64,000 nt of DNA from NCBI RefSeq assembly GCF_003814915.1, contig NZ_RKQK01000001.1, positions 124,001 to 188,000 of the forward strand, in the 5' to 3' direction. The notes under the pieces were generated by a model that was given only the letters and a program-made list of their open reading frames with translations, made no database searches and was not told the origin of the DNA. The translations under genes and the position numbers were made by a program. Origin of the DNA: Pacificibacter maritimus. Its GTDB lineage: Bacteria > Pseudomonadota > Alphaproteobacteria > Rhodobacterales > Rhodobacteraceae. Within the stretch, counting starts at the first letter, position 1. Each line of letters begins with the position of its first letter. This document shows positions 1-64,000 of this stretch, piece after piece.

Positions 1-269
1 ACCATGTGTTCACCACGCTGCCCGAAGCCATCGCATATGCGACGCAACACAATTATCGCCGTATCTATGGCATGGGCGGGTTTGGGATCTACAAAGCGAT
101 GCTGCCCATGGCTGACCGGCTTTTGATTACCGAAGTCGACCTTGAGATCGCAGAAGCTGACACGCATTTTCCCGAATTCGATCCCGATGATTGGACAGAA
201 CTTGGTCGTCAGCCTGTGCGTGCGTCTGATCCAAAGTGTGACCTAGTCGAATTTATGCGCAAAGCGTGA
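1..269 (+). CDS. folA: Dihydrofolate reductase, C-terminal part (cut by window edge)
   Basis: The reading frame is open from the first bases and ends at a TGA at 267-269, so the N-terminal half lies upstream of the window. The visible 88 codons carry the C-terminal DHFR features: a Gly-Gly followed by IYKAML (the NADPH-binding GGxxIY segment), then ADRLLITEVD and a DTHFPEFD strand. The enzyme reduces dihydrofolate to tetrahydrofolate with NADPH in the cytoplasm and supports thymidylate and purine synthesis. The GTG at position 6 is an internal codon, not the start. The substrate-binding N-terminus cannot be checked, but the family call is firm. Confidence 0.85.
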   Translation, partial: HVFTTLPEAIAYATQHNYRRIYGMGGFGIYKAMLPMADRLLITEVDLEIAEADTHFPEFDPDDWTELGRQPVRASDPKCDLVEFMRKA

Positions 270-357
270 TTTGATCTTGAGCTAAGACAAAGCAATCAGA
301 TCGGGCACATTGTTGCAGCTATCGAACCAATACGGCCAGTTTTGTGGTAAACTAAAA

Positions 358-386
358 TTGACCCACCACACCTTGTGGAGTAACTT
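358..386 (+). promoter_or_regulatory. Possible sigma-70 promoter for the small secreted protein
   Basis: TTGACC at 358-363 and TAACTT at 381-386 are separated by 17 bases and lie about 40 bases before the next start codon. The -35 box is good and the -10 box is poor. A short inverted repeat (CCACA/TGTGG) falls in the spacer. This is pattern matching only. Confidence 0.3.
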
Positions 387-428
387 TTGTGCATATGAGC
401 AAAGCTCGGTTATGTTTGGAGTAGGAAA

Positions 429-734
429 ATGGTCGTGAAATCTTTTTTAGCTGCAGTGGCAATGGTCGGACTGTCTGGGGCTGCATTTGCAGACAGCACA
501 CAAGCCTACAGTCCAAGCGTTACATTGTTCGCTTACGAAAAAGGCGTTGAAAACTTTTGTCCCGCAGGCACGCAACCGATCCGCTACATGGGCGTCGTTT
601 GCTGCGGTGTGCCCAATGCGACAGGTTATTCGGACGCGCCTGTGATCCATCGCAAGGTTGCACAGCGTATGGCCCCCACATATTCCGCGCGTATTCCTTT
701 GGGGAAAAGCCCGAATTCTTACGACGGCATGTGA
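429..734 (+). CDS. Small secreted hypothetical protein with three cysteines
   Basis: A 101-residue protein I do not recognise. Residues 1-21 form a clear Sec signal peptide ending in AFA, followed by a mature part of about 80 residues with Cys44 and a Cys58-Cys59 pair, probably disulfide-bonded in the periplasm. The start is supported by a GGAGTAGGAAA ribosome site directly upstream. It is followed after 45 bases by a DUF2177 membrane protein on the same strand, so the two may be co-transcribed. No catalytic motif is visible and I assign no function. The overlapping frames on both strands lack signal peptides and good ribosome sites. Confidence 0.6.
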   Translation: MVVKSFLAAVAMVGLSGAAFADSTQAYSPSVTLFAYEKGVENFCPAGTQPIRYMGVVCCGVPNATGYSDAPVIHRKVAQRMAPTYSARIPLGKSPNSYDGM

Positions 735-779
735 TCCAAGACTTGATCTGATGCGTAGCCTTACCGAACAGGAGACGAT

Positions 780-1178
780 ATGCAGATCATAATACTATAC
801 ATTTCGACCGTCGTGGTTTTCTTGGGCGTGGACGCTGTTTTTTTGAAAAACGTCCTGCGGCCAGTTTTCGAGACGCATCTCAACGATTGGTTGTTGGATG
901 ATTTTCGGATCGGTCCAGCTGCCGTGTTTTATCTGGCCTACATTGGGGGCGTTTTGTTCTTTGTATCATGGCCGGCGATGGATGCAGGCAGCTTAACCAG
1001 CGTGTTTTGGAAAGCGGCTTTGTTAGGGATGATGGCCTACGGCACATATGAATTCACAAATTACGCAACTTTGACCCGCTGGGATCCTACGATGGTGGCG
1101 ATAGATGTGGTTTGGGGAGGTGTTTTGACAGGGCTTTCGGCGTCAGTCGGCCTATGGATTACACGTGCTGTAACTTAA
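780..1178 (+). CDS. DUF2177 family integral membrane protein
   Basis: A 132-residue, four-helix inner-membrane protein. It looks like the DUF2177 family: an early Asp in the first helix (LGVDAVFL), a following basic loop, and a TNYATLTRWDP segment between later helices, which resembles the conserved polar signature of that family. The start follows CAGGAGACGAT, a strong ribosome site. The length agrees with the family, whose biochemical role is unknown. It may share a transcript with the small secreted protein upstream and ends at a hairpin shared with the convergent esterase gene. Confidence 0.7.
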   Translation: MQIIILYISTVVVFLGVDAVFLKNVLRPVFETHLNDWLLDDFRIGPAAVFYLAYIGGVLFFVSWPAMDAGSLTSVFWKAALLGMMAYGTYEFTNYATLTRWDPTMVAIDVVWGGVLTGLSASVGLWITRAVT

Positions 1179-1185
1179 GTCGTGG

Positions 1186-1213
1186 TCAAGGGTGAGTGAG
1201 TGCTCACCCTTGA
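1186..1213. terminator. Bidirectional hairpin between convergent genes
   Basis: An 11-bp perfect stem (1186-1196 with 1203-1213, six-base loop) lies between the DUF2177 gene and the convergent SGNH gene. On the plus strand it is followed by TCCGTTTTAG, a modest T tract. It probably ends transcription from both sides. Confidence 0.6.
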
Positions 1214-1219
1214 TCCGTT

Positions 1220-1858
1220 TTAGTCTTCTTGTACTTCAGATGTGATAAAGTCAGCCACTGCGACGCCTAAGCGGGCGTGTGCCTCTTCATTCAAATGAAT
1301 GCCATCTACGGTCGATGTTTTGACAACGCTTCCAGCATCGAAAAAAGCTATGTCCCGCGCCTCGCACAGGGCTTTCAGGCCAGCTGTGACTTGTGCTGTT
1401 TTAGATGCGGCCCCCGCAAACTCATCTGCCAAAGGGCTGATTTCGGCGCAAAGTGGTGGCGCAATAATGATCGGTTCAAAACCACCATGGCGCGCTTGCA
1501 TTTCATCAGACAGGCAGACATCCAGAAAAAATGAAGCGCCCGCGACAACATCACTTGGGCTCGCCTCAAAATGTGCTTTCAGATCGTTGGTGCCCAACAT
1601 AATCACAACAGCATCAAGTGGCCCATGACTTTCAAGCGCCATAAATAGCCCTACGCGCCCATCCATATGTGGCCCCATCATCGGGCAAGGATACTGAAAA
1701 GTACGCCCTGGCAATCCTTCTTCTATCAAGGTCCAGCCTAGTTTTTCGGCCATGCCTATGGGCCAGCGCTGCGCCATACGGGGTTGGATGTGATCCAAGT
1801 CTGATATGGGCGGGGTGCCATAAGTATTGCTATCGCCAAAACATAGAATCGTCGGCAT
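1220..1858 (-). CDS. SGNH/GDSL-family hydrolase
   Basis: A 212-residue esterase-like enzyme with all the SGNH blocks in order: GDSN near the N-terminus with nucleophile Ser10, an invariant-Gly block around GLPGRTF, the MLGTNDLK block with the oxyanion Asn, and DGIHLNEEAH near the C-terminus carrying the catalytic Asp and His. There is no signal peptide, so it is probably cytoplasmic. Relatives act as arylesterases, acyl-CoA thioesterases or carbohydrate deacetylases, and the substrate cannot be read from sequence. It stands alone, convergent with the DUF2177 gene and 74 bases beyond the cold-shock gene on the same strand. Confidence 0.85.
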   Translation of the reverse strand: MPTILCFGDSNTYGTPPISDLDHIQPRMAQRWPIGMAEKLGWTLIEEGLPGRTFQYPCPMMGPHMDGRVGLFMALESHGPLDAVVIMLGTNDLKAHFEASPSDVVAGASFFLDVCLSDEMQARHGGFEPIIIAPPLCAEISPLADEFAGAASKTAQVTAGLKALCEARDIAFFDAGSVVKTSTVDGIHLNEEAHARLGVAVADFITSEVQED

Positions 1859-1932
1859 GGGGGGATCCTTACATAGAAAATGGCCCCCTTCATGCGATGG
1901 GAGCCAAGTGAATTCAAGTCATAGCAGGCGTC

Positions 1933-2139
1933 TTAAAGCGCTTGCAAATCCGTCGCAGAAGATCGGCCATCGCGACCTTCGCTCAGTTCAAATGAAATCT
2001 TTTGATTGTCTGCCAAACCTGTCATTCCTGCACGCTCAACCGCAGAGATGTGAACAAATACGTCACTGCCTCCGCCGTCAGGTGCAATAAAGCCGAAACC
2101 TTTTGTTGTGTTAAACCATTTTACAGTGCCAGTGGGCAT
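1933..2139 (-). CDS. Cold-shock domain protein (CspA family)
   Basis: A 68-residue single cold-shock domain with both RNA-binding motifs: RNP1 as KGFGFI (residues 13-18) and RNP2 as VFVHIS (27-32), preceded by the KWFN strand. It is a typical small OB-fold RNA chaperone that melts structured mRNA in the cytoplasm. About 265 bases without another gene lie upstream; cold-shock genes often have long structured 5' untranslated regions, and this space fits that, but I see no defined thermosensor. Alphaproteobacteria usually have several paralogues, so I give no symbol. Confidence 0.92.
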   Translation of the reverse strand: MPTGTVKWFNTTKGFGFIAPDGGGSDVFVHISAVERAGMTGLADNQKISFELSEGRDGRSSATDLQAL

Positions 2140-2406
2140 GGGTCGTATCCTCTCAATATCTTTGCCGCAGCGTGCGGTAACCGGCGATGCACAGTCTTAT
2201 TTTGGAAGCCGGTTCCGAAAAGGAGCGTCTTATATAGAAAGTGGCAGTCACCCTTAAACTGTGCCGCAACCGTGAAAAAACTCAAGCCACAAAATTGTAA
2301 CGCTGCAATTTGACGAGAAAAAGCGTGATTTTGGGCTGATTTTTGCACGTAACATGGGCTAAAAGAGCCATAATCAGTGAAAAAACCAGAAAACAAGGAC
2401 TGCGCT

Positions 2407-2721
2407 ATGACTAAACTTTATGGGATCAAAGCCTGCGATACATGCCGTAAAGCGGCTAAAACTCTGGCTGTCGACATCTCAGATATTCGCGCAAACCCAT
2501 TGCCTGCGTCAGATTTAAAACGGTTCTATGCGCAATTTGGCGACGCTTTGGTCAATACGCGCTCCACGACATGGCGGGGCCTATCCGAGGCGGAACGCGC
2601 CCGTCCGCCATTGGACTTATTATCTGAACACCCGACTTTGATGAAGCGGCCCGTTATTGAAAAAGACGGCGCACTTTTCTTAGGGTGGGGCAAGGATGTT
2701 CAGGCCGAATTGGGCGTCTAA
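2407..2721 (+). CDS. ArsC/Spx/YffB-family thioredoxin-fold protein
   Basis: A 104-residue protein with the ArsC/Spx fold: strand LYGI, then Cys10-Asp-Thr-Cys13 followed by RKA, and a late KRPVIE segment with the conserved cis-proline region. Most YffB-like members have one N-terminal Cys; the CxxC here suggests redox activity. Arsenate reduction is not established, because single-gene members away from ars operons usually are not arsenate reductases. The ATG at 2407 is preferred over the longer frame from 2377 because it follows AAGGAC and begins exactly at the first beta strand. It overlaps the end of the bufferin operon tail to tail by four bases. Confidence 0.8.
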   Translation: MTKLYGIKACDTCRKAAKTLAVDISDIRANPLPASDLKRFYAQFGDALVNTRSTTWRGLSEAERARPPLDLLSEHPTLMKRPVIEKDGALFLGWGKDVQAELGV

Positions 2722-3233
2722 ACCCTTTTGCCTATGCGCTTTTTAACGATGGCATCCAGTGATACTGGGCCAGCACCAAGCCCGAGCAAAGTTAATAAAC
2801 CGAGCACCCAATAGGCGCGTTGATCCAAAATCAGCGCGTCTGAAGCGCGGTCAAACCATGCACCAATCGTGGCCGCATCCGCGCCATGGCCCACAATGTC
2901 AGTCACGCTTTGCACCACGATAAATCCGATCATCCCCAAGGCTGCGGGGCGCGTGGCGAGCCCGATGATCAACAAGGCTGGCAAGATGAATTCTGCATAT
3001 GTGCCTGCCATAATGACCAGCCAATGAAACGCGCCAAAGGCGGAAACATCATAGCCTGCGGCCTCCATTTGGCGCGGGAAAATTTGTGCGTAAGCCCCAA
3101 GGGAAGGGGTGAAGACTCCGTCCAATTTGGTCAAAGCTGAGGCCCAAAAATAGCGTGCCAAAACCGCTGCAAATACGAACCGCGCTAACAGTGGAAGGTG
3201 GCGCGCAGTAAAACGATCTAAGCGATCAAACAT
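2718..3233 (-). CDS. bufD: DoxX-family membrane protein of the bufferin operon
   Basis: A 171-residue protein with four predicted membrane helices and the DoxX layout: an N-terminal helix followed by a segment with FWASALTKL, then paired Gly-rich helices. It is the last gene of a four-gene minus-strand operon and overlaps the preceding DUF2063 gene by eight bases, so translation is coupled. DoxX proteins commonly accompany DUF2282/DUF692/DUF2063 genes in proteobacteria, and this one sits in the position called bufD. Its role is not settled; quinone-linked redox chemistry or help with export of the modified peptide are both possible. Confidence 0.85.
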   Translation of the reverse strand: MFDRLDRFTARHLPLLARFVFAAVLARYFWASALTKLDGVFTPSLGAYAQIFPRQMEAAGYDVSAFGAFHWLVIMAGTYAEFILPALLIIGLATRPAALGMIGFIVVQSVTDIVGHGADAATIGAWFDRASDALILDQRAYWVLGLLTLLGLGAGPVSLDAIVKKRIGKRV

Positions 3234-3966
3234 GGTCGTACTCCAATTTTGTGATGGCGGCCCCCGAGATGAGCGTGCTGATAAATGTGGTTAAATCTAG
3301 GCTGTCTGGCGCGACTTCGATGGCCTCGCCCAAGGGCATTCCTGCTTGCAGGGCTTCGATGATTTTGGCCGTGCCACTTGGAAATGCTGTGGCTATAGGA
3401 TCTAGATCAGGTCGCGTGATGATGACATCTTGTGCCTGCGCGGTCGGTTTGGGGCCGCCCAGTGCCGCCCTACGGATGTCGCAGGCTGGAAACTTAAACC
3501 TGAGGACTAACATCGCGGGGGCGAACTGTACGCGCGCTGAAAATACATTCGGGTTTTCAAAGCTTTCAGCAGCTATGGGGGCGGCGTCCGCTGCATGATA
3601 ACTGCGCCGCAACGCGTATTCGAGGGTGGCGACTTCAGCCAAATAGGGCAGGCCGGCGGCGGGTTGGAATTGCGCAATAAACTGGGCAAATTCTGCGCCA
3701 TACAGTGCCAAAATGGGTGACCGAGGTGGGGTCTTACGAATGTAGATATCTGTCATCGCCGCGAAAAAATCTTTGCCGACAAGCGATTCTACTGCAGGAA
3801 ACCCATCTTGCATCGCCGCTTTCAGGCCAACCATGATATTATTTTGGTAAACCGCGAACCGCTTTGGGGCAGCGCCCCCATCGGGACCGACGATGCCCTG
3901 TGGAACGGGTTTATTGGGATCCATCGCAGCCGAGATGAATTGTTTTTGGCTTATCGTCTGTGTCAT
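3226..3966 (-). CDS. bufC: DUF2063 (BufC) partner of the DUF692 enzyme
   Basis: A 246-residue cytoplasmic protein of the DUF2063 family, often labelled a putative DNA-binding domain. The N-terminal region has the family's [12 protein letters not shown] pattern, and the [17 protein letters not shown] helix near the middle is typical. In known MNIO peptide systems this partner binds the precursor and presents it to the DUF692 enzyme. Its ATG shares an ATGA overlap with the stop codon of the DUF692 gene, so I reject the longer frame reaching 4026. This coupling, and the neighbours, support a role in peptide maturation rather than in transcription. Confidence 0.88.
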
Positions 3967-4811
3967 GCGGAAACTGGTGTCAAAAGATCGGCTGCGCGTT
4001 GGGCTTCGGCTGTCAAAACAGACCATTCAGGCACATCTGTATCCCATTCAATCAAGGTCGGTTTGGGGCCGCTTTTGGCAATTGTATGCTGATAAAGCGC
4101 CCAGACAGGGTCGGCAACTTCGCGTCCGTGGCTGTCAATCAACAGTGGTGCGCCGTGATCGTCGATATCCTCATCATGTCCACCCAGATGGATTTCGCCG
4201 ACAGCTGCAAGCGGGAAGGCATCTATATAAGCGCGCGCATCCATTTGTAGATTTGTCGCAGAGATAAAGACATTGTTTACATCCAGCAGCAATCCGCAAC
4301 CTGTGCGCTTTGTCACCTCGGCTAGGAAGTCAACTTCGCTCAGAGTGCTTTCTGCAAACGCCAAATAGCTGGAGGGGTTTTCCAGCAACATTTGTCGCCC
4401 AAGCGTGTTTTGAACCTCGTCGATGTGATCGCAAACTGTTCTCAGCGTTGTCTCGGTATAGGGCAGGGGCAAAAGGTCATTATAAAAACCCATATCATGC
4501 GTGGACCAAGCAAGGTGTTCGGAAAAAGACGCAGGCTGCAGCCAGTCATTGAGATACTTCAACCGTCCTAGGTGGTCTGGATCAAGGCGGGTTTCTCCGC
4601 CGATCGACAGGCCAACACCGTGAACAGAGAGGGGAAAATGGTCAGATAAGGCGCGTAGTTGCGCCAAGGGGCGTCCGCCTGCGCCCATGTAATTTTCGGC
4701 ATGGATTTCAAGCCATGTGACAGGGGCTGCACCTGCCAAAATATCGGAAAAGTGCTGCGGTTTATAGCCCACCCCCACAGAATTTGGCAGTGATTGTTCG
4801 ATATGTGTCAT
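3963..4811 (-). CDS. bufB: DUF692 multinuclear iron oxidative enzyme (MNIO), bufferin maturase
   Basis: A 282-residue TIM-barrel protein of the DUF692/MNIO family. Visible family landmarks are VGYKPQH near the start, [11 protein letters not shown], the LLLDVNNVF strand, EIHLGGH and a C-terminal EWDTDVPEW, which supply His, Asp and Glu iron ligands. Enzymes of this family oxidise cysteine-containing precursors with O2; bufferin members convert Cys to thiooxazole rings. I place the start at 4811, where an AAGGGGGGAA ribosome site lies just upstream. The longer frame to 4901 would run into the stop region of bufA. It follows bufA after a hairpin and is translationally coupled to bufC. Confidence 0.92.
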
Positions 4812-4843
4812 TGCTTCCCCCCTTGTCTTTTTGATCAGAAAGT

Positions 4844-4870
4844 GAGCTGCCGCAACGGGGGCGGCAGCTC
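4844..4870 (-). terminator. Intercistronic hairpin between bufA and bufB
   Basis: A perfect 10-bp, GC-rich stem (4861-4870 with 4844-4853, seven-base loop) lies between the stop codon of bufA and the start of bufB. It is not followed by a long T tract on the minus strand, only ACTTTCTG. It therefore looks like a partial terminator or a 3' stabiliser that would give more precursor mRNA than enzyme mRNA, a common arrangement in peptide operons. Confidence 0.6.
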
Positions 4871-4878
4871 TGGCGTGC

Positions 4879-5184
4879 TTAGGACGCCATGTCGCGATCA
4901 AGTGGTTCCAACGACCCTTTGCGCATCATATCGTCCATGCCTGCTGGCAATTCCATTGTTTCACATGTGCCCGCTGGGACCAACGACCAAGCGTTGCCTT
5001 GGTAATCAACTGTCGAGGTGCCTGCGCAAGTTGTGCCTGGACCTGCTGCACAATCATTTTCACCTGCAAGTGAAACGCCGTAGCATTTTTCGGTTGCGCC
5101 TTCGGCTGCAGCCGTTGTTGCGTGAGCAGACAAAGCAGCAGCAAGAGCGCCAGCGAGTGCGATTGATTTTGTGTGTTTAGACAT
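4879..5184 (-). CDS. bufA: Bufferin precursor peptide (DUF2282 family)
   Basis: A 101-residue DUF2282 protein: an N-terminal Sec-type signal peptide of about 27 residues ending near TTAAA, then a core with four cysteines (34, 45, 53, 74) in the family pattern [17 protein letters not shown] and AGTCE, plus the VDYQGNAW segment. In the studied bufferins two core cysteines are oxidised by the MNIO enzyme and the secreted product binds copper. A C-terminal tail after Cys74 is acidic and rich in Met (five), which could add metal binding. The start follows GGGAGATACCTC. It heads the bufA-bufB-bufC-bufD operon. The size and neighbours leave little doubt. Confidence 0.92.
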
Positions 5185-5340
5185 GAGGTATCTCCCAAAG
5201 TTTCATGCGTTTGCGCCAGATTTGGCGGTAAAGGCATGATGGGCGACAAGGGTTGTAACAGACCAGTCACAGGGTCGTGTCCCACGTGTGTGTCAGAAAA
5301 TGAAACAAACGAAAATGTGTATTGCTTGTGAATGGTCATG

Positions 5341-5379
5341 AAAAAAGCGACCCTGAATGAGGGCCGCTTCTTTTTTTTT
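5341..5379 (-). terminator. Rho-independent terminator of thrS
   Basis: On the minus strand GCGGCCCT, a five-base loop and AGGGTCGC form an eight-pair stem (one G-U) followed by TTTTTT. It starts about 25 bases after the thrS stop. The opposite strand also has nine T residues beyond the stem, so it may act in both directions, but only thrS transcription is expected to reach it. Confidence 0.85.
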
Positions 5380-5393
5380 CAATAGCTTATCGT

Positions 5394-7340
5394 TTATGCA
5401 AGGTCGGGTGCAGTTGCTTCGATCTTGAGTTGCGCGATCAAGTCGTCCAAGCCCGAGACCGATGTTTGTTTCTCACCGAGGCGTCGAACTGAAACAGTTT
5501 TCTCTTCGACCTCACGTGCACCGACAGCCAATATTACAGGAACCTTGCCCAAAGAATGCTCGCGCACCTTGTAATTGATCTTTTCATTGCGGGTGTCTGC
5601 TTCGGCGCGCACACCTGCGGCACGCAGTTGCGCGACCACATCATGAACATAGTCATCTGCATCCGAAATAATCGTCGCAACAACCACCTGACGCGGGGCC
5701 AGCCAGAAGGGCAATTTACCCGCATGGGATTCGATCAAGATGCCGATGAAACGTTCGAATGAGCCCAAAACAGCGCGGTGCAACATCAAGGGGCGGTGCT
5801 TATTGCCATCTTGCCCGACATAGCTTGCATCCAGACGTTCGGGCAAGTTCGGATCAATTTGCAGCGTGCCACATTGCCAGTCGCGGCCAATCGCATCGGT
5901 CAAAACGAATTCCAACTTAGGCCCGTAAAACGCCCCTTCGCCTTCTTGGATTTCATACTCATAGCCCGCCGCTTTGATCCCGTTGGCCAAAGCCGCCTCG
6001 GCAGCATCCCAGCTTTCTTCAGACCCAACACGTTTTTCTGGGCGGGTGGACAGTTTGACTTTCCACTGATCAAAACCAAGATCCGCATAGACTTTCGCCA
6101 AAAACGTCACGAATTTCTTGGTTTCATCTTCGACTTGATCATCTGTACAGAAAATATGCGCATCATCTTGGGTAAAGCCGCGCACACGCATAATGCCGTG
6201 CAATGCGCCTGAGGGCTCATAGCGATTACACGAGCCAAATTCGGCCATGCGCAAGGGCAGGTCGCGATAGGATTTCAGGCCTTGGTTGAACACCTGCACG
6301 TGACAGGGGCAGTTCATTGGTTTCAGCGCATTGATGGCCTTTTCGCGGGCATGTTCTTCGTCGACTTCAACGATAAACATGTTTTCTTGGTAGTTTTCCC
6401 AGTGGCCCGATTTTTCCCACAGCTTGCGATCCACAACCTGTGGCGTGTTCACTTCGACATAGCCGTCGGCCTCTTGCATGCGGCGCATGTAGTCTTGCAA
6501 TTGTGTGTAGATTTTCCAGCCATTCGGATGCCAAAAAATCTGACCTGGCGCTTCTTCTTGCATGTGGAACAGGTCCATTTCGCGGCCCAACTTGCGGTGG
6601 TCACGTTTGGCGGCTTCTTCCAGCATCGTCATATGCGCTTTTAGATCGTTGCGGTTTTTGAAGGCCACGCCGTAAATACGCTGCAACATCGGGCGTGAAC
6701 TGTCGCCAAGCCAGTAGGCCCCTGCAACATGGGTCAATTTAAACCCGTCCGCAGGCACTTGGCCTGTGTTTTGCAAATGCGGCCCACGGCACAGATCTTG
6801 CCAATCGCCATGCCAATACATGCGCAGGTCTTCGCCTTCGGGGATCTTGTTGATCAGCTCGACTTTGAAGGGTTCGCCTGCATCCTCGTAATGTTTGATG
6901 GCGCGGGCGCGGTCCCAAGTTTCGGTTTTGACGTCATCGCGCGCATTGATGATTTTTTTCATCTCGGCTTCGATGGTGCCCAAATCTTCGGGTGTGAATG
7001 GCTCTTTGCGATCAAAGTCGTAGAACCAGCCATAGTCGCGCACAGGGCCGATGGTGACTTTGACATCAGGCCAGATCGCTTGCACGGCGCGCGCCATGAT
7101 ATGCGCCAGATCGTGACGGATCAGTTCAAGCGCTTGATCGTCATCTTGCAATGTGTGGATCGCCAAAGACGCATCCGCATGGATAGGCCATTGTAAATCA
7201 AAGTGATTGCCATCGACAGTTGCGGAGATTGCTTTTTTACCCAAAGACTTAGAAATGTCAGCAGCCACTTCGCCGGGCGTGATGCCTGCGTCATATTCGC
7301 GGATTGAACCATCTGGAAGGGTGAGTTTGACTTGGGCCAT
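5394..7340 (-). CDS. thrS: Threonyl-tRNA synthetase
   Basis: A 648-residue class II aminoacyl-tRNA synthetase that charges tRNA-Thr. Domains in order: an N-terminal TGS domain starting VKLTLPDGS, the SAD editing domain with HDLAH, the catalytic core with the zinc-site [10 protein letters not shown] segment and class II motifs, and a C-terminal anticodon-binding domain. The length is that of a full-size bacterial ThrRS. I place the start at 7340, preceded by GAGGAG eight bases upstream and beginning with MAQVKLTL; the frame continues to 7373 without a ribosome site. It has its own terminator and is divergent from an alpha/beta hydrolase. Confidence 0.97.
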
Positions 7341-7508
7341 TTGGGCTCTCCTCGTCATTTTGGCGCCTACCAAGCGCCCGGTTGCGGGTCTGTGTTCGCC
7401 CGCTTTTTGGTCTTACAAAAGGGGCAAGTCAACCCATTTTGATGCTGGCTCACAATTGCAAACAGCGGTCGGCCTTGATACCGAGTATACAGATATACGG
7501 AGCGAGCG

Positions 7509-8261
7509 ATGACAGAGTTTCTTGAAACGCCCTCAGGGCGCAAAATTGCCTATCACAGAACCGAAGGCACTGGGGTTGGCGTGGTTTTCCTAGGCGGCTT
7601 TATGTCCGATATGGAAGGCACCAAAGCTGTGGCTTTAGAGGTTTGGGCCAAATCTCAGGGGCGGTCGTTTTTGCGCTTTGATTATTCTGGCCACGGGCAA
7701 AGTTCAGGCGAATTTCAACAAGGCTGTATTGGCGATTGGGCCGAGGACGCACAGGTTGCAATCACGCAGTTGACATCAGGTCCGCAAATTTTGGTGGGGT
7801 CATCCATGGGGGGATGGATTTCTTTGCTTTTGACCCAGCGTCTGCCTACAGACAAGATCGCAGGGCTGATAGGTATCGCAGCCGCCCCTGATTTCACCGA
7901 AGACAGTATGTTTGCAGGGTTTTCTGAAGATCAACTCGCGGAATTGAACAGCACAGGTGTGGTGCTGCTGCCATCAGATTACGGCGCACCTTATCCGATC
8001 ACCAAGCGCTTGATCGAAGATGGACGGCAAAATCTAGTCTTGCGCAGCCCTTTGCCTGCCCCTTTCCCTGTGCGGTTGTTGCAAGGCACGCAGGACACCT
8101 CCGTTGATCGCGCCGTTGCTTTGAAGCTGCTCGATCACATCGACGGCGATGATCTGCGTTTGTCCTTTGTTAAAGGGGCCGATCACAGTTTTTCCAGCCC
8201 CAGTTGTTTGACGCAAATTGAAGCGGCGCTGAGTGAAGTTTTGTCTGCACTTGAGGCATAA
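7509..8261 (+). CDS. Alpha/beta hydrolase with Ser nucleophile (S33-like)
   Basis: A 250-residue alpha/beta-hydrolase fold protein. It has LRFDYSGHGQSSG (oxyanion region), the nucleophile elbow G97-S-S-M-G with Ser99, and GADHSF near the C-terminus for the catalytic His. No signal peptide, so cytoplasmic. Relatives in alphaproteobacteria are serine esterases or peptidases of unknown substrate. The start follows a GGAGCGAGCG ribosome site. A second, unrelated-looking alpha/beta hydrolase follows about 120 bases later on the same strand, probably read from the same promoter. Confidence 0.85.
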   Translation: MTEFLETPSGRKIAYHRTEGTGVGVVFLGGFMSDMEGTKAVALEVWAKSQGRSFLRFDYSGHGQSSGEFQQGCIGDWAEDAQVAITQLTSGPQILVGSSMGGWISLLLTQRLPTDKIAGLIGIAAAPDFTEDSMFAGFSEDQLAELNSTGVVLLPSDYGAPYPITKRLIEDGRQNLVLRSPLPAPFPVRLLQGTQDTSVDRAVALKLLDHIDGDDLRLSFVKGADHSFSSPSCLTQIEAALSEVLSALEA

Positions 8262-8378
8262 TACACAGCGATCGCCATAGTCTCGGCGATTTGTAGCCGC
8301 AAAACGCTGAGCTGGCTTGACCCCGTGGCAATCCTTCGCATTCTGGGCGCAATTGATGGAAAAAAGGCGCAAACCAAG

Positions 8379-9092
8379 ATGAACGAACCAGTTGTGCTTA
8401 TCCCCGGATTTATGTCGGATGGGCGGGTTTTCGTAGATCAGATCCCCGCTTTAAGCCGCAATAGATCGGTGCAGGTTGCCCCTTTGTTGGGGGAAACTTT
8501 AGAAGACATAGCGGAATTCGTTTTGGCGCATGCACCGCCTAAATTTGCTGTTGCGGGCCATGATTTGGGTGCGACTGTTGCCACTGAAATCTTGCGCCGC
8601 GCTCCAAGCCGCGTGACCCGTTTGGCGCTGATCTGTGCATCAGCGCAAGGCGAAACACCAACTGCGGCCGCTGCACGAGAACCACGTTTGGTGCGCGCCA
8701 AAGCGGGACGTTTGGGGGAAGTGCTGTTAGAAGAATTGCCCAGCACCACTTTGGCCGAAAGCCCGCACCGCAATGCCATTCGGGATCACTGGATTGATAT
8801 GGCTTTGGAAATAGGCACAGAAGCCTATCTGCGCCAGACCAAGATCATGCAGCGCCGCCCTGATTTTCAAAATGTCCTGCGTCGCGCGCGTTTGCCATGC
8901 ATGGTGATCGGCGGGGCTGCAAACACCTTAGTGCCGCCTCGTCGCCAAGAATTTATGGCCGAACTTATGGCGCGCGCTGACTATGTTTTGCTGCACGGGG
9001 CAGGGCATCTACCAATGCTAGAGGCGCCAAACGCCTTGACGAAGGCATTGCTAGATTGGCTCGATATAGAAGCGCCCTTACTGTTGCGTTAA
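8379..9092 (+). CDS. Alpha/beta-hydrolase fold protein with GHDLG elbow
   Basis: A 237-residue alpha/beta hydrolase. It begins with the strand VVLIPGFMSDGR, and the nucleophile elbow reads G60-H-D-L-G, putting Asp62 where esterases have Ser. GAGHLPMLEAP near the C-terminus provides the catalytic His. Asp nucleophiles occur in haloalkane and fluoroacetate dehalogenases and in epoxide hydrolases, but the rest of the sequence resembles ordinary esterase-like members, so the activity is open. I place the start at 8379 because the fold begins there and AAGGCG lies upstream; the frame extends to a GTG at 8325. It converges on phaZ. Confidence 0.8.
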   Translation: MNEPVVLIPGFMSDGRVFVDQIPALSRNRSVQVAPLLGETLEDIAEFVLAHAPPKFAVAGHDLGATVATEILRRAPSRVTRLALICASAQGETPTAAAAREPRLVRAKAGRLGEVLLEELPSTTLAESPHRNAIRDHWIDMALEIGTEAYLRQTKIMQRRPDFQNVLRRARLPCMVIGGAANTLVPPRRQEFMAELMARADYVLLHGAGHLPMLEAPNALTKALLDWLDIEAPLLLR

Positions 9093-9125
9093 ACACCAAG
9101 GGCCATCGAGACCGTGAAGATTGCG

Positions 9126-10358
9126 TCAGCCCGCGTTTTCGTCGATGAAATCTAACACCAGCGGGCGAATGTTATTGCGCCAGCTTTTACCTGCAAAGAT
9201 GCCGTAGTGGCCCGCACCAGGCTCAAGGTGAAAAGCCTTTTTGCTGTCAGGCAGTCCAGTGCATAAATCAAGCGCAGCAACACATTGGCCGGGGGCGGAA
9301 ATATCGTCTTTTTCGCCTTCAACCGCTTTTACGGCGACATTGGTGATTTGGCCGATGTCGACTTTTTTGCCTGCGACCACGAATTCATTCTTCGCGATTT
9401 CCAAGCCTTTAAAGATGCGGTCTACGGTCGATAGATAGAATTCAGCAGTCATGTCCATCACTGCCAGATATTCATCATAGAACTTATTGTGGCGGTCATG
9501 GTCGCTCGCCTCACCTTTGGCCGCGCGATTGATCTGATCGCTGAATGCTGTGGCATGGGTTTCGGCGTTCATCGAAATAAAAGACGAAAGCTGCAAAAGT
9601 CCCGGATAGACTTTGCGACCAACGCCTTTGTATTTAAAACCAACGCGTTGGATCATGCTGTGTTCAAGCTGGCCCATGGTGACGCTCCGCCCAAAGTCGG
9701 TCACATCCGTGGGCGCAGCGTCTGGATTGATCGGTCCGCCGATCAAGGTGAGTGATCTAGGCTGCGCTTTGGGATCGTCTTGCGCCAAATAGGCCGTGGC
9801 AGCTAATGTCAAAGGTGCGGGCTGGCAGACGGCAATGACGTGAATGTCTGGCCCTAAATGTTTCATAAATTCAACAAGGTATAATGTGTAATCTTCCACA
9901 TCAAACTTGCCTTCGGACACGGGGATGTCACGCGCATTGTGCCAATCGGTGATATACAGTTCACAATCGGGTAGCAGCGAGATCACGGTTGAACGCAACA
10001 AGGTCGCGTAATGGCCAGACATGGGCGCGACCAATAAGACTTTGCGCGGCATTTCCTCACGTCCTTGTACCTTGAAATGCACCAGATCGCCGAAAGCCTT
10101 GTTCACTTCGATATCGATATCGACCAAATGATCGCGGCCATCTTCACCGACAACTGTGGTGATGCCCCAGTCAGGTTTTGTCGCCATGCGAGAAAAGGAC
10201 CGTTCTGTGACTTCTCCCCATGCTGCCAGCCATTGCAGGGCAGGGTTTGGCATCAAAGCGGCCGCAGGATAGGCACCCATAGCTTGTGCAGACGCCCCCA
10301 ACCATTGGTTGGTGGTGCGGAGGGTTTCCATCAAATCGTAGCTCGCCATTAACCGCAT
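9126..10358 (-). CDS. phaZ: Intracellular polyhydroxybutyrate depolymerase
   Basis: A 410-residue intracellular PHB depolymerase of the Ralstonia PhaZ1 type. The nucleophile is the cysteine of AVCQP (Cys178), as in that family, followed by SLTLIGGPINP and a C-terminal LEPGAGHYGIFAGKSWR segment carrying the active His. It mobilises stored polymer to 3-hydroxybutyrate units at the granule surface. It lacks a signal peptide, as expected. The start at 10358 follows GGAGACC; a second ATG three codons on is possible. It is divergent from phaC, so storage and breakdown are controlled from a shared intergenic region. Confidence 0.95.
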   Translation of the reverse strand: MRLMASYDLMETLRTTNQWLGASAQAMGAYPAAALMPNPALQWLAAWGEVTERSFSRMATKPDWGITTVVGEDGRDHLVDIDIEVNKAFGDLVHFKVQGREEMPRKVLLVAPMSGHYATLLRSTVISLLPDCELYITDWHNARDIPVSEGKFDVEDYTLYLVEFMKHLGPDIHVIAVCQPAPLTLAATAYLAQDDPKAQPRSLTLIGGPINPDAAPTDVTDFGRSVTMGQLEHSMIQRVGFKYKGVGRKVYPGLLQLSSFISMNAETHATAFSDQINRAAKGEASDHDRHNKFYDEYLAVMDMTAEFYLSTVDRIFKGLEIAKNEFVVAGKKVDIGQITNVAVKAVEGEKDDISAPGQCVAALDLCTGLPDSKKAFHLEPGAGHYGIFAGKSWRNNIRPLVLDFIDENAG

Positions 10359-10476
10359 CTTGGTCTCCGTTCTGCCGAAATCTTCGGCCTATCTCGCGCT
10401 TGCCACTTGGAAACGCTGCGCCTTCGTGCTCTCTTTAAGGAGTGTATAGGCAATTCGTTTGTATGATATATTAAAT

Positions 10477-10490
10477 TGCTGCAGGTGCAT
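10477..10490 (+). promoter_or_regulatory. Possible degenerate PhaR box upstream of phaC
   Basis: TGCTGCAGGTGCAT has one CTGC half-site followed four bases later by GCA. It resembles the CTGC-N3-GCAG sites before phaP but with altered spacing. It lies 25 bases before the phaC start in an AT-rich stretch. Weak on its own. Confidence 0.3.
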
Positions 10491-10514
10491 AATAATTTAA
10501 GCGAGGGCGACCAG

Positions 10515-12311
10515 ATGACAACCCATGACGATGCTGGAAATGATGCAAAGGGCCGTGATTTGGATGTTATGACGGCCAATATCGCCAAAATCGAGGCTCT
10601 GTCGAACCGTTTGATTGCCGCGATGGCCCGCAAAAAACCTATACCCGTCGCGCTGCAAGGGCCAAGTCAGGATCTTTTCGCCAAGGCGTCATCGGCCTAT
10701 GTGGCGGAAATGATCAACAATCCCGCGAAGATCATTGAACATCAGATCGGATATTGGGGTAAAACCATGACCCATCTGGCTGAGGCACAGACAAAGCTGG
10801 CCAAGGGCGATTACACGCCAGCGCCAGATGATGGTCCAAAGGATCGCAGATTTTCCAATCCTTTATGGGACACGCATCCCTACTTTAATTTCGTTAAACA
10901 ACAGTATTTGTCCAATGCGCAGGCCATGACACAGGCCGTGCAGGATATCGAAGGGCTGAACGCGACCGACCGCAAGCGTATGGATTATTTTGCCAAACAG
11001 ATCGTCGATATGCTGGCCCCAACCAATTTTCTGGCCACCAACCCTGACGCCTTGGAACAAGCTGTGGCGACCAATGGCGATAGTTTGGTGGCGGGGCTGG
11101 AAAACCTTGTGCGCGATGTGGAAAACAACGACGGTGAAGTTGTGGTGAGCTTGGCGGACACAGAGGCCTTTGAGGTCGGGCGCAATCTTGGCACAACCAA
11201 GGGGTCAGTTGTGTTTCGCAATCGCATGTTCGAATTGATCCAATATGCGCCCACGACTGAGCAGGTCCATGAAACGCCCCTGTTGATCTTTCCCCCATGG
11301 ATAAACAAGTTTTATATCCTTGATATGAAAGAGAAAAACTCTCTGATCAAATGGGTTGTCGATCAGGGCTATACCCTGTTTGTAGTCTCTTGGGTGAACC
11401 CCGATGAAAGCTATGCACAGGTGGGGATGGACACCTATATCGACGAAGGTTTCCTGACCGCTATAGATCAAGTCAAACAGATTACGCACAGCGATCAGAT
11501 CAACGTCACGGGCTATTGTATCGCGGGAACGACCCTTTCAATTGCCTTAGGACTGATGGCGCAGCGCAAGGATACATCTGTGAGATCCGCCACCTTTTTT
11601 ACAACCTTGACCGATTTTTCAGATCAAGGCGAGGTAGGCGTCTTTTTGGATGACGATTTTGTCGATGGGATCGAAGCAGAGGCCACACGTGCGGGCATCA
11701 TGCGATCCTTTTACATGTCGCGCACCTTTTCATACCTGCGTGCCAATGATTTGATCTATCAGCCTGCCATTCGATCCTACATGTTGGGCGAGGCGCCGCC
11801 TGCCTTTGACCTGCTGTACTGGAACGGCGATAGCACCAATTTGCCTGCAAAAATGGCTGTCGAATATTTACGAAACCTCTGCCAAGGTGATCTTTTGGCC
11901 ACCACTGGATTTCCTGTTCTCGATCACACTGTACAACTGTCAGATGTTTCTGTGCCTGTTTGCGCTATTGGCTGCGAGACAGATCATATTGCCGCTTGGA
12001 CCAGTTCTTACGCGGGTGTGCAGAAAATGGGATCGCCCGATAAAACCTTTATCCTCTCTGAGTCAGGACATATCGCAGGCATCGTAAATCCGCCCAGCAA
12101 GCTGAAATACGGCCATTATCTGAATGCCGATATGTCCTTGCCCGCTGAGGCTTGGAAGAAAGGCGCTGACTTTACCAAAGGCAGTTGGTGGCCCACTTGG
12201 GACGCATGGCTCAAACCGCAGTCAGGCCCATTGATTCCTGCGCGTCGCATTGGCGATTCTGGCGCTTCGGTTTTAGGTGACGCGCCTGGAACCTATGTGA
12301 AAGGCGGCTAA
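10515..12311 (+). CDS. phaC: Class I poly(3-hydroxyalkanoate) synthase
   Basis: A 598-residue class I PHA synthase that polymerises (R)-3-hydroxybutyryl-CoA at the granule. The lipase-like box reads G-Y-C-I-A-G with the catalytic Cys at about residue 335; many class I enzymes have Gly at the fifth position. Other landmarks are LLIFPPWINKFYILD, SWVNPD, and GHIAGIVNPPS carrying the catalytic His. The ATG at 10515 follows GCGAGGGCGACC and removes a 13-residue extension from the longest frame. Length and order agree with Rhodobacter and Paracoccus enzymes. It is divergent from phaZ and upstream of phaP and phaR. Confidence 0.97.
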   Translation: MTTHDDAGNDAKGRDLDVMTANIAKIEALSNRLIAAMARKKPIPVALQGPSQDLFAKASSAYVAEMINNPAKIIEHQIGYWGKTMTHLAEAQTKLAKGDYTPAPDDGPKDRRFSNPLWDTHPYFNFVKQQYLSNAQAMTQAVQDIEGLNATDRKRMDYFAKQIVDMLAPTNFLATNPDALEQAVATNGDSLVAGLENLVRDVENNDGEVVVSLADTEAFEVGRNLGTTKGSVVFRNRMFELIQYAPTTEQVHETPLLIFPPWINKFYILDMKEKNSLIKWVVDQGYTLFVVSWVNPDESYAQVGMDTYIDEGFLTAIDQVKQITHSDQINVTGYCIAGTTLSIALGLMAQRKDTSVRSATFFTTLTDFSDQGEVGVFLDDDFVDGIEAEATRAGIMRSFYMSRTFSYLRANDLIYQPAIRSYMLGEAPPAFDLLYWNGDSTNLPAKMAVEYLRNLCQGDLLATTGFPVLDHTVQLSDVSVPVCAIGCETDHIAAWTSSYAGVQKMGSPDKTFILSESGHIAGIVNPPSKLKYGHYLNADMSLPAEAWKKGADFTKGSWWPTWDAWLKPQSGPLIPARRIGDSGASVLGDAPGTYVKGG

Positions 12312-12343
12312 GGCTTTGCTAAGCTTGAGTTTTGGCAATCAAA

Positions 12344-12402
12344 TGCTGCAATGCAGAAACTTCACTTGAAATGCTGCACTGCAGCACGTATATTGTTGCT
12401 GC
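12344..12402 (+). promoter_or_regulatory. PhaR operator pair upstream of phaP
   Basis: Two CTGC-N3-GCAG sites lie 28 bases apart: CTGCAATGCAG (12346-12356) and CTGCACTGCAG within the perfect 15-base palindrome TGCTGCACTGCAGCA (12372-12386). A further TTGCTGC half-site follows at 12396-12402. This TGC-rich pattern is the one recognised by PhaR in Paracoccus denitrificans, which represses the phasin gene until PHB granules titrate it. The phaR gene lies just downstream. Confidence 0.8.
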
Positions 12403-12473
12403 GATACAAGCGGATCTGTTTGAGAATTCCCTCAGACGCCTCCGCACAGAACATAAGTTCAGGAGATTACACC

Positions 12474-12923
12474 ATGGCCGCGAATGACGATTTTACAAAA
12501 ATGATGAAAGACATGATGGGCGCGTTCCCAGTCGACATGACTGCATTTCAAGACGGTTTTAAAACCAATGCTTCACTTGGCGATAAAATGTCCAAGGTTG
12601 CTATTTCTGCAGCGGAGAAATCTTCCGAGATTTCAGCCAAATGGACAAAAGAAACTTTGGCAAAAGTGTCTGATATAACAGCCGTCAAAGACGAACCAAC
12701 AGATTACACCAAAGCTTTGACAGATTTCGCTTCTGCGCAGGCTGAATTTGCTGCCGAAAACATGGCCGCTTTCGCAGAAGTTGCGAAAACAGTGCAAATG
12801 GAAACAGTCGAACTGATGCTTGCCGCGGGCAAAGACATGAGCGAAGACGTGACCGCAGCTGCCAAAAAAGCGACTGAAGAAGTAACCAAAGCGACGAAAA
12901 AAGCGACAGCGACAGCGAAATAA
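12474..12923 (+). CDS. phaP: Phasin, PHB granule-associated protein
   Basis: A 149-residue helical, Ala/Lys-rich protein with the phasin layout: short N-terminal hydrophobic segment (MMKDMMGAFPVDM), long amphipathic helices, and a C-terminal Ala-Lys tail (KKATEEVTKATKK). It coats PHB granules and controls their number and size. The ATG at 12474 follows AGGAGATTACACC; the longer frame from 12351 would be translated across the operators. The gene sits between phaC and phaR behind two PhaR-type operators and ends at a strong terminator, so it is probably a single-gene, highly expressed transcript. Confidence 0.92.
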   Translation: MAANDDFTKMMKDMMGAFPVDMTAFQDGFKTNASLGDKMSKVAISAAEKSSEISAKWTKETLAKVSDITAVKDEPTDYTKALTDFASAQAEFAAENMAAFAEVAKTVQMETVELMLAAGKDMSEDVTAAAKKATEEVTKATKKATATAK

Positions 12924-12957
12924 GCTGACGCATCTTTCGCGATCACACGTTTAAAAA

Positions 12958-12988
12958 GCAGGCCCCTTATTTCAGCGGGCCTGCTTTG
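12958..12988 (+). terminator. Rho-independent terminator after phaP
   Basis: GCAGGCCC (12958-12965) pairs with GGGCCTGC (12977-12984), with an 11-base loop and a short TTTG tail. It separates phaP from phaR. Confidence 0.75.
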
Positions 12989-13051
12989 CTATTTCTAGCT
13001 CTCGCTCACGGTTGATTTTCTATTTCCCCGCCTTTTCTTTTGCTTTTCATT

Positions 13052-13059
13052 CTGCGCAG
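13052..13059 (+). promoter_or_regulatory. Possible compact PhaR site before phaR
   Basis: CTGCGCAG is a palindrome of the two PhaR half-sites with no spacer, 41 bases before the phaR start. Autoregulation by PhaR is known in this group, but the missing three-base spacer makes this assignment weak. Confidence 0.25.
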
Positions 13060-13099
13060 GCATAGTCTCTTTAAACGCGAAACTTAGAAAGGCGAGCCC

Positions 13100-13660
13100 A
13101 TGTCAGACAGCAAAAACGAGACGCTTTTGATCAAGCGATATGCGTCGCGCAGGCTCTACAATACCGAAACGTCTGACTATGTAACCCTTGATGATATATC
13201 GGTTTTCATTCGCGAAGGGCGCGATGTGCAAATCATTGACCTCAAGTCGGGCGATGATCTAACCCGTCAATATTTGCTCCAAATCATCGCCGAAAACGAA
13301 AGCAAAGGCGAAAGCGTTTTGCCACTTGATGTCTTAACGGATTTGGTGCGCAGCTACACGACCGAAGTCAATTCTGTGGTGCCGCAATTCTTGGCGCAAA
13401 GCTTTGAAATGCTACGTGGTGGGCCTGCTGGCATGATGGATAACATCGGCGCTGGGATACCCAAGATCCCCGGTATGGAAGCTCTGCAAGCACAACAAGA
13501 AGTGTTTTTAAAAGCGATGACAGGCGGCATGTCTGGCGTTTGGCCACCCCAATCCGCCTCCGCGCCCAAAGATGACGATGCAGCACGTGACAAAGAAGAT
13601 CTGGCAACGATCAAACAACAATTGGCAGAGTTGCAAGAAAAACTATCAAAGATCACCTAG
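13100..13660 (+). CDS. phaR: PHB synthesis repressor PhaR
   Basis: A 186-residue regulator of the PhaR family. The N-terminal half is the conserved PHB/PHA accumulation regulator DNA-binding domain, with IKRYASRRLYNTETSDYVTL at its start and the VQIIDLKSGDDLTR segment after it, followed by the PHB-binding central region (LLQIIAENES). The C-terminal part is variable and ends in a short coiled coil. PhaR represses phaP and binds nascent polymer, which releases the DNA. Potential operators lie upstream of phaP in this window. The start follows GAAAGGCGAGCCC. The gene has its own terminator. Confidence 0.95.
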   Translation: MSDSKNETLLIKRYASRRLYNTETSDYVTLDDISVFIREGRDVQIIDLKSGDDLTRQYLLQIIAENESKGESVLPLDVLTDLVRSYTTEVNSVVPQFLAQSFEMLRGGPAGMMDNIGAGIPKIPGMEALQAQQEVFLKAMTGGMSGVWPPQSASAPKDDDAARDKEDLATIKQQLAELQEKLSKIT

Positions 13661-13684
13661 AGTCTTTGCCAGCCCAAAGACCTG

Positions 13685-13712
13685 AAAAGCCGCAGTGATT
13701 TGCGGCTTTTTC
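13685..13712 (+). terminator. Rho-independent terminator after phaR
   Basis: AGCCGCA (13688-13694) and TGCGGCT (13701-13707) form a perfect stem with a six-base loop followed by TTTTTC, 25 bases after the phaR stop. Confidence 0.85.
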
Positions 13713-13798
13713 TATATTTCCCCCTCACAGCACAGCTAGGGGCTGACAGCCTGCCCATATCGCCCTAGCGTGCAATCAGAGATACAAAGGGTTTCGGA

Positions 13799-14752
13799 AT
13801 GAATGATACTGCCGCACGGCTTAGTCTTTGGGGATTAGAAGTCTTCCTTGCCGCGGCTGACGAAGGCTCCGTTTCGGCAGCTGCCAAACGATTGGGGGCA
13901 TCGCCATCCTCGGTGTCGCAACAATTGTCAAATTTAGAAACGGCCCTTGGAACTGAGGTGCTAAACCGTCGCGAACGCCCGATGACCCTGACACCTGCAG
14001 GGCGTATTTTGCGGCGACGGGCTTTGACGATTGTCAGCGAAGCCTCCCATGCACGATCCGAAATCGCAGGACTTGATCTGTCGCAACTCAGTTCTTTGCG
14101 TCTTGGAATGATTGAAGATTTCGAAGCTTCCGTGACCCCAAGCCTTTTATCGAATATGGCGGGGTCTTTGACGCATACGCGCTTTGAATTGGAAACGGGG
14201 CCGTCACACCGTTTGTTGGATCACTTGGAACACCGTAGCCTAGATGTGATTGTTGCCGCTGAATTTTCTGCTGCGGATTGGATCATCTCGCATCCGCTTT
14301 TGACCGATCCCTTTGTCGCAGTCACGCCCAAAGGGATGGGCGCGTCTTTAGATGACCTACAGGGCGTGGCTTTCATCGAATACACGCGTCGCCATGCGAT
14401 GGGGCGCGAACTTGCCACGCATTTGTCGCACCAAGGGTTTCATCTGTCGCATCGGTTTGAAATGGACAGCTACCGCGCGATGATGGCCATGGTTGCAGGC
14501 GGTGTAGGCTGGACGATCTTGACAGCTCTTGGCGCGCAACATGCTGGGCGCTACGCCAATGAAATCGAAGTCCACCCTCTGCCTTTCGCGCCGATGTCGC
14601 GGGGTATTTCGGTCTCGGTACGCAAAGACGGGATGGAAGATATGGCCGCTGAAATAGCGGGGCAATTGCGGCCTTTGATCAATGCACAATTGGTCCAGCC
14701 CGTTATAGAGGCTTGCCCGTGGCTTGATGGACAATTGAAACTTTTAGCGTAA
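13799..14752 (+). CDS. LysR-family transcriptional regulator
   Basis: A 317-residue LysR-type regulator. Residues about 8-68 form the winged helix-turn-helix (LEVFLAAADEGSVSAAAKRL, then ASPSSVSQQLSNLE and NRRERPMTLTPAG); the remainder is a periplasmic-binding-like effector domain starting near LRLGMIEDFEASV. The ligand is not predictable. It converges on an aminotransferase gene, so the usual divergent LysR-target arrangement is missing on that side. The upstream side is the pha cluster behind a terminator. It may therefore regulate a distant target or itself. Confidence 0.9.
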   Translation: MNDTAARLSLWGLEVFLAAADEGSVSAAAKRLGASPSSVSQQLSNLETALGTEVLNRRERPMTLTPAGRILRRRALTIVSEASHARSEIAGLDLSQLSSLRLGMIEDFEASVTPSLLSNMAGSLTHTRFELETGPSHRLLDHLEHRSLDVIVAAEFSAADWIISHPLLTDPFVAVTPKGMGASLDDLQGVAFIEYTRRHAMGRELATHLSHQGFHLSHRFEMDSYRAMMAMVAGGVGWTILTALGAQHAGRYANEIEVHPLPFAPMSRGISVSVRKDGMEDMAAEIAGQLRPLINAQLVQPVIEACPWLDGQLKLLA

Positions 14753-14803
14753 AACGCCGCGCAGTTGATCCGCACGACGTTCGATTTGTGCAATTTTTAC
14801 AGA

Positions 14804-16021
14804 CTACTCGGCAGCTTGAGCCAATGATTTCGCCGCCGCTGCGGCTTCGATCAAAGCGTTTGAAATATAGTCTAGATCGTTTTGCTTTAAGCGCGCAGGC
14901 AAGCGGGTGTCACAGGCCTTTGACAGCATTTCACGTGTTTTGGGCAAATCAGGTGTTTCGCCCAAGAATTTCCAATTCCAAAAGGCGCGCGCATTGTCGG
15001 TGGACAGGCCAAACACCTGTACAGAAACACCTCGATCTTTTGCTGCGGCTTGGAAAGCAAGCGCTTCATTGCGGCTGAAATCCACCAAGTTAAACTGCAA
15101 GCTATCAGGGGCACGCAGTTCTTTTTCCAACTTGTCGGGGACTGTCAAAAAAGGCGTAGCCTCTAGTTTTGCGGCCACATAATCATGATTGGCACGGCCA
15201 TCGCGCACGCGGCGGGGCACTTCGCCCAATTGCGGACGCACGACGGTTGCAGACAGATTGGACAGACGTTGGTTGTACAGCGGCAATTGATTTTGCCAAC
15301 GATCAAAGGCCGCATCAAGTTCGGCACTTGGGTTGTCTGTGTGTTTCTTCCAATTGTGCTCATAGGCGCCAGACATGATCACCGCGCGGGCGATGATGTT
15401 TTCATCGTCGGTCACCAAAATCCCGCCCTCGCCTGCGTTCAAAAGCTTGTAGGATTGGAATGAAAAACAACCGATTTTGCCGATGGTGCCGATATTTTTC
15501 CCGTCCCATACAGTGCCCAAAGAATGTGCGGCATCTTCGATCAAGGGGGTGTTATGGGCCGCGCAGAGTTCCACAATGGCATCCATATCTGACGTGTGGC
15601 CCCGCATGTGTGAAATCAAAACAGCGCCAATATCATCGGTGAGCTTGGCTTTGAAATCATCCATATCAATGCGGTAATTATCGCCACATTCGACCAAAAC
15701 GGGCACACATTCCGCATGCACAACCGAAGAGGGCACAGCTGCGAATGTGAAAGCGGGGATCAGCACTTTCGTATCGCGCGGCAGGTCGAGTGCTTTGAGT
15801 GACAAGAATAAAGCGGCGGAGCATGACGAGACTGCCAGCGCATATTTTGACCCGAGCATCTGGGCAAATTCGCGTTCCAATAGGGTGACTGGCGCGTTTT
15901 CGGCAGCTGTATAGCGGAACAAATCGCCTGTGTTGAGCAGATTTTCGATCTGGGCGCGGGCGCTTTCAGGGATCGGTTCTGCATCGTATACATTTGGTCC
16001 AGAAGTCATGACTTTCACCAT
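14804..16021 (-). CDS. DegT/DnrJ/EryC1/StrS-family aminotransferase
   Basis: A 405-residue PLP-dependent fold-type I enzyme of the DegT (sugar aminotransferase) family. Asp163 in IEDAAHSLG pairs with the cofactor ring and Lys192 in FSFQSYKLLNAGEGG forms the Schiff base, so it should be catalytic. Family members usually aminate nucleotide-linked keto-sugars for surface polysaccharides or antibiotics, but no sugar dehydratase, glycosyltransferase or other polysaccharide gene is nearby. The first ATG (16021) lacks a clear ribosome site; the ATG at 16009 follows GGTGAAAG and may be the true start. The amino acceptor remains unknown. Confidence 0.85.
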   Translation of the reverse strand: MVKVMTSGPNVYDAEPIPESARAQIENLLNTGDLFRYTAAENAPVTLLEREFAQMLGSKYALAVSSCSAALFLSLKALDLPRDTKVLIPAFTFAAVPSSVVHAECVPVLVECGDNYRIDMDDFKAKLTDDIGAVLISHMRGHTSDMDAIVELCAAHNTPLIEDAAHSLGTVWDGKNIGTIGKIGCFSFQSYKLLNAGEGGILVTDDENIIARAVIMSGAYEHNWKKHTDNPSAELDAAFDRWQNQLPLYNQRLSNLSATVVRPQLGEVPRRVRDGRANHDYVAAKLEATPFLTVPDKLEKELRAPDSLQFNLVDFSRNEALAFQAAAKDRGVSVQVFGLSTDNARAFWNWKFLGETPDLPKTREMLSKACDTRLPARLKQNDLDYISNALIEAAAAAKSLAQAAE

Positions 16022-16133
16022 TCTTAAATTCTCTTTTCGGATTTACTGTATGAGTTCCGCAAATAAAAAGATATAGCTGTGGTCGCCCGCAGGCGGGTTT
16101 TTGCAAAAAATTCACATTCAAAGAAAACCGCGA

Positions 16134-16961
16134 TTAGCGGATGATTTGCGGCCTAAAACGCAGCTTTTGACGCTTTTCTTGCGGCAAATGACGGTTCAAG
16201 CGTTTATTGACAGCGCCGAACAGCAGGATCACGATCAAGATCAACAGCACGAAATACCCCGCAACAATCGGGTAGGGCACGAAAGGATTAAAGGTCTTTT
16301 CTGCAAAATAGGACGCATAATACAAAGCATCGCCCTTTTGTTGCCAAGCGGGAAAGCCCGAGAAAAACACGATCGCAGTGGCGTGAAACAAAAAGATAGC
16401 TTCATTGGTATAAGCGGGCCAAGCGAGGCGCAGCATTGTCGGCCAGGTGATGCGTTTAAACCGCAGCCATCCGATCAGACCATATGCATCTGCCGCCTCA
16501 ATATCACCTTTGGGGACTGAGCGCAGCGCACCGTAAAAGATTTCAGCGGTATAAGCGGATGTGTTGAAAAACAGCACAATCAATGCGCCCGCCCAAGCCC
16601 GCGTAAGATTGCCAGTTTCCAAAGTGATCCCGAAAATATCGATCCCCGCTTTGGGCAATTGTACAAAAAGTTCATAAGCCAAAAAGAATTGAATAAATAA
16701 AGGCGAGCCGCGAAATATAAAGATGAACCAATCCGCAGGTTTGCGCAGCCAAGGGGATGATGCGTTTTTCATCACCGCCAAAAGCGTGGCAAAGCCAAAA
16801 CCAAGCGCGAGGGCAAGCACACCAAAATAGATGTTCCACAACATACCAGAACCGATCAAAGTCACCTGCTCACATAGGGTAATATCGGTTTTGGGCAGCA
16901 AACGCGGACCTTGGCCGATTGACCGAAGCGCATAATCTGAAATGGTTTGCAGGCAGCTCAT
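16134..16961 (-). CDS. Polar amino-acid ABC transporter permease (HisM-like)
   Basis: A 275-residue inner-membrane permease with about five to six helices and the binding-protein-dependent transport signature EAADAYGLIGWLRFKRI (the EAA loop that docks on the ATPase). It resembles the HisM/ArtM side of basic amino-acid importers. An ATGA overlap with the upstream permease gene couples their translation and implies a heterodimeric channel. It is the last gene of the operon ATPase, binding protein, permease, permease. A clear terminator is not visible in the 112-base gap before the aminotransferase gene. Confidence 0.88.
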   Translation of the reverse strand: MSCLQTISDYALRSIGQGPRLLPKTDITLCEQVTLIGSGMLWNIYFGVLALALGFGFATLLAVMKNASSPWLRKPADWFIFIFRGSPLFIQFFLAYELFVQLPKAGIDIFGITLETGNLTRAWAGALIVLFFNTSAYTAEIFYGALRSVPKGDIEAADAYGLIGWLRFKRITWPTMLRLAWPAYTNEAIFLFHATAIVFFSGFPAWQQKGDALYYASYFAEKTFNPFVPYPIVAGYFVLLILIVILLFGAVNKRLNRHLPQEKRQKLRFRPQIIR

Positions 16962-17836
16962 GCGGCTTTCCTTTGTTGCTCACCTGCCATGGTGGCTTGG
17001 CCTTTGGACAGGCGGGCGGTGATGCGGGCCAAAACGATTTCAGAGAGCTTTGTGAAACTCAGGTAAAAAACCAAGAGCGCCAAGAAATACCACAAGCGCC
17101 AATCGGGGTGGGGATAGGTGAAATGACTGGTCTTGGCGGCCCCAAGTTCACGTGCCCAATAAACGATGTCTTCAACGCCCAAGAGGAACAAAAGCGGTGT
17201 GGATTTGATCAAAATCATCCAAAGGTTCGAGAGGCCAGGCAGGGCGTAAATCCACATTTGCGGCACTAAGATGCGCCAAAAACTTTGACGCGGAGTCATG
17301 CCATAGCTTTCTGCCGTCTCCAGTTGTGCGCGGGGCACAGCCCGCATTGCGCCTGAAATGACATTTGCAGAAAAAGCGCCAAACACGATGGCAAAAGCCA
17401 AAACCGCGAGAAGAAAGCCATAGATTTCATGCACTGTCTGCGGGGCACTGCCGAGGGGCAGTTTTGCCTCAGCGCAGACCAAAAAGTCATTGCCTTGCCG
17501 AATTGGATCGCTCCAATCGGGACATAAGATTTTATGGCGGATCGTTTCAAACCCTTGGTCCAAGGCCAAAGGCACGAAAAGAAAGAAGACGATATCAGGA
17601 ACGCCGCGCACCATTGAGGTATAAAGCGTGCCAAACCAGCGCAAAGGCGCGATTTTGGATCGTGCCGCAATCGCCCCCAAAAAGCCAACGCCAAGCGCGA
17701 TGGGCGCAGTCACCGCCAAAAGCGTGAGCACCACAAGGAAGCTTTGATAGAACAAAACATGTTTGCCTGTTGTGAGGTAACAGGCGAACCAGTTGAGGCC
17801 TTCCAGCGTTGAGGGGTCTGTGCACTGTGAAAACAT
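16958..17836 (-). CDS. Polar amino-acid ABC transporter permease (HisQ-like)
   Basis: A 292-residue permease with an N-terminal extension before the first helix, and the ETAESYGMTPRQSFWRI EAA loop in the second half. It pairs with the next permease, with which it shares ATGA. The insertion after the third helix (about 40 residues containing ILCPDWSDPIRQGND) is longer than in enteric HisQ and probably periplasmic. The operon order and the associated binding protein point to basic or other polar amino acids as substrate; specificity cannot be read further. Confidence 0.87.
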   Translation of the reverse strand: MFSQCTDPSTLEGLNWFACYLTTGKHVLFYQSFLVVLTLLAVTAPIALGVGFLGAIAARSKIAPLRWFGTLYTSMVRGVPDIVFFLFVPLALDQGFETIRHKILCPDWSDPIRQGNDFLVCAEAKLPLGSAPQTVHEIYGFLLAVLAFAIVFGAFSANVISGAMRAVPRAQLETAESYGMTPRQSFWRILVPQMWIYALPGLSNLWMILIKSTPLLFLLGVEDIVYWARELGAAKTSHFTYPHPDWRLWYFLALLVFYLSFTKLSEIVLARITARLSKGQATMAGEQQRKAA

Positions 17837-17856
17837 GATGGGCTAACTTAGGGAAA

Positions 17857-17882
17857 GGGGCGGCGCTGACCCGCGCCGCCCC
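17857..17882 (-). terminator. Intercistronic hairpin after the binding-protein gene
   Basis: A perfect 10-bp GC stem (17873-17882 with 17857-17866, six-base loop) begins eight bases after the stop codon of the binding-protein gene and is followed on the minus strand by TTTCCC. Such hairpins typically protect or partly terminate the binding-protein mRNA so that it outnumbers the permeases. Confidence 0.7.
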
Positions 17883-17890
17883 AAATCTGA

Positions 17891-18607
17891 TTAGTAAGTG
17901 ATGACGTCTTCGCCGAAGTATTTGACCAAGAGCGTGTTCAAAGATCCGTCCGCTTTCATCGCGTCGATTGCTGCATCGAATTTGGCTTTCAACTCGGTGT
18001 CGCTTTCGCGCAGACCGATGCCGATGCCGCCGCCCAGCAATACATTCTCGCCTTCAAACATAAAGCCTTGCTCAGCAACAAAAGGAGCAAGCGCGTCTTT
18101 GTCTGCGAAAACGGCATCAACTTCGCCATTTTTCACAGCTGCGATAGTGTCATCGAGCGTTGAAAATTCAACCAATGTTGCACCTGTTGTCGCGATGTGG
18201 CTGGCTTGGATGGTTGACGCTTGTGCCGCAATAACGCCGCTTGACAGGTCGACGCCTTCAGACATTACAACGTAAGCGGATGCGGTTGGTGGGTAGTAGT
18301 CTGTTGTGAAATCAATAACTTCATCGCGCTCGTCTGTGATCGACATGCCTGCGATGATCGCGTCATAGTTGCCAGACAAAAGGTTTGGAATAATGGTGTC
18401 CCATTCGTTTGTGACCCATTCACATGTCAGTTCTGCAATCGTACAAAGTGCATCGCCCACTTCGCGTTCAAAACCTGCAACTTCGCCGTTGTCATCGATG
18501 AAGTTATAGGGAGGGTAGGCGCCCTCTGTGCCCATGCGCACTGTATCTGCAAAGGCGGCGCCAGCTGAAAGCGCCAAAAGAGCTGTGGAAAGAACTAGTT
18601 TTTTCAT
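17891..18607 (-). CDS. Periplasmic amino-acid binding protein of the ABC importer
   Basis: A 238-residue solute-binding protein with a signal peptide ending GAAFA (residues 1-20) and the family 3 signature VRMGTEGAYPPYNFIDD at the mature start. It has further landmarks GFEREVGDALC, IIAGMSITDER and KNGEVDAVFADKDAL, all of the lysine-arginine-ornithine/histidine type. It delivers the amino acid to the two permeases. It is encoded second in the operon, between the ATPase and the permeases. The terminal VKYFGEDVITY is normal. Exact ligand is unknown. Confidence 0.9.
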   Translation of the reverse strand: MKKLVLSTALLALSAGAAFADTVRMGTEGAYPPYNFIDDNGEVAGFEREVGDALCTIAELTCEWVTNEWDTIIPNLLSGNYDAIIAGMSITDERDEVIDFTTDYYPPTASAYVVMSEGVDLSSGVIAAQASTIQASHIATTGATLVEFSTLDDTIAAVKNGEVDAVFADKDALAPFVAEQGFMFEGENVLLGGGIGIGLRESDTELKAKFDAAIDAMKADGSLNTLLVKYFGEDVITY

Positions 18608-18651
18608 TTTTGAATCTCCCGTTGGGGTGTGTGGTCGTCTTGGTATCAGTT

Positions 18652-19440
18652 TTATGCTGGCAAAGTGGCTTGTAAAAACTGTTGCAAGCGTTCTGATTTC
18701 GGGGCGCCAAATAGTTCATTTGGGCTGCCTTGTTCTTCGATAAGGCCTTGATGCAAGAACACAACTTGATCCGACACATCTGCCGCCATGCGCATATCAT
18801 GGGTGACGATCATCATCGTGCGCCCTTCGCGTGCAAGGTCTTGGATAACGCGCACCACTTCTTGTTCCAATTCAGGATCAAGGGCCGAAGTTGGTTCATC
18901 AAACAACAGGGCTTTGGGTTCCATACATAATCCGCGTGCGATCGCGGCGCGTTGCTGTTGCCCCCCTGACAGTTGCGCGGGGTAGACATCGCATTTGTCA
19001 CCGATGCCGACTTTATCAAGATAGCTGCGTGCGCTGGCTTCGACTTCGGCAGGGTCGCGGTTTAGAACCGTGATGGGTGCTTCCATGACGTTTTCTAGGA
19101 TCGTCATGTGAGACCACAGATTGAACTGCTGAAAAACCATCGACAGGTTGGTTCGAATACGGGTGACTTGTTTGCGATCACTGGGATGACGGTTGGCGCC
19201 AGTCCCTTTCCATTTGATCGGTTCGCCTTGAAACAAAATCTCGCCGCTTTGGCTGTGCTCCAATAGATTGGCGCAGCGCAGCAAGGTCGATTTTCCAGAT
19301 CCAGAAGATCCGATCAAAGACAAAACTTCGCCGCGTCCCGCAGTTACGGACACGCCTTTCAGCACGTCTAGATCGCCGTAGGATTTGTGCAAATCACGGA
19401 TTTCGATCACAGGGTCGGTTTTTGAGTCATTGGTCAACAT
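18652..19440 (-). CDS. Amino-acid ABC transporter ATP-binding protein (HisP-like)
   Basis: A 262-residue ABC ATPase. Walker A is GSSGSGKST, the Q-loop lies at VFQQFNLW, the signature is LSGGQQQR, and Walker B is LLFDEPTSALD followed by the H-loop THDM. It matches the HisP/GlnQ group. The ATG at 19440 is preferred to the longer frame (19476) because the product then begins immediately before the conserved IEIRDLHKSYG; neither has a strong ribosome site. It is the first gene of the importer operon, which is less usual than the binding protein coming first. Confidence 0.9.
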   Translation of the reverse strand: MLTNDSKTDPVIEIRDLHKSYGDLDVLKGVSVTAGRGEVLSLIGSSGSGKSTLLRCANLLEHSQSGEILFQGEPIKWKGTGANRHPSDRKQVTRIRTNLSMVFQQFNLWSHMTILENVMEAPITVLNRDPAEVEASARSYLDKVGIGDKCDVYPAQLSGGQQQRAAIARGLCMEPKALLFDEPTSALDPELEQEVVRVIQDLAREGRTMMIVTHDMRMAADVSDQVVFLHQGLIEEQGSPNELFGAPKSERLQQFLQATLPA

Positions 19441-19593
19441 TAGACAGAGTAATGTAAAGTTTTGCTCCAGATGCAATGATCTTTGTGCAATTTCCGTAGC
19501 GTCACGAGAGAGAAAATACGCAAATGGACGCTAAACCAGCATAGCATCTGTGCCGCGCATGAATTCTGCGCAGGTAAAACGCGATTAAGCCGA

Positions 19594-20046
19594 TCAATCA
19601 GCCTGATCTAATCTGTCTGATGCACGCTGACGCGCCTGCGCGCTTTCCATGTCCGTGAGACCTAACAGATTGGACACAAGGCGCAAAACCGTGTCTTCTG
19701 CGTGATCACGACTGCCATCAATCAGGACGACCGACCACATGGCTTCGATCACGCCAGCGCGGTCTTCAAAAGGCACCGCATCCTTGATCGCACGGGTAAA
19801 GCGCACTGTGTCTGGGGCCTCGGCTTCTAGGGTTTCCGCTTGCTGGCGCAGGTCCACCGCGCTTTGCTCATCTAGATCAAAGCGTTTGCGTAAAACAGCC
19901 GTGATTCTGGCCACCTCGGCAGGGTCATAGTGACCATCTGCGCGTGCGATCCGTACCAAAAGCGCCGCCAGAGCAAGGCTGGCATCGAATCCAGACAACC
20001 GATCTGGCTGCGGCTGGATGAGGTTTTTCAAAAATTCACCAAACAT
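19594..20046 (-). CDS. TerB-like acidic helical protein
   Basis: A 150-residue protein with the TerB/DjlA-like fold: helix ALAALLVRIARADGHYDPAEVARI with the conserved acidic metal site, and a second similar motif MWSVVLIDGSRDHAEDTVL. TerB-like domains bind divalent metal and occur in stress-related proteins; a tellurite function is not implied. The ATG at 20046 is chosen because the protein starts with the short family leader MFGEFLKNL; the upstream extension overlaps the gap and the ppk2 end. It lies 73 bases after ppk2 on the same strand. Confidence 0.75.
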   Translation of the reverse strand: MFGEFLKNLIQPQPDRLSGFDASLALAALLVRIARADGHYDPAEVARITAVLRKRFDLDEQSAVDLRQQAETLEAEAPDTVRFTRAIKDAVPFEDRAGVIEAMWSVVLIDGSRDHAEDTVLRLVSNLLGLTDMESAQARQRASDRLDQAD

Positions 20047-20119
20047 AAACAACACATAGAGCTTAGCGCGCAAAAGGAAAAGGTTCGGCGCAGTCACAAC
20101 CGTGTTAGCGGGAGTGCCG

Positions 20120-21031
20120 CTAGTATTTTGAGGGCACGTATAGGTCTCGCGGCAGCACGGCACGTTCATAATCTTTGTTATAAACGCGTTCGGGAAGGGC
20201 GATTTCATCATGCGGCACATCTGTATAGGGGAACATCGACAAAAGATGATCTATACAGTTCAAGCGCGCGCGCTTTTTGTCATTGCCCTCAACGATATAC
20301 CAAGGTGCTTCGGGAATATTGGTGCGTGCGAATGTGTCTTCTTTGGCTTTGGTGTAATCTTCCCAGCGCACGCGAGATTGCAGATCCATCGGCGACAGTT
20401 TCCACTGTTTCATCGGGTCATGAATGCGCATCAAAAACCGCATTTGCTGTTCTTCGTCAGAGACAGAAAACCAATATTTCACAACTTTAATACCAGAACG
20501 CACTAACATGCGTTCGAATTCGGGAACGTCTTGGAAAAACTGTTCCACTTGGTCTTCGTTGCAAAAGCCCATGACCCGTTCAACACCTGATCGATTGTAC
20601 CACGACCGATCAAACAGCACCATTTCTCCGGCCGCAGGCAGATGCGGCACATAGCGTTGAAAATACCACTGTGACTTTTCGCGATCCGATGGGGCGGGCA
20701 AGGCGACTGTGCGTACGATGCGCGGATTTAGGCGCTGGGTGATGCGCTTGATCACGCCCCCTTTGCCTGCAGAATCGCGGCCTTCGAACAAAACGACGAT
20801 CTTTTCGCCACTGTGCTGCACCCAATCTTGCAAACGGATCAATTCAGCTTGCAAGCGCAAGAGGTCGTAAAAATATTCAGGACGTTTCAAGGCATCTGGA
20901 TGGGCTTTTTGGTATATTTTCTTGATTTCTTGGCTCAAAAGAGCGTCTTCAAGTTCAAGTTCAAACTCTTCGTCTAGAGTGTCTGCAAGTTCTGCTTCAA
21001 GCCAATCTTGCGCGTCTTTTTCAAATGCCAT
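20120..21031 (-). CDS. ppk2: Polyphosphate kinase 2 (PPK2 family)
   Basis: A 303-residue single-domain PPK2. The Walker A loop is FEGRDSAGKGG (83-92), Walker B/lid is VLFDRSWYNRSG (138-149), and the family motif TRRLNP-like region reads TQRLNPRIV. These enzymes use polyphosphate to phosphorylate nucleoside diphosphates (class I) or monophosphates; the single domain and length suit class I, but the subclass should not be taken as certain. The N-terminus is strongly acidic. It could link energy storage as polyphosphate with the PHB genes of the same region, but that is only proximity. Confidence 0.93.
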   Translation of the reverse strand: MAFEKDAQDWLEAELADTLDEEFELELEDALLSQEIKKIYQKAHPDALKRPEYFYDLLRLQAELIRLQDWVQHSGEKIVVLFEGRDSAGKGGVIKRITQRLNPRIVRTVALPAPSDREKSQWYFQRYVPHLPAAGEMVLFDRSWYNRSGVERVMGFCNEDQVEQFFQDVPEFERMLVRSGIKVVKYWFSVSDEEQQMRFLMRIHDPMKQWKLSPMDLQSRVRWEDYTKAKEDTFARTNIPEAPWYIVEGNDKKRARLNCIDHLLSMFPYTDVPHDEIALPERVYNKDYERAVLPRDLYVPSKY

Positions 21032-21107
21032 CTTTAAATTTTCCTCAAAGCGGTCCGCGAGTCATATGCCGCGAGCTTGCCTTAAATCATAGGAATATGA
21101 CAGTTTC

Positions 21108-21701
21108 TTAATGCAATAGGATCGGCACCAAAGACGCCACCAACAAGGCTGCCATGGTCCAGTTGAACAGGGCCAAGCGGCGTGCGTTGGTCAAAAAACG
21201 CCGCAGTTCTGTGCCCATCCAAGCCCATAAAGTGATCGCGGGAAAATTCACCATCAAAAAACCAAGCCCCACAAATAGCGCAGCCAACCATGTGTCCCCT
21301 TGCGCATAATTTGTTTGTGCGCTGATCGCCATGATCACAGCTTTTGGATTGACCCATTGAAAGGCTGCAGCTTGCAAAAAGGTAAAGGGCTTGGCCGTCA
21401 CATCGCCACCTTTCGGGGCGGCGGCATGTGCGATTTTCCATGCAAGCCAAAGCATATAAACGATAGAGACCACAGTCAGAACATTGCGCAGCATAGGCAG
21501 GCTATGAAACGCCTGCGCCAAGCCTAAACCGATCACAAAGACCATAAAAGAATGGCCCAGTGAGATGCCCAGCATATGCGGCAACGTGCGTTTAAATCCA
21601 AAGTTGGCCCCCGATGCCAAAAGCATCAGATTGTTCGGTCCTGGTGTGCCTGAGGCAACGAAGGCAAAGCCCAAGAGGGCCAAAAAAAGCGTCATATCCA
21701 T
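21108..21701 (-). CDS. LysE-family amino-acid exporter
   Basis: A 197-residue membrane protein with six helices and the LysE/RhtB N-terminal signature SGTPGPNNLML, followed by GISLGHSFMVF and AAAFQWVNPKA. It should export an amino acid or similar metabolite. The divergent Lrp-type gene 81 bases away is the expected regulator. The start at 21701 (or the ATG two codons later at 21695) gives the usual length; the longer frame to 21791 would overlap the regulator start. The upstream region contains a long palindrome that can serve as the regulator's site. Confidence 0.9.
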   Translation of the reverse strand: MDMTLFLALLGFAFVASGTPGPNNLMLLASGANFGFKRTLPHMLGISLGHSFMVFVIGLGLAQAFHSLPMLRNVLTVVSIVYMLWLAWKIAHAAAPKGGDVTAKPFTFLQAAAFQWVNPKAVIMAISAQTNYAQGDTWLAALFVGLGFLMVNFPAITLWAWMGTELRRFLTNARRLALFNWTMAALLVASLVPILLH

Positions 21702-21729
21702 GGGGTGAAATATAGGGGTGTTTTCGAAT

Positions 21730-21776
21730 ATTATATTGCAAAATAAGCTTGATATGCAGAATGTTTGCAATATAAT
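21730..21776. promoter_or_regulatory. Palindromic operator between lysE-like and lrp-like genes
   Basis: Two perfect 13-base arms, ATTATATTGCAAA (21730-21742) and TTTGCAATATAAT (21764-21776), are separated by 21 bases. Each arm contains a TATAAT box reading outward to the nearest gene, so a protein bound here would cover both -10 boxes. The site is the natural operator for the Lrp/AsnC-family regulator encoded beside it. Confidence 0.75.
21749..21776 (+). promoter_or_regulatory. Promoter of the Lrp-family gene, possibly leaderless
   Basis: TTGATA (21749-21754), 16 bases, and TATAAT (21771-21776) form a near-consensus promoter. The start codon is at 21783, exactly where transcription would begin, and no ribosome site precedes it. 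This suggests a leaderless mRNA. The -10 box is inside the right arm of the operator. Confidence 0.6.
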
Positions 21777-21782
21777 TCGGTC

Positions 21783-22226
21783 ATGGATCAATTAGACAGT
21801 AAAATATTGCGCCTTCTTGAGCGTGATGGCCGTTTGACGAATCTGCAACTCTCAGAGCAAATTGGATTGTCGCCTTCTGCCACATCGCGCCGTGTCACAG
21901 ATTTGGAACGCAGCGGCGTGATTACGGGATACCGTGCTGTTTTGGATCGCGAAAAACTGGGGCAGGGGTTTTGCGCCTATGTCACAGTCGGCCTGTCCAA
22001 ACATACCAAAGAATCGCAGCAGGCTTTTGAACGTGCTATTTCACGCGCCCCTGAGGTCAAAGAATGTCATAATGTGACGGGTGTGTTTGAATATATTTTG
22101 CGCGTGGAAACGGTGGATTTAACCCGCTACAAAACCTTTCACACCGACGTTTTAGGGGTTTTGCCGCAAGTCAATTCCATCACGTCTTATATCGTGATGG
22201 ACAGTCCCAAAGATATGCGCGCGTAA
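21783..22226 (+). CDS. Lrp/AsnC-family transcriptional regulator
   Basis: A 147-residue Lrp-type regulator: an N-terminal HTH (LDSKILRLLERDGRLTNLQL, then GLSPSATSRRV) and a C-terminal RAM ligand-binding domain with GVFEYILRVETVDL. It resembles regulators that bind amino acids and control an adjacent LysE exporter. The ATG at 21783 begins the standard MDQLDSKIL start; upstream frames cross the promoter. It is divergent from the exporter gene and presumably senses the exported amino acid. Confidence 0.92.
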   Translation: MDQLDSKILRLLERDGRLTNLQLSEQIGLSPSATSRRVTDLERSGVITGYRAVLDREKLGQGFCAYVTVGLSKHTKESQQAFERAISRAPEVKECHNVTGVFEYILRVETVDLTRYKTFHTDVLGVLPQVNSITSYIVMDSPKDMRA

Positions 22227-22342
22227 ACCCGCTTGTGCCTTGCGGCGGTTTATTGCTTTTGCGGCGCGCGCTGTACAAATCGGCGCTACTGTTTCGTTGT
22301 GCGCGTGATAAACATATTGGGTATTCAAACAAAGGCTTGCCC

Positions 22343-22978
22343 ATGTACCGCCCAAAAAACTCTGCGATCGACGACCAAAATGTGCTGAGTGCAGCCGTGG
22401 ATCAAATTGGATTTGGGGCTTTGGTTACCTTTCACGAGGGTGCTTTCGAAACCAGTTATCTGCCTGTCGTGATCAAACAAACGCAAACCGAATTCATCAT
22501 AGAAGCCCATTGCGCGCGCGCCAACACCCATTGGAAAATCGCCGATAAAGGGACATCGATGTTTATGTTCCAAGGCCCGCATGCCTATGTTTCGGCGGGG
22601 CATTACGCAACCAAATCCGAGACGGGAAAGGTTGTGCCCACGTGGAACTATATCGTTGTGCATGCCCATGGCACGCTGCAAGCGATGAAAGACCCCAATT
22701 GGCTTGTTGCGCATTTAGATGAGCTGACGGCCAAAAACGAAGAGGGGCGCGCAGAGCCTTGGCAGGTGTCGGATGCACCTGTCGCCTATATCGCGGCTTT
22801 AAAACGCGGCATCGTGGGGTTACGCTTTCGGGTGAATAAGTTCGAAGGGCGTTGGAAGTTGGAACAAGCCACGCCAGCGAAAGATCGCGCAAGCTTGGTG
22901 CAAGGCCTGTCGAACGAGGGCGATATGGCGCGGGATTTGGCCGAGGCTTTGCATTATTTTCCGCAAGCAGAAGACTGA
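22343..22978 (+). CDS. PaiB-family FMN-binding protein
   Basis: A 211-residue protein of the PaiB/FMN-binding split-barrel family. It starts MYRPKNSAIDD, has the IEAHCARANTHWK-type segment that lines the flavin site, PHAYVSAGHY and VPTWNYIVVHAHG, then a C-terminal helix with a conserved RGIVGLRFRV. In Bacillus PaiB affects sporulation and protease genes, but in proteobacteria the role is uncharacterised, so a regulator call should be cautious. The ATG at 22343 is supported by alignment with the family start; the frame is open upstream to 22235. Confidence 0.85.
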   Translation: MYRPKNSAIDDQNVLSAAVDQIGFGALVTFHEGAFETSYLPVVIKQTQTEFIIEAHCARANTHWKIADKGTSMFMFQGPHAYVSAGHYATKSETGKVVPTWNYIVVHAHGTLQAMKDPNWLVAHLDELTAKNEEGRAEPWQVSDAPVAYIAALKRGIVGLRFRVNKFEGRWKLEQATPAKDRASLVQGLSNEGDMARDLAEALHYFPQAED

Positions 22979-23000
22979 AAAACAACACAGTGATGACATG

Positions 23001-23030
23001 AAAAAAGGCGCCGCAAAGGGCGCCTTTCTT
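23001..23030. terminator. Bidirectional terminator between PaiB gene and pyrG
   Basis: AAAGGCGCC (23004-23012) pairs with GGCGCCTTT (23019-23027). On the minus strand the stem is followed by TTTTTT, so it serves pyrG well; on the plus strand it also follows the PaiB gene within about 25 bases. Confidence 0.85.
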
Positions 23031-23053
23031 GATTTGGTTGAAGGCTTTTGGCC

Positions 23054-24697
23054 TTAGACCAAGCGCGAATTTTCTTTGGCGGCCCGCACGAAATCTTTGA
23101 ACAATGGTGCAGGCGCAAAGGGTTTGGATTTCAATTCGGGGTGGAACTGAACGCCAATGTACCAAGGGTGATCTTGGATTTCGACGATCTCTGGCAAACG
23201 TCCATCGGGCGACATGCCTGAGAAGATCAAACCATGTTCTTCCAACTGCGCGCGGTATTTGGTGTCGACCTCATAGCGGTGACGGTGGCGTTCTTCGATT
23301 TCGGTTGTGCCATAGGCTTCGGCAACGCGAGATCCTGCTTTCAAAGTTGCAGAGTAGGCGCCCAAACGCATGGTGCCGCCTTTGTCATCGGTGGATTTGC
23401 GGCGTACTTTGTGGTTGCCTTGTACCCATTCTTTTAGGTGGTAAACGACAGGTTCAAAACGGTTTTTTCCAGCTTCGTGATCGAATTCTTCCGACCCTGC
23501 TGCTTCAATTCCTGCCAAGTTGCGGGCGGCTTCGATCACGGCCATCTGCATCCCCAAACAAATTCCAAGGTAGGGAATTTTGCGTTCGCGTGCGAATTGG
23601 GCCGCTTTGATTTTGCCTTCTGTGCCGCGCTCACCAAAGCCGCCTGGCACCAAGATCGCGTGGTAGCCCTCAAGATAGGGGGCTGCGTCTGCTGAATCGA
23701 ACAGTTCCGCATCCACCCATTCAACTTTCACCTTAACACGGTTGGCCATGCCGCCATGTGTCAGCGCCTCTGCAATAGATTTATAGGCGTCTTCAAGCTG
23801 CACGTATTTGCCAACGATGGCGACTTTTACTTCGCCTTCAGGGTTAAACACGCGGTCTGCTACGTCATGCCAAACAGTGAGGTCTGGTTTTGGTGCAGGG
23901 GCAATGCCAAAGGCGTCAAGCACAGCTTGGTCCAAACCTTCGCGGTGGTAGGCAAGTGGCGCCTCGTAAATAGACTTCAAATCTGGGGCTGCAATCACAT
24001 CTTCTTTGCGCACGTTACAGAATAGGGCGATTTTTTCGCGCTCTTTTTCTGGGATCGGGTGCTCAGAGCGGCAGACCAAAACATTTGGCTGCAAACCGAT
24101 GGTGCGCAATTCCTTGACAGAGTGTTGCGTTGGCTTTGTCTTCAACTCACCAGAGGCCGCAATGTAAGGCAGAAGTGTGAGGTGCATGAAAATACATTCG
24201 CCGCGCGGTTTGTCTTGGGCAAACTGACGGATCGCTTCAAAGAAGGGCAGGCCTTCGATGTCGCCAACAGTGCCGCCGATTTCGCACAGCATAAAGTCAA
24301 CTTCGTCGTCGCCGATATCAATAAAATCTTTGATTTCATTGGTCACATGCGGAATCACTTGGATCGTTTTACCCAAATAATCGCCGCGACGTTCTTTTTC
24401 CAAAACATTGGTGTAAACGCGGCCAGATGAAATCGAATCTGTATTGCGTGCGGCAACCCCAGTGAAGCGTTCGTAGTGGCCAAGATCCAAATCAGTTTCT
24501 GCGCCATCATCCGTGACAAACACTTCACCGTGTTCAAAGGGGCTCATCGTACCCGGATCGACATTGAGATAGGGGTCAAGCTTACGCAGACGAACGGTGT
24601 AGCCGCGTGCTTGGAGCAAGGCGCCCAAAGCTGCTGAGGCAAGGCCTTTGCCAAGTGAGGAAACAACACCGCCGGTGATGAAAACGTATCGTGCCAT
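23054..24697 (-). CDS. pyrG: CTP synthase
   Basis: A 547-residue CTP synthase, making CTP from UTP, ATP and glutamine. The N-terminal amidoligase domain starts with [19 protein letters not shown] and carries the [10 protein letters not shown] block; the C-terminal glutaminase domain has [11 protein letters not shown], the nucleophile Cys in [11 protein letters not shown] and [10 protein letters not shown] with the catalytic His and Glu. Length is normal. It follows secG on the same strand, separated by about 170 bases, an arrangement common in Rhodobacteraceae. Confidence 0.98.
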
Positions 24698-24863
24698 AAT
24701 GGGTGTAGCTCCCGTGAGTGATCAAAAATAGCTTGGTACGCGGCGTTAAAAAAACGCCACGTTCACGGGATTTATGGACTAACAGATTCGGCAATCCCGC
24801 ACAACCGAACCGCAACATATTGCGCGAAAAAACGCGCGATGCCCAAAGTATCGATAGGGTAGA

Positions 24864-25223
24864 TTATTCAGCGCGTGGTGGTGCCAATGGCGCATCCGCA
24901 GCAGAAGGCGGCAGCAATGAGCTTCCATCTGGCAAGGCTGGCGTGGATGTGCCTGTTTCTTCCAAAACAACCCCGTCCAGGACAGAAGATGTTGCAGCAT
25001 CGCGTCGCGCCAAGATGGTTAGGGCCAAAGATGTACAAATAAATCCAATCGCAAGGATCCATGTGATTTTGGACAAAGCCGAAGCCGCCGCGCGTCCGCT
25101 CATCACGTCGCCGCCACCGCCGCCACCCATACCAAGGCCGCCACCTTCTGAGCGCTGAAGCAAAACGATGCCAATCAAGCACAATGCAAGGATCAGGTGG
25201 ACGATAAGGATGACGTTTTCCAT
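24864..25223 (-). CDS. secG: Preprotein translocase subunit SecG
   Basis: A 119-residue SecG: two membrane helices (VILIVHLILALCLIGIVLL and ITWILAIGFICTSLALTIL) connected by the signature LLQRSEGGGLGMGGGGGGD. It is an auxiliary subunit of SecYEG. The C-terminal tail is Ala/Pro/Ser-rich and unconserved, as usual for alphaproteobacteria. The ATG at 25223 gives MENVILIVHL; the frame runs farther to 25307 but that extension has no membrane or family similarity. Confidence 0.93.
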   Translation of the reverse strand: MENVILIVHLILALCLIGIVLLQRSEGGGLGMGGGGGGDVMSGRAAASALSKITWILAIGFICTSLALTILARRDAATSSVLDGVVLEETGTSTPALPDGSSLLPPSAADAPLAPPRAE

Positions 25224-25387
25224 GGGAGAGGCCTTCGGATGAGTTCGATGCGGGTATTTAGGTAAAATGCGCGGCGCACGCAACCCCCTGCGCTGCCTGT
25301 GAGGCAAATGAGATGAAAGTTTTCCGTAATAGTGGCAAACTTGGGTGAGTTTGTTAGCATCTGCACCGTATTCATGGGAATGTTTCT

Positions 25388-25960
25388 ATGCGCTTTCAAT
25401 CAAAATACCCGCGCCTAGATCTGCGCTTGGCGGCATTTATTGCGGCATCTAGCATATGTTTGATTTGGGTGTTTTTCACCAATAATGCCTTTTTTGATTG
25501 GGCGTTTACCCGTCATCAAAATACCTATTCATGGTTGATGCGCCCCATTTTGATTGTGCCTGTTTGCTGGGCGGCATGGCATCAAAGCCTGTCTGGGATC
25601 ATGTTGGGAATCTTTTTGATGCTGTCATCCATGTTTTGGTTTCCAGCCCCGCAAATCCCAAATCCCGAGGTGGCTTTGTTTTTGCAAAGTGAGCGTGCGA
25701 TTCTTCAAGCGGGGTGGACCTTGCAAAACATTAGCGGTGGTTTGGCTGTCTTGGCATACGGCGTATTCATTTTGCGCGCCTTCTGGTTGCGATCTTGGCG
25801 ACTGGGATCGATGGGGCTTGTGATTGGCGCTATTGCAAAAGGCATGTGGTCGATTGTTTTTAGTCCTGATGCAGGTTTTGCGGCCTTGCCTTATGTTGCT
25901 GTCACTCTTTTGGGTGTCGCTGTTTTTGCGGTCTGGCGACATGTGGCATCAAATCGATGA
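25388..25960 (+). CDS. Hypothetical multi-pass membrane protein
   Basis: A 190-residue protein with about five membrane segments. I do not recognise a family. Visible features are an N-terminal basic stretch, the Trp- and Phe-rich FFTNNAFFDWAFTRHQ between the first two helices, and a conserved-looking FWLRSWRLGSMG loop. It precedes a GNAT acetyltransferase by 38 bases on the same strand and may be transcribed with it. No catalytic motif can be named. Confidence 0.6.
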   Translation: MRFQSKYPRLDLRLAAFIAASSICLIWVFFTNNAFFDWAFTRHQNTYSWLMRPILIVPVCWAAWHQSLSGIMLGIFLMLSSMFWFPAPQIPNPEVALFLQSERAILQAGWTLQNISGGLAVLAYGVFILRAFWLRSWRLGSMGLVIGAIAKGMWSIVFSPDAGFAALPYVAVTLLGVAVFAVWRHVASNR

Positions 25961-25998
25961 TGCGTTGCCATTTAAAGATGCTTTGATACAAACGGTTT

Positions 25999-26541
25999 AT
26001 GTCTAAAGATATCACACTGCGCCCCGCAACATTGAATGACACCCATGCGATTGCCACGGTGCAGGTCGATGTGTGGAAATCCGCGTATAAAGGCATCGTG
26101 CCAGATGCTTTGATCGACCGAATGTCCGTCTTTGACCGTGAAAAAGGCTGGACCAAGATTTTGTCCAGCTATGCAGAAAACGGGCTGGGCGCTTGTTTTG
26201 TTGCGGAAATTGATGGTGAGATACAGGGCTTTGCATCCTGCGGCCATCAACGCGACCCTGATTTAGAGCAAGACTACCCAGGTGAAATTTCAGCAATCTA
26301 TGTCCAAGACGCCCAGCAGCGCTGCGGGATAGGCCGTCGCCTGATGAAGACCTGTTTTGAGACGATGAACGCGATGGGGCTGCAAGGGGCTGCCCTTTGG
26401 GTCTTGGCTGAAAACCAACAGGCGCGGTCTTTCTACACTGCTTTGGGCGGTGAACTGATCACGCAGCGCGTGGAGGATCAGCCTGACGGCACGCTAAGCG
26501 AAGTGGCCTACGGTTGGCCCAAGCGCTCAGATCTGAGCTGA
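25999..26541 (+). CDS. GNAT-family N-acetyltransferase
   Basis: A 180-residue GNAT protein. The acetyl-CoA binding motif is QQRCGIGRRLMK (Q/RxxGxG/A type), preceded by the beta-strand EISAIYVQDA; ALWVLAENQQARSFYTALG is the C-terminal signature with the conserved Asn and Tyr. The start is at the ATG followed by SKDITLRPATLND, the usual N-terminal strand. Substrate unknown; relatives acetylate small metabolites or protein N-termini. It sits 38 bases after a membrane protein gene. Confidence 0.88.
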   Translation: MSKDITLRPATLNDTHAIATVQVDVWKSAYKGIVPDALIDRMSVFDREKGWTKILSSYAENGLGACFVAEIDGEIQGFASCGHQRDPDLEQDYPGEISAIYVQDAQQRCGIGRRLMKTCFETMNAMGLQGAALWVLAENQQARSFYTALGGELITQRVEDQPDGTLSEVAYGWPKRSDLS

Positions 26542-26745
26542 AACAAGAATCGTCTGTCGAAAATCAGAAAGCCAGCGCTGGTTGCGCGACCGAAACGATG
26601 CGTTTAGATGAGAATTTCAGGCCATTTCAACGAATTTAAGACAGCAAATGCAATGAAGCACGCGGATTTGCCCTTTTGAGGTTTCATCATAGGGCACCAA
26701 TGGCTATACCGACGCGGGTTTCATCCAATCCAGAGGAATTAGGAT

Positions 26746-28041
26746 ATGGCAAACGTCGTCGTAGTCGGCGCCCAATGGGGTGACGAGGGTAAAGGCAAGA
26801 TTGTAGATTGGCTTTCTGAGCGTGCAGATGTGATCGCACGTTTTCAAGGCGGTCATAACGCGGGTCATACGCTCGTTATCGATGGGAAAGTTTACAAACT
26901 CGCAGCACTGCCATCTGGCGTTGTGCGGGGTGGAAAACTGTCTGTGATCGGCAACGGTGTTGTGCTTGATCCGTGGCACTTGGTGAAAGAAATCGCATCA
27001 ATTCAAGAACAAGGCGTGGATATTTCCCCCGAAAACTTGATGATTGCAGAAAATACGCCGCTTATTTTGCCAATTCATGGCGAACTTGACCGTGCGCGCG
27101 AAGAAGCGGCTTCAAAAGGCACAAAGATTGGCACCACAGGTCGTGGTATCGGGCCTGCTTACGAAGATAAAGTTGGCCGTCGTTCTGTGCGCGTGGCTGA
27201 TTTGGCTGATGAGACCACGTTGATCGCGCGCGTTGATCGCGCTTTGCAGCATCACAATCCGTTGCGCAAGGGTCTGGGCATTGCCACGGTTGACCGCGAT
27301 GAATTGATCCAGCAGCTCAAAGACATCGCGCCAAGCATCCTGCAATACGCAGCTCCTGTGTGGAAAGTTCTGTCCGAGAAACGCAAAGCAGGCAAGCGCA
27401 TCTTGTTTGAAGGTGCTCAAGGCGCTTTGCTGGATATCGATTTCGGCACATACCCGTTTGTGACATCTTCAAACGTGATCGCAGGCCAAGCCGCTACAGG
27501 TGTTGGTATGGGACCAGGTGCGATTGATTACGTTTTGGGCATCGTAAAAGCCTATACAACACGCGTAGGCGAGGGGCCTTTCCCTGCGGAACTACAAGAC
27601 GCAGATGGTCAGCGTTTGGGCGAACGTGGTCACGAATTTGGAACAAACACTGGCCGTCAACGCCGCTGTGGTTGGTTTGATGCCGTGCTTGTGCGTCAAA
27701 CCTGTGCAACGTCAGGTGTGAACGGAATTTCATTCACAAAGCTTGATGTTTTGGATGGCTTTGAGACACTGAAAATTTGTGTTGGCTATGAACTTGACGG
27801 CAAAGAATTGGACTACTTGCCAACAGCCGCAGATCAGCAGGCGCGTTGCAAACCAATCTATGAAGAAATGCCTGGATGGTCAGAATCAACAGAAGGCGCA
27901 CGGTCTTGGAATGATTTGCCTGCAAATGCAGTCAAATACGTCCGCCGCGTCGAAGAATTGATCGGTTGTCCCGTTGCGATGTTGTCGACTTCGCCTGAGC
28001 GTGAAGATACAATTCTGGTAACGGACCCGTTCGAAGATTAA
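26746..28041 (+). CDS. purA: Adenylosuccinate synthetase
   Basis: A 431-residue PurA catalysing GTP-dependent formation of adenylosuccinate from IMP and aspartate, the first committed step to AMP. Motifs are [13 protein letters not shown] at the N-terminus (P-loop-like), [24 protein letters not shown], and [13 protein letters not shown]. The start has a GAGGAATTAGGAT ribosome site. Length is normal. It is followed 18 bases later by a DUF2842 gene, with which it probably forms an operon. Confidence 0.98.
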
Positions 28042-28059
28042 TCGGTAAGGAAGTGCACC

Positions 28060-28284
28060 ATGGTCCTGTCTTATAAAACTCGTCGTCGTTTGGCCTTATT
28101 CGTGCTTGTGGTCGGCTTGCCCGTCTACATCGCGCTGTGCTGGAAAGTGACAAGCCTGTTTGATCGTCCTTCGATCTGGCTGGAACTGGCGGTTTATATC
28201 GGCATGGGCGTGATCTGGGCCTTTCCTTTGAAATCTTTATTCAAAGGGGTTGGTCAATCTGACCCCTCTGACCCACCCAAATAG
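28060..28284 (+). CDS. DUF2842 family small membrane protein
   Basis: A 74-residue protein with two membrane helices, basic N-terminus YKTRRRLALF, and the PLKSLFKGVGQ end that marks DUF2842. The family is limited to alphaproteobacteria and has no assigned role. Here it follows purA within 18 bases and the start overlaps an AAGGAAG ribosome site. The C-terminus is a short Asp/Pro tail, probably cytoplasmic. The transcript ends at a strong hairpin. Confidence 0.85.
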   Translation: MVLSYKTRRRLALFVLVVGLPVYIALCWKVTSLFDRPSIWLELAVYIGMGVIWAFPLKSLFKGVGQSDPSDPPK

Positions 28285-28323
28285 GCGCTGGTTTCTCGGA
28301 TTAGATACGCCCGACATCACTTA

Positions 28324-28354
28324 AAAAAGGCCGCTCGATTTGAGCGGCCTTTTT
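28324..28354. terminator. Bidirectional terminator between DUF2842 gene and the 906-codon gene
   Basis: AAAAAGGCCGCTC (28324-28336) pairs with GAGCGGCCTTTTT (28342-28354) around a five-base loop. It has A and T flanks on both sides, so it can end transcripts from both directions; both genes converge on it. Confidence 0.9.
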
Positions 28355-28384
28355 GTGTGTGTAAGCGTGTTCCTTGGTCCCGTT

Positions 28385-31105
28385 CTAGCTGGCTTGTGCA
28401 TCTGGCTTGAAACGTGTGCCATCGGCGACAACGAATTGACCGCGCTTGATCTTGCGGATTTTACCTTGGCGCAAAAGCTGACCAAAAGACCGTAGACGTT
28501 CTTCCAGCGGAAATTCTTCTGGCATGGCTTCGCTTGCAAGGCGCATGATTTGGGGGCGTGTCACGGTTTCGCGACCTTCAACAAAATTGGAATAGGCCGT
28601 GGCCGCTTCCAACAGGTCGCTCAGCCCGTCAGCACCCAAGGTTTCAACATAATCTGCAAAAGATGCGACGCCCGCGTCTTTCAAAGATCCAGATTGCGCC
28701 TCATCACGTGCAACATTTTGAAAATCCATTTCTTCGTCTTGCTGTTCTTGAACAGCCAAGGCCGCAGCAGAGACACGACGGGGCCGTACTGGCGCGATAT
28801 TTGCCCCAGGGACAATGTCTTTCGGGGCGTCGATGCGCTGTTCGGAGACAAGCATCAATGGAGCAAGACGACGCTCGGATGTTCCAGTTGATTCGCTAGG
28901 ACGGCTCGGGCGCACAACGCGCGCCAAATCTTCGCGGTATTGATCCGCTTGGTGATCTTCGCCCTCTGCTTTGGCTGGGCTGACGTCTTTTTCGGCGCGT
29001 GTTGCTGCAACCGCTGCTTTTAGATGTTGGATCGCATTGCGACGGCGCGTGTTTTCCCCGTTTTCCATTTCGCGTTCTGCTGTGTCGAGCAGGCGTGATA
29101 CGGATTTGTCGGATTCATCAAACACGTTGCGTGTGGCATCGTCGTCATCGACGTCGAAATCATCGTCATGCAGGCTGTCATCAAGGCGAAAATCGTTTTC
29201 TGCTGCTAAGTCGTCAGCTGGAGTTTCTTTTGCAAGATTATCGTCAAGGTTTGCAGCTTCTACAGCTTGAAAAACAGCAGGTTCTGCATCTTGAGTGCTT
29301 TCATCGACCTCATCTGAAATGATGTCTGCGGCGACTTCTGTTTGCGCATCTGGACGAGGCGTTACTTCGGCCAATTCGCGCATCAATTCGTCTTCTGCAT
29401 CATCATCAAGGGATGAAGCGCCTAGTTCCTTACGCAATAACGCGGCCAAATCGTCATTTTCGTCCTCGCCGTCTTGATCTGACTGCGCAGCAATATCTTG
29501 GGTAGATGCTTCGGTTTCAGGTGTTTCATCCTCCGCAGCATTCAGCTTTTCAGCAAAGCTTGCAGGATCGAAAGGCGCGTCGTCAGAGACGGCCGCAGGC
29601 GCATCGGCGCGGCGCATTTTTACCACACGCGCGCGAACGCGGCGCAGCGGATCAGGTTGATCCGTCGATGTTGAGGTCTCAGCTTGCGTGGCTTTGGCGA
29701 TATCTTCTGCCAAAGAGGGGTCCATCTCGTGCAAGGCAGAATCCGCGTCTTGTGTTGTGGTGTCGGCCGCAACCTCTGTGGCGTCTTCTATGTCGGCTTG
29801 CGCGTCTTGTGGAGTTTCTGCAACTTGATCTGCGATGTTTTTCAGGCTTTTTGCCTCTTGTGCATCGGTGTCATCAGGTGTGTTCTCAGCAACCTCAGCA
29901 ACCTCAGCAACCTCAGCAACCTCAGCAACCTCAGCAACCTCAGCAACCTCAGCAACCTCAGCAACCTCAGCAACCTCAGCAACCTCAGCAACCTCAGCAA
30001 CCTCAGCAACCTCAGCAACCTCAGCAACCTCAGCAACCTCAGCAACCTCAGCAACCTCAGCAACCTCAGCAACCTCAGCAATTTGCTGCTGTTGTTCTTC
30101 GGCTTCTTGTGCGGCTTTTGCTTTGGCCTCTGCCGCTGCTTTCAAACGCTTCTTTCGCGCAGCTTTCGCTGCTGTGCGTTGTTTCGCCGCTTGGGCTTGG
30201 GCTGCTAATTGTTCTTCATCATCGGAGCGCTCTGCGGATGTAGCAGTGCTTTGATCTGTCTCTTGAGTTGGCGCGGCCATAACGGCTGCTGCAGGTGACT
30301 GTTGGGTCACTTGTGTCGCATCTTCACCAGCTTCGTCATCTGCTGCGTGCTGATCTTCGGCGTAGTCAGACGTGTTGCGCTGAGATACTGCGGCGCGGAT
30401 ACGTTCCAGCTTGTCCGCGATCGAGGCGGATCCCGCGCTTGCGATTTTCGGTGTGGCGATATGTTCGGCGCTAGAGGGCGTAACAACCACGTCTTCTACT
30501 GCGGTGTCGTTTGCGTCAGCCAGTGCGTCGCTTGTTGAGACTTCCTTTGCACTTGAGGCATTTTTCACGGCGGCGACAGGCGCGGCCGCAACGGTTTCAA
30601 ACGCCTTCCCTTTTGGATCGGCTTTTGGCGCATCAGATGGCGTAACATCTGAATTTTGCTTTTGTTTTTGCTTGGCAGCAGCTTTGCGTTGCAATGCGCG
30701 GGTGTTTCCAGGCTTGCCAGCTTTCTTTGCCTTCTTTTTCTTTCCAGCTTTTTTGACAGCAGATTTCTGAGCAGTGATATCTGTGTCTTTGGCGCTTGAT
30801 GCGGGCTGAGCAGCTGCGACCATGGGGGAATCTAAAGAGGGGTTGGATGAATCAAGCTGACGCAAAACCACTCCGTTGTCTTGCACTTGAGCTTCGACGC
30901 GACGTTTGATTTCTTTTTCGGCAATTGAGTGCAACATATTGGCATCGGGGGTGGGCGGCTCTGCCCCGAAATAGCGGTCGTCTGCCGCGAGGTCCCGAAA
31001 GTATTCCGCAATGCCGCGCATTGTTGAAAAAGGATCATCGAATCCCTCTAGCGTACAGGAAAAGGTTCCATAGGAAACCGTAAGAATCTTGCTATCATTT
31101 ACCAT
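28385..31105 (-). CDS. Large acidic hypothetical protein with VAE repeat tract
   Basis: A 906-residue protein of unknown function. The N-terminal 75 residues are globular and look conserved (DSKILTVSYGTFSCTLEGFD, RDLAADDRYFGAEPP). A long low-complexity region follows: a Lys-rich KKAGKKKKAKKAGKP patch near residue 120, Ala/Glu/Asp-rich stretches, and a tract of Val-Ala-Glu triplets at about residues 342-407. The C-terminal 90 residues again look globular, with a winged-helix-like LLRQGKIRKIKRGQFVVADG. There is no signal peptide or membrane helix. The shape, two small domains joined by a disordered acidic linker, suggests a nucleoid or scaffold protein, but that is inference. Similar genes are sometimes mislabelled as chemotaxis proteins. 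Confidence 0.8.
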   Translation of the reverse strand: MVNDSKILTVSYGTFSCTLEGFDDPFSTMRGIAEYFRDLAADDRYFGAEPPTPDANMLHSIAEKEIKRRVEAQVQDNGVVLRQLDSSNPSLDSPMVAAAQPASSAKDTDITAQKSAVKKAGKKKKAKKAGKPGNTRALQRKAAAKQKQKQNSDVTPSDAPKADPKGKAFETVAAAPVAAVKNASSAKEVSTSDALADANDTAVEDVVVTPSSAEHIATPKIASAGSASIADKLERIRAAVSQRNTSDYAEDQHAADDEAGEDATQVTQQSPAAAVMAAPTQETDQSTATSAERSDDEEQLAAQAQAAKQRTAAKAARKKRLKAAAEAKAKAAQEAEEQQQQIAEVAEVAEVAEVAEVAEVAEVAEVAEVAEVAEVAEVAEVAEVAEVAEVAEVAEVAEVAEVAEVAENTPDDTDAQEAKSLKNIADQVAETPQDAQADIEDATEVAADTTTQDADSALHEMDPSLAEDIAKATQAETSTSTDQPDPLRRVRARVVKMRRADAPAAVSDDAPFDPASFAEKLNAAEDETPETEASTQDIAAQSDQDGEDENDDLAALLRKELGASSLDDDAEDELMRELAEVTPRPDAQTEVAADIISDEVDESTQDAEPAVFQAVEAANLDDNLAKETPADDLAAENDFRLDDSLHDDDFDVDDDDATRNVFDESDKSVSRLLDTAEREMENGENTRRRNAIQHLKAAVAATRAEKDVSPAKAEGEDHQADQYREDLARVVRPSRPSESTGTSERRLAPLMLVSEQRIDAPKDIVPGANIAPVRPRRVSAAALAVQEQQDEEMDFQNVARDEAQSGSLKDAGVASFADYVETLGADGLSDLLEAATAYSNFVEGRETVTRPQIMRLASEAMPEEFPLEERLRSFGQLLRQGKIRKIKRGQFVVADGTRFKPDAQAS
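29886..30081 (-). repeat. Tandem 9-bp repeat, 21 perfect copies, encoding Val-Ala-Glu
   Basis: On the plus strand the unit is TCAGCAACC, repeated 21 times without a single difference from 29886 to 30074, then a 22nd copy that ends in TT instead of CC. Read on the coding strand it gives GTT GCT GAG, so unit gain or loss never changes frame. The absence of synonymous drift shows recent expansion or homogenisation, probably by slippage. Confidence 0.98.
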
Positions 31106-31246
31106 GTTAAACTCGCTTTCTACTCATGCTCAGCAACTGCATATTTACCATGAATTGGTTCGCAAATCAGAACAGAACAGTGAAAACAGATTGATTATTT
31201 CGTGTTTTAATTGTGGCATAAAGTTTAGTCTGACATAGTAGATGTG

Positions 31247-31918
31247 ATGATTAACCCTATTCTATCATATCCCAAAGGCGTGACTTTGCTGGGGGGCGGG
31301 GCAGTGACGCCCCAGGCCCTAGAGGCCGCATTGCAGCTTGCGCCGCACCTTGTCGCAGCCGACGGGGCGGCTGATGTTGCTTTGGATTTAGGCTATCAGC
31401 CAGAGGCTGTGATCGGTGATTTTGACAGTTTGAGTGATCAGGCGCGTCAGAAATTACCACCCAGTTCTTTGTACCATATTACAGAACAAAACAGCACAGA
31501 TTTTGAAAAATGTCTATCCTGCGTGGGGTCTAAGCTGATTTTGGGCCTTGGATTTATGGGGCGGCGTATTGATCATGAGCTCGCAGTTTACAACACTTTG
31601 GTGCGCTTTCCCCAAAAACGCTGTATCATCGTTGGAGAGATCGACATTTGTTTTCACGCTCCGCGCCATTTACAGATCGCCTTGGATATTGGCACGCGGG
31701 TGTCCTTGTTTCCCTTCAAGCCCGTCTCTGGCCGAAGTAAAGGTTTGCTTTGGCCTATTGATACAGTTCCCTTCGCGCCAGCGGGGCGGGTGGGCACGTC
31801 CAATGAGGCAAGCGCCGAAAACGTCGATTTGGAATTTTACGATGATGGGATGCTGATGATTCTTCCCAGACGCTGTTTGCCAAACCTGCTGGATGCGCTG
31901 GGCTATGATTTACCATAA
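31247..31918 (+). CDS. Thiamine pyrophosphokinase
   Basis: A 223-residue protein of the thiamine diphosphokinase family, which transfers pyrophosphate from ATP to thiamine. Landmarks are VAADGAADVALDLG, the VIGDFDSLSD block with the acidic Mg-binding residues, TDFEKCL and GFMGRRIDHELAVYNTL. The C-terminal part is the thiamine-binding beta sandwich with STN-like residues GRVGTSNEAS. The ATG at 31247 is used; a GTG one codon upstream is possible and no strong ribosome site decides. It is divergent from the 906-codon gene across a 140-base AT-rich space. Confidence 0.88.
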   Translation: MINPILSYPKGVTLLGGGAVTPQALEAALQLAPHLVAADGAADVALDLGYQPEAVIGDFDSLSDQARQKLPPSSLYHITEQNSTDFEKCLSCVGSKLILGLGFMGRRIDHELAVYNTLVRFPQKRCIIVGEIDICFHAPRHLQIALDIGTRVSLFPFKPVSGRSKGLLWPIDTVPFAPAGRVGTSNEASAENVDLEFYDDGMLMILPRRCLPNLLDALGYDLP

Positions 31919-31929
31919 AGGCAGTGCAA

Positions 31930-32307
31930 CTATCGGCTTGGGCGCGTCACGATATAGATGGCTGCTGCGGTTATGCACAGCAGTTGAACAATCATAACCC
32001 CGAGTGGCACACCCAGAATGAAGCTGACACATAGAGTCAGCCCCATCATCCCAATCGCGAGTTTTTTGATCTTGGGGGCGATCGCGCCTGTGCGTTCCCA
32101 ATCAAGGATCGGTGGCCCGAATGTCGAATGCTGTATCAACCAAGCGCGTAAATGTGGTGACCCTTTGGTGAAAAAATAAGCCGCAAGGATTAAAAATACG
32201 GTGGTTGGCAGCAAAGGCAACACCGCGCCGATCACGGCCAAGGCGATACAAGCCCATCCCAAAACGAGGTGTAAGACACGCGTTACTGCTTTTGACGGGC
32301 GTTGCAT
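31930..32307 (-). CDS. DUF454 (YbaN-like) membrane protein
   Basis: A 125-residue inner-membrane protein with about four helices. The family signature is visible: GWACIALAVIGAVLPLLPTTVFLILAAYFF near the N-terminus and then SPHLRAWLIQHSTFGPPI-DW. DUF454/YbaN function is unknown. The ATG at 32307 is chosen as the longer frame has no membrane or conserved content before it. It converges on the thiamine pyrophosphokinase gene with an 11-base gap and no terminator that I can see. Confidence 0.85.
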   Translation of the reverse strand: MQRPSKAVTRVLHLVLGWACIALAVIGAVLPLLPTTVFLILAAYFFTKGSPHLRAWLIQHSTFGPPILDWERTGAIAPKIKKLAIGMMGLTLCVSFILGVPLGVMIVQLLCITAAAIYIVTRPSR

Positions 32308-32553
32308 TATGGGGGGCTCCGGCCGGTAGGGCTTGGACTGGCCAAGCCTCAAGGGATGGGTTTTTGGCGTGGCGATAAGTGCTGGCTGTGCTCTACATAG
32401 TCAGCTTTGGGGCGCAATGAACCCCCCAAAGTGCAATTCACCCTATCACCATAGATCATGAGGCTCTATAAGAGGCTAACTTTGCCACATGTATTTGGGG
32501 CGCCATAAGGCCGTACTTGCATTACAAGCGTGCAGACAACCACGGAGAGCTCT

Positions 32554-33345
32554 ATGTCTGATACTTTGTCCCCCATCGACACCGCCAAATTTGTGGCCGC
32601 GAAACGCGCTGTGCAATATGTTGAAAGCGGCATGAAGTTGGGCTTGGGTACAGGATCAACAGCGGCATGGATGGTGCGACTTTTGGGCGATATGGTGCGC
32701 AACGAAGGGCTAAGCATCACGGGCGTGCCCACATCCACACGCACCGCCGAATTGGCGCGTCAACAGGGCATCAAGGTGATGTCGTTGGATGAAGCCAAGT
32801 GGCTGGACTTGACCATTGATGGCGCAGATGAATTTGACAGCGAACTGAACCTGATCAAAGGGGGCGGCGGCGCTTTATTGCAAGAAAAAATCGTTGCCAC
32901 CGCTTCGGATCAGATGATCGTGATCTCGGACATCTCTAAACAGGTCGACACTTTGGGCGCATTTCCATTGCCTGTCGAAGTGATCCCATTTGGTTGGCAA
33001 ACCACCAAAGCCTTGGTGGAAGAAACGCTCGTGTCGATGGATGTGCTGGGCCAACGTTCGACCCTGCGCATGAATGGCAATGCGCCTTACTTTACCGATG
33101 AAGGCAATCACATCATCGACTTGCATGTGCAACGTATCGGCAATGCGCGACAATTGGCGTTGATTTTGAACCAAATTCCAGGCGTTGTGGAAAATGGATT
33201 GTTTATAGATATTTGCGATATCGTCGTGATCGGCCATGGTGATGGACGCGTGGAAACCCGTGACATCAATTCTGGTGAGACAACCGAAGATACCGTTCGT
33301 TTTGCGGAAAGCGAAAATATCTTTGCCGATATGGGCGCTGACTAA
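32554..33345 (+). CDS. rpiA: Ribose-5-phosphate isomerase A
   Basis: A 263-residue RpiA that interconverts ribose-5-phosphate and ribulose-5-phosphate. It has the phosphate loop GLGTGSTA, the DGADEFDSELNLIKGGGGALLQEKI block with catalytic Asp and Lys, and a C-terminal domain with NGLFIDICDIVVIG. The ATG at 32554 follows CGGAGAGCTCT and is preferred over 32530. It is monocistronic by eye: 245 bases lie before it and 254 after it without genes. Length is slightly above the enteric enzyme but normal for alphaproteobacteria. Confidence 0.96.
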   Translation: MSDTLSPIDTAKFVAAKRAVQYVESGMKLGLGTGSTAAWMVRLLGDMVRNEGLSITGVPTSTRTAELARQQGIKVMSLDEAKWLDLTIDGADEFDSELNLIKGGGGALLQEKIVATASDQMIVISDISKQVDTLGAFPLPVEVIPFGWQTTKALVEETLVSMDVLGQRSTLRMNGNAPYFTDEGNHIIDLHVQRIGNARQLALILNQIPGVVENGLFIDICDIVVIGHGDGRVETRDINSGETTEDTVRFAESENIFADMGAD

Positions 33346-33599
33346 ACCGTTATCATCGCGTTACAATCAAAGGTGCCGCGGGATCACATCATTCGATGTG
33401 GGGGGTGCTGTGCATGTTCAACGGGCGGCTCCGACACTATCAAGTTCTCATCGCGCTGAATACTTTGGCAATTTGCATCACGGATCACCTTTCGGTGAAT
33501 AAGGGGGATCTGTATCGAAAAACTTGTTGTGCTGGGTTGTCATCTTTGAACTGGTGGGGGATTGTTAATGTAAATGTATATTTACCGTTGGATGATCGC

Positions 33600-34523
33600 A
33601 TGAAAAATATTTCCCTCGCAGCCCTTATTTTATCAACCTCACTTGTTGCATTGCCTGTCGCGCTTGCCGCGCAAGAGGCAGATCAAGCCGCAGCAGAAAC
33701 TCAGACTGCAGACGCGGCGGATGCCAAAGCCCAAGAAAAGGCCGATAAGCAAGCCGCACTTGTTGCGTTGCGTGACGCCCTGAAAACGCTACGCACCACT
33801 AAATCGGGTGATGCAGATGCACAGGCGCTTGCTTTGGTTCAATCCGCCGCTGATGAGGGGAATAAAGCGGCCGAAACGGGTTTGGCAGGGTATTTGATCT
33901 CGCGCGATTCCGAGGCTGCTGTTGCCTTGTATGAAAAGGCAATTGCATCGGGAAATATGAACGCAAGCTTTGGTCTTGCCAGAGAATACTGGTCGGGTCG
34001 AAACATTGAAAAAGACCGTGAGAAAGCCGCTTCATATATGGTGCAAGCCGTTGAGCAAGACAATAAAAACGCGATTTATACTTATGCATCGTGGCTTCCC
34101 CTGATTGATCGAGAAGGTGGCGCAAAAGCTGCGATCAGCCTGCTTGAGGATCACGCAGATATTCTGGATGAAGAAAAAGTGAAACCTTTGATGTCAGCGG
34201 CAAAGCTAAAAGGCGACCTAGACTTTGGGGCGCGCGCTGATGTTGCTGAGTGGATAAGTGATCTGCCTGCAAACCAGCAAGATGGCGAAAGATTTTCCAT
34301 GATTGGTAAAGATAAAAACCTTTACGTCTGGTTGATGCAAGATGTCATGGCAAATGGTGGGCACTATTCTGGCGCTCAAAACGGCCTTTTGACATCCTCT
34401 ACCATTCGCGGCTTTGCCAGCTTATGTGCAGATCTTGATATTGCTGATGACTGCGTTCGCGGACCATTGAATCGTCAATCTGCCCGCGCGCTGTCTCTCG
34501 CTTTGAAAGATGCTGCGAACTAA
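33600..34523 (+). CDS. Secreted Sel1-like repeat protein
   Basis: A 307-residue exported protein. A signal peptide of about 24 residues (ISLAALILSTSLVALPVALA) is followed by an Ala/Glu/Lys-rich helical stretch and then Sel1/TPR-like helical repeats: GNKAAETGLAGYLISRDSEAA, GNMNASFGLAREYW with the ERDREKAASYMVQAVEQD-like consensus. Such repeats mediate protein contacts. I place the start at 33600 where the signal peptide begins; the frame extends to 33396 with no similarity. It is isolated between rpiA and gor, with 254 bases before it that hold nothing I can name. Confidence 0.75.
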   Translation: MKNISLAALILSTSLVALPVALAAQEADQAAAETQTADAADAKAQEKADKQAALVALRDALKTLRTTKSGDADAQALALVQSAADEGNKAAETGLAGYLISRDSEAAVALYEKAIASGNMNASFGLAREYWSGRNIEKDREKAASYMVQAVEQDNKNAIYTYASWLPLIDREGGAKAAISLLEDHADILDEEKVKPLMSAAKLKGDLDFGARADVAEWISDLPANQQDGERFSMIGKDKNLYVWLMQDVMANGGHYSGAQNGLLTSSTIRGFASLCADLDIADDCVRGPLNRQSARALSLALKDAAN

Positions 34524-34702
34524 CGAACACAGCGTAGACACATTAACGATTTTCCAAGGGCATGTGCTGAGCGCGTGCCCTTTGGCATTCGTCGGGGCTG
34601 CAATGATCTTTGCGTGATGACGGCTTGTACGTCTTTTCATCCGGACGCAAACCTCTTACATCTATGCCAAGTTTAGAAATGTTCCAAATTGGGTGATGAC
34701 AG

Positions 34703-36064
34703 ATGGCGTTTGATTTTGATCTCTTCGTAATTGGTGGTGGGTCTGGTGGTGTGCGTGCTGCCCGTTTGACCGCGGCAGGTGGCGCCAAGGCGGCCTTGGC
34801 CGAAGAGTTCCGCATGGGGGGCACCTGTGTGATCCGTGGCTGCGTTCCCAAAAAGATGATGGTGTTTGCGTCGCAGTATTCCGAAGCGGCAAAGGAAGCA
34901 GATAAATACGGTTGGGACATTTCTATCGGCGATTTCAATTGGCCGTCCTTTCAAGAGCGTCTCAGCACTGAATTGTCGCGTTTGGAAGGCATCTACACCA
35001 AAAATGCAAACAATGCTGGCGTTGAAATTTTTCATCAGCGCGCCACGATCAAAGACGCCCATACTGTTGTTTTGGCCGATGGCACTGAAAAGACGGCCAA
35101 ACATATTTTGGTCGCCACAGGCGGTACGCCATTTGTGCCCGACAATGTGCCAGGCATTGAACATGTCATCACCTCCAACGAAATTTTCGATATCCCCGAG
35201 TTGCCCAAGCGTATCTTGATTGTGGGTGGGGGCTATATCGCGTCTGAATTCGCTTGTATTTTTAATGGTCTTGGGGTCGAGACATCACAATATTACCGTG
35301 GTGCACAGATTTTGCGTGGCTTTGATGATGAAGCACGCGGGCATCTGTCTGAATTAATTTCAGAACAGGGCGTTGATTTACATGTCGGCACTGATGTGGA
35401 ACGGATCGACAAAAAAGACGATGGTCTGCATGTGAAATCAACCGACGGCAAAGTCAAAATCTTTGATGTGGTACTCTATGCCACTGGGCGTGCGCCAAAC
35501 GTAAAAGATTTGGGTCTTGAAGATGTGGGTGTTGAACAAGGGCGCGGTGGCGAAATTGTTGTGGATGAATACAGCCAGACCAATATTCCATCTATCTATG
35601 CTGTGGGTGATGTCACCGACCGTATTCAACTGACACCCGTTGCTATTCGCGAAGCGGTCGCCTTTCATGAGACCGTGTTCAAAGGCAACCCGATGACGCC
35701 AGATCACGCCAATGTGCCCTCTGCTATTTTCACGCAACCCGAATACGGTGTTGTGGGATTGACTGAAGAACAAGCCCGCAAAGATGGCCCGATTGAAGTT
35801 TATTCCACCGCCTTCCGCCCCATGCAAAACGCCTTTATTGGCAAGCCAGAGCGCGTGATGTTCAAGTTGATTGTCTGTGCCAAGACACGCAAGGTTTTGG
35901 GCTGTCACATCATCGCGCCACATGCAGGCGAAATGATCCAGCTCGCGGGGGTTGCCGTTAAAATGGGGGCGACAAAAGAAGATTTCGACGCCACAGTCGC
36001 GGTACACCCGACAATGGCCGAAGAAATCGTGTTGATGAAAGAGCCTGTGCGCAGTTTTGACTAG
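34703..36064 (+). CDS. gor: Glutathione-disulfide reductase
   Basis: A 453-residue FAD- and NADPH-dependent disulfide reductase. The FAD motif is VIGGGSGGVRAAR, the redox pair Cys42 and Cys47 lie in GGTCVIRGCVPKKMMV, the NADPH motif is VGGGYIASEFA, and HPTMAEEIV at the C-terminus has the catalytic His and Glu. The CVIRGC spacing and the HPT ending fit glutathione reductase rather than lipoamide or mercuric reductase. It recycles GSH in the cytoplasm. The start follows GGGTGATGACAG. No other redox gene is close. Confidence 0.93.
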   Translation: MAFDFDLFVIGGGSGGVRAARLTAAGGAKAALAEEFRMGGTCVIRGCVPKKMMVFASQYSEAAKEADKYGWDISIGDFNWPSFQERLSTELSRLEGIYTKNANNAGVEIFHQRATIKDAHTVVLADGTEKTAKHILVATGGTPFVPDNVPGIEHVITSNEIFDIPELPKRILIVGGGYIASEFACIFNGLGVETSQYYRGAQILRGFDDEARGHLSELISEQGVDLHVGTDVERIDKKDDGLHVKSTDGKVKIFDVVLYATGRAPNVKDLGLEDVGVEQGRGGEIVVDEYSQTNIPSIYAVGDVTDRIQLTPVAIREAVAFHETVFKGNPMTPDHANVPSAIFTQPEYGVVGLTEEQARKDGPIEVYSTAFRPMQNAFIGKPERVMFKLIVCAKTRKVLGCHIIAPHAGEMIQLAGVAVKMGATKEDFDATVAVHPTMAEEIVLMKEPVRSFD

Positions 36065-36190
36065 AAGGTCAGAACCGCTTTGGGACGGTTTGAGGCAGTT
36101 TTTAGGGAAAAATCACCCTATTGCGGCGCGCTTTGACGCGCTGCCCTTGAAACCTGCCCCTAAAAAGAACACTTTACACCCGAGACGTGG

Positions 36191-36213
36191 CGCTGGGCGA
36201 TAGAGCCCCAGCG
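36191..36213 (+). other. Hairpin upstream of hflK
   Basis: CGCTGGG (36191-36197) and CCCAGCG (36207-36213) form a seven-bp stem. TTTAAGGTTTTTG follows, which is a weak T tract, so it could be the gor terminator or a structured hflK leader, 30 bases before the start codon. I cannot decide between these. Confidence 0.35.
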
Positions 36214-36244
36214 TTTAAGGTTTTTGAGAGAGGAACAGACCTAG

Positions 36245-37387
36245 ATGGCCAGCAATAACGGCGGACCATGGGGATCAAGCGGCGGTGGAAACCGCGGCAA
36301 CGGATCTTCGGACAATGACAGCGGCAAGTCCAATGACGACCGTCGCCCCAAAGGTGGCAACCAGCCGCAAATCCCTGAGATCGACGAGTTGCTGGGCAAA
36401 GGCAACGAGTATCTAAAAGTCTTGATGGGGGGCAAGGGCGGCGGCAACGGATCCGCTCCGCGCGGTCCAAACGGGCAGGGCGGTATCCCCAAAGGTATGA
36501 TCGGACTGGGCCTGCTTGGCGCTATTGGTGTCTGGTTTGTGAGCTCTTTCTATACAGTTCAAACCGAACAAAACGGTGTCGAGCTGTTCTTGGGTCAATA
36601 TCATCGCACCACCACTGAGGGGCCACATTTGGCACCTTGGCCTTTCATCACCTACGAAAAAGTCAACGTCACTGGCCAGCGCTCTGAAAGCATTGGTGTG
36701 GCAGGATCTGGTGATAACGGCTTGATGCTGACCACGGACGAAAATATTGTTGATATCGATTTCCAAGTGGTTTGGAACATCAATGATTCATCCAAGTACT
36801 TGTTCAACTTGGCTGACCCACGCGGCACTGTGCGCGCTGTGTCTGAATCCTCCATGCGCGAAATCATTGCGTCTTCTGAACTGTCACCGATCCTTAACCG
36901 TGATCGTGGGCTGATTTCTGATACGGCCAAGATATTGATCCAATCCACATTGGATGGTCTGGATTCTGGTATTACTGTTGTGCGTGTCAACTTGGACAAG
37001 GCTGATCCGCCCAACGAAGTGATCAACGCCTTCCGCGATGTTCAGGCCGCAGAACAAGAACGTGACCGTTTGGAACGCCAAGCTGACGCCTATGCCAATA
37101 CTGTTGTGGCTGGTGCACGTGGTACTGCTGCGCAGATCTTGGAAGAAGCCGAAGGATATCGCGCCCGCGTTGTCAATGAGGCCCAAGGTGAAGCATCACG
37201 TTTCACAGCCGTCTTAGGCGAATACAAAAATGCCCCCGAAGTGACACGCAAGCGTTTGTACCTAGAAACACTTGAAGAGGTCTACGGCGGTATCGATAAA
37301 ATCATCTTGGATGAAAGCGCGGAAGGATCAGGCGTTGTACCGTATTTGCCGCTCAATGAACTCAAGAAAAACGGGGGGGCAAACTAA
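36245..37387 (+). CDS. hflK: FtsH protease modulator HflK
   Basis: A 380-residue membrane protein with a cytoplasmic Gly/Asn/Asp-rich N-terminus (GGGNRGNGSSDNDSG), one helix at about residues 88-106 (MIGLGLLGAIGVWFVSSFY) and a periplasmic SPFH/band 7 domain, finishing with a long coiled coil (EQERDRLERQADAYANTV). It forms cage-like assemblies with HflC around the FtsH protease. The stop of hflK and start of hflC overlap in TAATG. The start has an AGAGAGGAACAG ribosome site upstream. Confidence 0.95.
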   Translation: MASNNGGPWGSSGGGNRGNGSSDNDSGKSNDDRRPKGGNQPQIPEIDELLGKGNEYLKVLMGGKGGGNGSAPRGPNGQGGIPKGMIGLGLLGAIGVWFVSSFYTVQTEQNGVELFLGQYHRTTTEGPHLAPWPFITYEKVNVTGQRSESIGVAGSGDNGLMLTTDENIVDIDFQVVWNINDSSKYLFNLADPRGTVRAVSESSMREIIASSELSPILNRDRGLISDTAKILIQSTLDGLDSGITVVRVNLDKADPPNEVINAFRDVQAAEQERDRLERQADAYANTVVAGARGTAAQILEEAEGYRARVVNEAQGEASRFTAVLGEYKNAPEVTRKRLYLETLEEVYGGIDKIILDESAEGSGVVPYLPLNELKKNGGAN

Positions 37388-38262
37388 TGAATAAGCTCGT
37401 AATCTTTTTCATCGCCCTCGTTGTGATTGCCGTTGTTGTTTTGTCGTCTGTGTTTATCGTTGATGAACGCCAAAAGGCTTTGGTGATCCAATTTGGTCAA
37501 ATTAAAGCGGTCAAAGAAGATCCAGGTCTGGCCTTTAAAATCCCGGTGATCCAGGAGGTCGAATACTATGACGACCGTATTTTGTCGCTTGAGACAGCTG
37601 AAACCGAAGTCACCCCATCTGATGATCGCCGCCTCGTGGTTGATGCTTTCGCACGCTACCGCATTGTGGATGTGGTGAAATTCAAACGCGCTGTGTCTAC
37701 AGGCGGCATGCGCAAAGCTGAAGTTGATCTTGAAGGTATTTTGATCGACCGTATCCGTGCAGTGCTGGGGGCTGACGGTGTAACATCAAACACCATCCTT
37801 TCGTCTGAACGGACTGTTTTGATGGAACAAATCACCCGCCAAGCAGATGCGCGTGCTGACCAATTGGGCGTTGATATTCTGGATGTGCGTTTGAAACAAA
37901 CCAACCTTCCAGAGCAAAACTTGGATGCGACTTTTGCCCGTATGCGTGCAGAACGTGAACGTGAGGCTGCTGATGAACGTGCGCGTGGTGAAGAAGCCGC
38001 GCAACGCGTGCGCGCGCAGGCAGATCGCTCTGTTGTAGAACTTGAATCCATTGCCCGCAGACAGGCTGAAATTGCCCGTGGTGAAGCAGACGCAGAACGG
38101 AACCGCACCTTTGCGGAAGCCTTTGGTGAAGACCCTGAATTCTTTGAATTCTACCGGTCACTAAATGCTTACCGTCTTGGTCTTTCAGGTGACACAACCA
38201 CCATGGTCCTGTCACCAGATTCCGAGTTCTTCGATTACTTTAAATCGTCTGAAGGTCGGTAA
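37387..38262 (+). CDS. hflC: FtsH protease modulator HflC
   Basis: A 291-residue partner of HflK. A single N-terminal helix (VIFFIALVVIAVVVLSSVFIV) is followed by an SPFH domain with DERQKALVIQFGQIK, and a C-terminal coiled coil rich in Arg/Glu (RMRAEREREAADERARGEEAA). HflKC controls FtsH activity on membrane proteins. It is translationally coupled to hflK. A rho-independent terminator follows 22 bases after the stop, so degP has its own promoter. Confidence 0.96.
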   Translation: MNKLVIFFIALVVIAVVVLSSVFIVDERQKALVIQFGQIKAVKEDPGLAFKIPVIQEVEYYDDRILSLETAETEVTPSDDRRLVVDAFARYRIVDVVKFKRAVSTGGMRKAEVDLEGILIDRIRAVLGADGVTSNTILSSERTVLMEQITRQADARADQLGVDILDVRLKQTNLPEQNLDATFARMRAEREREAADERARGEEAAQRVRAQADRSVVELESIARRQAEIARGEADAERNRTFAEAFGEDPEFFEFYRSLNAYRLGLSGDTTTMVLSPDSEFFDYFKSSEGR

Positions 38263-38284
38263 TCACGCAAGTGTTACAGTTTTG

Positions 38285-38317
38285 AAAGGGGCCGGTCATC
38301 GTACTGGCCCCTTTTTT
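38285..38317 (+). terminator. Rho-independent terminator after hflC
   Basis: GGGGCCGGT (38288-38296) and ACTGGCCCC (38303-38311) pair fully with one G-U around a six-base loop and are followed by TTTTTT. Confidence 0.9.
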
Positions 38318-38534
38318 ATGCCCTTGTTTTGAAAGATTTTTGGACCATATGCTAAAAGATAGGGGGAAATTTTTGCTATTTTCCGCTTTCAACCGTCACG
38401 TGCCTATCACATCGTGTTGAAGGAACGCGACTGACGTTGTGTTGCGGCAAATCATGCTTATCTCTACCCATAGGATACGCGCCCAGACTTTGCGCGTTCC
38501 ATATACTAGCGTGTTTCACGGAGGAACGAGTCCA

Positions 38535-40013
38535 ATGACCAAGGCAATCGCCATTCCCTTTAACAGCCCCGCACGGTGGACCGATATTCGGTTGATGTTC
38601 GTGGCTTTGCTCAGCGCTTTTGCACTGCTCTTGCAAACCGCCACAGCCGATGCACGCGGGGCGCCTGAAAGCTTTGCTGATCTGGCTGAAAAGGTTAGCC
38701 CAGCAGTTGTAAACATCACCACCACAACCATCGTTGAAGCATCCACAGAGACGATGCCGATGGTGCCAGAAGGGTCCCCCTTCGAAGACTTCTTCCGCGA
38801 TTTCATGGAACGTGGTCAAAACCCAAACGGCAACACAGCCCCCCGTCGCAGTAATGCATTGGGATCGGGTTTCGTGATTTCCGAAGACGGTTTTATCGTG
38901 ACCAATAACCACGTGATCGAAGGCGCAGATGAAATCGAAATCGAATTTTTCGAAGGTTTCTCACTGCCCGCCACTCTGGTCGGCACTGACCCCAAAACAG
39001 ATATCGCAATTCTCAAAGTTGAAAGCGACAAGCCTCTGAAATTCGTCAATTTTGGTGATAGCGACACAGCTCGCATGGGGGATTGGGTTATGGCCATGGG
39101 CAACCCACTTGGCCAAGGGTTTTCCATCTCAGCAGGTATCGTTTCGCAGCGTGGCCGTGCTTTGCAAGGTGCCTATGATGATTACATCCAGACAGATGCA
39201 GCGATCAACCGCGGCAACTCAGGTGGCCCTTTGTTCAACATGGATGGCAATGTGATTGGCGTGAACACCGCGATCTTGTCACCCAATGGTGGCTCCATCG
39301 GGATCGGCTTTTCTATGGCATCCAATGTGGTGTCTAAAGTTGCTGATCAGTTGATCGAATTCGGTGAAACCCGTCGCGGTTGGTTGGGTGTAAAAATTCA
39401 AAACGTGACCGATGATATCGCCGAATCCAAAGGCATGGAAACAGCCTCTGGTGCTTTGATCAGCGATGTGCCCGAAGGCCCCTCCAAAGAGGCAGGTATC
39501 GAAGCGGGTGATGTGATCATTTCTTTCGATGGCAAAACGGTTGACGATGCCAATGCTTTGGTGCGTACGGTCGGCGAAGCTGAAGTCGGCAAAGCCGTGC
39601 GCGTAGTCGTGTTGCGCGATGGCAAAACCAAAACTTTGATGGTGACGCTCGGGCGCCGTGAAGAGGCTGAAAACACAGCATTCCCAGCCCCTGAAGCCGA
39701 AACCCCTGCCGAAGACACAACCATGCTTGGTCTGACCTTAACCCCGTTGAATGACGCGTTGCGCGAGGAACTTGTCGTACCACGCGGCGCAGAAGGTTTG
39801 GCTGTGGTCGATGTCGATGAAGCCTCAGAAGCCTTCGCAAAAGGCCTGCGTTCAGGGGATGTGATCGTCCAAGCTGGTCAGCAACCTGTCGCATCGGCTG
39901 ATGACCTACGTGAACGCGTCGAGGCTGCGCGCGATGCAGGACGAAAAACTGTCTTGCTTTTGGTGCGCCGCGCAGGTGAACCGCGCTTTGTTGCCTTGGG
40001 TGTGGATGAGTAA
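38535..40013 (+). CDS. degP: Periplasmic Do-family serine protease (DegP/MucD)
   Basis: A 492-residue periplasmic protease/chaperone. The N-terminal signal segment (LMFVALLSAFALLLQTATADA) is followed by a trypsin-like domain with the triad His in NNHVIEGADE, Asp in DPKTDIAILK and Ser in GNSGGPLFN, and then two PDZ domains (VKIQNVTDD..., and MLGLTLTPLND...). It degrades misfolded envelope proteins. The ATG at 38535 has CGGAGGAACGAG upstream and removes a 32-residue extension. TATACT at 38502-38507 is a possible -10 box about 28 bases before the start, but no good -35 accompanies it. It adjoins hflKC, which are also proteostasis genes. Confidence 0.94.
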   Translation: MTKAIAIPFNSPARWTDIRLMFVALLSAFALLLQTATADARGAPESFADLAEKVSPAVVNITTTTIVEASTETMPMVPEGSPFEDFFRDFMERGQNPNGNTAPRRSNALGSGFVISEDGFIVTNNHVIEGADEIEIEFFEGFSLPATLVGTDPKTDIAILKVESDKPLKFVNFGDSDTARMGDWVMAMGNPLGQGFSISAGIVSQRGRALQGAYDDYIQTDAAINRGNSGGPLFNMDGNVIGVNTAILSPNGGSIGIGFSMASNVVSKVADQLIEFGETRRGWLGVKIQNVTDDIAESKGMETASGALISDVPEGPSKEAGIEAGDVIISFDGKTVDDANALVRTVGEAEVGKAVRVVVLRDGKTKTLMVTLGRREEAENTAFPAPEAETPAEDTTMLGLTLTPLNDALREELVVPRGAEGLAVVDVDEASEAFAKGLRSGDVIVQAGQQPVASADDLRERVEAARDAGRKTVLLLVRRAGEPRFVALGVDE

Positions 40014-40033
40014 AGGCACCCTCATAATCCAAC

Positions 40034-40063
40034 AAAAAGGGCAGCGTGTTGGCTGCCCTTTTT
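40034..40063. terminator. Bidirectional terminator between degP and lipoprotein gene
   Basis: AAAAAGGGCAGC (40034-40045) pairs with GCTGCCCTTTTT (40052-40063), six-base loop. A and T flanks serve both converging genes. Confidence 0.9.
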
Positions 40064-40091
40064 CATGTCTGAACACTGCTAAAACAGCGGA

Positions 40092-40679
40092 TTACTGTGC
40101 TGTGTCTCGGTCGTCACGGGGCAGGGCAACCAGTCCAAGTTTGCGCGCCGCAGCCAATGATAAAATCTCACTGTCCAAGCCCTGCGCGGATTGATAGGCG
40201 CGAATAGCGCGGCGCGTGGCGCGATCCATTTTGCCGTTGGCATTGCCCGAATACTGCCCGCGCACAGCCAAAGCGCGTTGGACCGATGCCACGAAATCGG
40301 GCGTCAGAGCATCTTCGCATAGGGTTTCAAACCACAGCTCTTTACGCTCGCGCACGATCTCTTGACGCGTTTCCGTACGGTAGGTCGCAGGGTATGACAC
40401 CGTGCCGTCAGCACTGATTTGTGGGGGCTGCACGACGACCTGTTCTGTGACGGTTTCCACAATTGCAGGCGTTGTGTGGCGCCCAAAACATGCTGCGGGA
40501 TCTGCACCAGGGGGCGCAGTCGCGGCATCACCCGCGCGCAGAATTTCATCATTGGGCGCAGCCATTTGACAGGCGGCAAGCCCCATGCACATCACGGCAG
40601 CGCTCCAGCGCAACCTGCGCGTTTGGTTGTAGAAAATAGAAGCCTGTTTCATTTGCTCACATGTCCATTTTAGGATCAT
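40092..40679 (-). CDS. Peptidoglycan-binding domain lipoprotein
   Basis: A probable lipoprotein of about 195 residues. The N-terminus has a hydrophobic stretch ending in the lipobox MGLAAC, with Cys as the lipidation site, then a Cys- and Pro-containing linker (DPAACFGRH) and a C-terminal peptidoglycan-binding helix bundle: SVQRALAVRGQYSGNANGKMDRATRRAIRAYQ with the PG_binding_1 pattern. I use the ATG at 40679, which follows AAGGTGG by five bases; the ATG at 40652 gives a more ordinary signal length and is a real alternative. The role is probably cell-wall attachment. It is divergent from the ferredoxin gene. Confidence 0.8.
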   Translation of the reverse strand: MILKWTCEQMKQASIFYNQTRRLRWSAAVMCMGLAACQMAAPNDEILRAGDAATAPPGADPAACFGRHTTPAIVETVTEQVVVQPPQISADGTVSYPATYRTETRQEIVRERKELWFETLCEDALTPDFVASVQRALAVRGQYSGNANGKMDRATRRAIRAYQSAQGLDSEILSLAAARKLGLVALPRDDRDTAQ

Positions 40680-40860
40680 TTGATCCACCTTAACGCGAAT
40701 ATCCGTTTCGCGAAAGGGACTGAATTTTGCACAGATCCGCGATAGGTCATGCCATTTGCCCAACATGGCGATTGGGGCTGAAAAAAAACGATATCGTGGG
40801 CAATCCTCTCTTTTCTTGGGCGCATTGGCACGATAGCGTCTCTCAACTCTAAATTTCTGA

Positions 40861-41198
<338 letters not shown>

Positions 41199-41199
<1 letters not shown>

Positions 41200-42020
41200 T
41201 GCGGAGGTTTGTCGCGGCAGCATTCCTTGCCGCCGCGCCAATTTCGGCATTTGCAGACTGCGTATCTGTGGTCTCGGCAAACTTGATCGAGCCCACGGAT
41301 GCATATGGTCACGGGGCTGTGCCTAAGGGTGAATTTGCAGGGCTGTCACTTGGGTATCAAGGCGCTGGATCGCCCAGCATCCTGTCCAGTGAAATTCGCC
41401 TCAGCACTGAAACAGCTGTTTTTGAAGACACTCAGGCACGTGTTGTCGATTTGGATGCGGATGGCTGTGCAGAGGTTGTCGTCACAACATCAAACCAGCA
41501 AAGTGGTGCTTTTGTATCGGTTTACGGTATGGCGTTTGTGCCTCGTCCAAGTGCAGATATTCCCGCCAATAAACAAACCCAAACTGTGCCGATGGTTTTA
41601 CCGCTCGGAAGCAATGCACCCATCGGTGCGCGCCATCGCTGGCTTGCGGTTGTCGGCATCGCCGATTTTGATGGGGATGGGGTGCAGGATATTGCCTATA
41701 TTGATCGCCCGCATTTGGCCAAAACCTTGCGTGTTTTACGCACTGTTCCGTCAGGTATAGTGAAAGGGCGTCAAATGTTTACCTTTGACCCCTTAGCCAG
41801 TGTGACTGGATTGACCAACCACCACTATAAGGCCCCGCAGATCGAAGGTGGGTTGCGAACTTGCGCAGGTGAGGCGCCTGTGATTGTGACCGCCGATGCC
41901 GCTTGGGCGCATATTATTGAGACCCGCTATGATGCTGGAAACATGCGCAGCCAGAGAGTGGCCGCATATGTCAATGCCAAGAGCTTTGCCCCATTTTTAC
42001 AGTGCGATGAAGCCAAATAA
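41199..42020 (+). CDS. Secreted FG-GAP/VCBS-like protein
   Basis: A 273-residue exported protein with a signal peptide ending ISAFA (residues 1-19). Two acidic loops, DLDADGCAEVVV and DFDGDGVQDIAYID, match the calcium-binding FG-GAP/VCBS repeat pattern of beta-propeller proteins; with only about 270 residues it would form a small or partial propeller. Mature Cys residues (DCVSV, DGCAE, RTCAGE, LQCDE) may pair. Function unknown. Its ATG overlaps the ferredoxin stop (TAATG), so both are made from one mRNA although one acts inside and the other outside the membrane. Confidence 0.75.
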
Positions 42021-42109
42021 CTTTTCAGGCGTTTGGTCAGTCATTTTTGGCTGGCATTCGTCATTTCCTATGTCAAAAAGAACATACAGGTTTTTATAAG
42101 GACACGCCC

Positions 42110-42994
42110 ATGACTTCACATGTTTTGACAGTCGTCTGCCAATCCAAACGCGGAATTGTTGCGGCTATTTCGGGCAAACTCGCCGAACTTGGCTGCAATA
42201 TCACAGACTCTGCGCAGTTTGATGATCCTGGCACGGGCCAGTTTTTTATGCGGGTGAGTTTCGTGTCTGAGACGGGCGCAGAGCAGGCCGAACTTGAACG
42301 CGGTTTTGGCCCTATCGGCCAAGATTTCGATATGCAATGGGCCATGCATGATGACGCGACCAAGATGAAAGTGATCTTGATGGTTTCGCGGTTTGGTCAC
42401 TGTTTGAACGACCTTTTGTATCGTTGTCGTATCGGCGCTTTGCCGATTGATATCGTTGGCGTGATCTCAAATCACATGGACTATCAAAAGGTTGTGGTGA
42501 ATCAAGATATTCCGTTCCACTGCATCAAAGTGACAAAAGAAAACAAACCGCAGGCTGAAGCAGCCATCATGCAGGTTGTGCAGGACACAGGTGCTGAGCT
42601 GATTGTTTTGGCGCGCTACATGCAGATTTTGTCAGATGATATGTGTCAGAAAATGTCAGGACGCATCATCAATATTCACCATTCATTCTTGCCGTCTTTC
42701 AAAGGGGCAAACCCCTATAAGCAAGCGTTTGAACGTGGCGTGAAACTGATCGGCGCAACGGCGCATTATGTGACGGCCGATCTGGATGAAGGGCCGATTA
42801 TTGAACAAGACACAGTGCGCATCACCCATGCGCAAAGCCCAGAAGATTACGTGTCATTGGGGCGCGATGTCGAAGCGCAGGTTCTGTCGCGCGCTATACA
42901 TGCGCATATCCATCACCGCGTGTTGATCAATGGCAATAAAACAGTGGTTTTCCCTGCCAGCCCTGGTTCCTACGCGTCAGAGCGTATGGGCTAA
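42110..42994 (+). CDS. purU: Formyltetrahydrofolate deformylase
   Basis: A 294-residue PurU: an N-terminal ACT regulatory domain (LTVVCQSKRGIVAAISGKL, about residues 5-80) and a formyltransferase-like hydrolase domain with VSRFGHCLNDLLYR, the HHSFLPSFKGANPYKQA signature carrying the active His, and LDEGPIIEQDTVRI with the active Asp. It hydrolyses 10-formyl-THF to formate and THF. The ATG at 42110 follows ATAAGGACACGCCC; the upstream part of the frame is not conserved. A terminator follows about 28 bases after the stop. Confidence 0.95.
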   Translation: MTSHVLTVVCQSKRGIVAAISGKLAELGCNITDSAQFDDPGTGQFFMRVSFVSETGAEQAELERGFGPIGQDFDMQWAMHDDATKMKVILMVSRFGHCLNDLLYRCRIGALPIDIVGVISNHMDYQKVVVNQDIPFHCIKVTKENKPQAEAAIMQVVQDTGAELIVLARYMQILSDDMCQKMSGRIINIHHSFLPSFKGANPYKQAFERGVKLIGATAHYVTADLDEGPIIEQDTVRITHAQSPEDYVSLGRDVEAQVLSRAIHAHIHHRVLINGNKTVVFPASPGSYASERMG

Positions 42995-43022
42995 TATCTG
43001 CGTTTTTCGCGTTAAAACAACA

Positions 43023-43051
43023 AAAAGGCGTGCCGTTCGAGCACGCCTTTT
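43023..43051 (+). terminator. Rho-independent terminator after purU
   Basis: AAAAGGCGTGC (43023-43033) and GCACGCCTTTT (43041-43051) form a perfect stem around a seven-base loop. Confidence 0.9.
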
Positions 43052-43197
43052 GCATTTGCTAACCCCGCTGTTGGCTTTGCCATCAGTCACATTCAAATCA
43101 CGGGTTTCACCCATTGGGTTACAAGACCTTTATATGTGATTAACCTTAAGAAACAGTAAAGAATACCAATACCTTTTTACAGGGGGGCGCATACGAA

Positions 43198-43231
43198 AAC
43201 GCCGCCTCAGATCTGGGCGGCGTCTTTTTTT
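43198..43231. terminator. Second terminator in the purU-purD gap
   Basis: ACGCCGCC (43199-43206) pairs with GGCGGCGT (43216-43223). The plus strand has seven T residues after it, the minus strand a short TTTTC. It ends purD on the minus strand, but its better T tract points the other way, although purU already has a terminator 150 bases before. The 145 bases between the two terminators hold no gene that I recognise. Confidence 0.8.
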
Positions 43232-43251
43232 GGTGCAAAGGATAGGATCAA

Positions 43252-44514
43252 TTAAAGCGCGCGCCAGCCAATATCAGTGCGGTTGAACCCTTCGGGCCAA
43301 TCGATTTGATCGACCATGGCATATGCGGCATCACGCGCCTCTTGCAAAGATGCGCCGCGCGCTGTCACATTCAAGACACGGCCGCCTGTGGCCACGATAG
43401 CGCCGTCTTTGCTGCCTGTTCCTGCGTGAAAGACCATGCGATTGCTATCAGCAGAAAGCGCGTCAAGACCTTTGATTTCAGTACCTTTTTTGTAGGCGGC
43501 AGGATATCCATTGGCGGCCATCACGACCGTGATCGCGTGATCATCGGCCCAATTGACTTGTGCCTGATCCAGCGTACCTTCGGCTGTGGCAATCAACAAA
43601 TCCAGCGCTTGTGCGCCAAGGCGCATCATCAAAACCTGACACTCAGGATCACCAAAACGACAGTTATATTCCACAAGACGTGGTTGACCGTCTTTGATCA
43701 TAAAGCCTGCGTAGAGAACACCTTGATAAGGCATGCCGCGCTTGGCCATTTCGACCACCGTTGGCTTAACGATTTCATCCATCGCTTTTTGTACAATGGC
43801 GTCATCCATGACTGGGGCAGGAGAATAGGCGCCCATGCCACCTGTGTTTGGGCCAGTGTCGCCGTCGCCGACGCGCTTGTGATCTTGGGCTGTGCCCACG
43901 GGCAATACGTTTTCGCCGTCACATAAGATAAACCAAGAGGCCTCTTCGCCCTCCATGAATTCTTCGATCACAACTTCCGCACCTGCCGCGCCAAATTCAC
44001 CGCCGAACATGTCGTCAATCGCATCCAGTGCCTCGGCTTCGGTCATTGCAACAATCACACCTTTGCCTGCGGCCAGACCATCTGCCTTGACCACAATCGG
44101 TGCACCTTGGGCGCGAATATAGTCTTTCGCGGCATCCGCTTGGGTGAAATGCGCGTAGGCTGCAGTGGGCGCGCCAGACGCGTCACAGATTTCTTTGGTA
44201 AAGTTTTTTGATGCCTCAAGCTGTGCGGCCGCTTTCGAAGGCCCGAAGGTCAAAACATTGGCGGCGCGCAGAGTATCAGCAACGCCTGCGGCCAAGGGGG
44301 CTTCTGGGCCGATGATGACAAATTCTATCGCATTTTCTTCAACGAAACTTAACACCGCATCGCCGTCATTGATGTCAAAGCTTGCGCATTCTGCAATGGC
44401 TGCAATGCCTGCATTGCCTGGAGCGACGATCAGCTTGTCACATTTAGGGTTTTGCAACACGGCCCATGCCAATGCATGTTCACGTCCGCCAGATCCGAGA
44501 ATGAGAATGTTCAT
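43252..44514 (-). CDS. purD: Phosphoribosylamine-glycine ligase
   Basis: A 420-residue GAR synthetase, second step of de novo purine synthesis. It has the N-terminal ILILGSGGREHALAW, the ATP-grasp segment VVKADGLAAGKGVIVA, EEASWFILCDG, QDHKRVGDGDTGPNTGGMG, and RFGDPECQVL. Length is normal. The start at 44514 begins exactly at the conserved N-terminus. It is divergent from xseA with 100 bases between the two start codons, which must contain both promoters. Confidence 0.97.
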   Translation of the reverse strand: MNILILGSGGREHALAWAVLQNPKCDKLIVAPGNAGIAAIAECASFDINDGDAVLSFVEENAIEFVIIGPEAPLAAGVADTLRAANVLTFGPSKAAAQLEASKNFTKEICDASGAPTAAYAHFTQADAAKDYIRAQGAPIVVKADGLAAGKGVIVAMTEAEALDAIDDMFGGEFGAAGAEVVIEEFMEGEEASWFILCDGENVLPVGTAQDHKRVGDGDTGPNTGGMGAYSPAPVMDDAIVQKAMDEIVKPTVVEMAKRGMPYQGVLYAGFMIKDGQPRLVEYNCRFGDPECQVLMMRLGAQALDLLIATAEGTLDQAQVNWADDHAITVVMAANGYPAAYKKGTEIKGLDALSADSNRMVFHAGTGSKDGAIVATGGRVLNVTARGASLQEARDAAYAMVDQIDWPEGFNRTDIGWRAL

Positions 44515-44614
44515 CGCGCCAATTCCTATGCTTCACCTTTTGTTGTTGGCGTTCTAAGGTCTGGCTTAAGTTGACACAAGTCCTCCACCTCGCAAAACAA
44601 GGCCCATATAGTTA

Positions 44615-46150
44615 ATGTCCGACCTTTTTGAAGATGACGCCCCAAATGGCACCTCCAACGCTCCTGAGTTTTCGGTCTCCGAATTGTCTGGTGCTGTCAA
44701 AAAGATGATCGAAGGCGAATTTGGCTTTGTGCGCGTGCGTGCAGAAGTGGGGCGCGTGTCTTTGCCGCGCTCTGGACATATGTATTTCGATCTCAAAGAC
44801 GATAAGGCCGTGATCAATGCTGTGTCTTGGAAGGGTCAAGTCGCGAAAATGGAACACCGCCCAGAGGAAGGTATGGAGGTCATCGCCACAGGACGCATGA
44901 CCACATTTCCGGGTGGATCGCGCTATCAGTTGATCGTTGAAAGCATTGAGCCTGCGGGCGCGGGTGCTTTGATGGCGATGTTGGAAAAGCGCAAAAAACA
45001 GCTGGCAGCCGAGGGGCTTTTTGATCCGCAGCGCAAGCAAGCTATCCCTTACCTTCCCGAAGTGATCGGCGTTGTGACATCGCCTTCTGGCGCTGTGATC
45101 CGCGATATTTTGCACCGTTTGCGCGATCGTTTTCCGCGCCATGTATTGCTTTGGCCTGTTGCGGTGCAGGGACAAAATTCCGCGCGCGAAGTCGCCAATG
45201 CGATCGAGCAATTCAATGCTTTGCCCAAGGGCGGCAAAATTCCGCGCCCTGATTTGTTGATCGTCGCGCGCGGAGGCGGTTCGGTCGAAGACCTGTGGGG
45301 CTTTAATGAAGAAATCGTGGTGCGCGCTGCTGCTGCTTCGAGTATTCCACTGATTTCCGCTGTGGGCCACGAGACAGATACCACATTGATCGATTTTGCC
45401 TCAGACATGCGCGCCCCTACGCCCACGGCCGCGGCTGAAATTGCGGTGCCTGTGCGACGCGAACTTTGGGTGACGATTCAAGAACAAAAGGGCCGTATGG
45501 CGCGGGGGCTGACCCAAGGTTTGGAACGTCGCCGCCAACGTTTAAATGATTTGGCGCGGATCATGCCCACCTCTGACCGCTTGTTAGATGCGCCGCGTCA
45601 GCGGTTTGATGTGTTAGAGGCGCGTTTGAAACAAGCGCTGACTTTGAGTGTCACCGCCAAGCGTCATCACCTAAACACAAGCGCCGCAGGGCTGCGTAAA
45701 TCTGTTTTGACCGCCCAAGTGAATCGCAGTCGGGATCGTTTGACGTCGCTTTCGCGCAGTCTTGATCCCTCAAAGCTTGCGCAGGTGCTGCAGCGCAACC
45801 GTCAAGGGTTTGGTCAGCTTTCGATGCGCTTGTCGCGCGCGGCTCAAGGCCAAGAACAACAAAGACGTCAAAGACTTGAGCGCTTAGAAGCCATGCGCCA
45901 AGCTATGGGGTATGAAGAAACCCTGCGGCGTGGATATGCGGTGGTGCGCGATGCGCAAGATCAGTTGGTCACATCTGCCGATCAGGCGGATCGTATCGCA
46001 CAGATCCAATTTGCAGATGGGCGCGTTGATGTTGGGGCAGGGCGCGAAGCTGCGCAACAGCCAGCCCAAAAACCCGTGCAAACAGAAAGACCCAAGCCAA
46101 AAGCCAAGCCCGTAAAAGGCGCAAGCGATGATCAAGGATCGTTGTTTTAA
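44615..46150 (+). CDS. xseA: Exodeoxyribonuclease VII large subunit
   Basis: A 511-residue XseA. An N-terminal OB fold (residues about 19-115, FSVSELSGAVKKMIEGEFGFVRVRAEV) leads to the catalytic domain with GVVTSPSGAVIRDILHRL, DLLIVARGGGSVEDLWGFNEE and SAVGHETDTTLIDFASDMRAPTP, then a long Arg-rich coiled coil. A C-terminal tail after residue 475 is Pro/Lys/Gln-rich and unconserved. With XseB it degrades single-stranded DNA. The start begins with MSDLFEDD. The gene does not appear to be linked to xseB here. Confidence 0.96.
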   Translation: MSDLFEDDAPNGTSNAPEFSVSELSGAVKKMIEGEFGFVRVRAEVGRVSLPRSGHMYFDLKDDKAVINAVSWKGQVAKMEHRPEEGMEVIATGRMTTFPGGSRYQLIVESIEPAGAGALMAMLEKRKKQLAAEGLFDPQRKQAIPYLPEVIGVVTSPSGAVIRDILHRLRDRFPRHVLLWPVAVQGQNSAREVANAIEQFNALPKGGKIPRPDLLIVARGGGSVEDLWGFNEEIVVRAAAASSIPLISAVGHETDTTLIDFASDMRAPTPTAAAEIAVPVRRELWVTIQEQKGRMARGLTQGLERRRQRLNDLARIMPTSDRLLDAPRQRFDVLEARLKQALTLSVTAKRHHLNTSAAGLRKSVLTAQVNRSRDRLTSLSRSLDPSKLAQVLQRNRQGFGQLSMRLSRAAQGQEQQRRQRLERLEAMRQAMGYEETLRRGYAVVRDAQDQLVTSADQADRIAQIQFADGRVDVGAGREAAQQPAQKPVQTERPKPKAKPVKGASDDQGSLF

Positions 46151-46175
46151 GGCGATCAAACAGCGCGAAGATCGT

Positions 46176-46574
46176 TTAAACGCCAAGCCCTGGCGCCATG
46201 CAAGACAAGCTTCCCAGTGAATCCCATGCCTCATAGACGACAGTGGACTCTCCTGCGTCGAATTCAGCGATTAGCTTGTCGTCTTCCAAATAAAAGGTCC
46301 AACATTGCGGGGCACTGTTATCTTGATAAGCGAAACAAATTTGGTCTGCTTCTTCGTACCAACGCCCTTCCAAACAGGTTTGTGACCCCGCAGCCCAACG
46401 CACACGTTTGTTTGGCAGATACTGCTCTGACCCATAGGGTTTGCCGTTTTCTGCAAAGGTCAGCGTTTTACCCGTGGCGTAGGCGTCAAACTGCGCCCCT
46501 GTTAAAGGCTCTGCCGCGAAGGTTTGCTGTGCGACGCAAAGCATAAAGATTGAATAGATGGCGTGTTTCATCAT
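46176..46574 (-). CDS. Small secreted hypothetical protein
   Basis: A 132-residue protein with a signal peptide (MMKHAIYSIFMLCVAQQTFA) and a compact mature domain that contains LTGAQFDAYATGKTLTFAENGKPYGSE-type repeats of aromatic and Gly residues and four cysteines (QTCLEG, QICFAYQ, PQCWTF, SLSCMAP), likely two disulfides. Proteins of this general look occur widely in Rhodobacteraceae without known function. The ATG at 46574 has AAGGTCGC upstream; the frame extends into the next gap without support. It follows the alkane monooxygenase gene by 50 bases on the same strand, so co-transcription is likely. Confidence 0.7.
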   Translation of the reverse strand: MMKHAIYSIFMLCVAQQTFAAEPLTGAQFDAYATGKTLTFAENGKPYGSEQYLPNKRVRWAAGSQTCLEGRWYEEADQICFAYQDNSAPQCWTFYLEDDKLIAEFDAGESTVVYEAWDSLGSLSCMAPGLGV

Positions 46575-46624
46575 TTTGCGACCTTGCCACGAAATTGTTG
46601 GCGGGGCCAGTTTCTTCTTTTCGG

Positions 46625-47689
46625 TCAGTGAACTTCTGGCGCCGTCATCACCGTAATGCGGTCCACCCGCTTGTCCATCACGCGCCGCCACAAGGGCGGA
46701 CAAAGCGCCAGTGTCGCCATAGTGGGTAAAGGGCGCGGCAAAAGGGGGTCATCGTCAGCCAGTTCCAGCCCCACATAGGGGGTCATCGGATGGGCGTGAT
46801 GATCCGAATGGCGCGGCGCATTTAGCAAAAGGTATGAGCTAAACCAATGGGGGGAATTCCACGCGTGTTTGGGGCCAACGGGATCAAATTTACCATCAGC
46901 GCGCGGGTGGCGTCGCAAGCCGTAGTGTTGAACATAATCCGACAGCATCAATTGTGCGCTGGTGTATAAACAGATCAAAACATAGGCGAAAACACCGCCA
47001 AATCCGCCAATCAGGGCCGCGATACAAAGACATAAAACCGCGCCCAAAACATAGCTCACATAGGGATGTGCCCCGCGCGCTTTGCCGCGCGCCCTTTGTG
47101 TGTTTTCGGCAAGAAAGCCAGCTTTTAACGATCCGATCCACGCGCGCGGGAAGAACTGGTAAAAAGACATGCCTTTGGGCGCAGAATTGGGGTCTAGGTC
47201 AGTTGCGACATATTTGTGGTGCACCTTAGGGTGGGCTGAGGCATGGTGGCCAAAGAGCACTGAAATATACACCCAAGTACCAAGGCGGCGCAAAGTCGTA
47301 TCGGTTCTATGGATTAATTCATGGGCGTTAGAATTTGAAACCTGTCCGCAGAATTGACCTGCGGCCAAAAACAACCAGATCTTTTGCCATCCCGTCAAAG
47401 TGTCATGCGAAAGGGCATAGATGACCATGGGCAGCACTGCGAAATGTGCCAGTGCTAAGGCAATCGAAAGCGTATTTGCTGCGGGGAATTCGGATTCTGG
47501 ATCTTCTGGCCTGCGGGCAAATCGCACCAGCATATCCAAGGCGTAGGAAAACACGGTCATGTAAACCAAAGACATAGCGGGCCAGATCCCGCCCCAAAGG
47601 CTTGCTGTCATAATCAGAACAATCGGAGCCAAAGTGGTGACGGCAAAAAAGTAAACACTGTGTCGGCTGGTTTGTATGTCTTGTTCCAT
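46625..47689 (-). CDS. alkB: AlkB-type alkane 1-monooxygenase
   Basis: A 354-residue membrane-bound non-heme diiron hydroxylase. About six hydrophobic segments surround the three His boxes: HELIH (123-127), HPKVHHK (153-159, HxxxHH) and NAPRHSDHH (290-298), the last being the signature that separates AlkB from fatty-acid desaturases; DYVQHYGL (251-258) is also typical. It oxidises the terminal carbon of alkanes with electrons from rubredoxin, but no rubredoxin gene is adjacent. Marine alphaproteobacteria commonly carry such genes. The start at 47689 is the first ATG and gives the usual length. Confidence 0.93.
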   Translation of the reverse strand: MEQDIQTSRHSVYFFAVTTLAPIVLIMTASLWGGIWPAMSLVYMTVFSYALDMLVRFARRPEDPESEFPAANTLSIALALAHFAVLPMVIYALSHDTLTGWQKIWLFLAAGQFCGQVSNSNAHELIHRTDTTLRRLGTWVYISVLFGHHASAHPKVHHKYVATDLDPNSAPKGMSFYQFFPRAWIGSLKAGFLAENTQRARGKARGAHPYVSYVLGAVLCLCIAALIGGFGGVFAYVLICLYTSAQLMLSDYVQHYGLRRHPRADGKFDPVGPKHAWNSPHWFSSYLLLNAPRHSDHHAHPMTPYVGLELADDDPLLPRPLPTMATLALCPPLWRRVMDKRVDRITVMTAPEVH

Positions 47690-47833
47690 CGGGTCACTTT
47701 CAGGGCTGATGTGCCCTTTTATATACGCTTTGATTTGAAATCACGCCATAAAACACGCGACTTGGTGCGCTGGCCCTTCCATCTAAGGGGATTCGGCATT
47801 AAGTCTGCGCAATCTACAATATGGTGGGTCTTT

Positions 47834-48997
47834 ATGTCGCTCTTTGGTAAGTTAAAAAACAGATTGCTTAAAACCTCGTCCAAACTGGACGAGGGGTTGG
47901 ATGCAATTGTCTCAGAGAAAAGTGAAGACTTGGGGGGGGAACCTTCTGTGGATGCGACAGCTGAACAGGCTACGCCCACAGTTGATATCGCTGAAAAACC
48001 GTCCGTTTCACCAGCAACAAACCCAGTTGAGCCGCCCAAAGAGGCCAAACCAGACGCAGAGAAAACGCCCACAATCGCGACCCCGCCTGTTGAAGGTGAG
48101 GCAGCCGAAAAGCCAAGTCTGTTGGGGCGTGTTTTAGGGCGCAAAGCCAGCACAGCAGGCCCGCGCCGCGTGCTTGACGACGAGATGCTAGAGCAACTTG
48201 AAGAACTGTTGATCAGCACGGATATGGGCGTTGAAACTTCGTTGCGTGTGACTGCCGCTATGGCCGAAGGACGGTTTGGTCAAAAGCTGTCCTCTGTGGA
48301 AATCAAACAGCTTATGGCCGCAGAAATCGCGCGTATCATGGAACCTGTTGCCACCCCGATGCCGCTCTACCAAAAGACGCCACAGGTGATTTTGGTCGTC
48401 GGTGTCAATGGGTCGGGGAAAACCACAACAATCGGTAAACTTGCATCGCAATTTCGCGCCGCTGGCAAATCGGTTGTGATCGCGGCGGGCGATACATTTC
48501 GCGCGGCGGCTGTGGAACAATTGCAGGTTTGGGGGGATCGCGCAGGCGTACCTGTTTTAACCGCGCCCGAAGGATCTGATCCGGCGTCCTTGGCCTTTGA
48601 TGCTATGACAAAAGCCCAAGAAAGCGGCGCTGATCTGCTGATGATTGACACAGCGGGTCGACTGCAAAACCGCGCTGACCTGATGGAAGAATTGACCAAG
48701 ATCGTGCGCGTGATCCAAAAGAAAGATCCATCCGCGCCCCACAACACTTTGCTGGTGCTTGATGCCACGACCGGGCAAAATGCGCTGAACCAAGTGGACG
48801 CTTTTCAAAAGCTTGCCGATGTGTCTGGCTTGGTGATGACCAAGCTTGATGGCACTGCACGCGGTGGTGTTTTGGTGAGCCTCGCTGATAAATATGGTCT
48901 GCCGATCCATGCGATCGGTGTTGGGGAACAGATTGATGATCTGGCGCCCTTTGACCCCAAAGACTTTGCCACAGCCCTGATGGGCCTGGAGGACTAA
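47834..48997 (+). CDS. ftsY: Signal recognition particle receptor FtsY
   Basis: A 387-residue SRP receptor GTPase. An acidic, Pro/Thr/Glu-rich A domain (about residues 25-100) precedes the NG domain: N helices near DDEMLEQLEELLISTDMGV, then G1 VGVNGSGKTTTIGKLA, DTFRAAAVEQL, DTAGRLQN and TKLDGTARGGV. It docks ribosomes translating membrane proteins at SecYEG. I use the ATG at 47834; a frame upstream to 47660 overlaps the alkB start. It is coupled by TAATG to the next gene, and a DMT permease and ispZ follow, the Rhodobacteraceae order. Confidence 0.96.
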   Translation: MSLFGKLKNRLLKTSSKLDEGLDAIVSEKSEDLGGEPSVDATAEQATPTVDIAEKPSVSPATNPVEPPKEAKPDAEKTPTIATPPVEGEAAEKPSLLGRVLGRKASTAGPRRVLDDEMLEQLEELLISTDMGVETSLRVTAAMAEGRFGQKLSSVEIKQLMAAEIARIMEPVATPMPLYQKTPQVILVVGVNGSGKTTTIGKLASQFRAAGKSVVIAAGDTFRAAAVEQLQVWGDRAGVPVLTAPEGSDPASLAFDAMTKAQESGADLLMIDTAGRLQNRADLMEELTKIVRVIQKKDPSAPHNTLLVLDATTGQNALNQVDAFQKLADVSGLVMTKLDGTARGGVLVSLADKYGLPIHAIGVGEQIDDLAPFDPKDFATALMGLED

Positions 48998-49428
48998 TGC
49001 TCGAAATTCGTAAAGCCGTTGGCCCCGACAATTGGGTGACCGAAGGCGATGGTGTCGCCCGCCGTGAAGCCATGCAGGATCTGTTCTTTGATCATGCGCT
49101 TTGCCCGTCTCAAACCGAAGAAGAATGGCCCGAAGATCGCCAACTTTATTCGGAAATGGTGGTTTTGGATGGTCCGCGCGTTGTGGGCACAGCTATGCTT
49201 GTGCTTGATCCTGAACGCGAAGATATCCAATTGCGCGTCTTTGGCGTGGGGCTTTTGCCTGAATATCGCACAGATTTCATTATCACGGCACTCGAGGAAC
49301 AGCTGATCAAAGACAGCTACCTTGATGACAGTATCCCCTTTATCGAAGGGGCAGATGGACGCCTGATCACCAATCCTTTGGTCGAAATGGAAGGGCTTCC
49401 ACTGCGCGCAAAGCGCTTGGCGGCTTGA
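48997..49428 (+). CDS. GNAT-like protein of unknown substrate
   Basis: A 143-residue cytoplasmic protein. The middle (VVGTAMLVLDPEREDIQLRVFGVGLLPEYR) resembles the beta4-alpha3 region of a GNAT fold, but the glycine-rich acetyl-CoA loop is not clear, so the family is uncertain. The start overlaps the ftsY stop (TAATG), and the next gene begins 10 bases after its stop, so the ftsY to ispZ group probably forms one transcript. No catalytic residue can be named. Confidence 0.6.
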   Translation: MLEIRKAVGPDNWVTEGDGVARREAMQDLFFDHALCPSQTEEEWPEDRQLYSEMVVLDGPRVVGTAMLVLDPEREDIQLRVFGVGLLPEYRTDFIITALEEQLIKDSYLDDSIPFIEGADGRLITNPLVEMEGLPLRAKRLAA

Positions 49429-49438
49429 TACGCCCTGT

Positions 49439-50341
49439 ATGACAGCTTGGATCACCTCACTTGAGGGTACCGAACTGGGGCATCAACTGGCGTTGATCCT
49501 TGCTGTTACGGCTGCCATTTTACATGCGTTTTTTGGCGCATTGCAAAAAGGGCGTCACGATCCTTGGTTATCACGCGGCGCGATGGATTTTTTCTACGGT
49601 ATCATCGCAGCCCCTTTCGCTTTGTTCATCGTCCCATGGCCAGAACCGCATATGTGGCTGATATTTGCGGGCATGTTTGTCATTCACACCGCCTATAAAA
49701 TTGCCCAAGCCTATACGTATACCAAAGGCGCCTACACTGTGGTTTATCCTGTCGTGCGCGGCACGGGGCCCTTGTTTACGGTGATCGGGGCAGGGATTGT
49801 TTTCGGTGAACATTTCTTACCTATGCAGTGGTTTGGTGTGTTTGTTCTTGTGTCGGGTATTTTTGGTTTGGCGATCTACAATTTGCGCACCATTACAATC
49901 GGTCGCGAGACAATGGTGCCAGCTTTGCTTTTGGCTGTTTTAACAGGCGGCTTTGTCGCGCTATACACGACCTATGATGCCTATGGCATTCGTGCGACCG
50001 CCGATCCCTTTACGTTTTTGGCTTGGTTCTTCTTTCTTGACGGCTTTGTGATGCCTGTGGTGGCCGCAGTGCGCTACCGTCGAATGGATATAAAGCCATC
50101 CCTGATGCCCTTAATGAAACGCGGATTTTTGGGCGGTATGATTGCCTATTTTTCCTTTGGTTTCATTATGTTGGCGACACGTTTGGACAATGTCGGTGAA
50201 GCGGCTGTGCTCCGCGAAACCTCGACCGTCTTTGCCGCCTTGATCGGCTGGTTGGTGCTAAAGGAAAAGGTCGGCCCACGGCGATTGATGCTGATGGCTT
50301 TGATCGCCTTGGGGGCTGTGATAGTGGAAATGGGTGGATAG
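49439..50341 (+). CDS. DMT-superfamily (EamA-like) transporter
   Basis: A 300-residue inner-membrane protein with ten predicted helices arranged as two five-helix halves, each with the EamA character (GAYTVVYPVVRGTGPLFTVIGAGIVFGEHF in the first, EAAVLRETSTVFAALIGWLVLKEKVG in the second). The substrate is unknown; relatives move metabolites or amino acids. It lies between the GNAT-like gene and ispZ with small gaps, part of a conserved ftsY-linked group. Confidence 0.85.
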   Translation: MTAWITSLEGTELGHQLALILAVTAAILHAFFGALQKGRHDPWLSRGAMDFFYGIIAAPFALFIVPWPEPHMWLIFAGMFVIHTAYKIAQAYTYTKGAYTVVYPVVRGTGPLFTVIGAGIVFGEHFLPMQWFGVFVLVSGIFGLAIYNLRTITIGRETMVPALLLAVLTGGFVALYTTYDAYGIRATADPFTFLAWFFFLDGFVMPVVAAVRYRRMDIKPSLMPLMKRGFLGGMIAYFSFGFIMLATRLDNVGEAAVLRETSTVFAALIGWLVLKEKVGPRRLMLMALIALGAVIVEMGG

Positions 50342-50356
50342 TTTCAGGAGTCTTTG

Positions 50357-50968
50357 ATGTCAGAGAAAAACGTAAAACCTTGGGTGAAAACGGCGCTTGA
50401 AATGGGGCCTGTTTTGGCATTTTTCATCGGCTTCGTTTTGTTGAAAGAACGCGAATTTATTGTGTTCGGCGAAACCTATACTGGCTTTGTCGCCATGACA
50501 GCTTTGTTCGTGCCGCTTTTGGCCCTGTCCACCCTTATCCTTTGGCGCCTGACGGGAAAACTGTCCGCGATGCAAATCATGACGCTTATTTTGGTCGTTG
50601 TTTTTGGCGGATTGACGATTTTCTTGAATGACGAACGGTTCTTTAAAATGAAACCCACGATGATCTATGCGCTTTTCGCGGTGATCTTGGGGTTTGGCCT
50701 GTTGCGCGGCAAAAGTTATCTGCGTGTGGTGATGGGAGAGTTTCTGCCGATGGATCACGCAGGCTGGATGACGTTGACCCTGCGCATCACGTTGCTGTTT
50801 GTCGCGCTGGCCTGTGCCAACGAATTGATTTGGCGCAATATGACGACAGACACTTGGGTCAAATTTAAAACCTTCGGTCTGCCGATTGTGATGTTCGGAT
50901 TTTTCATGACCCAATCAGGCTTGCTACAGCGCCATGCGATCGCGGAAAAAGACAGGGATCCCTCTTAA
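50357..50968 (+). CDS. ispZ: Inner membrane septation protein IspZ (YciB family)
   Basis: A 203-residue membrane protein with about five helices and the YciB/IspZ signature: LEMGPVLAFFIGF near the N-terminus and FKTFGLPIVMFGFFM toward the C-terminus, with the FFKMKPTMIYALFAV helix between. Loss of the family affects intracellular septation or cell-envelope integrity in other bacteria. AGGAG precedes the ATG at 50357 by seven bases; a TTG one codon upstream is not needed. Its last four bases overlap the end of the convergent lipoprotein hydrolase gene. Confidence 0.92.
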   Translation: MSEKNVKPWVKTALEMGPVLAFFIGFVLLKEREFIVFGETYTGFVAMTALFVPLLALSTLILWRLTGKLSAMQIMTLILVVVFGGLTIFLNDERFFKMKPTMIYALFAVILGFGLLRGKSYLRVVMGEFLPMDHAGWMTLTLRITLLFVALACANELIWRNMTTDTWVKFKTFGLPIVMFGFFMTQSGLLQRHAIAEKDRDPS

Positions 50969-52092
50969 TTTCCTGTGACCGTATAGGGGAGATGGGCGAT
51001 GGCCAAAGCCGCTTTCCCAGTCAGGTTTGCGCCCAAGATCAGCAAATCCTGACCGGGTTCGCCTTCAATCACACGGTTCATCAAGGCGCCGGAGCGCACC
51101 ATTTTGATCAAAGCAGGGGACGAGGCGTAAGTGTCATGGTTGAGGAAATCACGCGATGACACATCACTGACGTCAATCACGGCGGCACCTGCGCGCCTGA
51201 TGTCTTCGATGTTTTCAGTGGTGCCAACCCTTGGGTGACCGCCTGTCAAAACTGTAGACAGCTTCAAGGCTCGGTCGCGCCCAGAGGCCATGACTGCGAC
51301 AAACTGCCGATCAAGATCGACATCTGCCATTTGCGCGCGAAACACATCTGTGTCGATATCGGGTTGCGCCAAAACCACGCCATCTATGCGCGATAGGGTT
51401 CTGGTGTCTTGTTCCAATGTCAGGCGTTTTAATGCTTCCATCGCCAAAAAACCGCCCATGGAGTGGGCTAATATGGTGATTTTTCGCGCTTGACTGCGCG
51501 CCAATGTGGCGAGCGTATTGGCCAGATCAGCACGAGCAAACAGCACGCTATCACGATCATAGGCATAGCCTGAAATCCGCGCAGAGGAAGGCCAGCCGAA
51601 CAAAACAACAGGCATGTCCAATTCAAAATCTGTGGCAATTTGTGCGGCACGAAAGACTGAAGCCGCATAAGACACATTATACCCATGCACAAAGACCAAA
51701 AGATTCCCATCTGGATCGGTAGACCCGCGCAATTCACTGTTGAGATGTGAAATAAATGGCTGTGGGCCTTCGAATTTGTCAGTGCGCGCCACATAGAATT
51801 CGCGCTCGGGATCTAAGCTGCGTTTGGGAAAGGAGAATGACCCGAGTGTGCGATTGCTTGGGATCGAAATATCGTAGCTGAGATAAGACAATTCGCTGGC
51901 GCGGCCATCTTGGAACTGCTGCAATGTATCGGGTGACACAGTGCGATTGGTCACGGCCATGACTTTGCGCGTTACGGGTGTGCCAGAAAAGGGCGCAGAT
52001 AAAAGTTTGGGCTGCGGGGCACAGGCCGAAAGACCTGCTGTTCCCGTTGCTAAAAGCCCCAAGGTCACCGAGCGCCGCGATAAATGTGTCAT
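50965..52092 (-). CDS. DUF900-type alpha/beta hydrolase lipoprotein
   Basis: A 375-residue protein with a lipoprotein signal (LGLLATGTAGLSAC, a Tat-like RRSVTLG stretch precedes it) and an alpha/beta-hydrolase domain. LVFVHGYNVSYAASVFRAAQ marks the DUF900 group and the nucleophile elbow is AHSMGG. A C-terminal DHDTYASSP region probably bears the catalytic His. The product should sit on the outside of the inner or outer membrane. The substrate is unknown. It converges with ispZ, overlapping by four bases. Confidence 0.85.
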   Translation of the reverse strand: MTHLSRRSVTLGLLATGTAGLSACAPQPKLLSAPFSGTPVTRKVMAVTNRTVSPDTLQQFQDGRASELSYLSYDISIPSNRTLGSFSFPKRSLDPEREFYVARTDKFEGPQPFISHLNSELRGSTDPDGNLLVFVHGYNVSYAASVFRAAQIATDFELDMPVVLFGWPSSARISGYAYDRDSVLFARADLANTLATLARSQARKITILAHSMGGFLAMEALKRLTLEQDTRTLSRIDGVVLAQPDIDTDVFRAQMADVDLDRQFVAVMASGRDRALKLSTVLTGGHPRVGTTENIEDIRRAGAAVIDVSDVSSRDFLNHDTYASSPALIKMVRSGALMNRVIEGEPGQDLLILGANLTGKAALAIAHLPYTVTGN

Positions 52093-52136
52093 ATGTTTTA
52101 AAGCCTATGCTGTCGCCTTAACCCTATAGCGCAAGC

Positions 52137-52847
52137 TTAAGGTTTTTGGCCAAACATATTCTTTTGAACCTCTTTATCTTTCGCAGCGTCATCTTTGCGT
52201 CTGTCTGCTCCCAAAGCGCGACCACGCTGAACAGCGGGGCGCGCACCGACTGTTTCAAGCCATCGTTTCATATGCGGCTTGTCGTCGAGCGTTTGTTGCT
52301 GACCTTCCCATAGGCTGGCCCAGCCCCAAATCGACATATCTGCGATAGAGTAAAAATCGCCCGCGACATATTCTGTTTTGGCCAGTTGGCGGTCCAAAAC
52401 CCCATAAAGTCGCGCCGTTTCAGATCTGTAGCGATCTTGCGCATAGGGCAAAATCTGCGGCGGGTCCATCAAAGGCGCGTATTTCAAGAAATGATGCGCT
52501 TGCCCCGCCATGGGCCCAAGCCCCCCCATCTGCCACATCAACCATTGATCAACGGCAATTCTATCCCTTTGAGTCGGTCCACAAAACAGGCCTGTTTTGC
52601 GCGCGAGATACTGTAAAATCGCACCACTTTCAAAAATGGAAATAGGCGCGCCATCAGGCCCCGCTGGGTCAATAATGGCAGGCATTCGATTGTTTGGGGC
52701 TATGTCTAAAAACGCAGGCTTAAACTGATCCCCCGCACCGATATCTATGTAATGGGTCTTATAGGCCAACCCACATTCTTCGAGTGCGATTGAGATTTTC
52801 CAGCCGTTTGGCGTGGGCCAGTAATACAGATCGATGGGTTGCGACAT
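52137..52847 (-). CDS. Glutathione S-transferase family protein
   Basis: A 236-residue GST. The N-terminal thioredoxin-like domain has LYYWPTPNGWKISIALEECGL (glutathione-activating region), NNRMPAIIDP with the cis-Pro, and SIFESGAILQYLA; the C-terminal helical domain has GAGDQF/ VDQWLMWQMGGLGPMAGQ. The pattern resembles the Nu-class or YghU/YfcG disulfide-bond oxidoreductases. The start at 52847 is the first ATG. The 360 bases beyond hold the metZ leader. No other glutathione gene is in sight apart from gor. Confidence 0.9.
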   Translation of the reverse strand: MSQPIDLYYWPTPNGWKISIALEECGLAYKTHYIDIGAGDQFKPAFLDIAPNNRMPAIIDPAGPDGAPISIFESGAILQYLARKTGLFCGPTQRDRIAVDQWLMWQMGGLGPMAGQAHHFLKYAPLMDPPQILPYAQDRYRSETARLYGVLDRQLAKTEYVAGDFYSIADMSIWGWASLWEGQQQTLDDKPHMKRWLETVGARPAVQRGRALGADRRKDDAAKDKEVQKNMFGQKP

Positions 52848-53129
52848 GGTATTCCCCTTTGTTTAGATCCAGAATGTCGTCTTTCAAAGAAATGGCAAGG
52901 GCTGATCCAACCGCCGCCCAATACGCCGCCCAATCCATTGGCAAGAACCAAGTGCAGCATGCGGCATAGTAAGCACCCTCGTTTTCCGCCCAGTATATTG
53001 ACAGGGACCGCAGGCGCCGATACCACATTGCCCAAAGACGCGGTGATTTGTTCACCGGATTGCGGGCCGCGTCGATGTAGGTCTTTGACTACATTTTTCA
53101 TACCGCTAAAGAGGTCAGGACGAGACGCA

Positions 53130-53192
53130 ATGCGCGCCCCCGCTCTTGATCACACTGGTACCTCAGTGGATCACACGGGGGTTTTTTATTGA
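53130..53192 (+). CDS. Possible 20-codon leader peptide before metZ
   Basis: ATG at 53130 opens a frame of 20 codons ending in TGA at 53190-53192, 16 bases before the metZ start. The product contains two LDHTG/VDHTG units from the direct repeat GATCACAC. It lies entirely across a terminator stem. No clear ribosome site precedes it (GACGAGACGC is modest), and no run of Met or Cys codons is present, so translation is unproven. The rest of the 360-base gap, 52848-53129, holds no gene that I recognise. Confidence 0.3.
   Translation: MRAPALDHTGTSVDHTGVFY
53137..53187 (+). promoter_or_regulatory. Attenuator-like terminator immediately upstream of metZ
   Basis: CCCCCG (53137-53142), TGATC (53147-53151) and CACTG (53153-53157) pair in turn with CAGTG (53164-53168), GATCA (53169-53173) and CGGGGG (53176-53181), followed by six T residues. 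That is a 16-pair rho-independent terminator on the metZ strand, ending 21 bases before the start codon. No plus-strand gene lies upstream, so it can only act on the metZ transcript itself. Confidence 0.75.
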
Positions 53193-53208
53193 GCTATAGG
53201 AGCCAGAT

Positions 53209-54393
53209 ATGGGCAATTCAAACTGGAAAATGCGCACGAAATTGGTGCATGAGGGTGCGCGCCGTTCGCAATATGGCGAAGTATCGGAAGCCCTGTTTTT
53301 GACCCAAGGTTTTGTCTATGACAGTGCTGAGGCCGCAGAACAGCGTTTCATTGAACTCGGGTCCGATGAATTCATCTATGCACGCTACGGCAACCCCACG
53401 ACGCGCATGTTTGAAGATCGCATGGCCTCGATCTTAGGCTATGAAGATGCCTTTGCCTGTGCATCAGGTATGGCGGCCGTCAATGGCGCTTTGATGTCGT
53501 TGCTCAAAGCAGGCGATCATGTGGTGTCTTCGCGGGCCTTGTTTGGATCTTGCTTGTATATCCTAGAAGACATTTTGGTGCGCTTCGGTGTTGAACTCAC
53601 TTTGGTTGATGGCACCGATTTGGACGCATGGAAAACAGCCATTCGCGACGACACGGCCTTGGTGTTTTTGGAAAGTATTTCCAACCCGACTTTGGAAGTG
53701 ATCGACCTGAAACAGGTCTGTGATATCGCCCATGCCAAAGGCGCGATTGTTGTAGCAGATGATGCCATGGCGACGCCGATCTTTTCATATGCACAAAGAT
53801 GCGGTGCTGATCTGACCGTTGTTTCAACCACCAAACATGTGGATGGTCAGGGCCGCGTTTTGGGCGGGATTATCGCAGGTAGCAAAGAGGTTATTCGCGG
53901 CCAAGTCGAAGCCTATATGAAGCACACAGGCGGCGCGATGAGCCCGTTTCATGCATGGGTCCAACTCAAATCTTTGGAAACTCTCGATCTGCGCGTACGC
54001 CAGCAATCCAGCACAGCTTTGGCCATCGCTGAGGCTTTGAACGGGCATGCCAAATTGAATGCTGTGCGTTTTCCAACGCATGAGGCGCATCCGCAATATG
54101 AATTGGCGAAATCCCAATGCGAAAGCGCTGGCACTGTTTTGGCAATTGATGTGAAAGGCGGCAAGGACGCTTGTTTCAAGTTTCTGAATGCCTTGGATAT
54201 TTTTACGATTTCCAACAATTTCGCCGATGCAAAATCCATCGCAACACACCCAGCCACCACCACTCATGCGCGTTTGCCACAAGAGCAAAAAGACGTTTTG
54301 GGGATCACAGAGGGCTTGGTGCGCATTTCGGCAGGCTTAGAAGACCCATCCGATTTGATCGCCGATCTCAAGGCGGCTTTGGAACAGGCTTAA
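53209..54393 (+). CDS. metZ: O-succinylhomoserine sulfhydrylase
   Basis: A 394-residue PLP enzyme of the cystathionine gamma-synthase family. It has RYGNPTTRMFEDRM, ACASGMAAVNGALM, FLESISNPTLEVIDL and the cofactor Lys209 in VVSTTKHVDGQGRVLGG. The sequence is of the MetZ type that makes homocysteine from O-succinylhomoserine and sulfide in alphaproteobacteria. The ATG at 53209 follows TAGGAGCCAGAT. It is divergent from a GST and is preceded by a terminator-like leader that probably controls its expression. Confidence 0.93.
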   Translation: MGNSNWKMRTKLVHEGARRSQYGEVSEALFLTQGFVYDSAEAAEQRFIELGSDEFIYARYGNPTTRMFEDRMASILGYEDAFACASGMAAVNGALMSLLKAGDHVVSSRALFGSCLYILEDILVRFGVELTLVDGTDLDAWKTAIRDDTALVFLESISNPTLEVIDLKQVCDIAHAKGAIVVADDAMATPIFSYAQRCGADLTVVSTTKHVDGQGRVLGGIIAGSKEVIRGQVEAYMKHTGGAMSPFHAWVQLKSLETLDLRVRQQSSTALAIAEALNGHAKLNAVRFPTHEAHPQYELAKSQCESAGTVLAIDVKGGKDACFKFLNALDIFTISNNFADAKSIATHPATTTHARLPQEQKDVLGITEGLVRISAGLEDPSDLIADLKAALEQA

Positions 54394-54483
54394 ACGACTT
54401 TGCGCGCTCAAGAAATTGGGCGCGCCAAAAAATTCTTAATAAAATTTTAGGTCCAATCCTGTTTGTTCCGCGTAACCTTTATA

Positions 54484-54506
54484 AATATGGGCAGAAGGCC
54501 TATATT
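54484..54506 (+). promoter_or_regulatory. Inverted repeat upstream of folE2
   Basis: AATATGGGC (54484-54492) and GCCTATATT (54498-54506) form a nine-bp inverted repeat around AGAAG, with one mismatch in DNA that becomes a G-U pair in RNA. It ends 26 bases before the folE2 start. It could be an operator or a hairpin in the leader. Confidence 0.4.
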
Positions 54507-54532
54507 GAGTTTGCCGGCGAAGGAAATTGCCA

Positions 54533-55639
54533 ATGAACATTCGCGAGACCAATATGAACAAAGATGATGATCACTCAGAGGTGCGCGCAGCCCTAGATTT
54601 GTTACGGACTTGGGCGACGCATGCGACACCAACTGAAGTGGCTGAACTTGATCCAGCGATCGCGCGTTTGTTGCCTCAATCGCAAGACTTAGCCAATTAT
54701 CCTGCTCTGCGCCGTGCCTATCCCGAAGATTTCGCAGTGGATCAAGCTTACCGCGATACGCTGCCTGATCTGCAAAATGGTCCTGAAAGCCTGATAAAAG
54801 GCGCGAAACAACACATTCAACATGTTGGGATTTCCAATTTTCGTCTACCCATTCGGTTTCACACCCGTGATAATGGCGATTTGACGCTGGAAACCTCTGT
54901 GACGGGCACTGTGTCGCTCGAGGCAGAGAAAAAAGGCATCAACATGTCCCGCATCATGCGGTCTTATTACAAACATGCCGAACGGACCTTTTCGTTTGAT
55001 GTGATTGAAGCCGCTCTTGACGACTATATTACTGATCTAGAAAGCTTTGATGCGCGCATTCAAATGCGCTTTTCCTTCCCGATGAAAGTGCCCTCATTGC
55101 GCTCTGGTTTGGAAGGCTATCAATATTACGATATCGCGTTGGAACTGGTCGAGCAGGGCGGTGTTCGCAGCAAAATCATGCATCTGGATTATGTGTACAG
55201 CTCAACCTGTCCTTGCTCGTTGGAACTGTCCGAACATGCGCGCGCCACACGTCAGCAATTGGCCACGCCGCATTCGCAACGCTCGGTGGCGCGCATTTCT
55301 ATCGAAATCCTGCCTGACCAAAATATTCTGTGGTTCGAAGACCTGATTGATCTGTGTCGCCAAGCGGTCAGTACAGAAACCCAAGTCATGGTAAAGCGTG
55401 AAGACGAACAAGCCTTTGCAGAATTAAACGCAGCCAATCCGATTTTTGTCGAAGATGCCGCGCGATTGTTCTGCCAAGCCATGCAAAGCGATGGCAGGAT
55501 CGGCGATTTCCGTGTGATTGCATCGCATCAAGAAAGCCTGCATTCCCATGATGCTGTTTCAATTTTGACCGAAGGCGATACATTCGCAGCCAATAGTCTG
55601 GATCCAAAACTCTTTAGCACCTTGATCCACGTGGGCTAA
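54533..55639 (+). CDS. folE2: GTP cyclohydrolase FolE2 (type IB)
   Basis: A 368-residue metal-dependent GTP cyclohydrolase IB, producing dihydroneopterin triphosphate for folate or queuosine. It carries RLPIRFHTRDNG, the SSTCPCSLELSEH motif whose first Cys is a metal ligand and His near it, and MLH/ASHQESLHSHDAV at the C-terminus. The ATG at 54533 has AAGGAAATTGCC before it. FolE2 is used in place of FolE under zinc limitation in some bacteria, but I see no recognised zinc-regulator site here. Confidence 0.94.
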   Translation: MNIRETNMNKDDDHSEVRAALDLLRTWATHATPTEVAELDPAIARLLPQSQDLANYPALRRAYPEDFAVDQAYRDTLPDLQNGPESLIKGAKQHIQHVGISNFRLPIRFHTRDNGDLTLETSVTGTVSLEAEKKGINMSRIMRSYYKHAERTFSFDVIEAALDDYITDLESFDARIQMRFSFPMKVPSLRSGLEGYQYYDIALELVEQGGVRSKIMHLDYVYSSTCPCSLELSEHARATRQQLATPHSQRSVARISIEILPDQNILWFEDLIDLCRQAVSTETQVMVKREDEQAFAELNAANPIFVEDAARLFCQAMQSDGRIGDFRVIASHQESLHSHDAVSILTEGDTFAANSLDPKLFSTLIHVG

Positions 55640-55732
55640 GTACGGCTTTGGGCGCGGCTGACTGTCGCGCCCGATGCACCCTGTGATTTCGCGGCTTTCC
55701 TTTGCCCCCTTAGCGGTATAGGACAGCCCGCG

Positions 55733-56086
55733 ATGAAACGTTTTCTTCACATACTGCTGTTTTTGGGCGTGGCCTGTGGTCTGATTGTGCCTAAATCCAC
55801 GGTTCTCTTGGCGGAACTGGGCGTGATCAGCGGACAGGTTATTGTGATCTGTACAGGCGAGGGCTTGCAGAAAATCACGCTCGATGCAGATGGCAACCCT
55901 GTTGAAGTCGATATGGAAACAGATCCTTGTGCCTTGAGCCATGTGATCGCAGGCGCCGATCTGTCTAATTTTGGTGCGCCTTATCCCAGCTTTGTTGAAT
56001 TGGCGAATTATCCACGCCCCCACGAAGTCGCGGGGCCTGGTGCTGCCTTTACCAATCCGTTTTCACGCGCTCCGCCCGTGGTTTGA
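55733..56086 (+). CDS. Small secreted or membrane-anchored protein (DUF2946-like)
   Basis: A 117-residue protein with an N-terminal hydrophobic segment (FLHILLFLGVACGLIVP). The region VIVICTGEGLQKITLDADGNPVEV resembles DUF2946-type small proteins that often precede metal-related membrane genes, and a second Cys appears at DPCALSH. Similarity is by eye only. It lies 90 bases upstream of a PepSY protein on the same strand, so a shared metal- or heme-linked role is possible. No function can be stated. Confidence 0.55.
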   Translation: MKRFLHILLFLGVACGLIVPKSTVLLAELGVISGQVIVICTGEGLQKITLDADGNPVEVDMETDPCALSHVIAGADLSNFGAPYPSFVELANYPRPHEVAGPGAAFTNPFSRAPPVV

Positions 56087-56176
56087 TTTGATCTCACTTT
56101 AAATTTCAAATTCAAACCTCCCATGTAAACAGCAGCCCTTGGCGGGCGCTCTATCATGGCAATTCGGAGAGACCCA

Positions 56177-57592
56177 ATGGTCACGACTGATCAAGTCACG
56201 CCGTCAACAGACAGGCAAACCCCCAACCTGCATTTTGCCAAGTTTTACCGCGCCGCATGGCGTTGGCATTTTTATGCAGGGCTATATGTCATTCCCTTTT
56301 TCATCATGCTTGCGACCACTGGGATGCTTATGATGTGGATCGCCTTTATCGATGGGCGCGATGGTGAACGTACACAGGTTACCCCGCAAGAGGCACCTTT
56401 GGCAGTCTCTATCCAAGCTCAAGCGGCGCTTGAGGCCATCCCAAGCGGCAATTTGGTCCAGTATGTTGCCCCGCGTGCCGATGATCTGGCGGCAATCTTT
56501 CGCATAGACCGTGATGGCGAAGCGATGATGGTGGTTTTGGACCCTTACACCGCCAAGGTGCTGGACAGTTTTCCGCGCAGGTCTGGGCTTTATGATCTGC
56601 TTGATAATATTCATGGATCGCTTTTGCTTGGGGTCACGGGCGACCGTATGATCGAAATTGCTGCCTCTTTGGGGATGATCTTAATCGCGACAGGCCTGTT
56701 CATGTGGTGGCCGCGCGCGGGGGCGGGACCGTCAAAATCTGCACTGCGCCCAAATCTAGCGGCAGGGGGGCGTAGCCTTTGGAAAAGCCTGCATAGCGTT
56801 GTTGGGTTTTGGTCAGCCGCAATGCTGGTGATCTTTCTAATCTCTGGCCTATCTTGGGCGGGTGTGTGGGGCGAAAAAATGGTCCAAGCTTGGTCAAGCT
56901 TTCCAGCCCAAAAATGGGGAGCACCACTATCGGATGTGACCCATGCATCTATGAATGAAGGGCCAAAAGAAGTGCCTTGGGTGCTCGAGCAAACCCCCAT
57001 GCCTGCCTCTGGATCTTTGGCGGGCAAAGACGGGATTGCGGCAGGTGTGCCTGTCACATTGGACAGTATAGATGCCCTTGCGCGCGCAATCGGATTTGAG
57101 GCGCGTTACCAGTTGAACCTGCCCAAGGGGGACACAGGCGTTTGGACAATGAGCCGCGATTCCATGAACACGGATAGCGTCAACCCCATGTCGGATCGTA
57201 CTGTGCATATCGATCAATACAGTGGTAAAATATTGGCTGATGTAAAATTCGCCGACTATGGCTGGATGGGCAAAGCCATGGCGGTTGGGATCGCCTTTCA
57301 CATGGGCACTGTGGGGTTGCCGATTATTTTGCTGAATTCGGTGTTTTGCCTGTCGATCGTGTTTCTGTGCATTTCAGGCGTTGTCATGTGGCTTAAACGT
57401 CGCCCTGCTGGTCAAAAGGGATTGGTGCCTCCGCCCGCGCCCCGCGATATGCCGCTGTGGAAGGGGGCTGTGGTTTTGGCCTTGGTGCTTGGGGCAGCCT
57501 TTCCCATGGCTGGGCTTGCGATGATTTTTGCTCTGGCTATCGATTTTTGCGTGATATCGCCTTTGGTACGGCGCAAACGCGCAACAATTTAA
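56177..57592 (+). CDS. PepSY-associated transmembrane protein
   Basis: A 471-residue inner-membrane protein of the PepSY-TM (PiuB-like) type. It has four membrane helices: FYAGLYVIPFFIMLATTGMLMM at the start, WSAAMLVIFLISGLSWAGV, FHMGTVGLPIILLNSVFCLSIVF and a final hydrophobic pair, with PepSY-like periplasmic domains between. His residues in WHFYAG, NIHGSLL and FHMG could be heme or redox ligands, as in family members linked to iron or copper reduction. The ATG at 56177 follows CGGAGAGACCC. It is followed by trkH. Confidence 0.83.
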   Translation: MVTTDQVTPSTDRQTPNLHFAKFYRAAWRWHFYAGLYVIPFFIMLATTGMLMMWIAFIDGRDGERTQVTPQEAPLAVSIQAQAALEAIPSGNLVQYVAPRADDLAAIFRIDRDGEAMMVVLDPYTAKVLDSFPRRSGLYDLLDNIHGSLLLGVTGDRMIEIAASLGMILIATGLFMWWPRAGAGPSKSALRPNLAAGGRSLWKSLHSVVGFWSAAMLVIFLISGLSWAGVWGEKMVQAWSSFPAQKWGAPLSDVTHASMNEGPKEVPWVLEQTPMPASGSLAGKDGIAAGVPVTLDSIDALARAIGFEARYQLNLPKGDTGVWTMSRDSMNTDSVNPMSDRTVHIDQYSGKILADVKFADYGWMGKAMAVGIAFHMGTVGLPIILLNSVFCLSIVFLCISGVVMWLKRRPAGQKGLVPPPAPRDMPLWKGAVVLALVLGAAFPMAGLAMIFALAIDFCVISPLVRRKRATI

Positions 57593-57680
57593 CTTCAAAA
57601 CGAGGGCCAAATGATCACGTTTGGCCCTTGCTGCACGTCACGTCTTGACTTGTAACTTGCACAAGGCCAAGCCTGTCAAA

Positions 57681-59129
57681 ATGGATGATTTAAGACCTGT
57701 CGGATATGTAATCGGCTTTCTCGTGGCCGCATTGGGTTTGACCATGCTCATCCCGATGGGCGTTGGTTTGTTTGCGGATAACGGCGAATGGGAAGTGTTC
57801 TTTGAAGCAGGGGTCATTACCTTTGTTGCAGGCGGGGCAATTGCTTTGGCCTGTTCCAATGGCGTGTCAGACCGCTTGTCTATTCAACAGATTTTTCTTT
57901 TAACGACAGTGATTTGGATCGCTTTGCCGCTGTTTGGCGGTTTGCCATTCATGCTGGGCGCGACCGAAGCCTCTTTGACCGATGCATTTTTTGAAGCCAT
58001 GTCTGGGGTCACAACCACAGGGGCCACGGTCTTTATTGGCCTTGATGATTTGCCGCCGGGTATTTTGCTGTGGCGGTCTATGCTGCAATGGTTTGGCGGC
58101 GTCGGGATCATTGTTGTCGCCATGGTGTTTTTGCCCGAACTGCGCGTGGGCGGCATGCAGGTTTTTCGGTCTGAAGCCTTTGACACCGATGGCAAGGTTT
58201 TGCCGCGTGCCGCACAGATCGCCAACAGGATTTCCAGCATCTATGTGGTGCTGACCTTGATGTGCTACCTGAGTTACATTCTGGTGGGCATGCCTGCTTT
58301 TGATGCGCTGAACCATGCCTTGACGACCATCTCTACAGGCGGTTTTTCCACCCATGACGCGTCTTTTGGTGTGTATCAGGGGCCAGCGGAATATGTCGCT
58401 GCCGTCTATATGATTCTTGCCTCATTGCCCTTTGTGCGCTACGTGCAATTGCTACAAGGGACGGCAAAACCACTGTGGCGGGACACGCAAATCCATGCCT
58501 ATCTGGCGGTGATTTTCACCTTTGTAATCTTGTTTTCCATCTACCGTATGGTCGTGAACGATGATCACCTTGAACATTCGCTGCGTGAAGGTTTGTTCAA
58601 TGTCACATCGATCATTTCAGGCACGGGTTATGCGTCTGTCGACTATCAGCTCTGGGGCGCTTTCCCTGCGGTGGCCTTCTTTTTCATTGGGTTGATTGGA
58701 GGCTGTGCGGGGTCGACCGCCTGTTCGATCAAGATTTTCCGCTATCAATTGCTGATTGCATCTGTAAGAGCGCAAATTCGAAATATCCACTCGCCACACG
58801 GTATTTTTGTGCCGCGCTATCAAGGGCGTGCAGTTTCAGAAGATGTCCTGTCATCGGTCATGGCATTTTTCAGCATGTTTATCGTTACTTTAGGGGTCAC
58901 AGCCGTGCTTTTGGCTGCAACGGGACTTGATTTTGTCACTGCTATATCGGGCGCGGTTGCGACTTTGGCCTGTATTGGGCCAGGCCTTGGGGAAATTATT
59001 GGGCCTGCGGGAAATTATGCGACCATAAACGAACCTGCAAAATGGATTCTCGCCATCGCAATGCTCGTGGGGCGGCTTGAAGTCATGTCGGTGTATGCGC
59101 TGTTTACCATTCGGTTCTGGCGCGGATAG
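57681..59129 (+). CDS. trkH: TrkH-family potassium transporter subunit
   Basis: A 482-residue membrane protein with the four pore motifs of the TrkH/KtrB superfamily: SGVTTTGATVF, TTISTGGFSTHD, ISGTGYASVDY and ATLACIGPGLGE, each carrying the selectivity-filter Gly. It has eight or more helices plus pore loops. It needs a TrkA-type cytoplasmic partner, which is not in this window. The ATG at 57681 opens the usual MDDLRPVGYVIGFLVA; no strong ribosome site is visible and an upstream in-frame start cannot be excluded. Confidence 0.92.
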   Translation: MDDLRPVGYVIGFLVAALGLTMLIPMGVGLFADNGEWEVFFEAGVITFVAGGAIALACSNGVSDRLSIQQIFLLTTVIWIALPLFGGLPFMLGATEASLTDAFFEAMSGVTTTGATVFIGLDDLPPGILLWRSMLQWFGGVGIIVVAMVFLPELRVGGMQVFRSEAFDTDGKVLPRAAQIANRISSIYVVLTLMCYLSYILVGMPAFDALNHALTTISTGGFSTHDASFGVYQGPAEYVAAVYMILASLPFVRYVQLLQGTAKPLWRDTQIHAYLAVIFTFVILFSIYRMVVNDDHLEHSLREGLFNVTSIISGTGYASVDYQLWGAFPAVAFFFIGLIGGCAGSTACSIKIFRYQLLIASVRAQIRNIHSPHGIFVPRYQGRAVSEDVLSSVMAFFSMFIVTLGVTAVLLAATGLDFVTAISGAVATLACIGPGLGEIIGPAGNYATINEPAKWILAIAMLVGRLEVMSVYALFTIRFWRG

Positions 59130-59168
59130 GGCAGGGGCGCGATTGGCCTCACCGTCAACAAGATGTAA

Positions 59169-59202
59169 AAAAGCCCCGCATGATACATTCAGCGGGGCTT
59201 TT
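59169..59202. terminator. Bidirectional terminator after trkH
   Basis: AAAAGCCCCGC (59169-59179) pairs with GCGGGGCTTTT (59192-59202) around a 12-base loop, between trkH and the convergent envelope protein gene. Confidence 0.88.
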
Positions 59203-59217
59203 CAGTTGTGTGATGTC

Positions 59218-60963
59218 TTAGTTCCAGCAACTCACCAAAGTGGTGACGTCGCGCCCGTAGGTGACCAATTCCAAATCTGATAGGTCACGGTCTGAATCGG
59301 CTGCTGAGACTGTGATGCCATTGCTCGATAAAAATCCGCTGATCATTTCGATGTCATAGGCGAACCCTGTATCTTCAGGCAGGGCGCGGTCTGTATTTGG
59401 TGCAGGAGTCAACATGCCGATCACGCCACCAGAGCTTGCCAAAACAGGCCCTCCAAAATCGCCAGCCTGTGTCGCGACGGACAGGCGCAAGATCCCCTCT
59501 TCGCCATTCAGCCCCTTATGTTCGGCCATCATTCCATAGCTCAATGACGCAGCGCCTAAGCGGCCTTCATAGGGGTAACCCGAAACCATGATTTCCGATT
59601 GTAACCTTGGCAAACGCAGATCGAAATTGGCCTGCGCCAAGGGGGATAAGTTTCCGTTTGGTGTCAGCAAGGCCATGCCTTCTTGCGTGGCGGTCACGGT
59701 TGCGGGATATGTGTCATCCAACAAAATTTGCGTGCATTGATCGACGACAGAACTTGCGGTCAAAACAGATCCAGCGGCGTCCACATAAAACCCAGACCCT
59801 GTGATATCGGCACGACGGATATCTAGCCCAGCCAACAAATCAATATCTTGCGCTGCGCCATCGCCGTAAGCATCAGGCAAAACAGCCTCGGTGGCGGACC
59901 ATTTGCGCATCGCAGCCAAGGCCATGTCGCGGCGCTGAAAATCGCCATTGGGCCAAATTAAAGTAAAGCCTTTGATCGCCCCATTTTGCAGGCGCGCTTC
60001 CGTGGTCGAAGTCATATCGGCATCGCGACCCGTTAGGGTAAAGCTGTTTGAATCGCGGCTGCGCGGCCCTTCTAGGGGAACAATTTCAAGGGTTTGCATG
60101 ATTTCGTACAAACCGCCCAAGGTCGCCTCATCCCCTGATTGCGAAATCAACAGCACTTCGACACCGCTGTCGTCTTTGGCTTTGTATTTGGCAAAAGGCG
60201 GTACATATGAATCGAATTCGACCAAGCCAAGCGGCAAGTCGATTGTCAGCCCTGCAACATCATCATCGACTGAGGTTAATCCAAGGCTGGCCACAAAGTC
60301 GCGGTAAGTCCCGACCACTTCGTTGCGCTGTTTGGTGGTCAAAATGCCAGTCGCTTCATAGCCTTTGTCGGCCTGCCAAGCGGCCATTGAACCGCGTGTG
60401 CCACGCCCGAAAGATCCATCAATGGTGGATTTGTAAAAGCCAGCAAAACGCAATGCGATTTGCAATTCTTCGCGTTCGGCGCGGGTCAGGGTTGCTTCTG
60501 ATCTGCGCGCTTCAGCAGGCGTTTCTTCGGCTGGCAAAGGTTCGGCAGGTTGCTCTATTGGGGTCGCTTCAACGGCTTGTTGGCTGGGAGCCTCAACATT
60601 GGCTTGCGGCGTTTCGACGGGTGCAAGTGTCGCCAAGCCGCCCACAGGCCAGAACTGTTGGCGAAAATTTGCGCCATCTGAAATATAGCTGTCGCGCGGG
60701 ATCAACCCTTGGGCGCGCAAATTTCGGCGCGCCAAATCTGCATCTTGATCCGTTGCATATGGTCCCAAAACAATCGCATGCCAACGGCCTGCCAATTTGA
60801 ATCCTGCCACATTGGTCAGCGTATTTGCGTAGACGCGTGCAGATTGGGTTGCTGCGGTTAATGTGGGTTGAGCTTCGATTTGAACCCATGCATCAGCCAA
60901 TGCCGTACCAGAGTAAAGTGAGGCGGCAAGTCCCAGTTGGAGGGCAACAAAGTAACGTGTCAT
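59218..60963 (-). CDS. SPOR and peptidoglycan-binding protein with inactive trypsin-like domain
   Basis: A 581-residue exported protein. A signal peptide (1-23) is followed by a SPOR-type domain (about 25-95, WVQIEAQPTL and GRWHAIVLGPYA), a Pro/Glu/Ala-rich linker, a peptidoglycan-binding helix set at 160-215 (LRFAGFYKSTIDGSFGRGTRGSMAAWQ), a mixed domain, and a trypsin-like fold at about 385-540. The triad is degenerate: GSVLTASSVV places Ser405 where His belongs, EGMALL lacks the Asp (Gly429), and GDFGGP has Phe503 where the nucleophilic Ser belongs (codon TTT, one base from TCT). It should therefore bind rather than cut. Two Cys (410, 578) may form a disulfide. Confidence 0.85.
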   Translation of the reverse strand: MTRYFVALQLGLAASLYSGTALADAWVQIEAQPTLTAATQSARVYANTLTNVAGFKLAGRWHAIVLGPYATDQDADLARRNLRAQGLIPRDSYISDGANFRQQFWPVGGLATLAPVETPQANVEAPSQQAVEATPIEQPAEPLPAEETPAEARRSEATLTRAEREELQIALRFAGFYKSTIDGSFGRGTRGSMAAWQADKGYEATGILTTKQRNEVVGTYRDFVASLGLTSVDDDVAGLTIDLPLGLVEFDSYVPPFAKYKAKDDSGVEVLLISQSGDEATLGGLYEIMQTLEIVPLEGPRSRDSNSFTLTGRDADMTSTTEARLQNGAIKGFTLIWPNGDFQRRDMALAAMRKWSATEAVLPDAYGDGAAQDIDLLAGLDIRRADITGSGFYVDAAGSVLTASSVVDQCTQILLDDTYPATVTATQEGMALLTPNGNLSPLAQANFDLRLPRLQSEIMVSGYPYEGRLGAASLSYGMMAEHKGLNGEEGILRLSVATQAGDFGGPVLASSGGVIGMLTPAPNTDRALPEDTGFAYDIEMISGFLSSNGITVSAADSDRDLSDLELVTYGRDVTTLVSCWN

Positions 60964-61277
60964 AAAAAGCCTTGGTCCTGATTGAGTGTTTCACTCTTTT
61001 CTTTGTGTTGAACAAGAAAGCACCAAAGCACCAAGGTCAATGTCTGGACCGATGTTTTTAATCGGATTTAGGCCCAAGCTGCGCGATTGTCGCGCCTTTG
61101 ACACGGCCAAATCACACTATCAAGGCGAATGGTGGGAATGAAGCCCAATATGGTCCGGCTTTCGATTGACGCGCCTGCAGCGCTTGCCTATTTACAAGCC
61201 GCATTCACCTTTGAAAATATGCGCGCTCTTGGGGGCGCAACGGACAGCAGACAGACACAGATTGACAAGGGATATCC
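60964..61277. other. Gene-free stretch before glyQ
   Basis: This 314-base gap separates the divergent envelope-protein gene and glyQ and must contain both promoters. A possible glyQ promoter is TTGACG (61166-61171), 17 bases, TATTTA (61189-61194), which is weak. A short AAAGCACC direct duplication occurs near 61018-61033. The open frame at 61129-61326 has no ribosome site or family features. I see no RNA gene or riboswitch. Confidence 0.3.
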
Positions 61278-62219
61278 ATGTCGCAGACACTTGAAAAACC
61301 CCGCTCCTTTCAGGAGATCATCCTAAGACTTCAGGCCTATTGGGCCGCAAAAGGCTGCGCTATTTTGCAACCTTACGACATGGAAGTTGGCGCGGGCACA
61401 TTTCACCCTGCGACGACTTTGCGATCTTTGGGCTCAACCCCTTGGGCTGCGGCCTATGTGCAGCCTTCGCGTCGTCCAACCGATGGGCGTTACGGCGAAA
61501 ACCCCAATCGTTTGCAACATTACTACCAGTACCAAGTTTTGATCAAACCAAGCCCCCCTGAGTTACAAGAGCTGTACCTTGGGTCTTTGCAAGCCATCGG
61601 TATCGACGCAAAGTTGCACGATATTCGCTTTGTCGAAGATGATTGGGAATCCCCCACATTGGGCGCTTGGGGTCTTGGCTGGGAAGTATGGTGCGACGGC
61701 ATGGAAGTGTCGCAATTCACTTATTTCCAACAAGTCGGCGGCCATGACTGCGCGCCTGTTTCTGGCGAATTGACCTACGGTCTAGAACGCTTGGCTATGT
61801 ATATCTTGGGCGCGGACCACGTGATGGATATGCCGTTTAACGATCCAAGCGCGCCGACACCGCTCACTTATGGTGATGTGTTCAAACAAACCGAAGAAGA
61901 ATACGCACGCCACAACTTTGATGCCGCAGACACAGAAAAGCTGTTGCGCAATTTTGAAGAAGCCGAAAAAGAATGCCACGCTTTACTTGATCTGCCCGCT
62001 GAAGATCCCAAAACTGGCAAACGCATCATCATGGCGCATCCCGCTTATGATCAATGCATCAAGGCCTCACATATCTTCAACCTATTGGATGCGCGCGGCG
62101 TGATTTCTGTAACCGAACGCCAAGCCTATATTGGCCGTGTGCGCGCCTTGTCGAAAGCCTGTGCTGATGCATTCGTGCAAACCAAAGCTGGCGGATATAG
62201 TGCCGAGGCTGCACAATGA
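61278..62219 (+). CDS. glyQ: Glycyl-tRNA synthetase alpha subunit
   Basis: A 313-residue alpha chain of the bacterial alpha2-beta2 GlyRS, which carries the catalytic core. Landmarks are [34 protein letters not shown], the [21 protein letters not shown] block and [18 protein letters not shown]. The start follows AAGGGATATCC. Its stop overlaps the next gene by four bases (ATGA), and glyS begins 18 bases after that gene, so the three form one operon. Confidence 0.97.
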
Positions 62220-62749
62220 AAGGCTCCATCGTGGCAGGCGGGATAGTTGCATTCACGGCCATCTTCGGCGCGGGGTTATACTATAGCCAGACCTATGCCT
62301 ATTATGAGCCAATCAACACCAGCGCGGTTGAGGCGCAGGTCTCAGCCACAACCCTTTCTGGCACGCGCGAGGATTTGCTGGCCGAAAACTTCGAAGGTAT
62401 TGATGCGGATACATCGCCCATCAAATACCGCGCCTGTTTTTCGACCCCACTGTCACAGGCCATGTTGACTGAAACCTTTGTGATCCACGACGCGCCGACC
62501 CCTTTGACCGCGCCCTCATGGTTCGACTGTTTCGACGCGCAAACTTTGACGGCCGATCTAGAAGCAGGGGCTGCAATTGCCTTTATGGGCACAGAAAATA
62601 TCACCTATGGTGTGGACCGCGTTGTCGCCGTCTACCCAGATGGTCGCGCCTATGCGTGGCACCAAATTAATGACTGTGGCGCAACCGTTTATGACGGTGA
62701 AGTCGCCCCCGAAGGCTGTCCGCCAGCCCCAACATTTGTTGGCGAATAA
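62216..62749 (+). CDS. Small membrane-anchored protein between glyQ and glyS (DUF6446-like)
   Basis: A 177-residue protein with one N-terminal helix ([20 protein letters not shown]) and a periplasmic domain bearing four cysteines (YRACFST, WFDCFDA, INDCGAT, PEGCPPA) and [29 protein letters not shown] believe this is the Rhodobacterales family found between the two GlyRS genes, often listed as DUF6446, but from memory only. Coupling by ATGA to glyQ is firm. A direct role in tRNA charging is unlikely for an exported domain, so the association may be regulatory or simply inherited. Confidence 0.75.
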
Positions 62750-62767
62750 GCCGAAAAGGATAGAACC

Positions 62768-64000
62768 ATGCCCGATCTTTTGATTGAATTGTTTTCCGAA
62801 GAAATTCCAGCGCGTATGCAAAAACGTGCCGCTGAGGATTTGAAAAAAATGGTCACAGACGGCCTTGTTGAAGCGGGTTTGACCTATGCTTCTGCGGGGG
62901 CTTTTGCCACGCCGCGCCGCCTTGTGTTGTCCATCGAAGATCTTCTGGCCCAAAGCCCGACCACGGTCGAAGAACGCAAAGGCCCCCGCGTTGACGCCCC
63001 CGAAAAAGCCCTGACAGGTTTCTTGCGCGGCGCAGGTGTGGCCAAGGAAGATTTGGAAATCCGTGATGAGAAAAAGGGCCAAGTTTACTTTGCCAAAATC
63101 ACCAAAAAAGGCCGCCCTGCTGCGCCGATTATTGCAGAGGTTTTGGAAAATGCGATCCGCAATTTCCCATGGCCAAAGTCAATGCGTTGGGGCACAGGTA
63201 GCCTAAAATGGGTGCGTCCTTTGCATTCGATCTTGTGCATCTTGAGCGCTGAAGATGGTGCCGAAGTGGTTGCACTTGAGGTCGATGGCATCAAAGTTGG
63301 CAAATCCACGCGCGGTCACCGTTTCATGGCGCCAGACGCCTTTGATGTGAATAATTTCGATGATTACAGCAACAAGTTGAAATCCGCATTCGTGATGCTC
63401 GACGCCAATGAACGTGCTGATCACATCTGGCATGATGCGACGAACCAAGCCTTTGCGCAAGGGTTGGAAGTGGTTGAAGACAAAGGTCTTTTGGCCGAAG
63501 TCGCAGGGCTGGTCGAATGGCCCGTTGTGTTGATGGGCAATATTGGCGCAGACTTTTTAAACCTGCCGCCAGAGGTATTGCAGACCTCGATGAAAGAACA
63601 CCAAAAGTTCTTTTCCGTGCGCAATCCCAAAACGGGACGCATTGAAAAATTCGTCACGGTTGCCAACCGTGAAACCGCAGACCAAGGCGCGACGATTTTG
63701 GCAGGCAACGAAAAAGTGCTTTCTGCGCGCTTGGCCGATGCAAAATTTTTCTGGGATAATGACATCCGCACCGTGGAGCGTGAGGGCTTCGAAGCCATGG
63801 CCGCGCCTTTGGCCAATGTCACATTCCACAACAAACTTGGCAGCCAAGCCGATCGCATTGGACGCATTGCGGCTTTGGCCCGCGAAATCGCGCCTATTGT
63901 GGGCGCCGATGCGGATGAAGCAGAGCTGGCAGCCAAAGTGGTCAAGGCCGATCTGTCCTCTGAAATGGTCTATGAATTCCCAGAATTGCAAGGGATCATG
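62768..64000 (+). CDS. glyS: Glycyl-tRNA synthetase beta subunit (cut by window edge)
   Basis: An open frame of 411 codons from the ATG at 62768 to the end of the window, without a stop. The N-terminus MPDLLIELFSEEIPARMQ is the invariant start of the GlyRS beta chain. AAGGATAGAACC precedes it. FPWPKSMRWGTGSLKWVRPLHS, and DTKFFWDND-like DAKFFWDNDIRT are further landmarks. The beta subunit recognises tRNA-Gly and carries the HD-like and anticodon-binding domains in the part outside the window. About 40 percent of the gene is missing if it has the usual length of about 690 residues. Confidence 0.95.
   Translation, partial: MPDLLIELFSEEIPARMQKRAAEDLKKMVTDGLVEAGLTYASAGAFATPRRLVLSIEDLLAQSPTTVEERKGPRVDAPEKALTGFLRGAGVAKEDLEIRDEKKGQVYFAKITKKGRPAAPIIAEVLENAIRNFPWPKSMRWGTGSLKWVRPLHSILCILSAEDGAEVVALEVDGIKVGKSTRGHRFMAPDAFDVNNFDDYSNKLKSAFVMLDANERADHIWHDATNQAFAQGLEVVEDKGLLAEVAGLVEWPVVLMGNIGADFLNLPPEVLQTSMKEHQKFFSVRNPKTGRIEKFVTVANRETADQGATILAGNEKVLSARLADAKFFWDNDIRTVEREGFEAMAAPLANVTFHNKLGSQADRIGRIAALAREIAPIVGADADEAELAAKVVKADLSSEMVYEFPELQGIM

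Follow-up and report, generated by a model that had tools for sequence, protein, structure and literature searches.

We asked whether four minus-strand genes at positions 2718-5184 of a 64-kb stretch (64,000 nucleotides, hereafter the window) of the Pacificibacter maritimus genome form a bufferin operon, and whether the Met-rich end of the encoded precursor provides a second copper site. Genes, family membership and the order bufA-bufB-bufC-doxX are observed directly, in the sequence and a list of its open reading frames (Table 1). An earlier note had described a bufA-B-C-D arrangement with ATGA and eight-base overlaps, and this is what the window contains: bufB and bufC overlap by ATGA and bufC and doxX by eight bases (ATGTTTGA), while bufA and bufB do not overlap and are separated by a 67-bp gap containing a hairpin. 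Neither overlap is special to P. maritimus: of the 16 genus loci one is truncated, and among the 15 in which all four genes could be read the ATGA overlap recurs in every one and the eight-base ATG..stop overlap in 11. The start of bufB was taken as the ATG at 4811, which is preceded by a purine-rich stretch; the reading frame list has a longer version from a TTG start.

Table 1. Features of the bufferin locus, in positions of the window.
Feature	Positions	Strand	Basis
bufA, Buf1 (DUF2282) bufferin precursor, 101 aa	4879..5184	-	PF10048 E=3.2e-25, 88.3 bits vs cut-off 22.4
Probable Sec signal peptide, residues 1-27, inferred cleavage after AAA	5104..5184	-	Read from sequence
Core with C34, C45, C53, C74	4963..5085	-	Positions from sequence/alignment; roles by Buf1 homology
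C-terminal tail, residues 75-101, Met77/83/86/87/99, R88-x-G-S-L-E-x-L-x-R-D motif	4882..4962	-	Column counts, 133 family + 16 genus tails
bufA-bufB hairpin, 10 perfect pairs	4844..4870	-	Hairpin scan
bufB, MNIO (DUF692) bufferin maturase, 282 aa	3963..4811	-	PF05114 E=1.7e-104; NF050167 MNIO_BufB 378.7 bits vs cut-off 310
bufC, DUF2063 partner protein	3226..3966	-	PF09836 E=3.5e-23
bufD, DoxX-family membrane protein	2718..3233	-	PF07681 E=6.3e-8
Weak -10-like hexamer at conserved spacing	5236..5242	-	Window copy CCATCAT, a poor match
Conserved upstream element, two inverted repeats TNACR-N4-CGTGA / NCACR-N4-YGTGA then NTGG	5262..5296	-	34.9 bits, best site in window

Taken whole, this Rhodobacteraceae locus is very probably a Buf1 bufferin operon of the standard kind. 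The bufferin reading proposed in the earlier note is backed by curated models, catalytic residues, gene order and a copper-induced Caulobacter operon of the same order. The PF09836 and PF07681 matches, in an A-B-C-DoxX order, are both over their cut-offs. Genome-wide searches found a single precursor and a single MNIO, with bufA the only PF10048 match. This family occurs in 140 of 198 sampled Rhodobacteraceae genomes (six of the 140, G062, G083, G102, G120, G130 and G195, were left out and not fetched), and all 104 family loci that were read have the A-B-C order. The note had also considered the pathway known in a few bacteria, which is too narrow, as Buf1 and Buf2 sequences are reported to number in the thousands (PMC12452194).

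The catalytic residues of the maturase and their conservation are likewise direct observations. BufB has the iron ligands known for MNIO enzymes from VcMbnB (PMC8888699): H64, H99, E144, D177, N180, H208, D226, H228, E255 and D257. Nine of these map onto VcMbnB numbering through 7dz9_A, and H64 was placed by its motif and the 3BWW alignment. Every one of these positions is retained in 145-146 of 146 relatives, with a gap as the one exception (of 147 loci, one had no usable BufB for the tree). Against the MbnB model BufB scores 49.8 bits, for a cut-off of 325. An Oxazolin / Buf_EGKCG cluster was rejected, as the HvfB model gives 232.5 bits against a cut-off of 360 and the precursor is a DUF2282 protein. 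Scores of bufC against HvfC (50.8 bits, cut-off 142) and of DoxX against HvfX (22.1 bits, cut-off 80) are also under cut-off and count against the bufferin reading, yet these NCBIfam models describe another precursor class.

Four core Cys had been noted in the precursor. We located them at the positions in Table 1, and all are invariant in 64 aligned relatives chosen by similarity; four conserved Cys are reported for Buf1 precursors (PMC12452194). By eye, the hydrophobic N-terminus of BufA ends in AAA-E. Homology suggests that BufB, with BufC, would oxidize C45 and C53 to the expected thiooxazoles in the cytoplasm, after which the precursor would be exported by Sec and C34 would pair with C74 in the expected disulphide. 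The mature peptide would then chelate excess periplasmic copper, with DoxX as a helper. A band near 305 nm is reported for other bufferins (PMC12452194, PMC13097082). The AlphaFold model of BufA (mean pLDDT 50.2) is too poor for use or search, and thus gives no structural support for the core or the tail.

Several known systems resemble this locus. In Cupriavidus metallidurans and Legionella pneumophila, the gig operons encode the same families and respond to gold and copper (PMC5413113), but they belong to other lineages and are regulated differently. Fontiphorin and other thiooxazole MNIO-PME1 products are also made by an MNIO plus partner that install thiooxazole, and DUF2282 is listed as one of three precursor categories (PMC13097082). 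The methanobactin system MbnABC uses an MNIO with the same iron ligands as BufB. Its precursor, however, is described without a signal peptide (PMC12452194), unlike BufA with its probable Sec signal, and it serves copper uptake rather than protection.

The Met-rich, acidic tail beyond the last Cys, with the five Met reported earlier, is present. It comprises 27 residues with 7 D/E versus 3 K/R, and five Met in that length have P=0.001 at an assumed 3% Met, or P=0.03 at the family tail frequency of 6.8%. Median tail length is 15 residues in the class and 27 in the family. What is conserved is R-x-G-S-L-E-x-L-x-R-D-(L/I)-P, found in 16 of 16 genus, 115 of 133 family and 8 of 67 class tails, one of those 8 being from the same family. 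The 133 family tails come from 131 loci: the core pattern missed two (L070 and L121) of 133, and L028 and L099 gave two copies each. In the class set, nine matches were not fetched and the pattern missed two of 69 loci (L313 and L316).

The earlier note proposed that the tail may add a second copper site, which would make M83-xx-M86-M87, M77 and M99 a selected thioether Cu(I) site beside the thiooxazole site. Met is strongly enriched in tails over the Cys core (6.8% versus 0.33% in the family, 13.7% versus 0.3% in the genus), four or five Met are kept in 14 of 16 genus tails although their positions have moved, and MxxMM is similar to copper Met motifs. The alignment of Rhodobacteraceae tails that had been suggested for Met spacing nevertheless weakens the proposal considerably. 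Among the 133 family tails, Met occupies the M77 column in 49, M83 in 3, M86 in 6, M87 in 3 and M99 in 2, which rules out conserved spacing, and the commonest family Met columns, 82 (63/133) and 89 (76/133), are G and K in the window. Two of the 16 genus tails carry MxxMM itself, as do one of the 133 from the family and one of the 67 from the class. Compensation in Met number was also rejected: one of seven site-pair tests, M77 versus columns 82-83, gave P=0.007 before correction and is confounded by tails without those columns, the other six gave P of 0.24 to 1, and 45 sister pairs, 35 with Met differences, gave P=0.16. The genus members, moreover, represent few independent lineages. We therefore regard a second selected site as quite unlikely. 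Because Met content in the genus is truly high, a loose thioether role may exist; the column counts point to Met residues that drift in position and form, at most, an auxiliary, loosely placed thioether set.

There is, in our estimate, an even chance that the tail instead serves chiefly in recognition or docking (with BufBC, in export or in copper hand-over), so that the GSL..L.RD.P motif matters and the Met are incidental. Conservation in the 133 family tails is strong (R88 118, G90 126, S91 118, L92 128, E93 105, L95 118, R97 125, D98 125, P100 123), R88, G90, L95, R97 and D98 are invariant across the 64 sequences chosen by similarity, and the motif is near-universal in genus and family yet rare in the class. 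Preliminary results that make the signal peptide part of BufBC recognition (PMC12452194) count against this reading. Judged from the alignments, the non-Met motif is most likely kept for folding, recognition or partner contact, and the residues to test first are R-x-GSL-xx-L-x-RD-x-P rather than the Met spacing. The words “methionine” and “Met-rich” are absent from the main text of PMC12452194 (word search). A literature search of titles and abstract openings, which leaves absence from print unproven, turned up neither Met-rich bufferin tails nor the upstream element described below.

The closest comparison for regulation is the bufferin 1 cluster of Caulobacter vibrioides, CC3254-CC3257 (CCNA_03363-03366), in which the four families recur in identical order (PMC3511200, PMC8224329). 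Copper induces it, with log2 values of 1.40-4.27 in rich medium and of 4.35-6.31, roughly a 20- to 80-fold rise, in minimal medium (PMC8224329). SigF and NrsF control it through the promoter GTAACC-N16-CGAA (PMC3511200), whereas the Pacificibacter maritimus locus has a different conserved upstream element. NrsF (PF06532) has no match in the P. maritimus genome (99.94% complete; the Caulobacter control was positive), so another regulator probably replaces SigF/NrsF.

Some 110-120 bp ahead of bufA, this element spans 33 bp and consists of a double inverted repeat with the pattern TNACR-N4-CGTGA-NN-CACR-N4-YGTGA-N-TGG. Its copy in the window gives the 34.9 bits of Table 1 with a weight matrix reduced to its 35-column core. 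Among 185 upstream regions (made distinct from 199 prior to counting), 134 score above 10 bits, versus 0 of 185 shuffled ones: 75 of 103 in the family set, 4 of 16 in the genus and 55 of 66 in a named set (L197-L276), whose members were picked for resemblance to the BufA of the window and overlap in species with the family set. Reverse complements exceed 10 bits in 79 of 185 because the element is near-palindromic. Of the 51 regions that do not exceed 10 bits, 12 are among the 16 from the genus of P. maritimus; these 12 have a comparable block whose spacing differs. In the P. maritimus genome there are 10 forward and 13 reverse matches with up to three mismatches, versus 9 and 7 for a backward control. 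A second site was rejected, the next best scoring 10.9 bits against 34.9 at bufA. The element is nearly bufA-specific. Elsewhere, copies also precede other exported-protein genes, including those for exported MsrA (two genomes) and exported MsrB (one genome). We checked 30 exported-msrA loci out of 129 genomes with a match (one without the motif; the second positive genome outside the 30); of 29 scorable loci, the source locus alone exceeds 10 bits and two exceed 5 bits. A general msr regulon was rejected, as nearly all of these loci are negative and the exported MsrB of P. maritimus has no element.

In most loci thrS and bufA flank the element, and it is built of inverted repeats. On these grounds it could belong to thrS or act as a leader RNA with secondary structure, instead of binding a transcription factor for the buf operon. 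This seems improbable to us. A terminator-like hairpin after thrS, seen by eye and absent from the hairpin-scan list, precedes the element; one genome has its copy between bufA and bufB, and the copies before other exported-protein genes also argue against this reading. At pairing positions 24/29, 12 of 134 sites have A-C and 48 have G-T, and for want of clean covariation the RNA-leader version was rejected. YTANNNT is enriched at positions 58-64 when the upstream regions are aligned, and since the element is upstream of this -10-like box it would fall outside the expected transcript. The comparison favors instead an activator site, nearly specific to bufA, through which the operon promoter would be driven.

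Downstream of bufA, perfect stems of at least seven pairs occur in 116 of 200 relatives (from sets that overlap in species) versus 7 of 200 shuffled sequences. The hairpin is likely an attenuator or RNA stabilizer, and it could let the precursor outnumber the enzyme.

We can offer a broader reading only tentatively, and think it somewhat unlikely in full: Rhodobacteraceae bufferins would be a vertically inherited sub-branch, located between thrS and an ArsC-like gene, in which SigF/NrsF control gave way to an undescribed copper-responsive activator, nearly dedicated to bufA, that acts on the 33-bp double inverted repeat, and in which a lineage-specific C-terminal extension, through its motif and helped by drifting Met, holds copper or passes it on.

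Few bufferins have been studied, although they rank among the largest families of modified peptides that bind metals. The P. maritimus locus is a regular member of a known cluster, and its Met-rich end is a variable lineage feature. The control site shared ahead of bufA may offer the newer lead. Rhodobacteraceae abound in the sea, and an element with essentially one target per genome would allow the sensor of this lineage to be found directly by DNA pull-down.

The four minus-strand genes that the earlier note recognized at 2718-5184, the bufferin precursor gene bufA, the MNIO maturase gene bufB, the partner gene bufC and doxX, are real and exactly placed, as their coordinates and Pfam matches show. 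The P. maritimus assembly encodes one PF10048 gene and one MNIO gene. Counting this genome each time, PF10048 is present in 140 of 198 sampled Rhodobacteraceae genomes and in 65 of 190 genomes from across the class, and 16 of 20 genus genomes have a BufA relative. The closest named hits by identity (85%) are from Pacificibacter marinus, although records very near the window may have been left out of that comparison. All 104 family loci read have the order bufA-bufB-bufC, and 95 of them have a doxX match. The complete order thrS-bufABCD-arsC' occurs in at least 64 of 104 family loci, 14 of 16 genus loci and 65 of 80 named loci (the last chosen by similarity to the window BufA and overlapping the family set in species), these being lower bounds because some stretches stop short of the flanking genes. 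The bufferin cluster thus looks like a stable, vertically inherited chromosomal cluster. An ArsC/Spx-like gene (2386-2721, plus strand) is convergent to doxX, an arrangement kept in most relatives read.

Features of the bufferin cluster, with positions in the window
Feature	Position	Strand	Evidence
doxX	2718-3233	minus	Pfam DoxX, E=6.3e-8, above cut-off
bufC	3226-3966	minus	Pfam DUF2063, E=3.5e-23, above cut-off
bufB	3963-4811	minus	Pfam MbnB_TglH_ChrH, E=1.7e-104, above cut-off
Hairpin between bufA and bufB	4844-4870	minus	Ten pairs, strong
bufA	4879-5184	minus	Pfam DUF2282, E=3.2e-25, above cut-off
Double inverted repeat before bufA	5262-5296	minus	Conserved across Rhodobacteraceae, nearly bufA-specific

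NCBIfam places BufB among the MNIO bufferin maturases, at 378.7 bits with a cut-off of 310, and its HvfB, ApyH, MbnB and ChrH models all score under their cut-offs. By sequence the nearest solved structure is 3BWW (E=5.8e-41); 8hci_D, from the DUF692 family, and MbnB chains come next. For VcMbnB the published residues are His55, His91, Glu135, Asp165, Asn168, His194, Asp209, His211 and Glu238, together with Asp240, which has a role in catalysis (PMC8888699). Alignment to 7dz9_A, numbered as in that paper, gives BufB counterparts for nine of these ten (H99, E144, D177, N180, H208, D226, H228, E255 and D257); the tenth, H64, was assigned by motif and by the 3BWW alignment. Among 146 relatives, each of the ten residues is kept by 145 or by all 146, a gap accounting for the sole exception.

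The 27 residues of BufA past C74 had been read as a Met-rich tail that might offer a second copper site. The enrichment stands: Met accounts for 6.8% of the residues across 133 family tails vs 0.33% in the Cys core, 13.7% vs 0.3% in 16 genus tails, and 3.7% vs 0.5% in 67 class tails. The positions, however, move among family tails and the spacing is not conserved; M77 is Met in 49 of the 133, but M83, M86, M87 and M99 in just 3, 6, 3 and 2. The commonest family Met columns are 82 (63/133) and 89 (76/133), where the window protein has Gly and Lys. Seven Fisher tests looked for compensation between Met loss at one site and Met elsewhere. Six gave P values of 0.24 to 1; M77 against columns 82-83 gave P=0.007, uncorrected, in the direction of compensation and confounded by tails that do not have these columns. 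In 45 sister pairs compensation was not significant (P=0.16). Four or five Met occur in 14 of the 16 genus tails, a count that is suggestive, with few independent lineages behind it.

A stronger signal than Met is the tail motif R88-x-G90-S-L-E-x-L95-x-R97-D98-x-P100, in which E93 is found in 105 of 133 family tails and the other named residues in 118 to 128. It is carried by 16/16 genus, 115/133 family and 8/67 class tails, one of these eight belonging to the same family. At the second cysteine of the core, 12 of 16 genus proteins have NGC in place of NDC (L151-L162). An AlphaFold model of BufA from 64 sequences was unusable (mean pLDDT 50.2).

Of 200 relatives, 116 have perfect stems of at least seven pairs in the bufA-bufB gap (8/16 within the genus), vs 7 of 200 shuffled gaps. 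What about half of the relatives share is the kind of hairpin and not its sequence. In only 24 of 200 does a T run come after the stem, so this is no plain terminator. Together with the ATGA coupling downstream, the hairpin suggests that more BufA precursor than enzyme may be made.

Aligning upstream regions revealed a conserved block before bufA, built of two inverted repeats 15 bp apart. As it ends about 20 bp ahead of a -10-like YTANNNT, it would hold the position of an activator site. A weight matrix scored 134 of 185 distinct upstream regions above 10 bits vs 0 of 185 shuffled ones: 75/103 family, 55/66 named and only 4/16 genus regions, the remaining 12 genus regions having a similar block with the second repeat differently spaced. 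Two class loci reached 10 bits, L193 (28.0; same family) and L311 (13.9). Because the matrix derives from the same 185 regions, other genomes were checked. With up to one mismatch allowed, a strict pattern hit 125 of 394 family genomes (backward control, 3 matches in all); of 57 matches with a known bufA position, 54, in 53 genomes, sit 100-450 bp before the core of bufA. Twenty further hand-picked matches from genomes outside the first family sample all stand before bufA and on its strand; one is the sequence of a named locus that went into the matrix, leaving 19/19 truly held out. Loosening the pattern yielded 85 matches across 72 of 198 genomes (backward control, 9), of which 62, from 58 genomes, lie upstream of bufA and 23 elsewhere. 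A short CGCC...GGCG hairpin (5214-5227, minus strand) lies in the presumed bufA 5' leader and in nearly all aligned genus upstream regions.

All 23 distinct regions with matches off the bufA upstream position were read, and eight score at least 19. One is a promoter copy within a bufA-bufB gap (L092, genome G063; 35.9 bits), after a terminator-like hairpin. The other seven, rare extra copies (loci L388, L389, L392, L383, L341, L342 and L347), precede genes for exported MsrA (two copies), exported MsrB (PF01641 match), what we take from its sequence to be a response regulator, an L,D-transpeptidase (below NCBIfam cut-offs), a YHS protein (above them) and a Met-rich exported protein (no NCBIfam match). 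Partial sequences of the transpeptidase, YHS and Met-rich proteins had no Pfam match. A general pairing of the element with msr genes was rejected; among 29 scorable exported-msrA loci only the source locus exceeds 10 bits, and the 27 msrA loci of cytosolic type all stay below that score. The P. maritimus genome has no second convincing site.

Caulobacter CC3254-3257 have the same gene order as the window cluster and are described as SigF-controlled (PMC3511200); NrsF has no match in the P. maritimus genome. The four Caulobacter genes are reported to be copper-induced (log2 4.35-6.31 in minimal medium, 1.40-4.27 in rich), and the SigF regulon also to couple bufferins with an MsrPQ-like system (PMC8224329). 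In Buf1 the central Cys are described as carrying the modifications, with a disulphide joining the outer Cys (PMC12452194). By homology, the window peptide would act as Buf1 does, and this is a cluster of a known kind; what the present analysis adds is an account of the tail across the family and of the conserved block before bufA.
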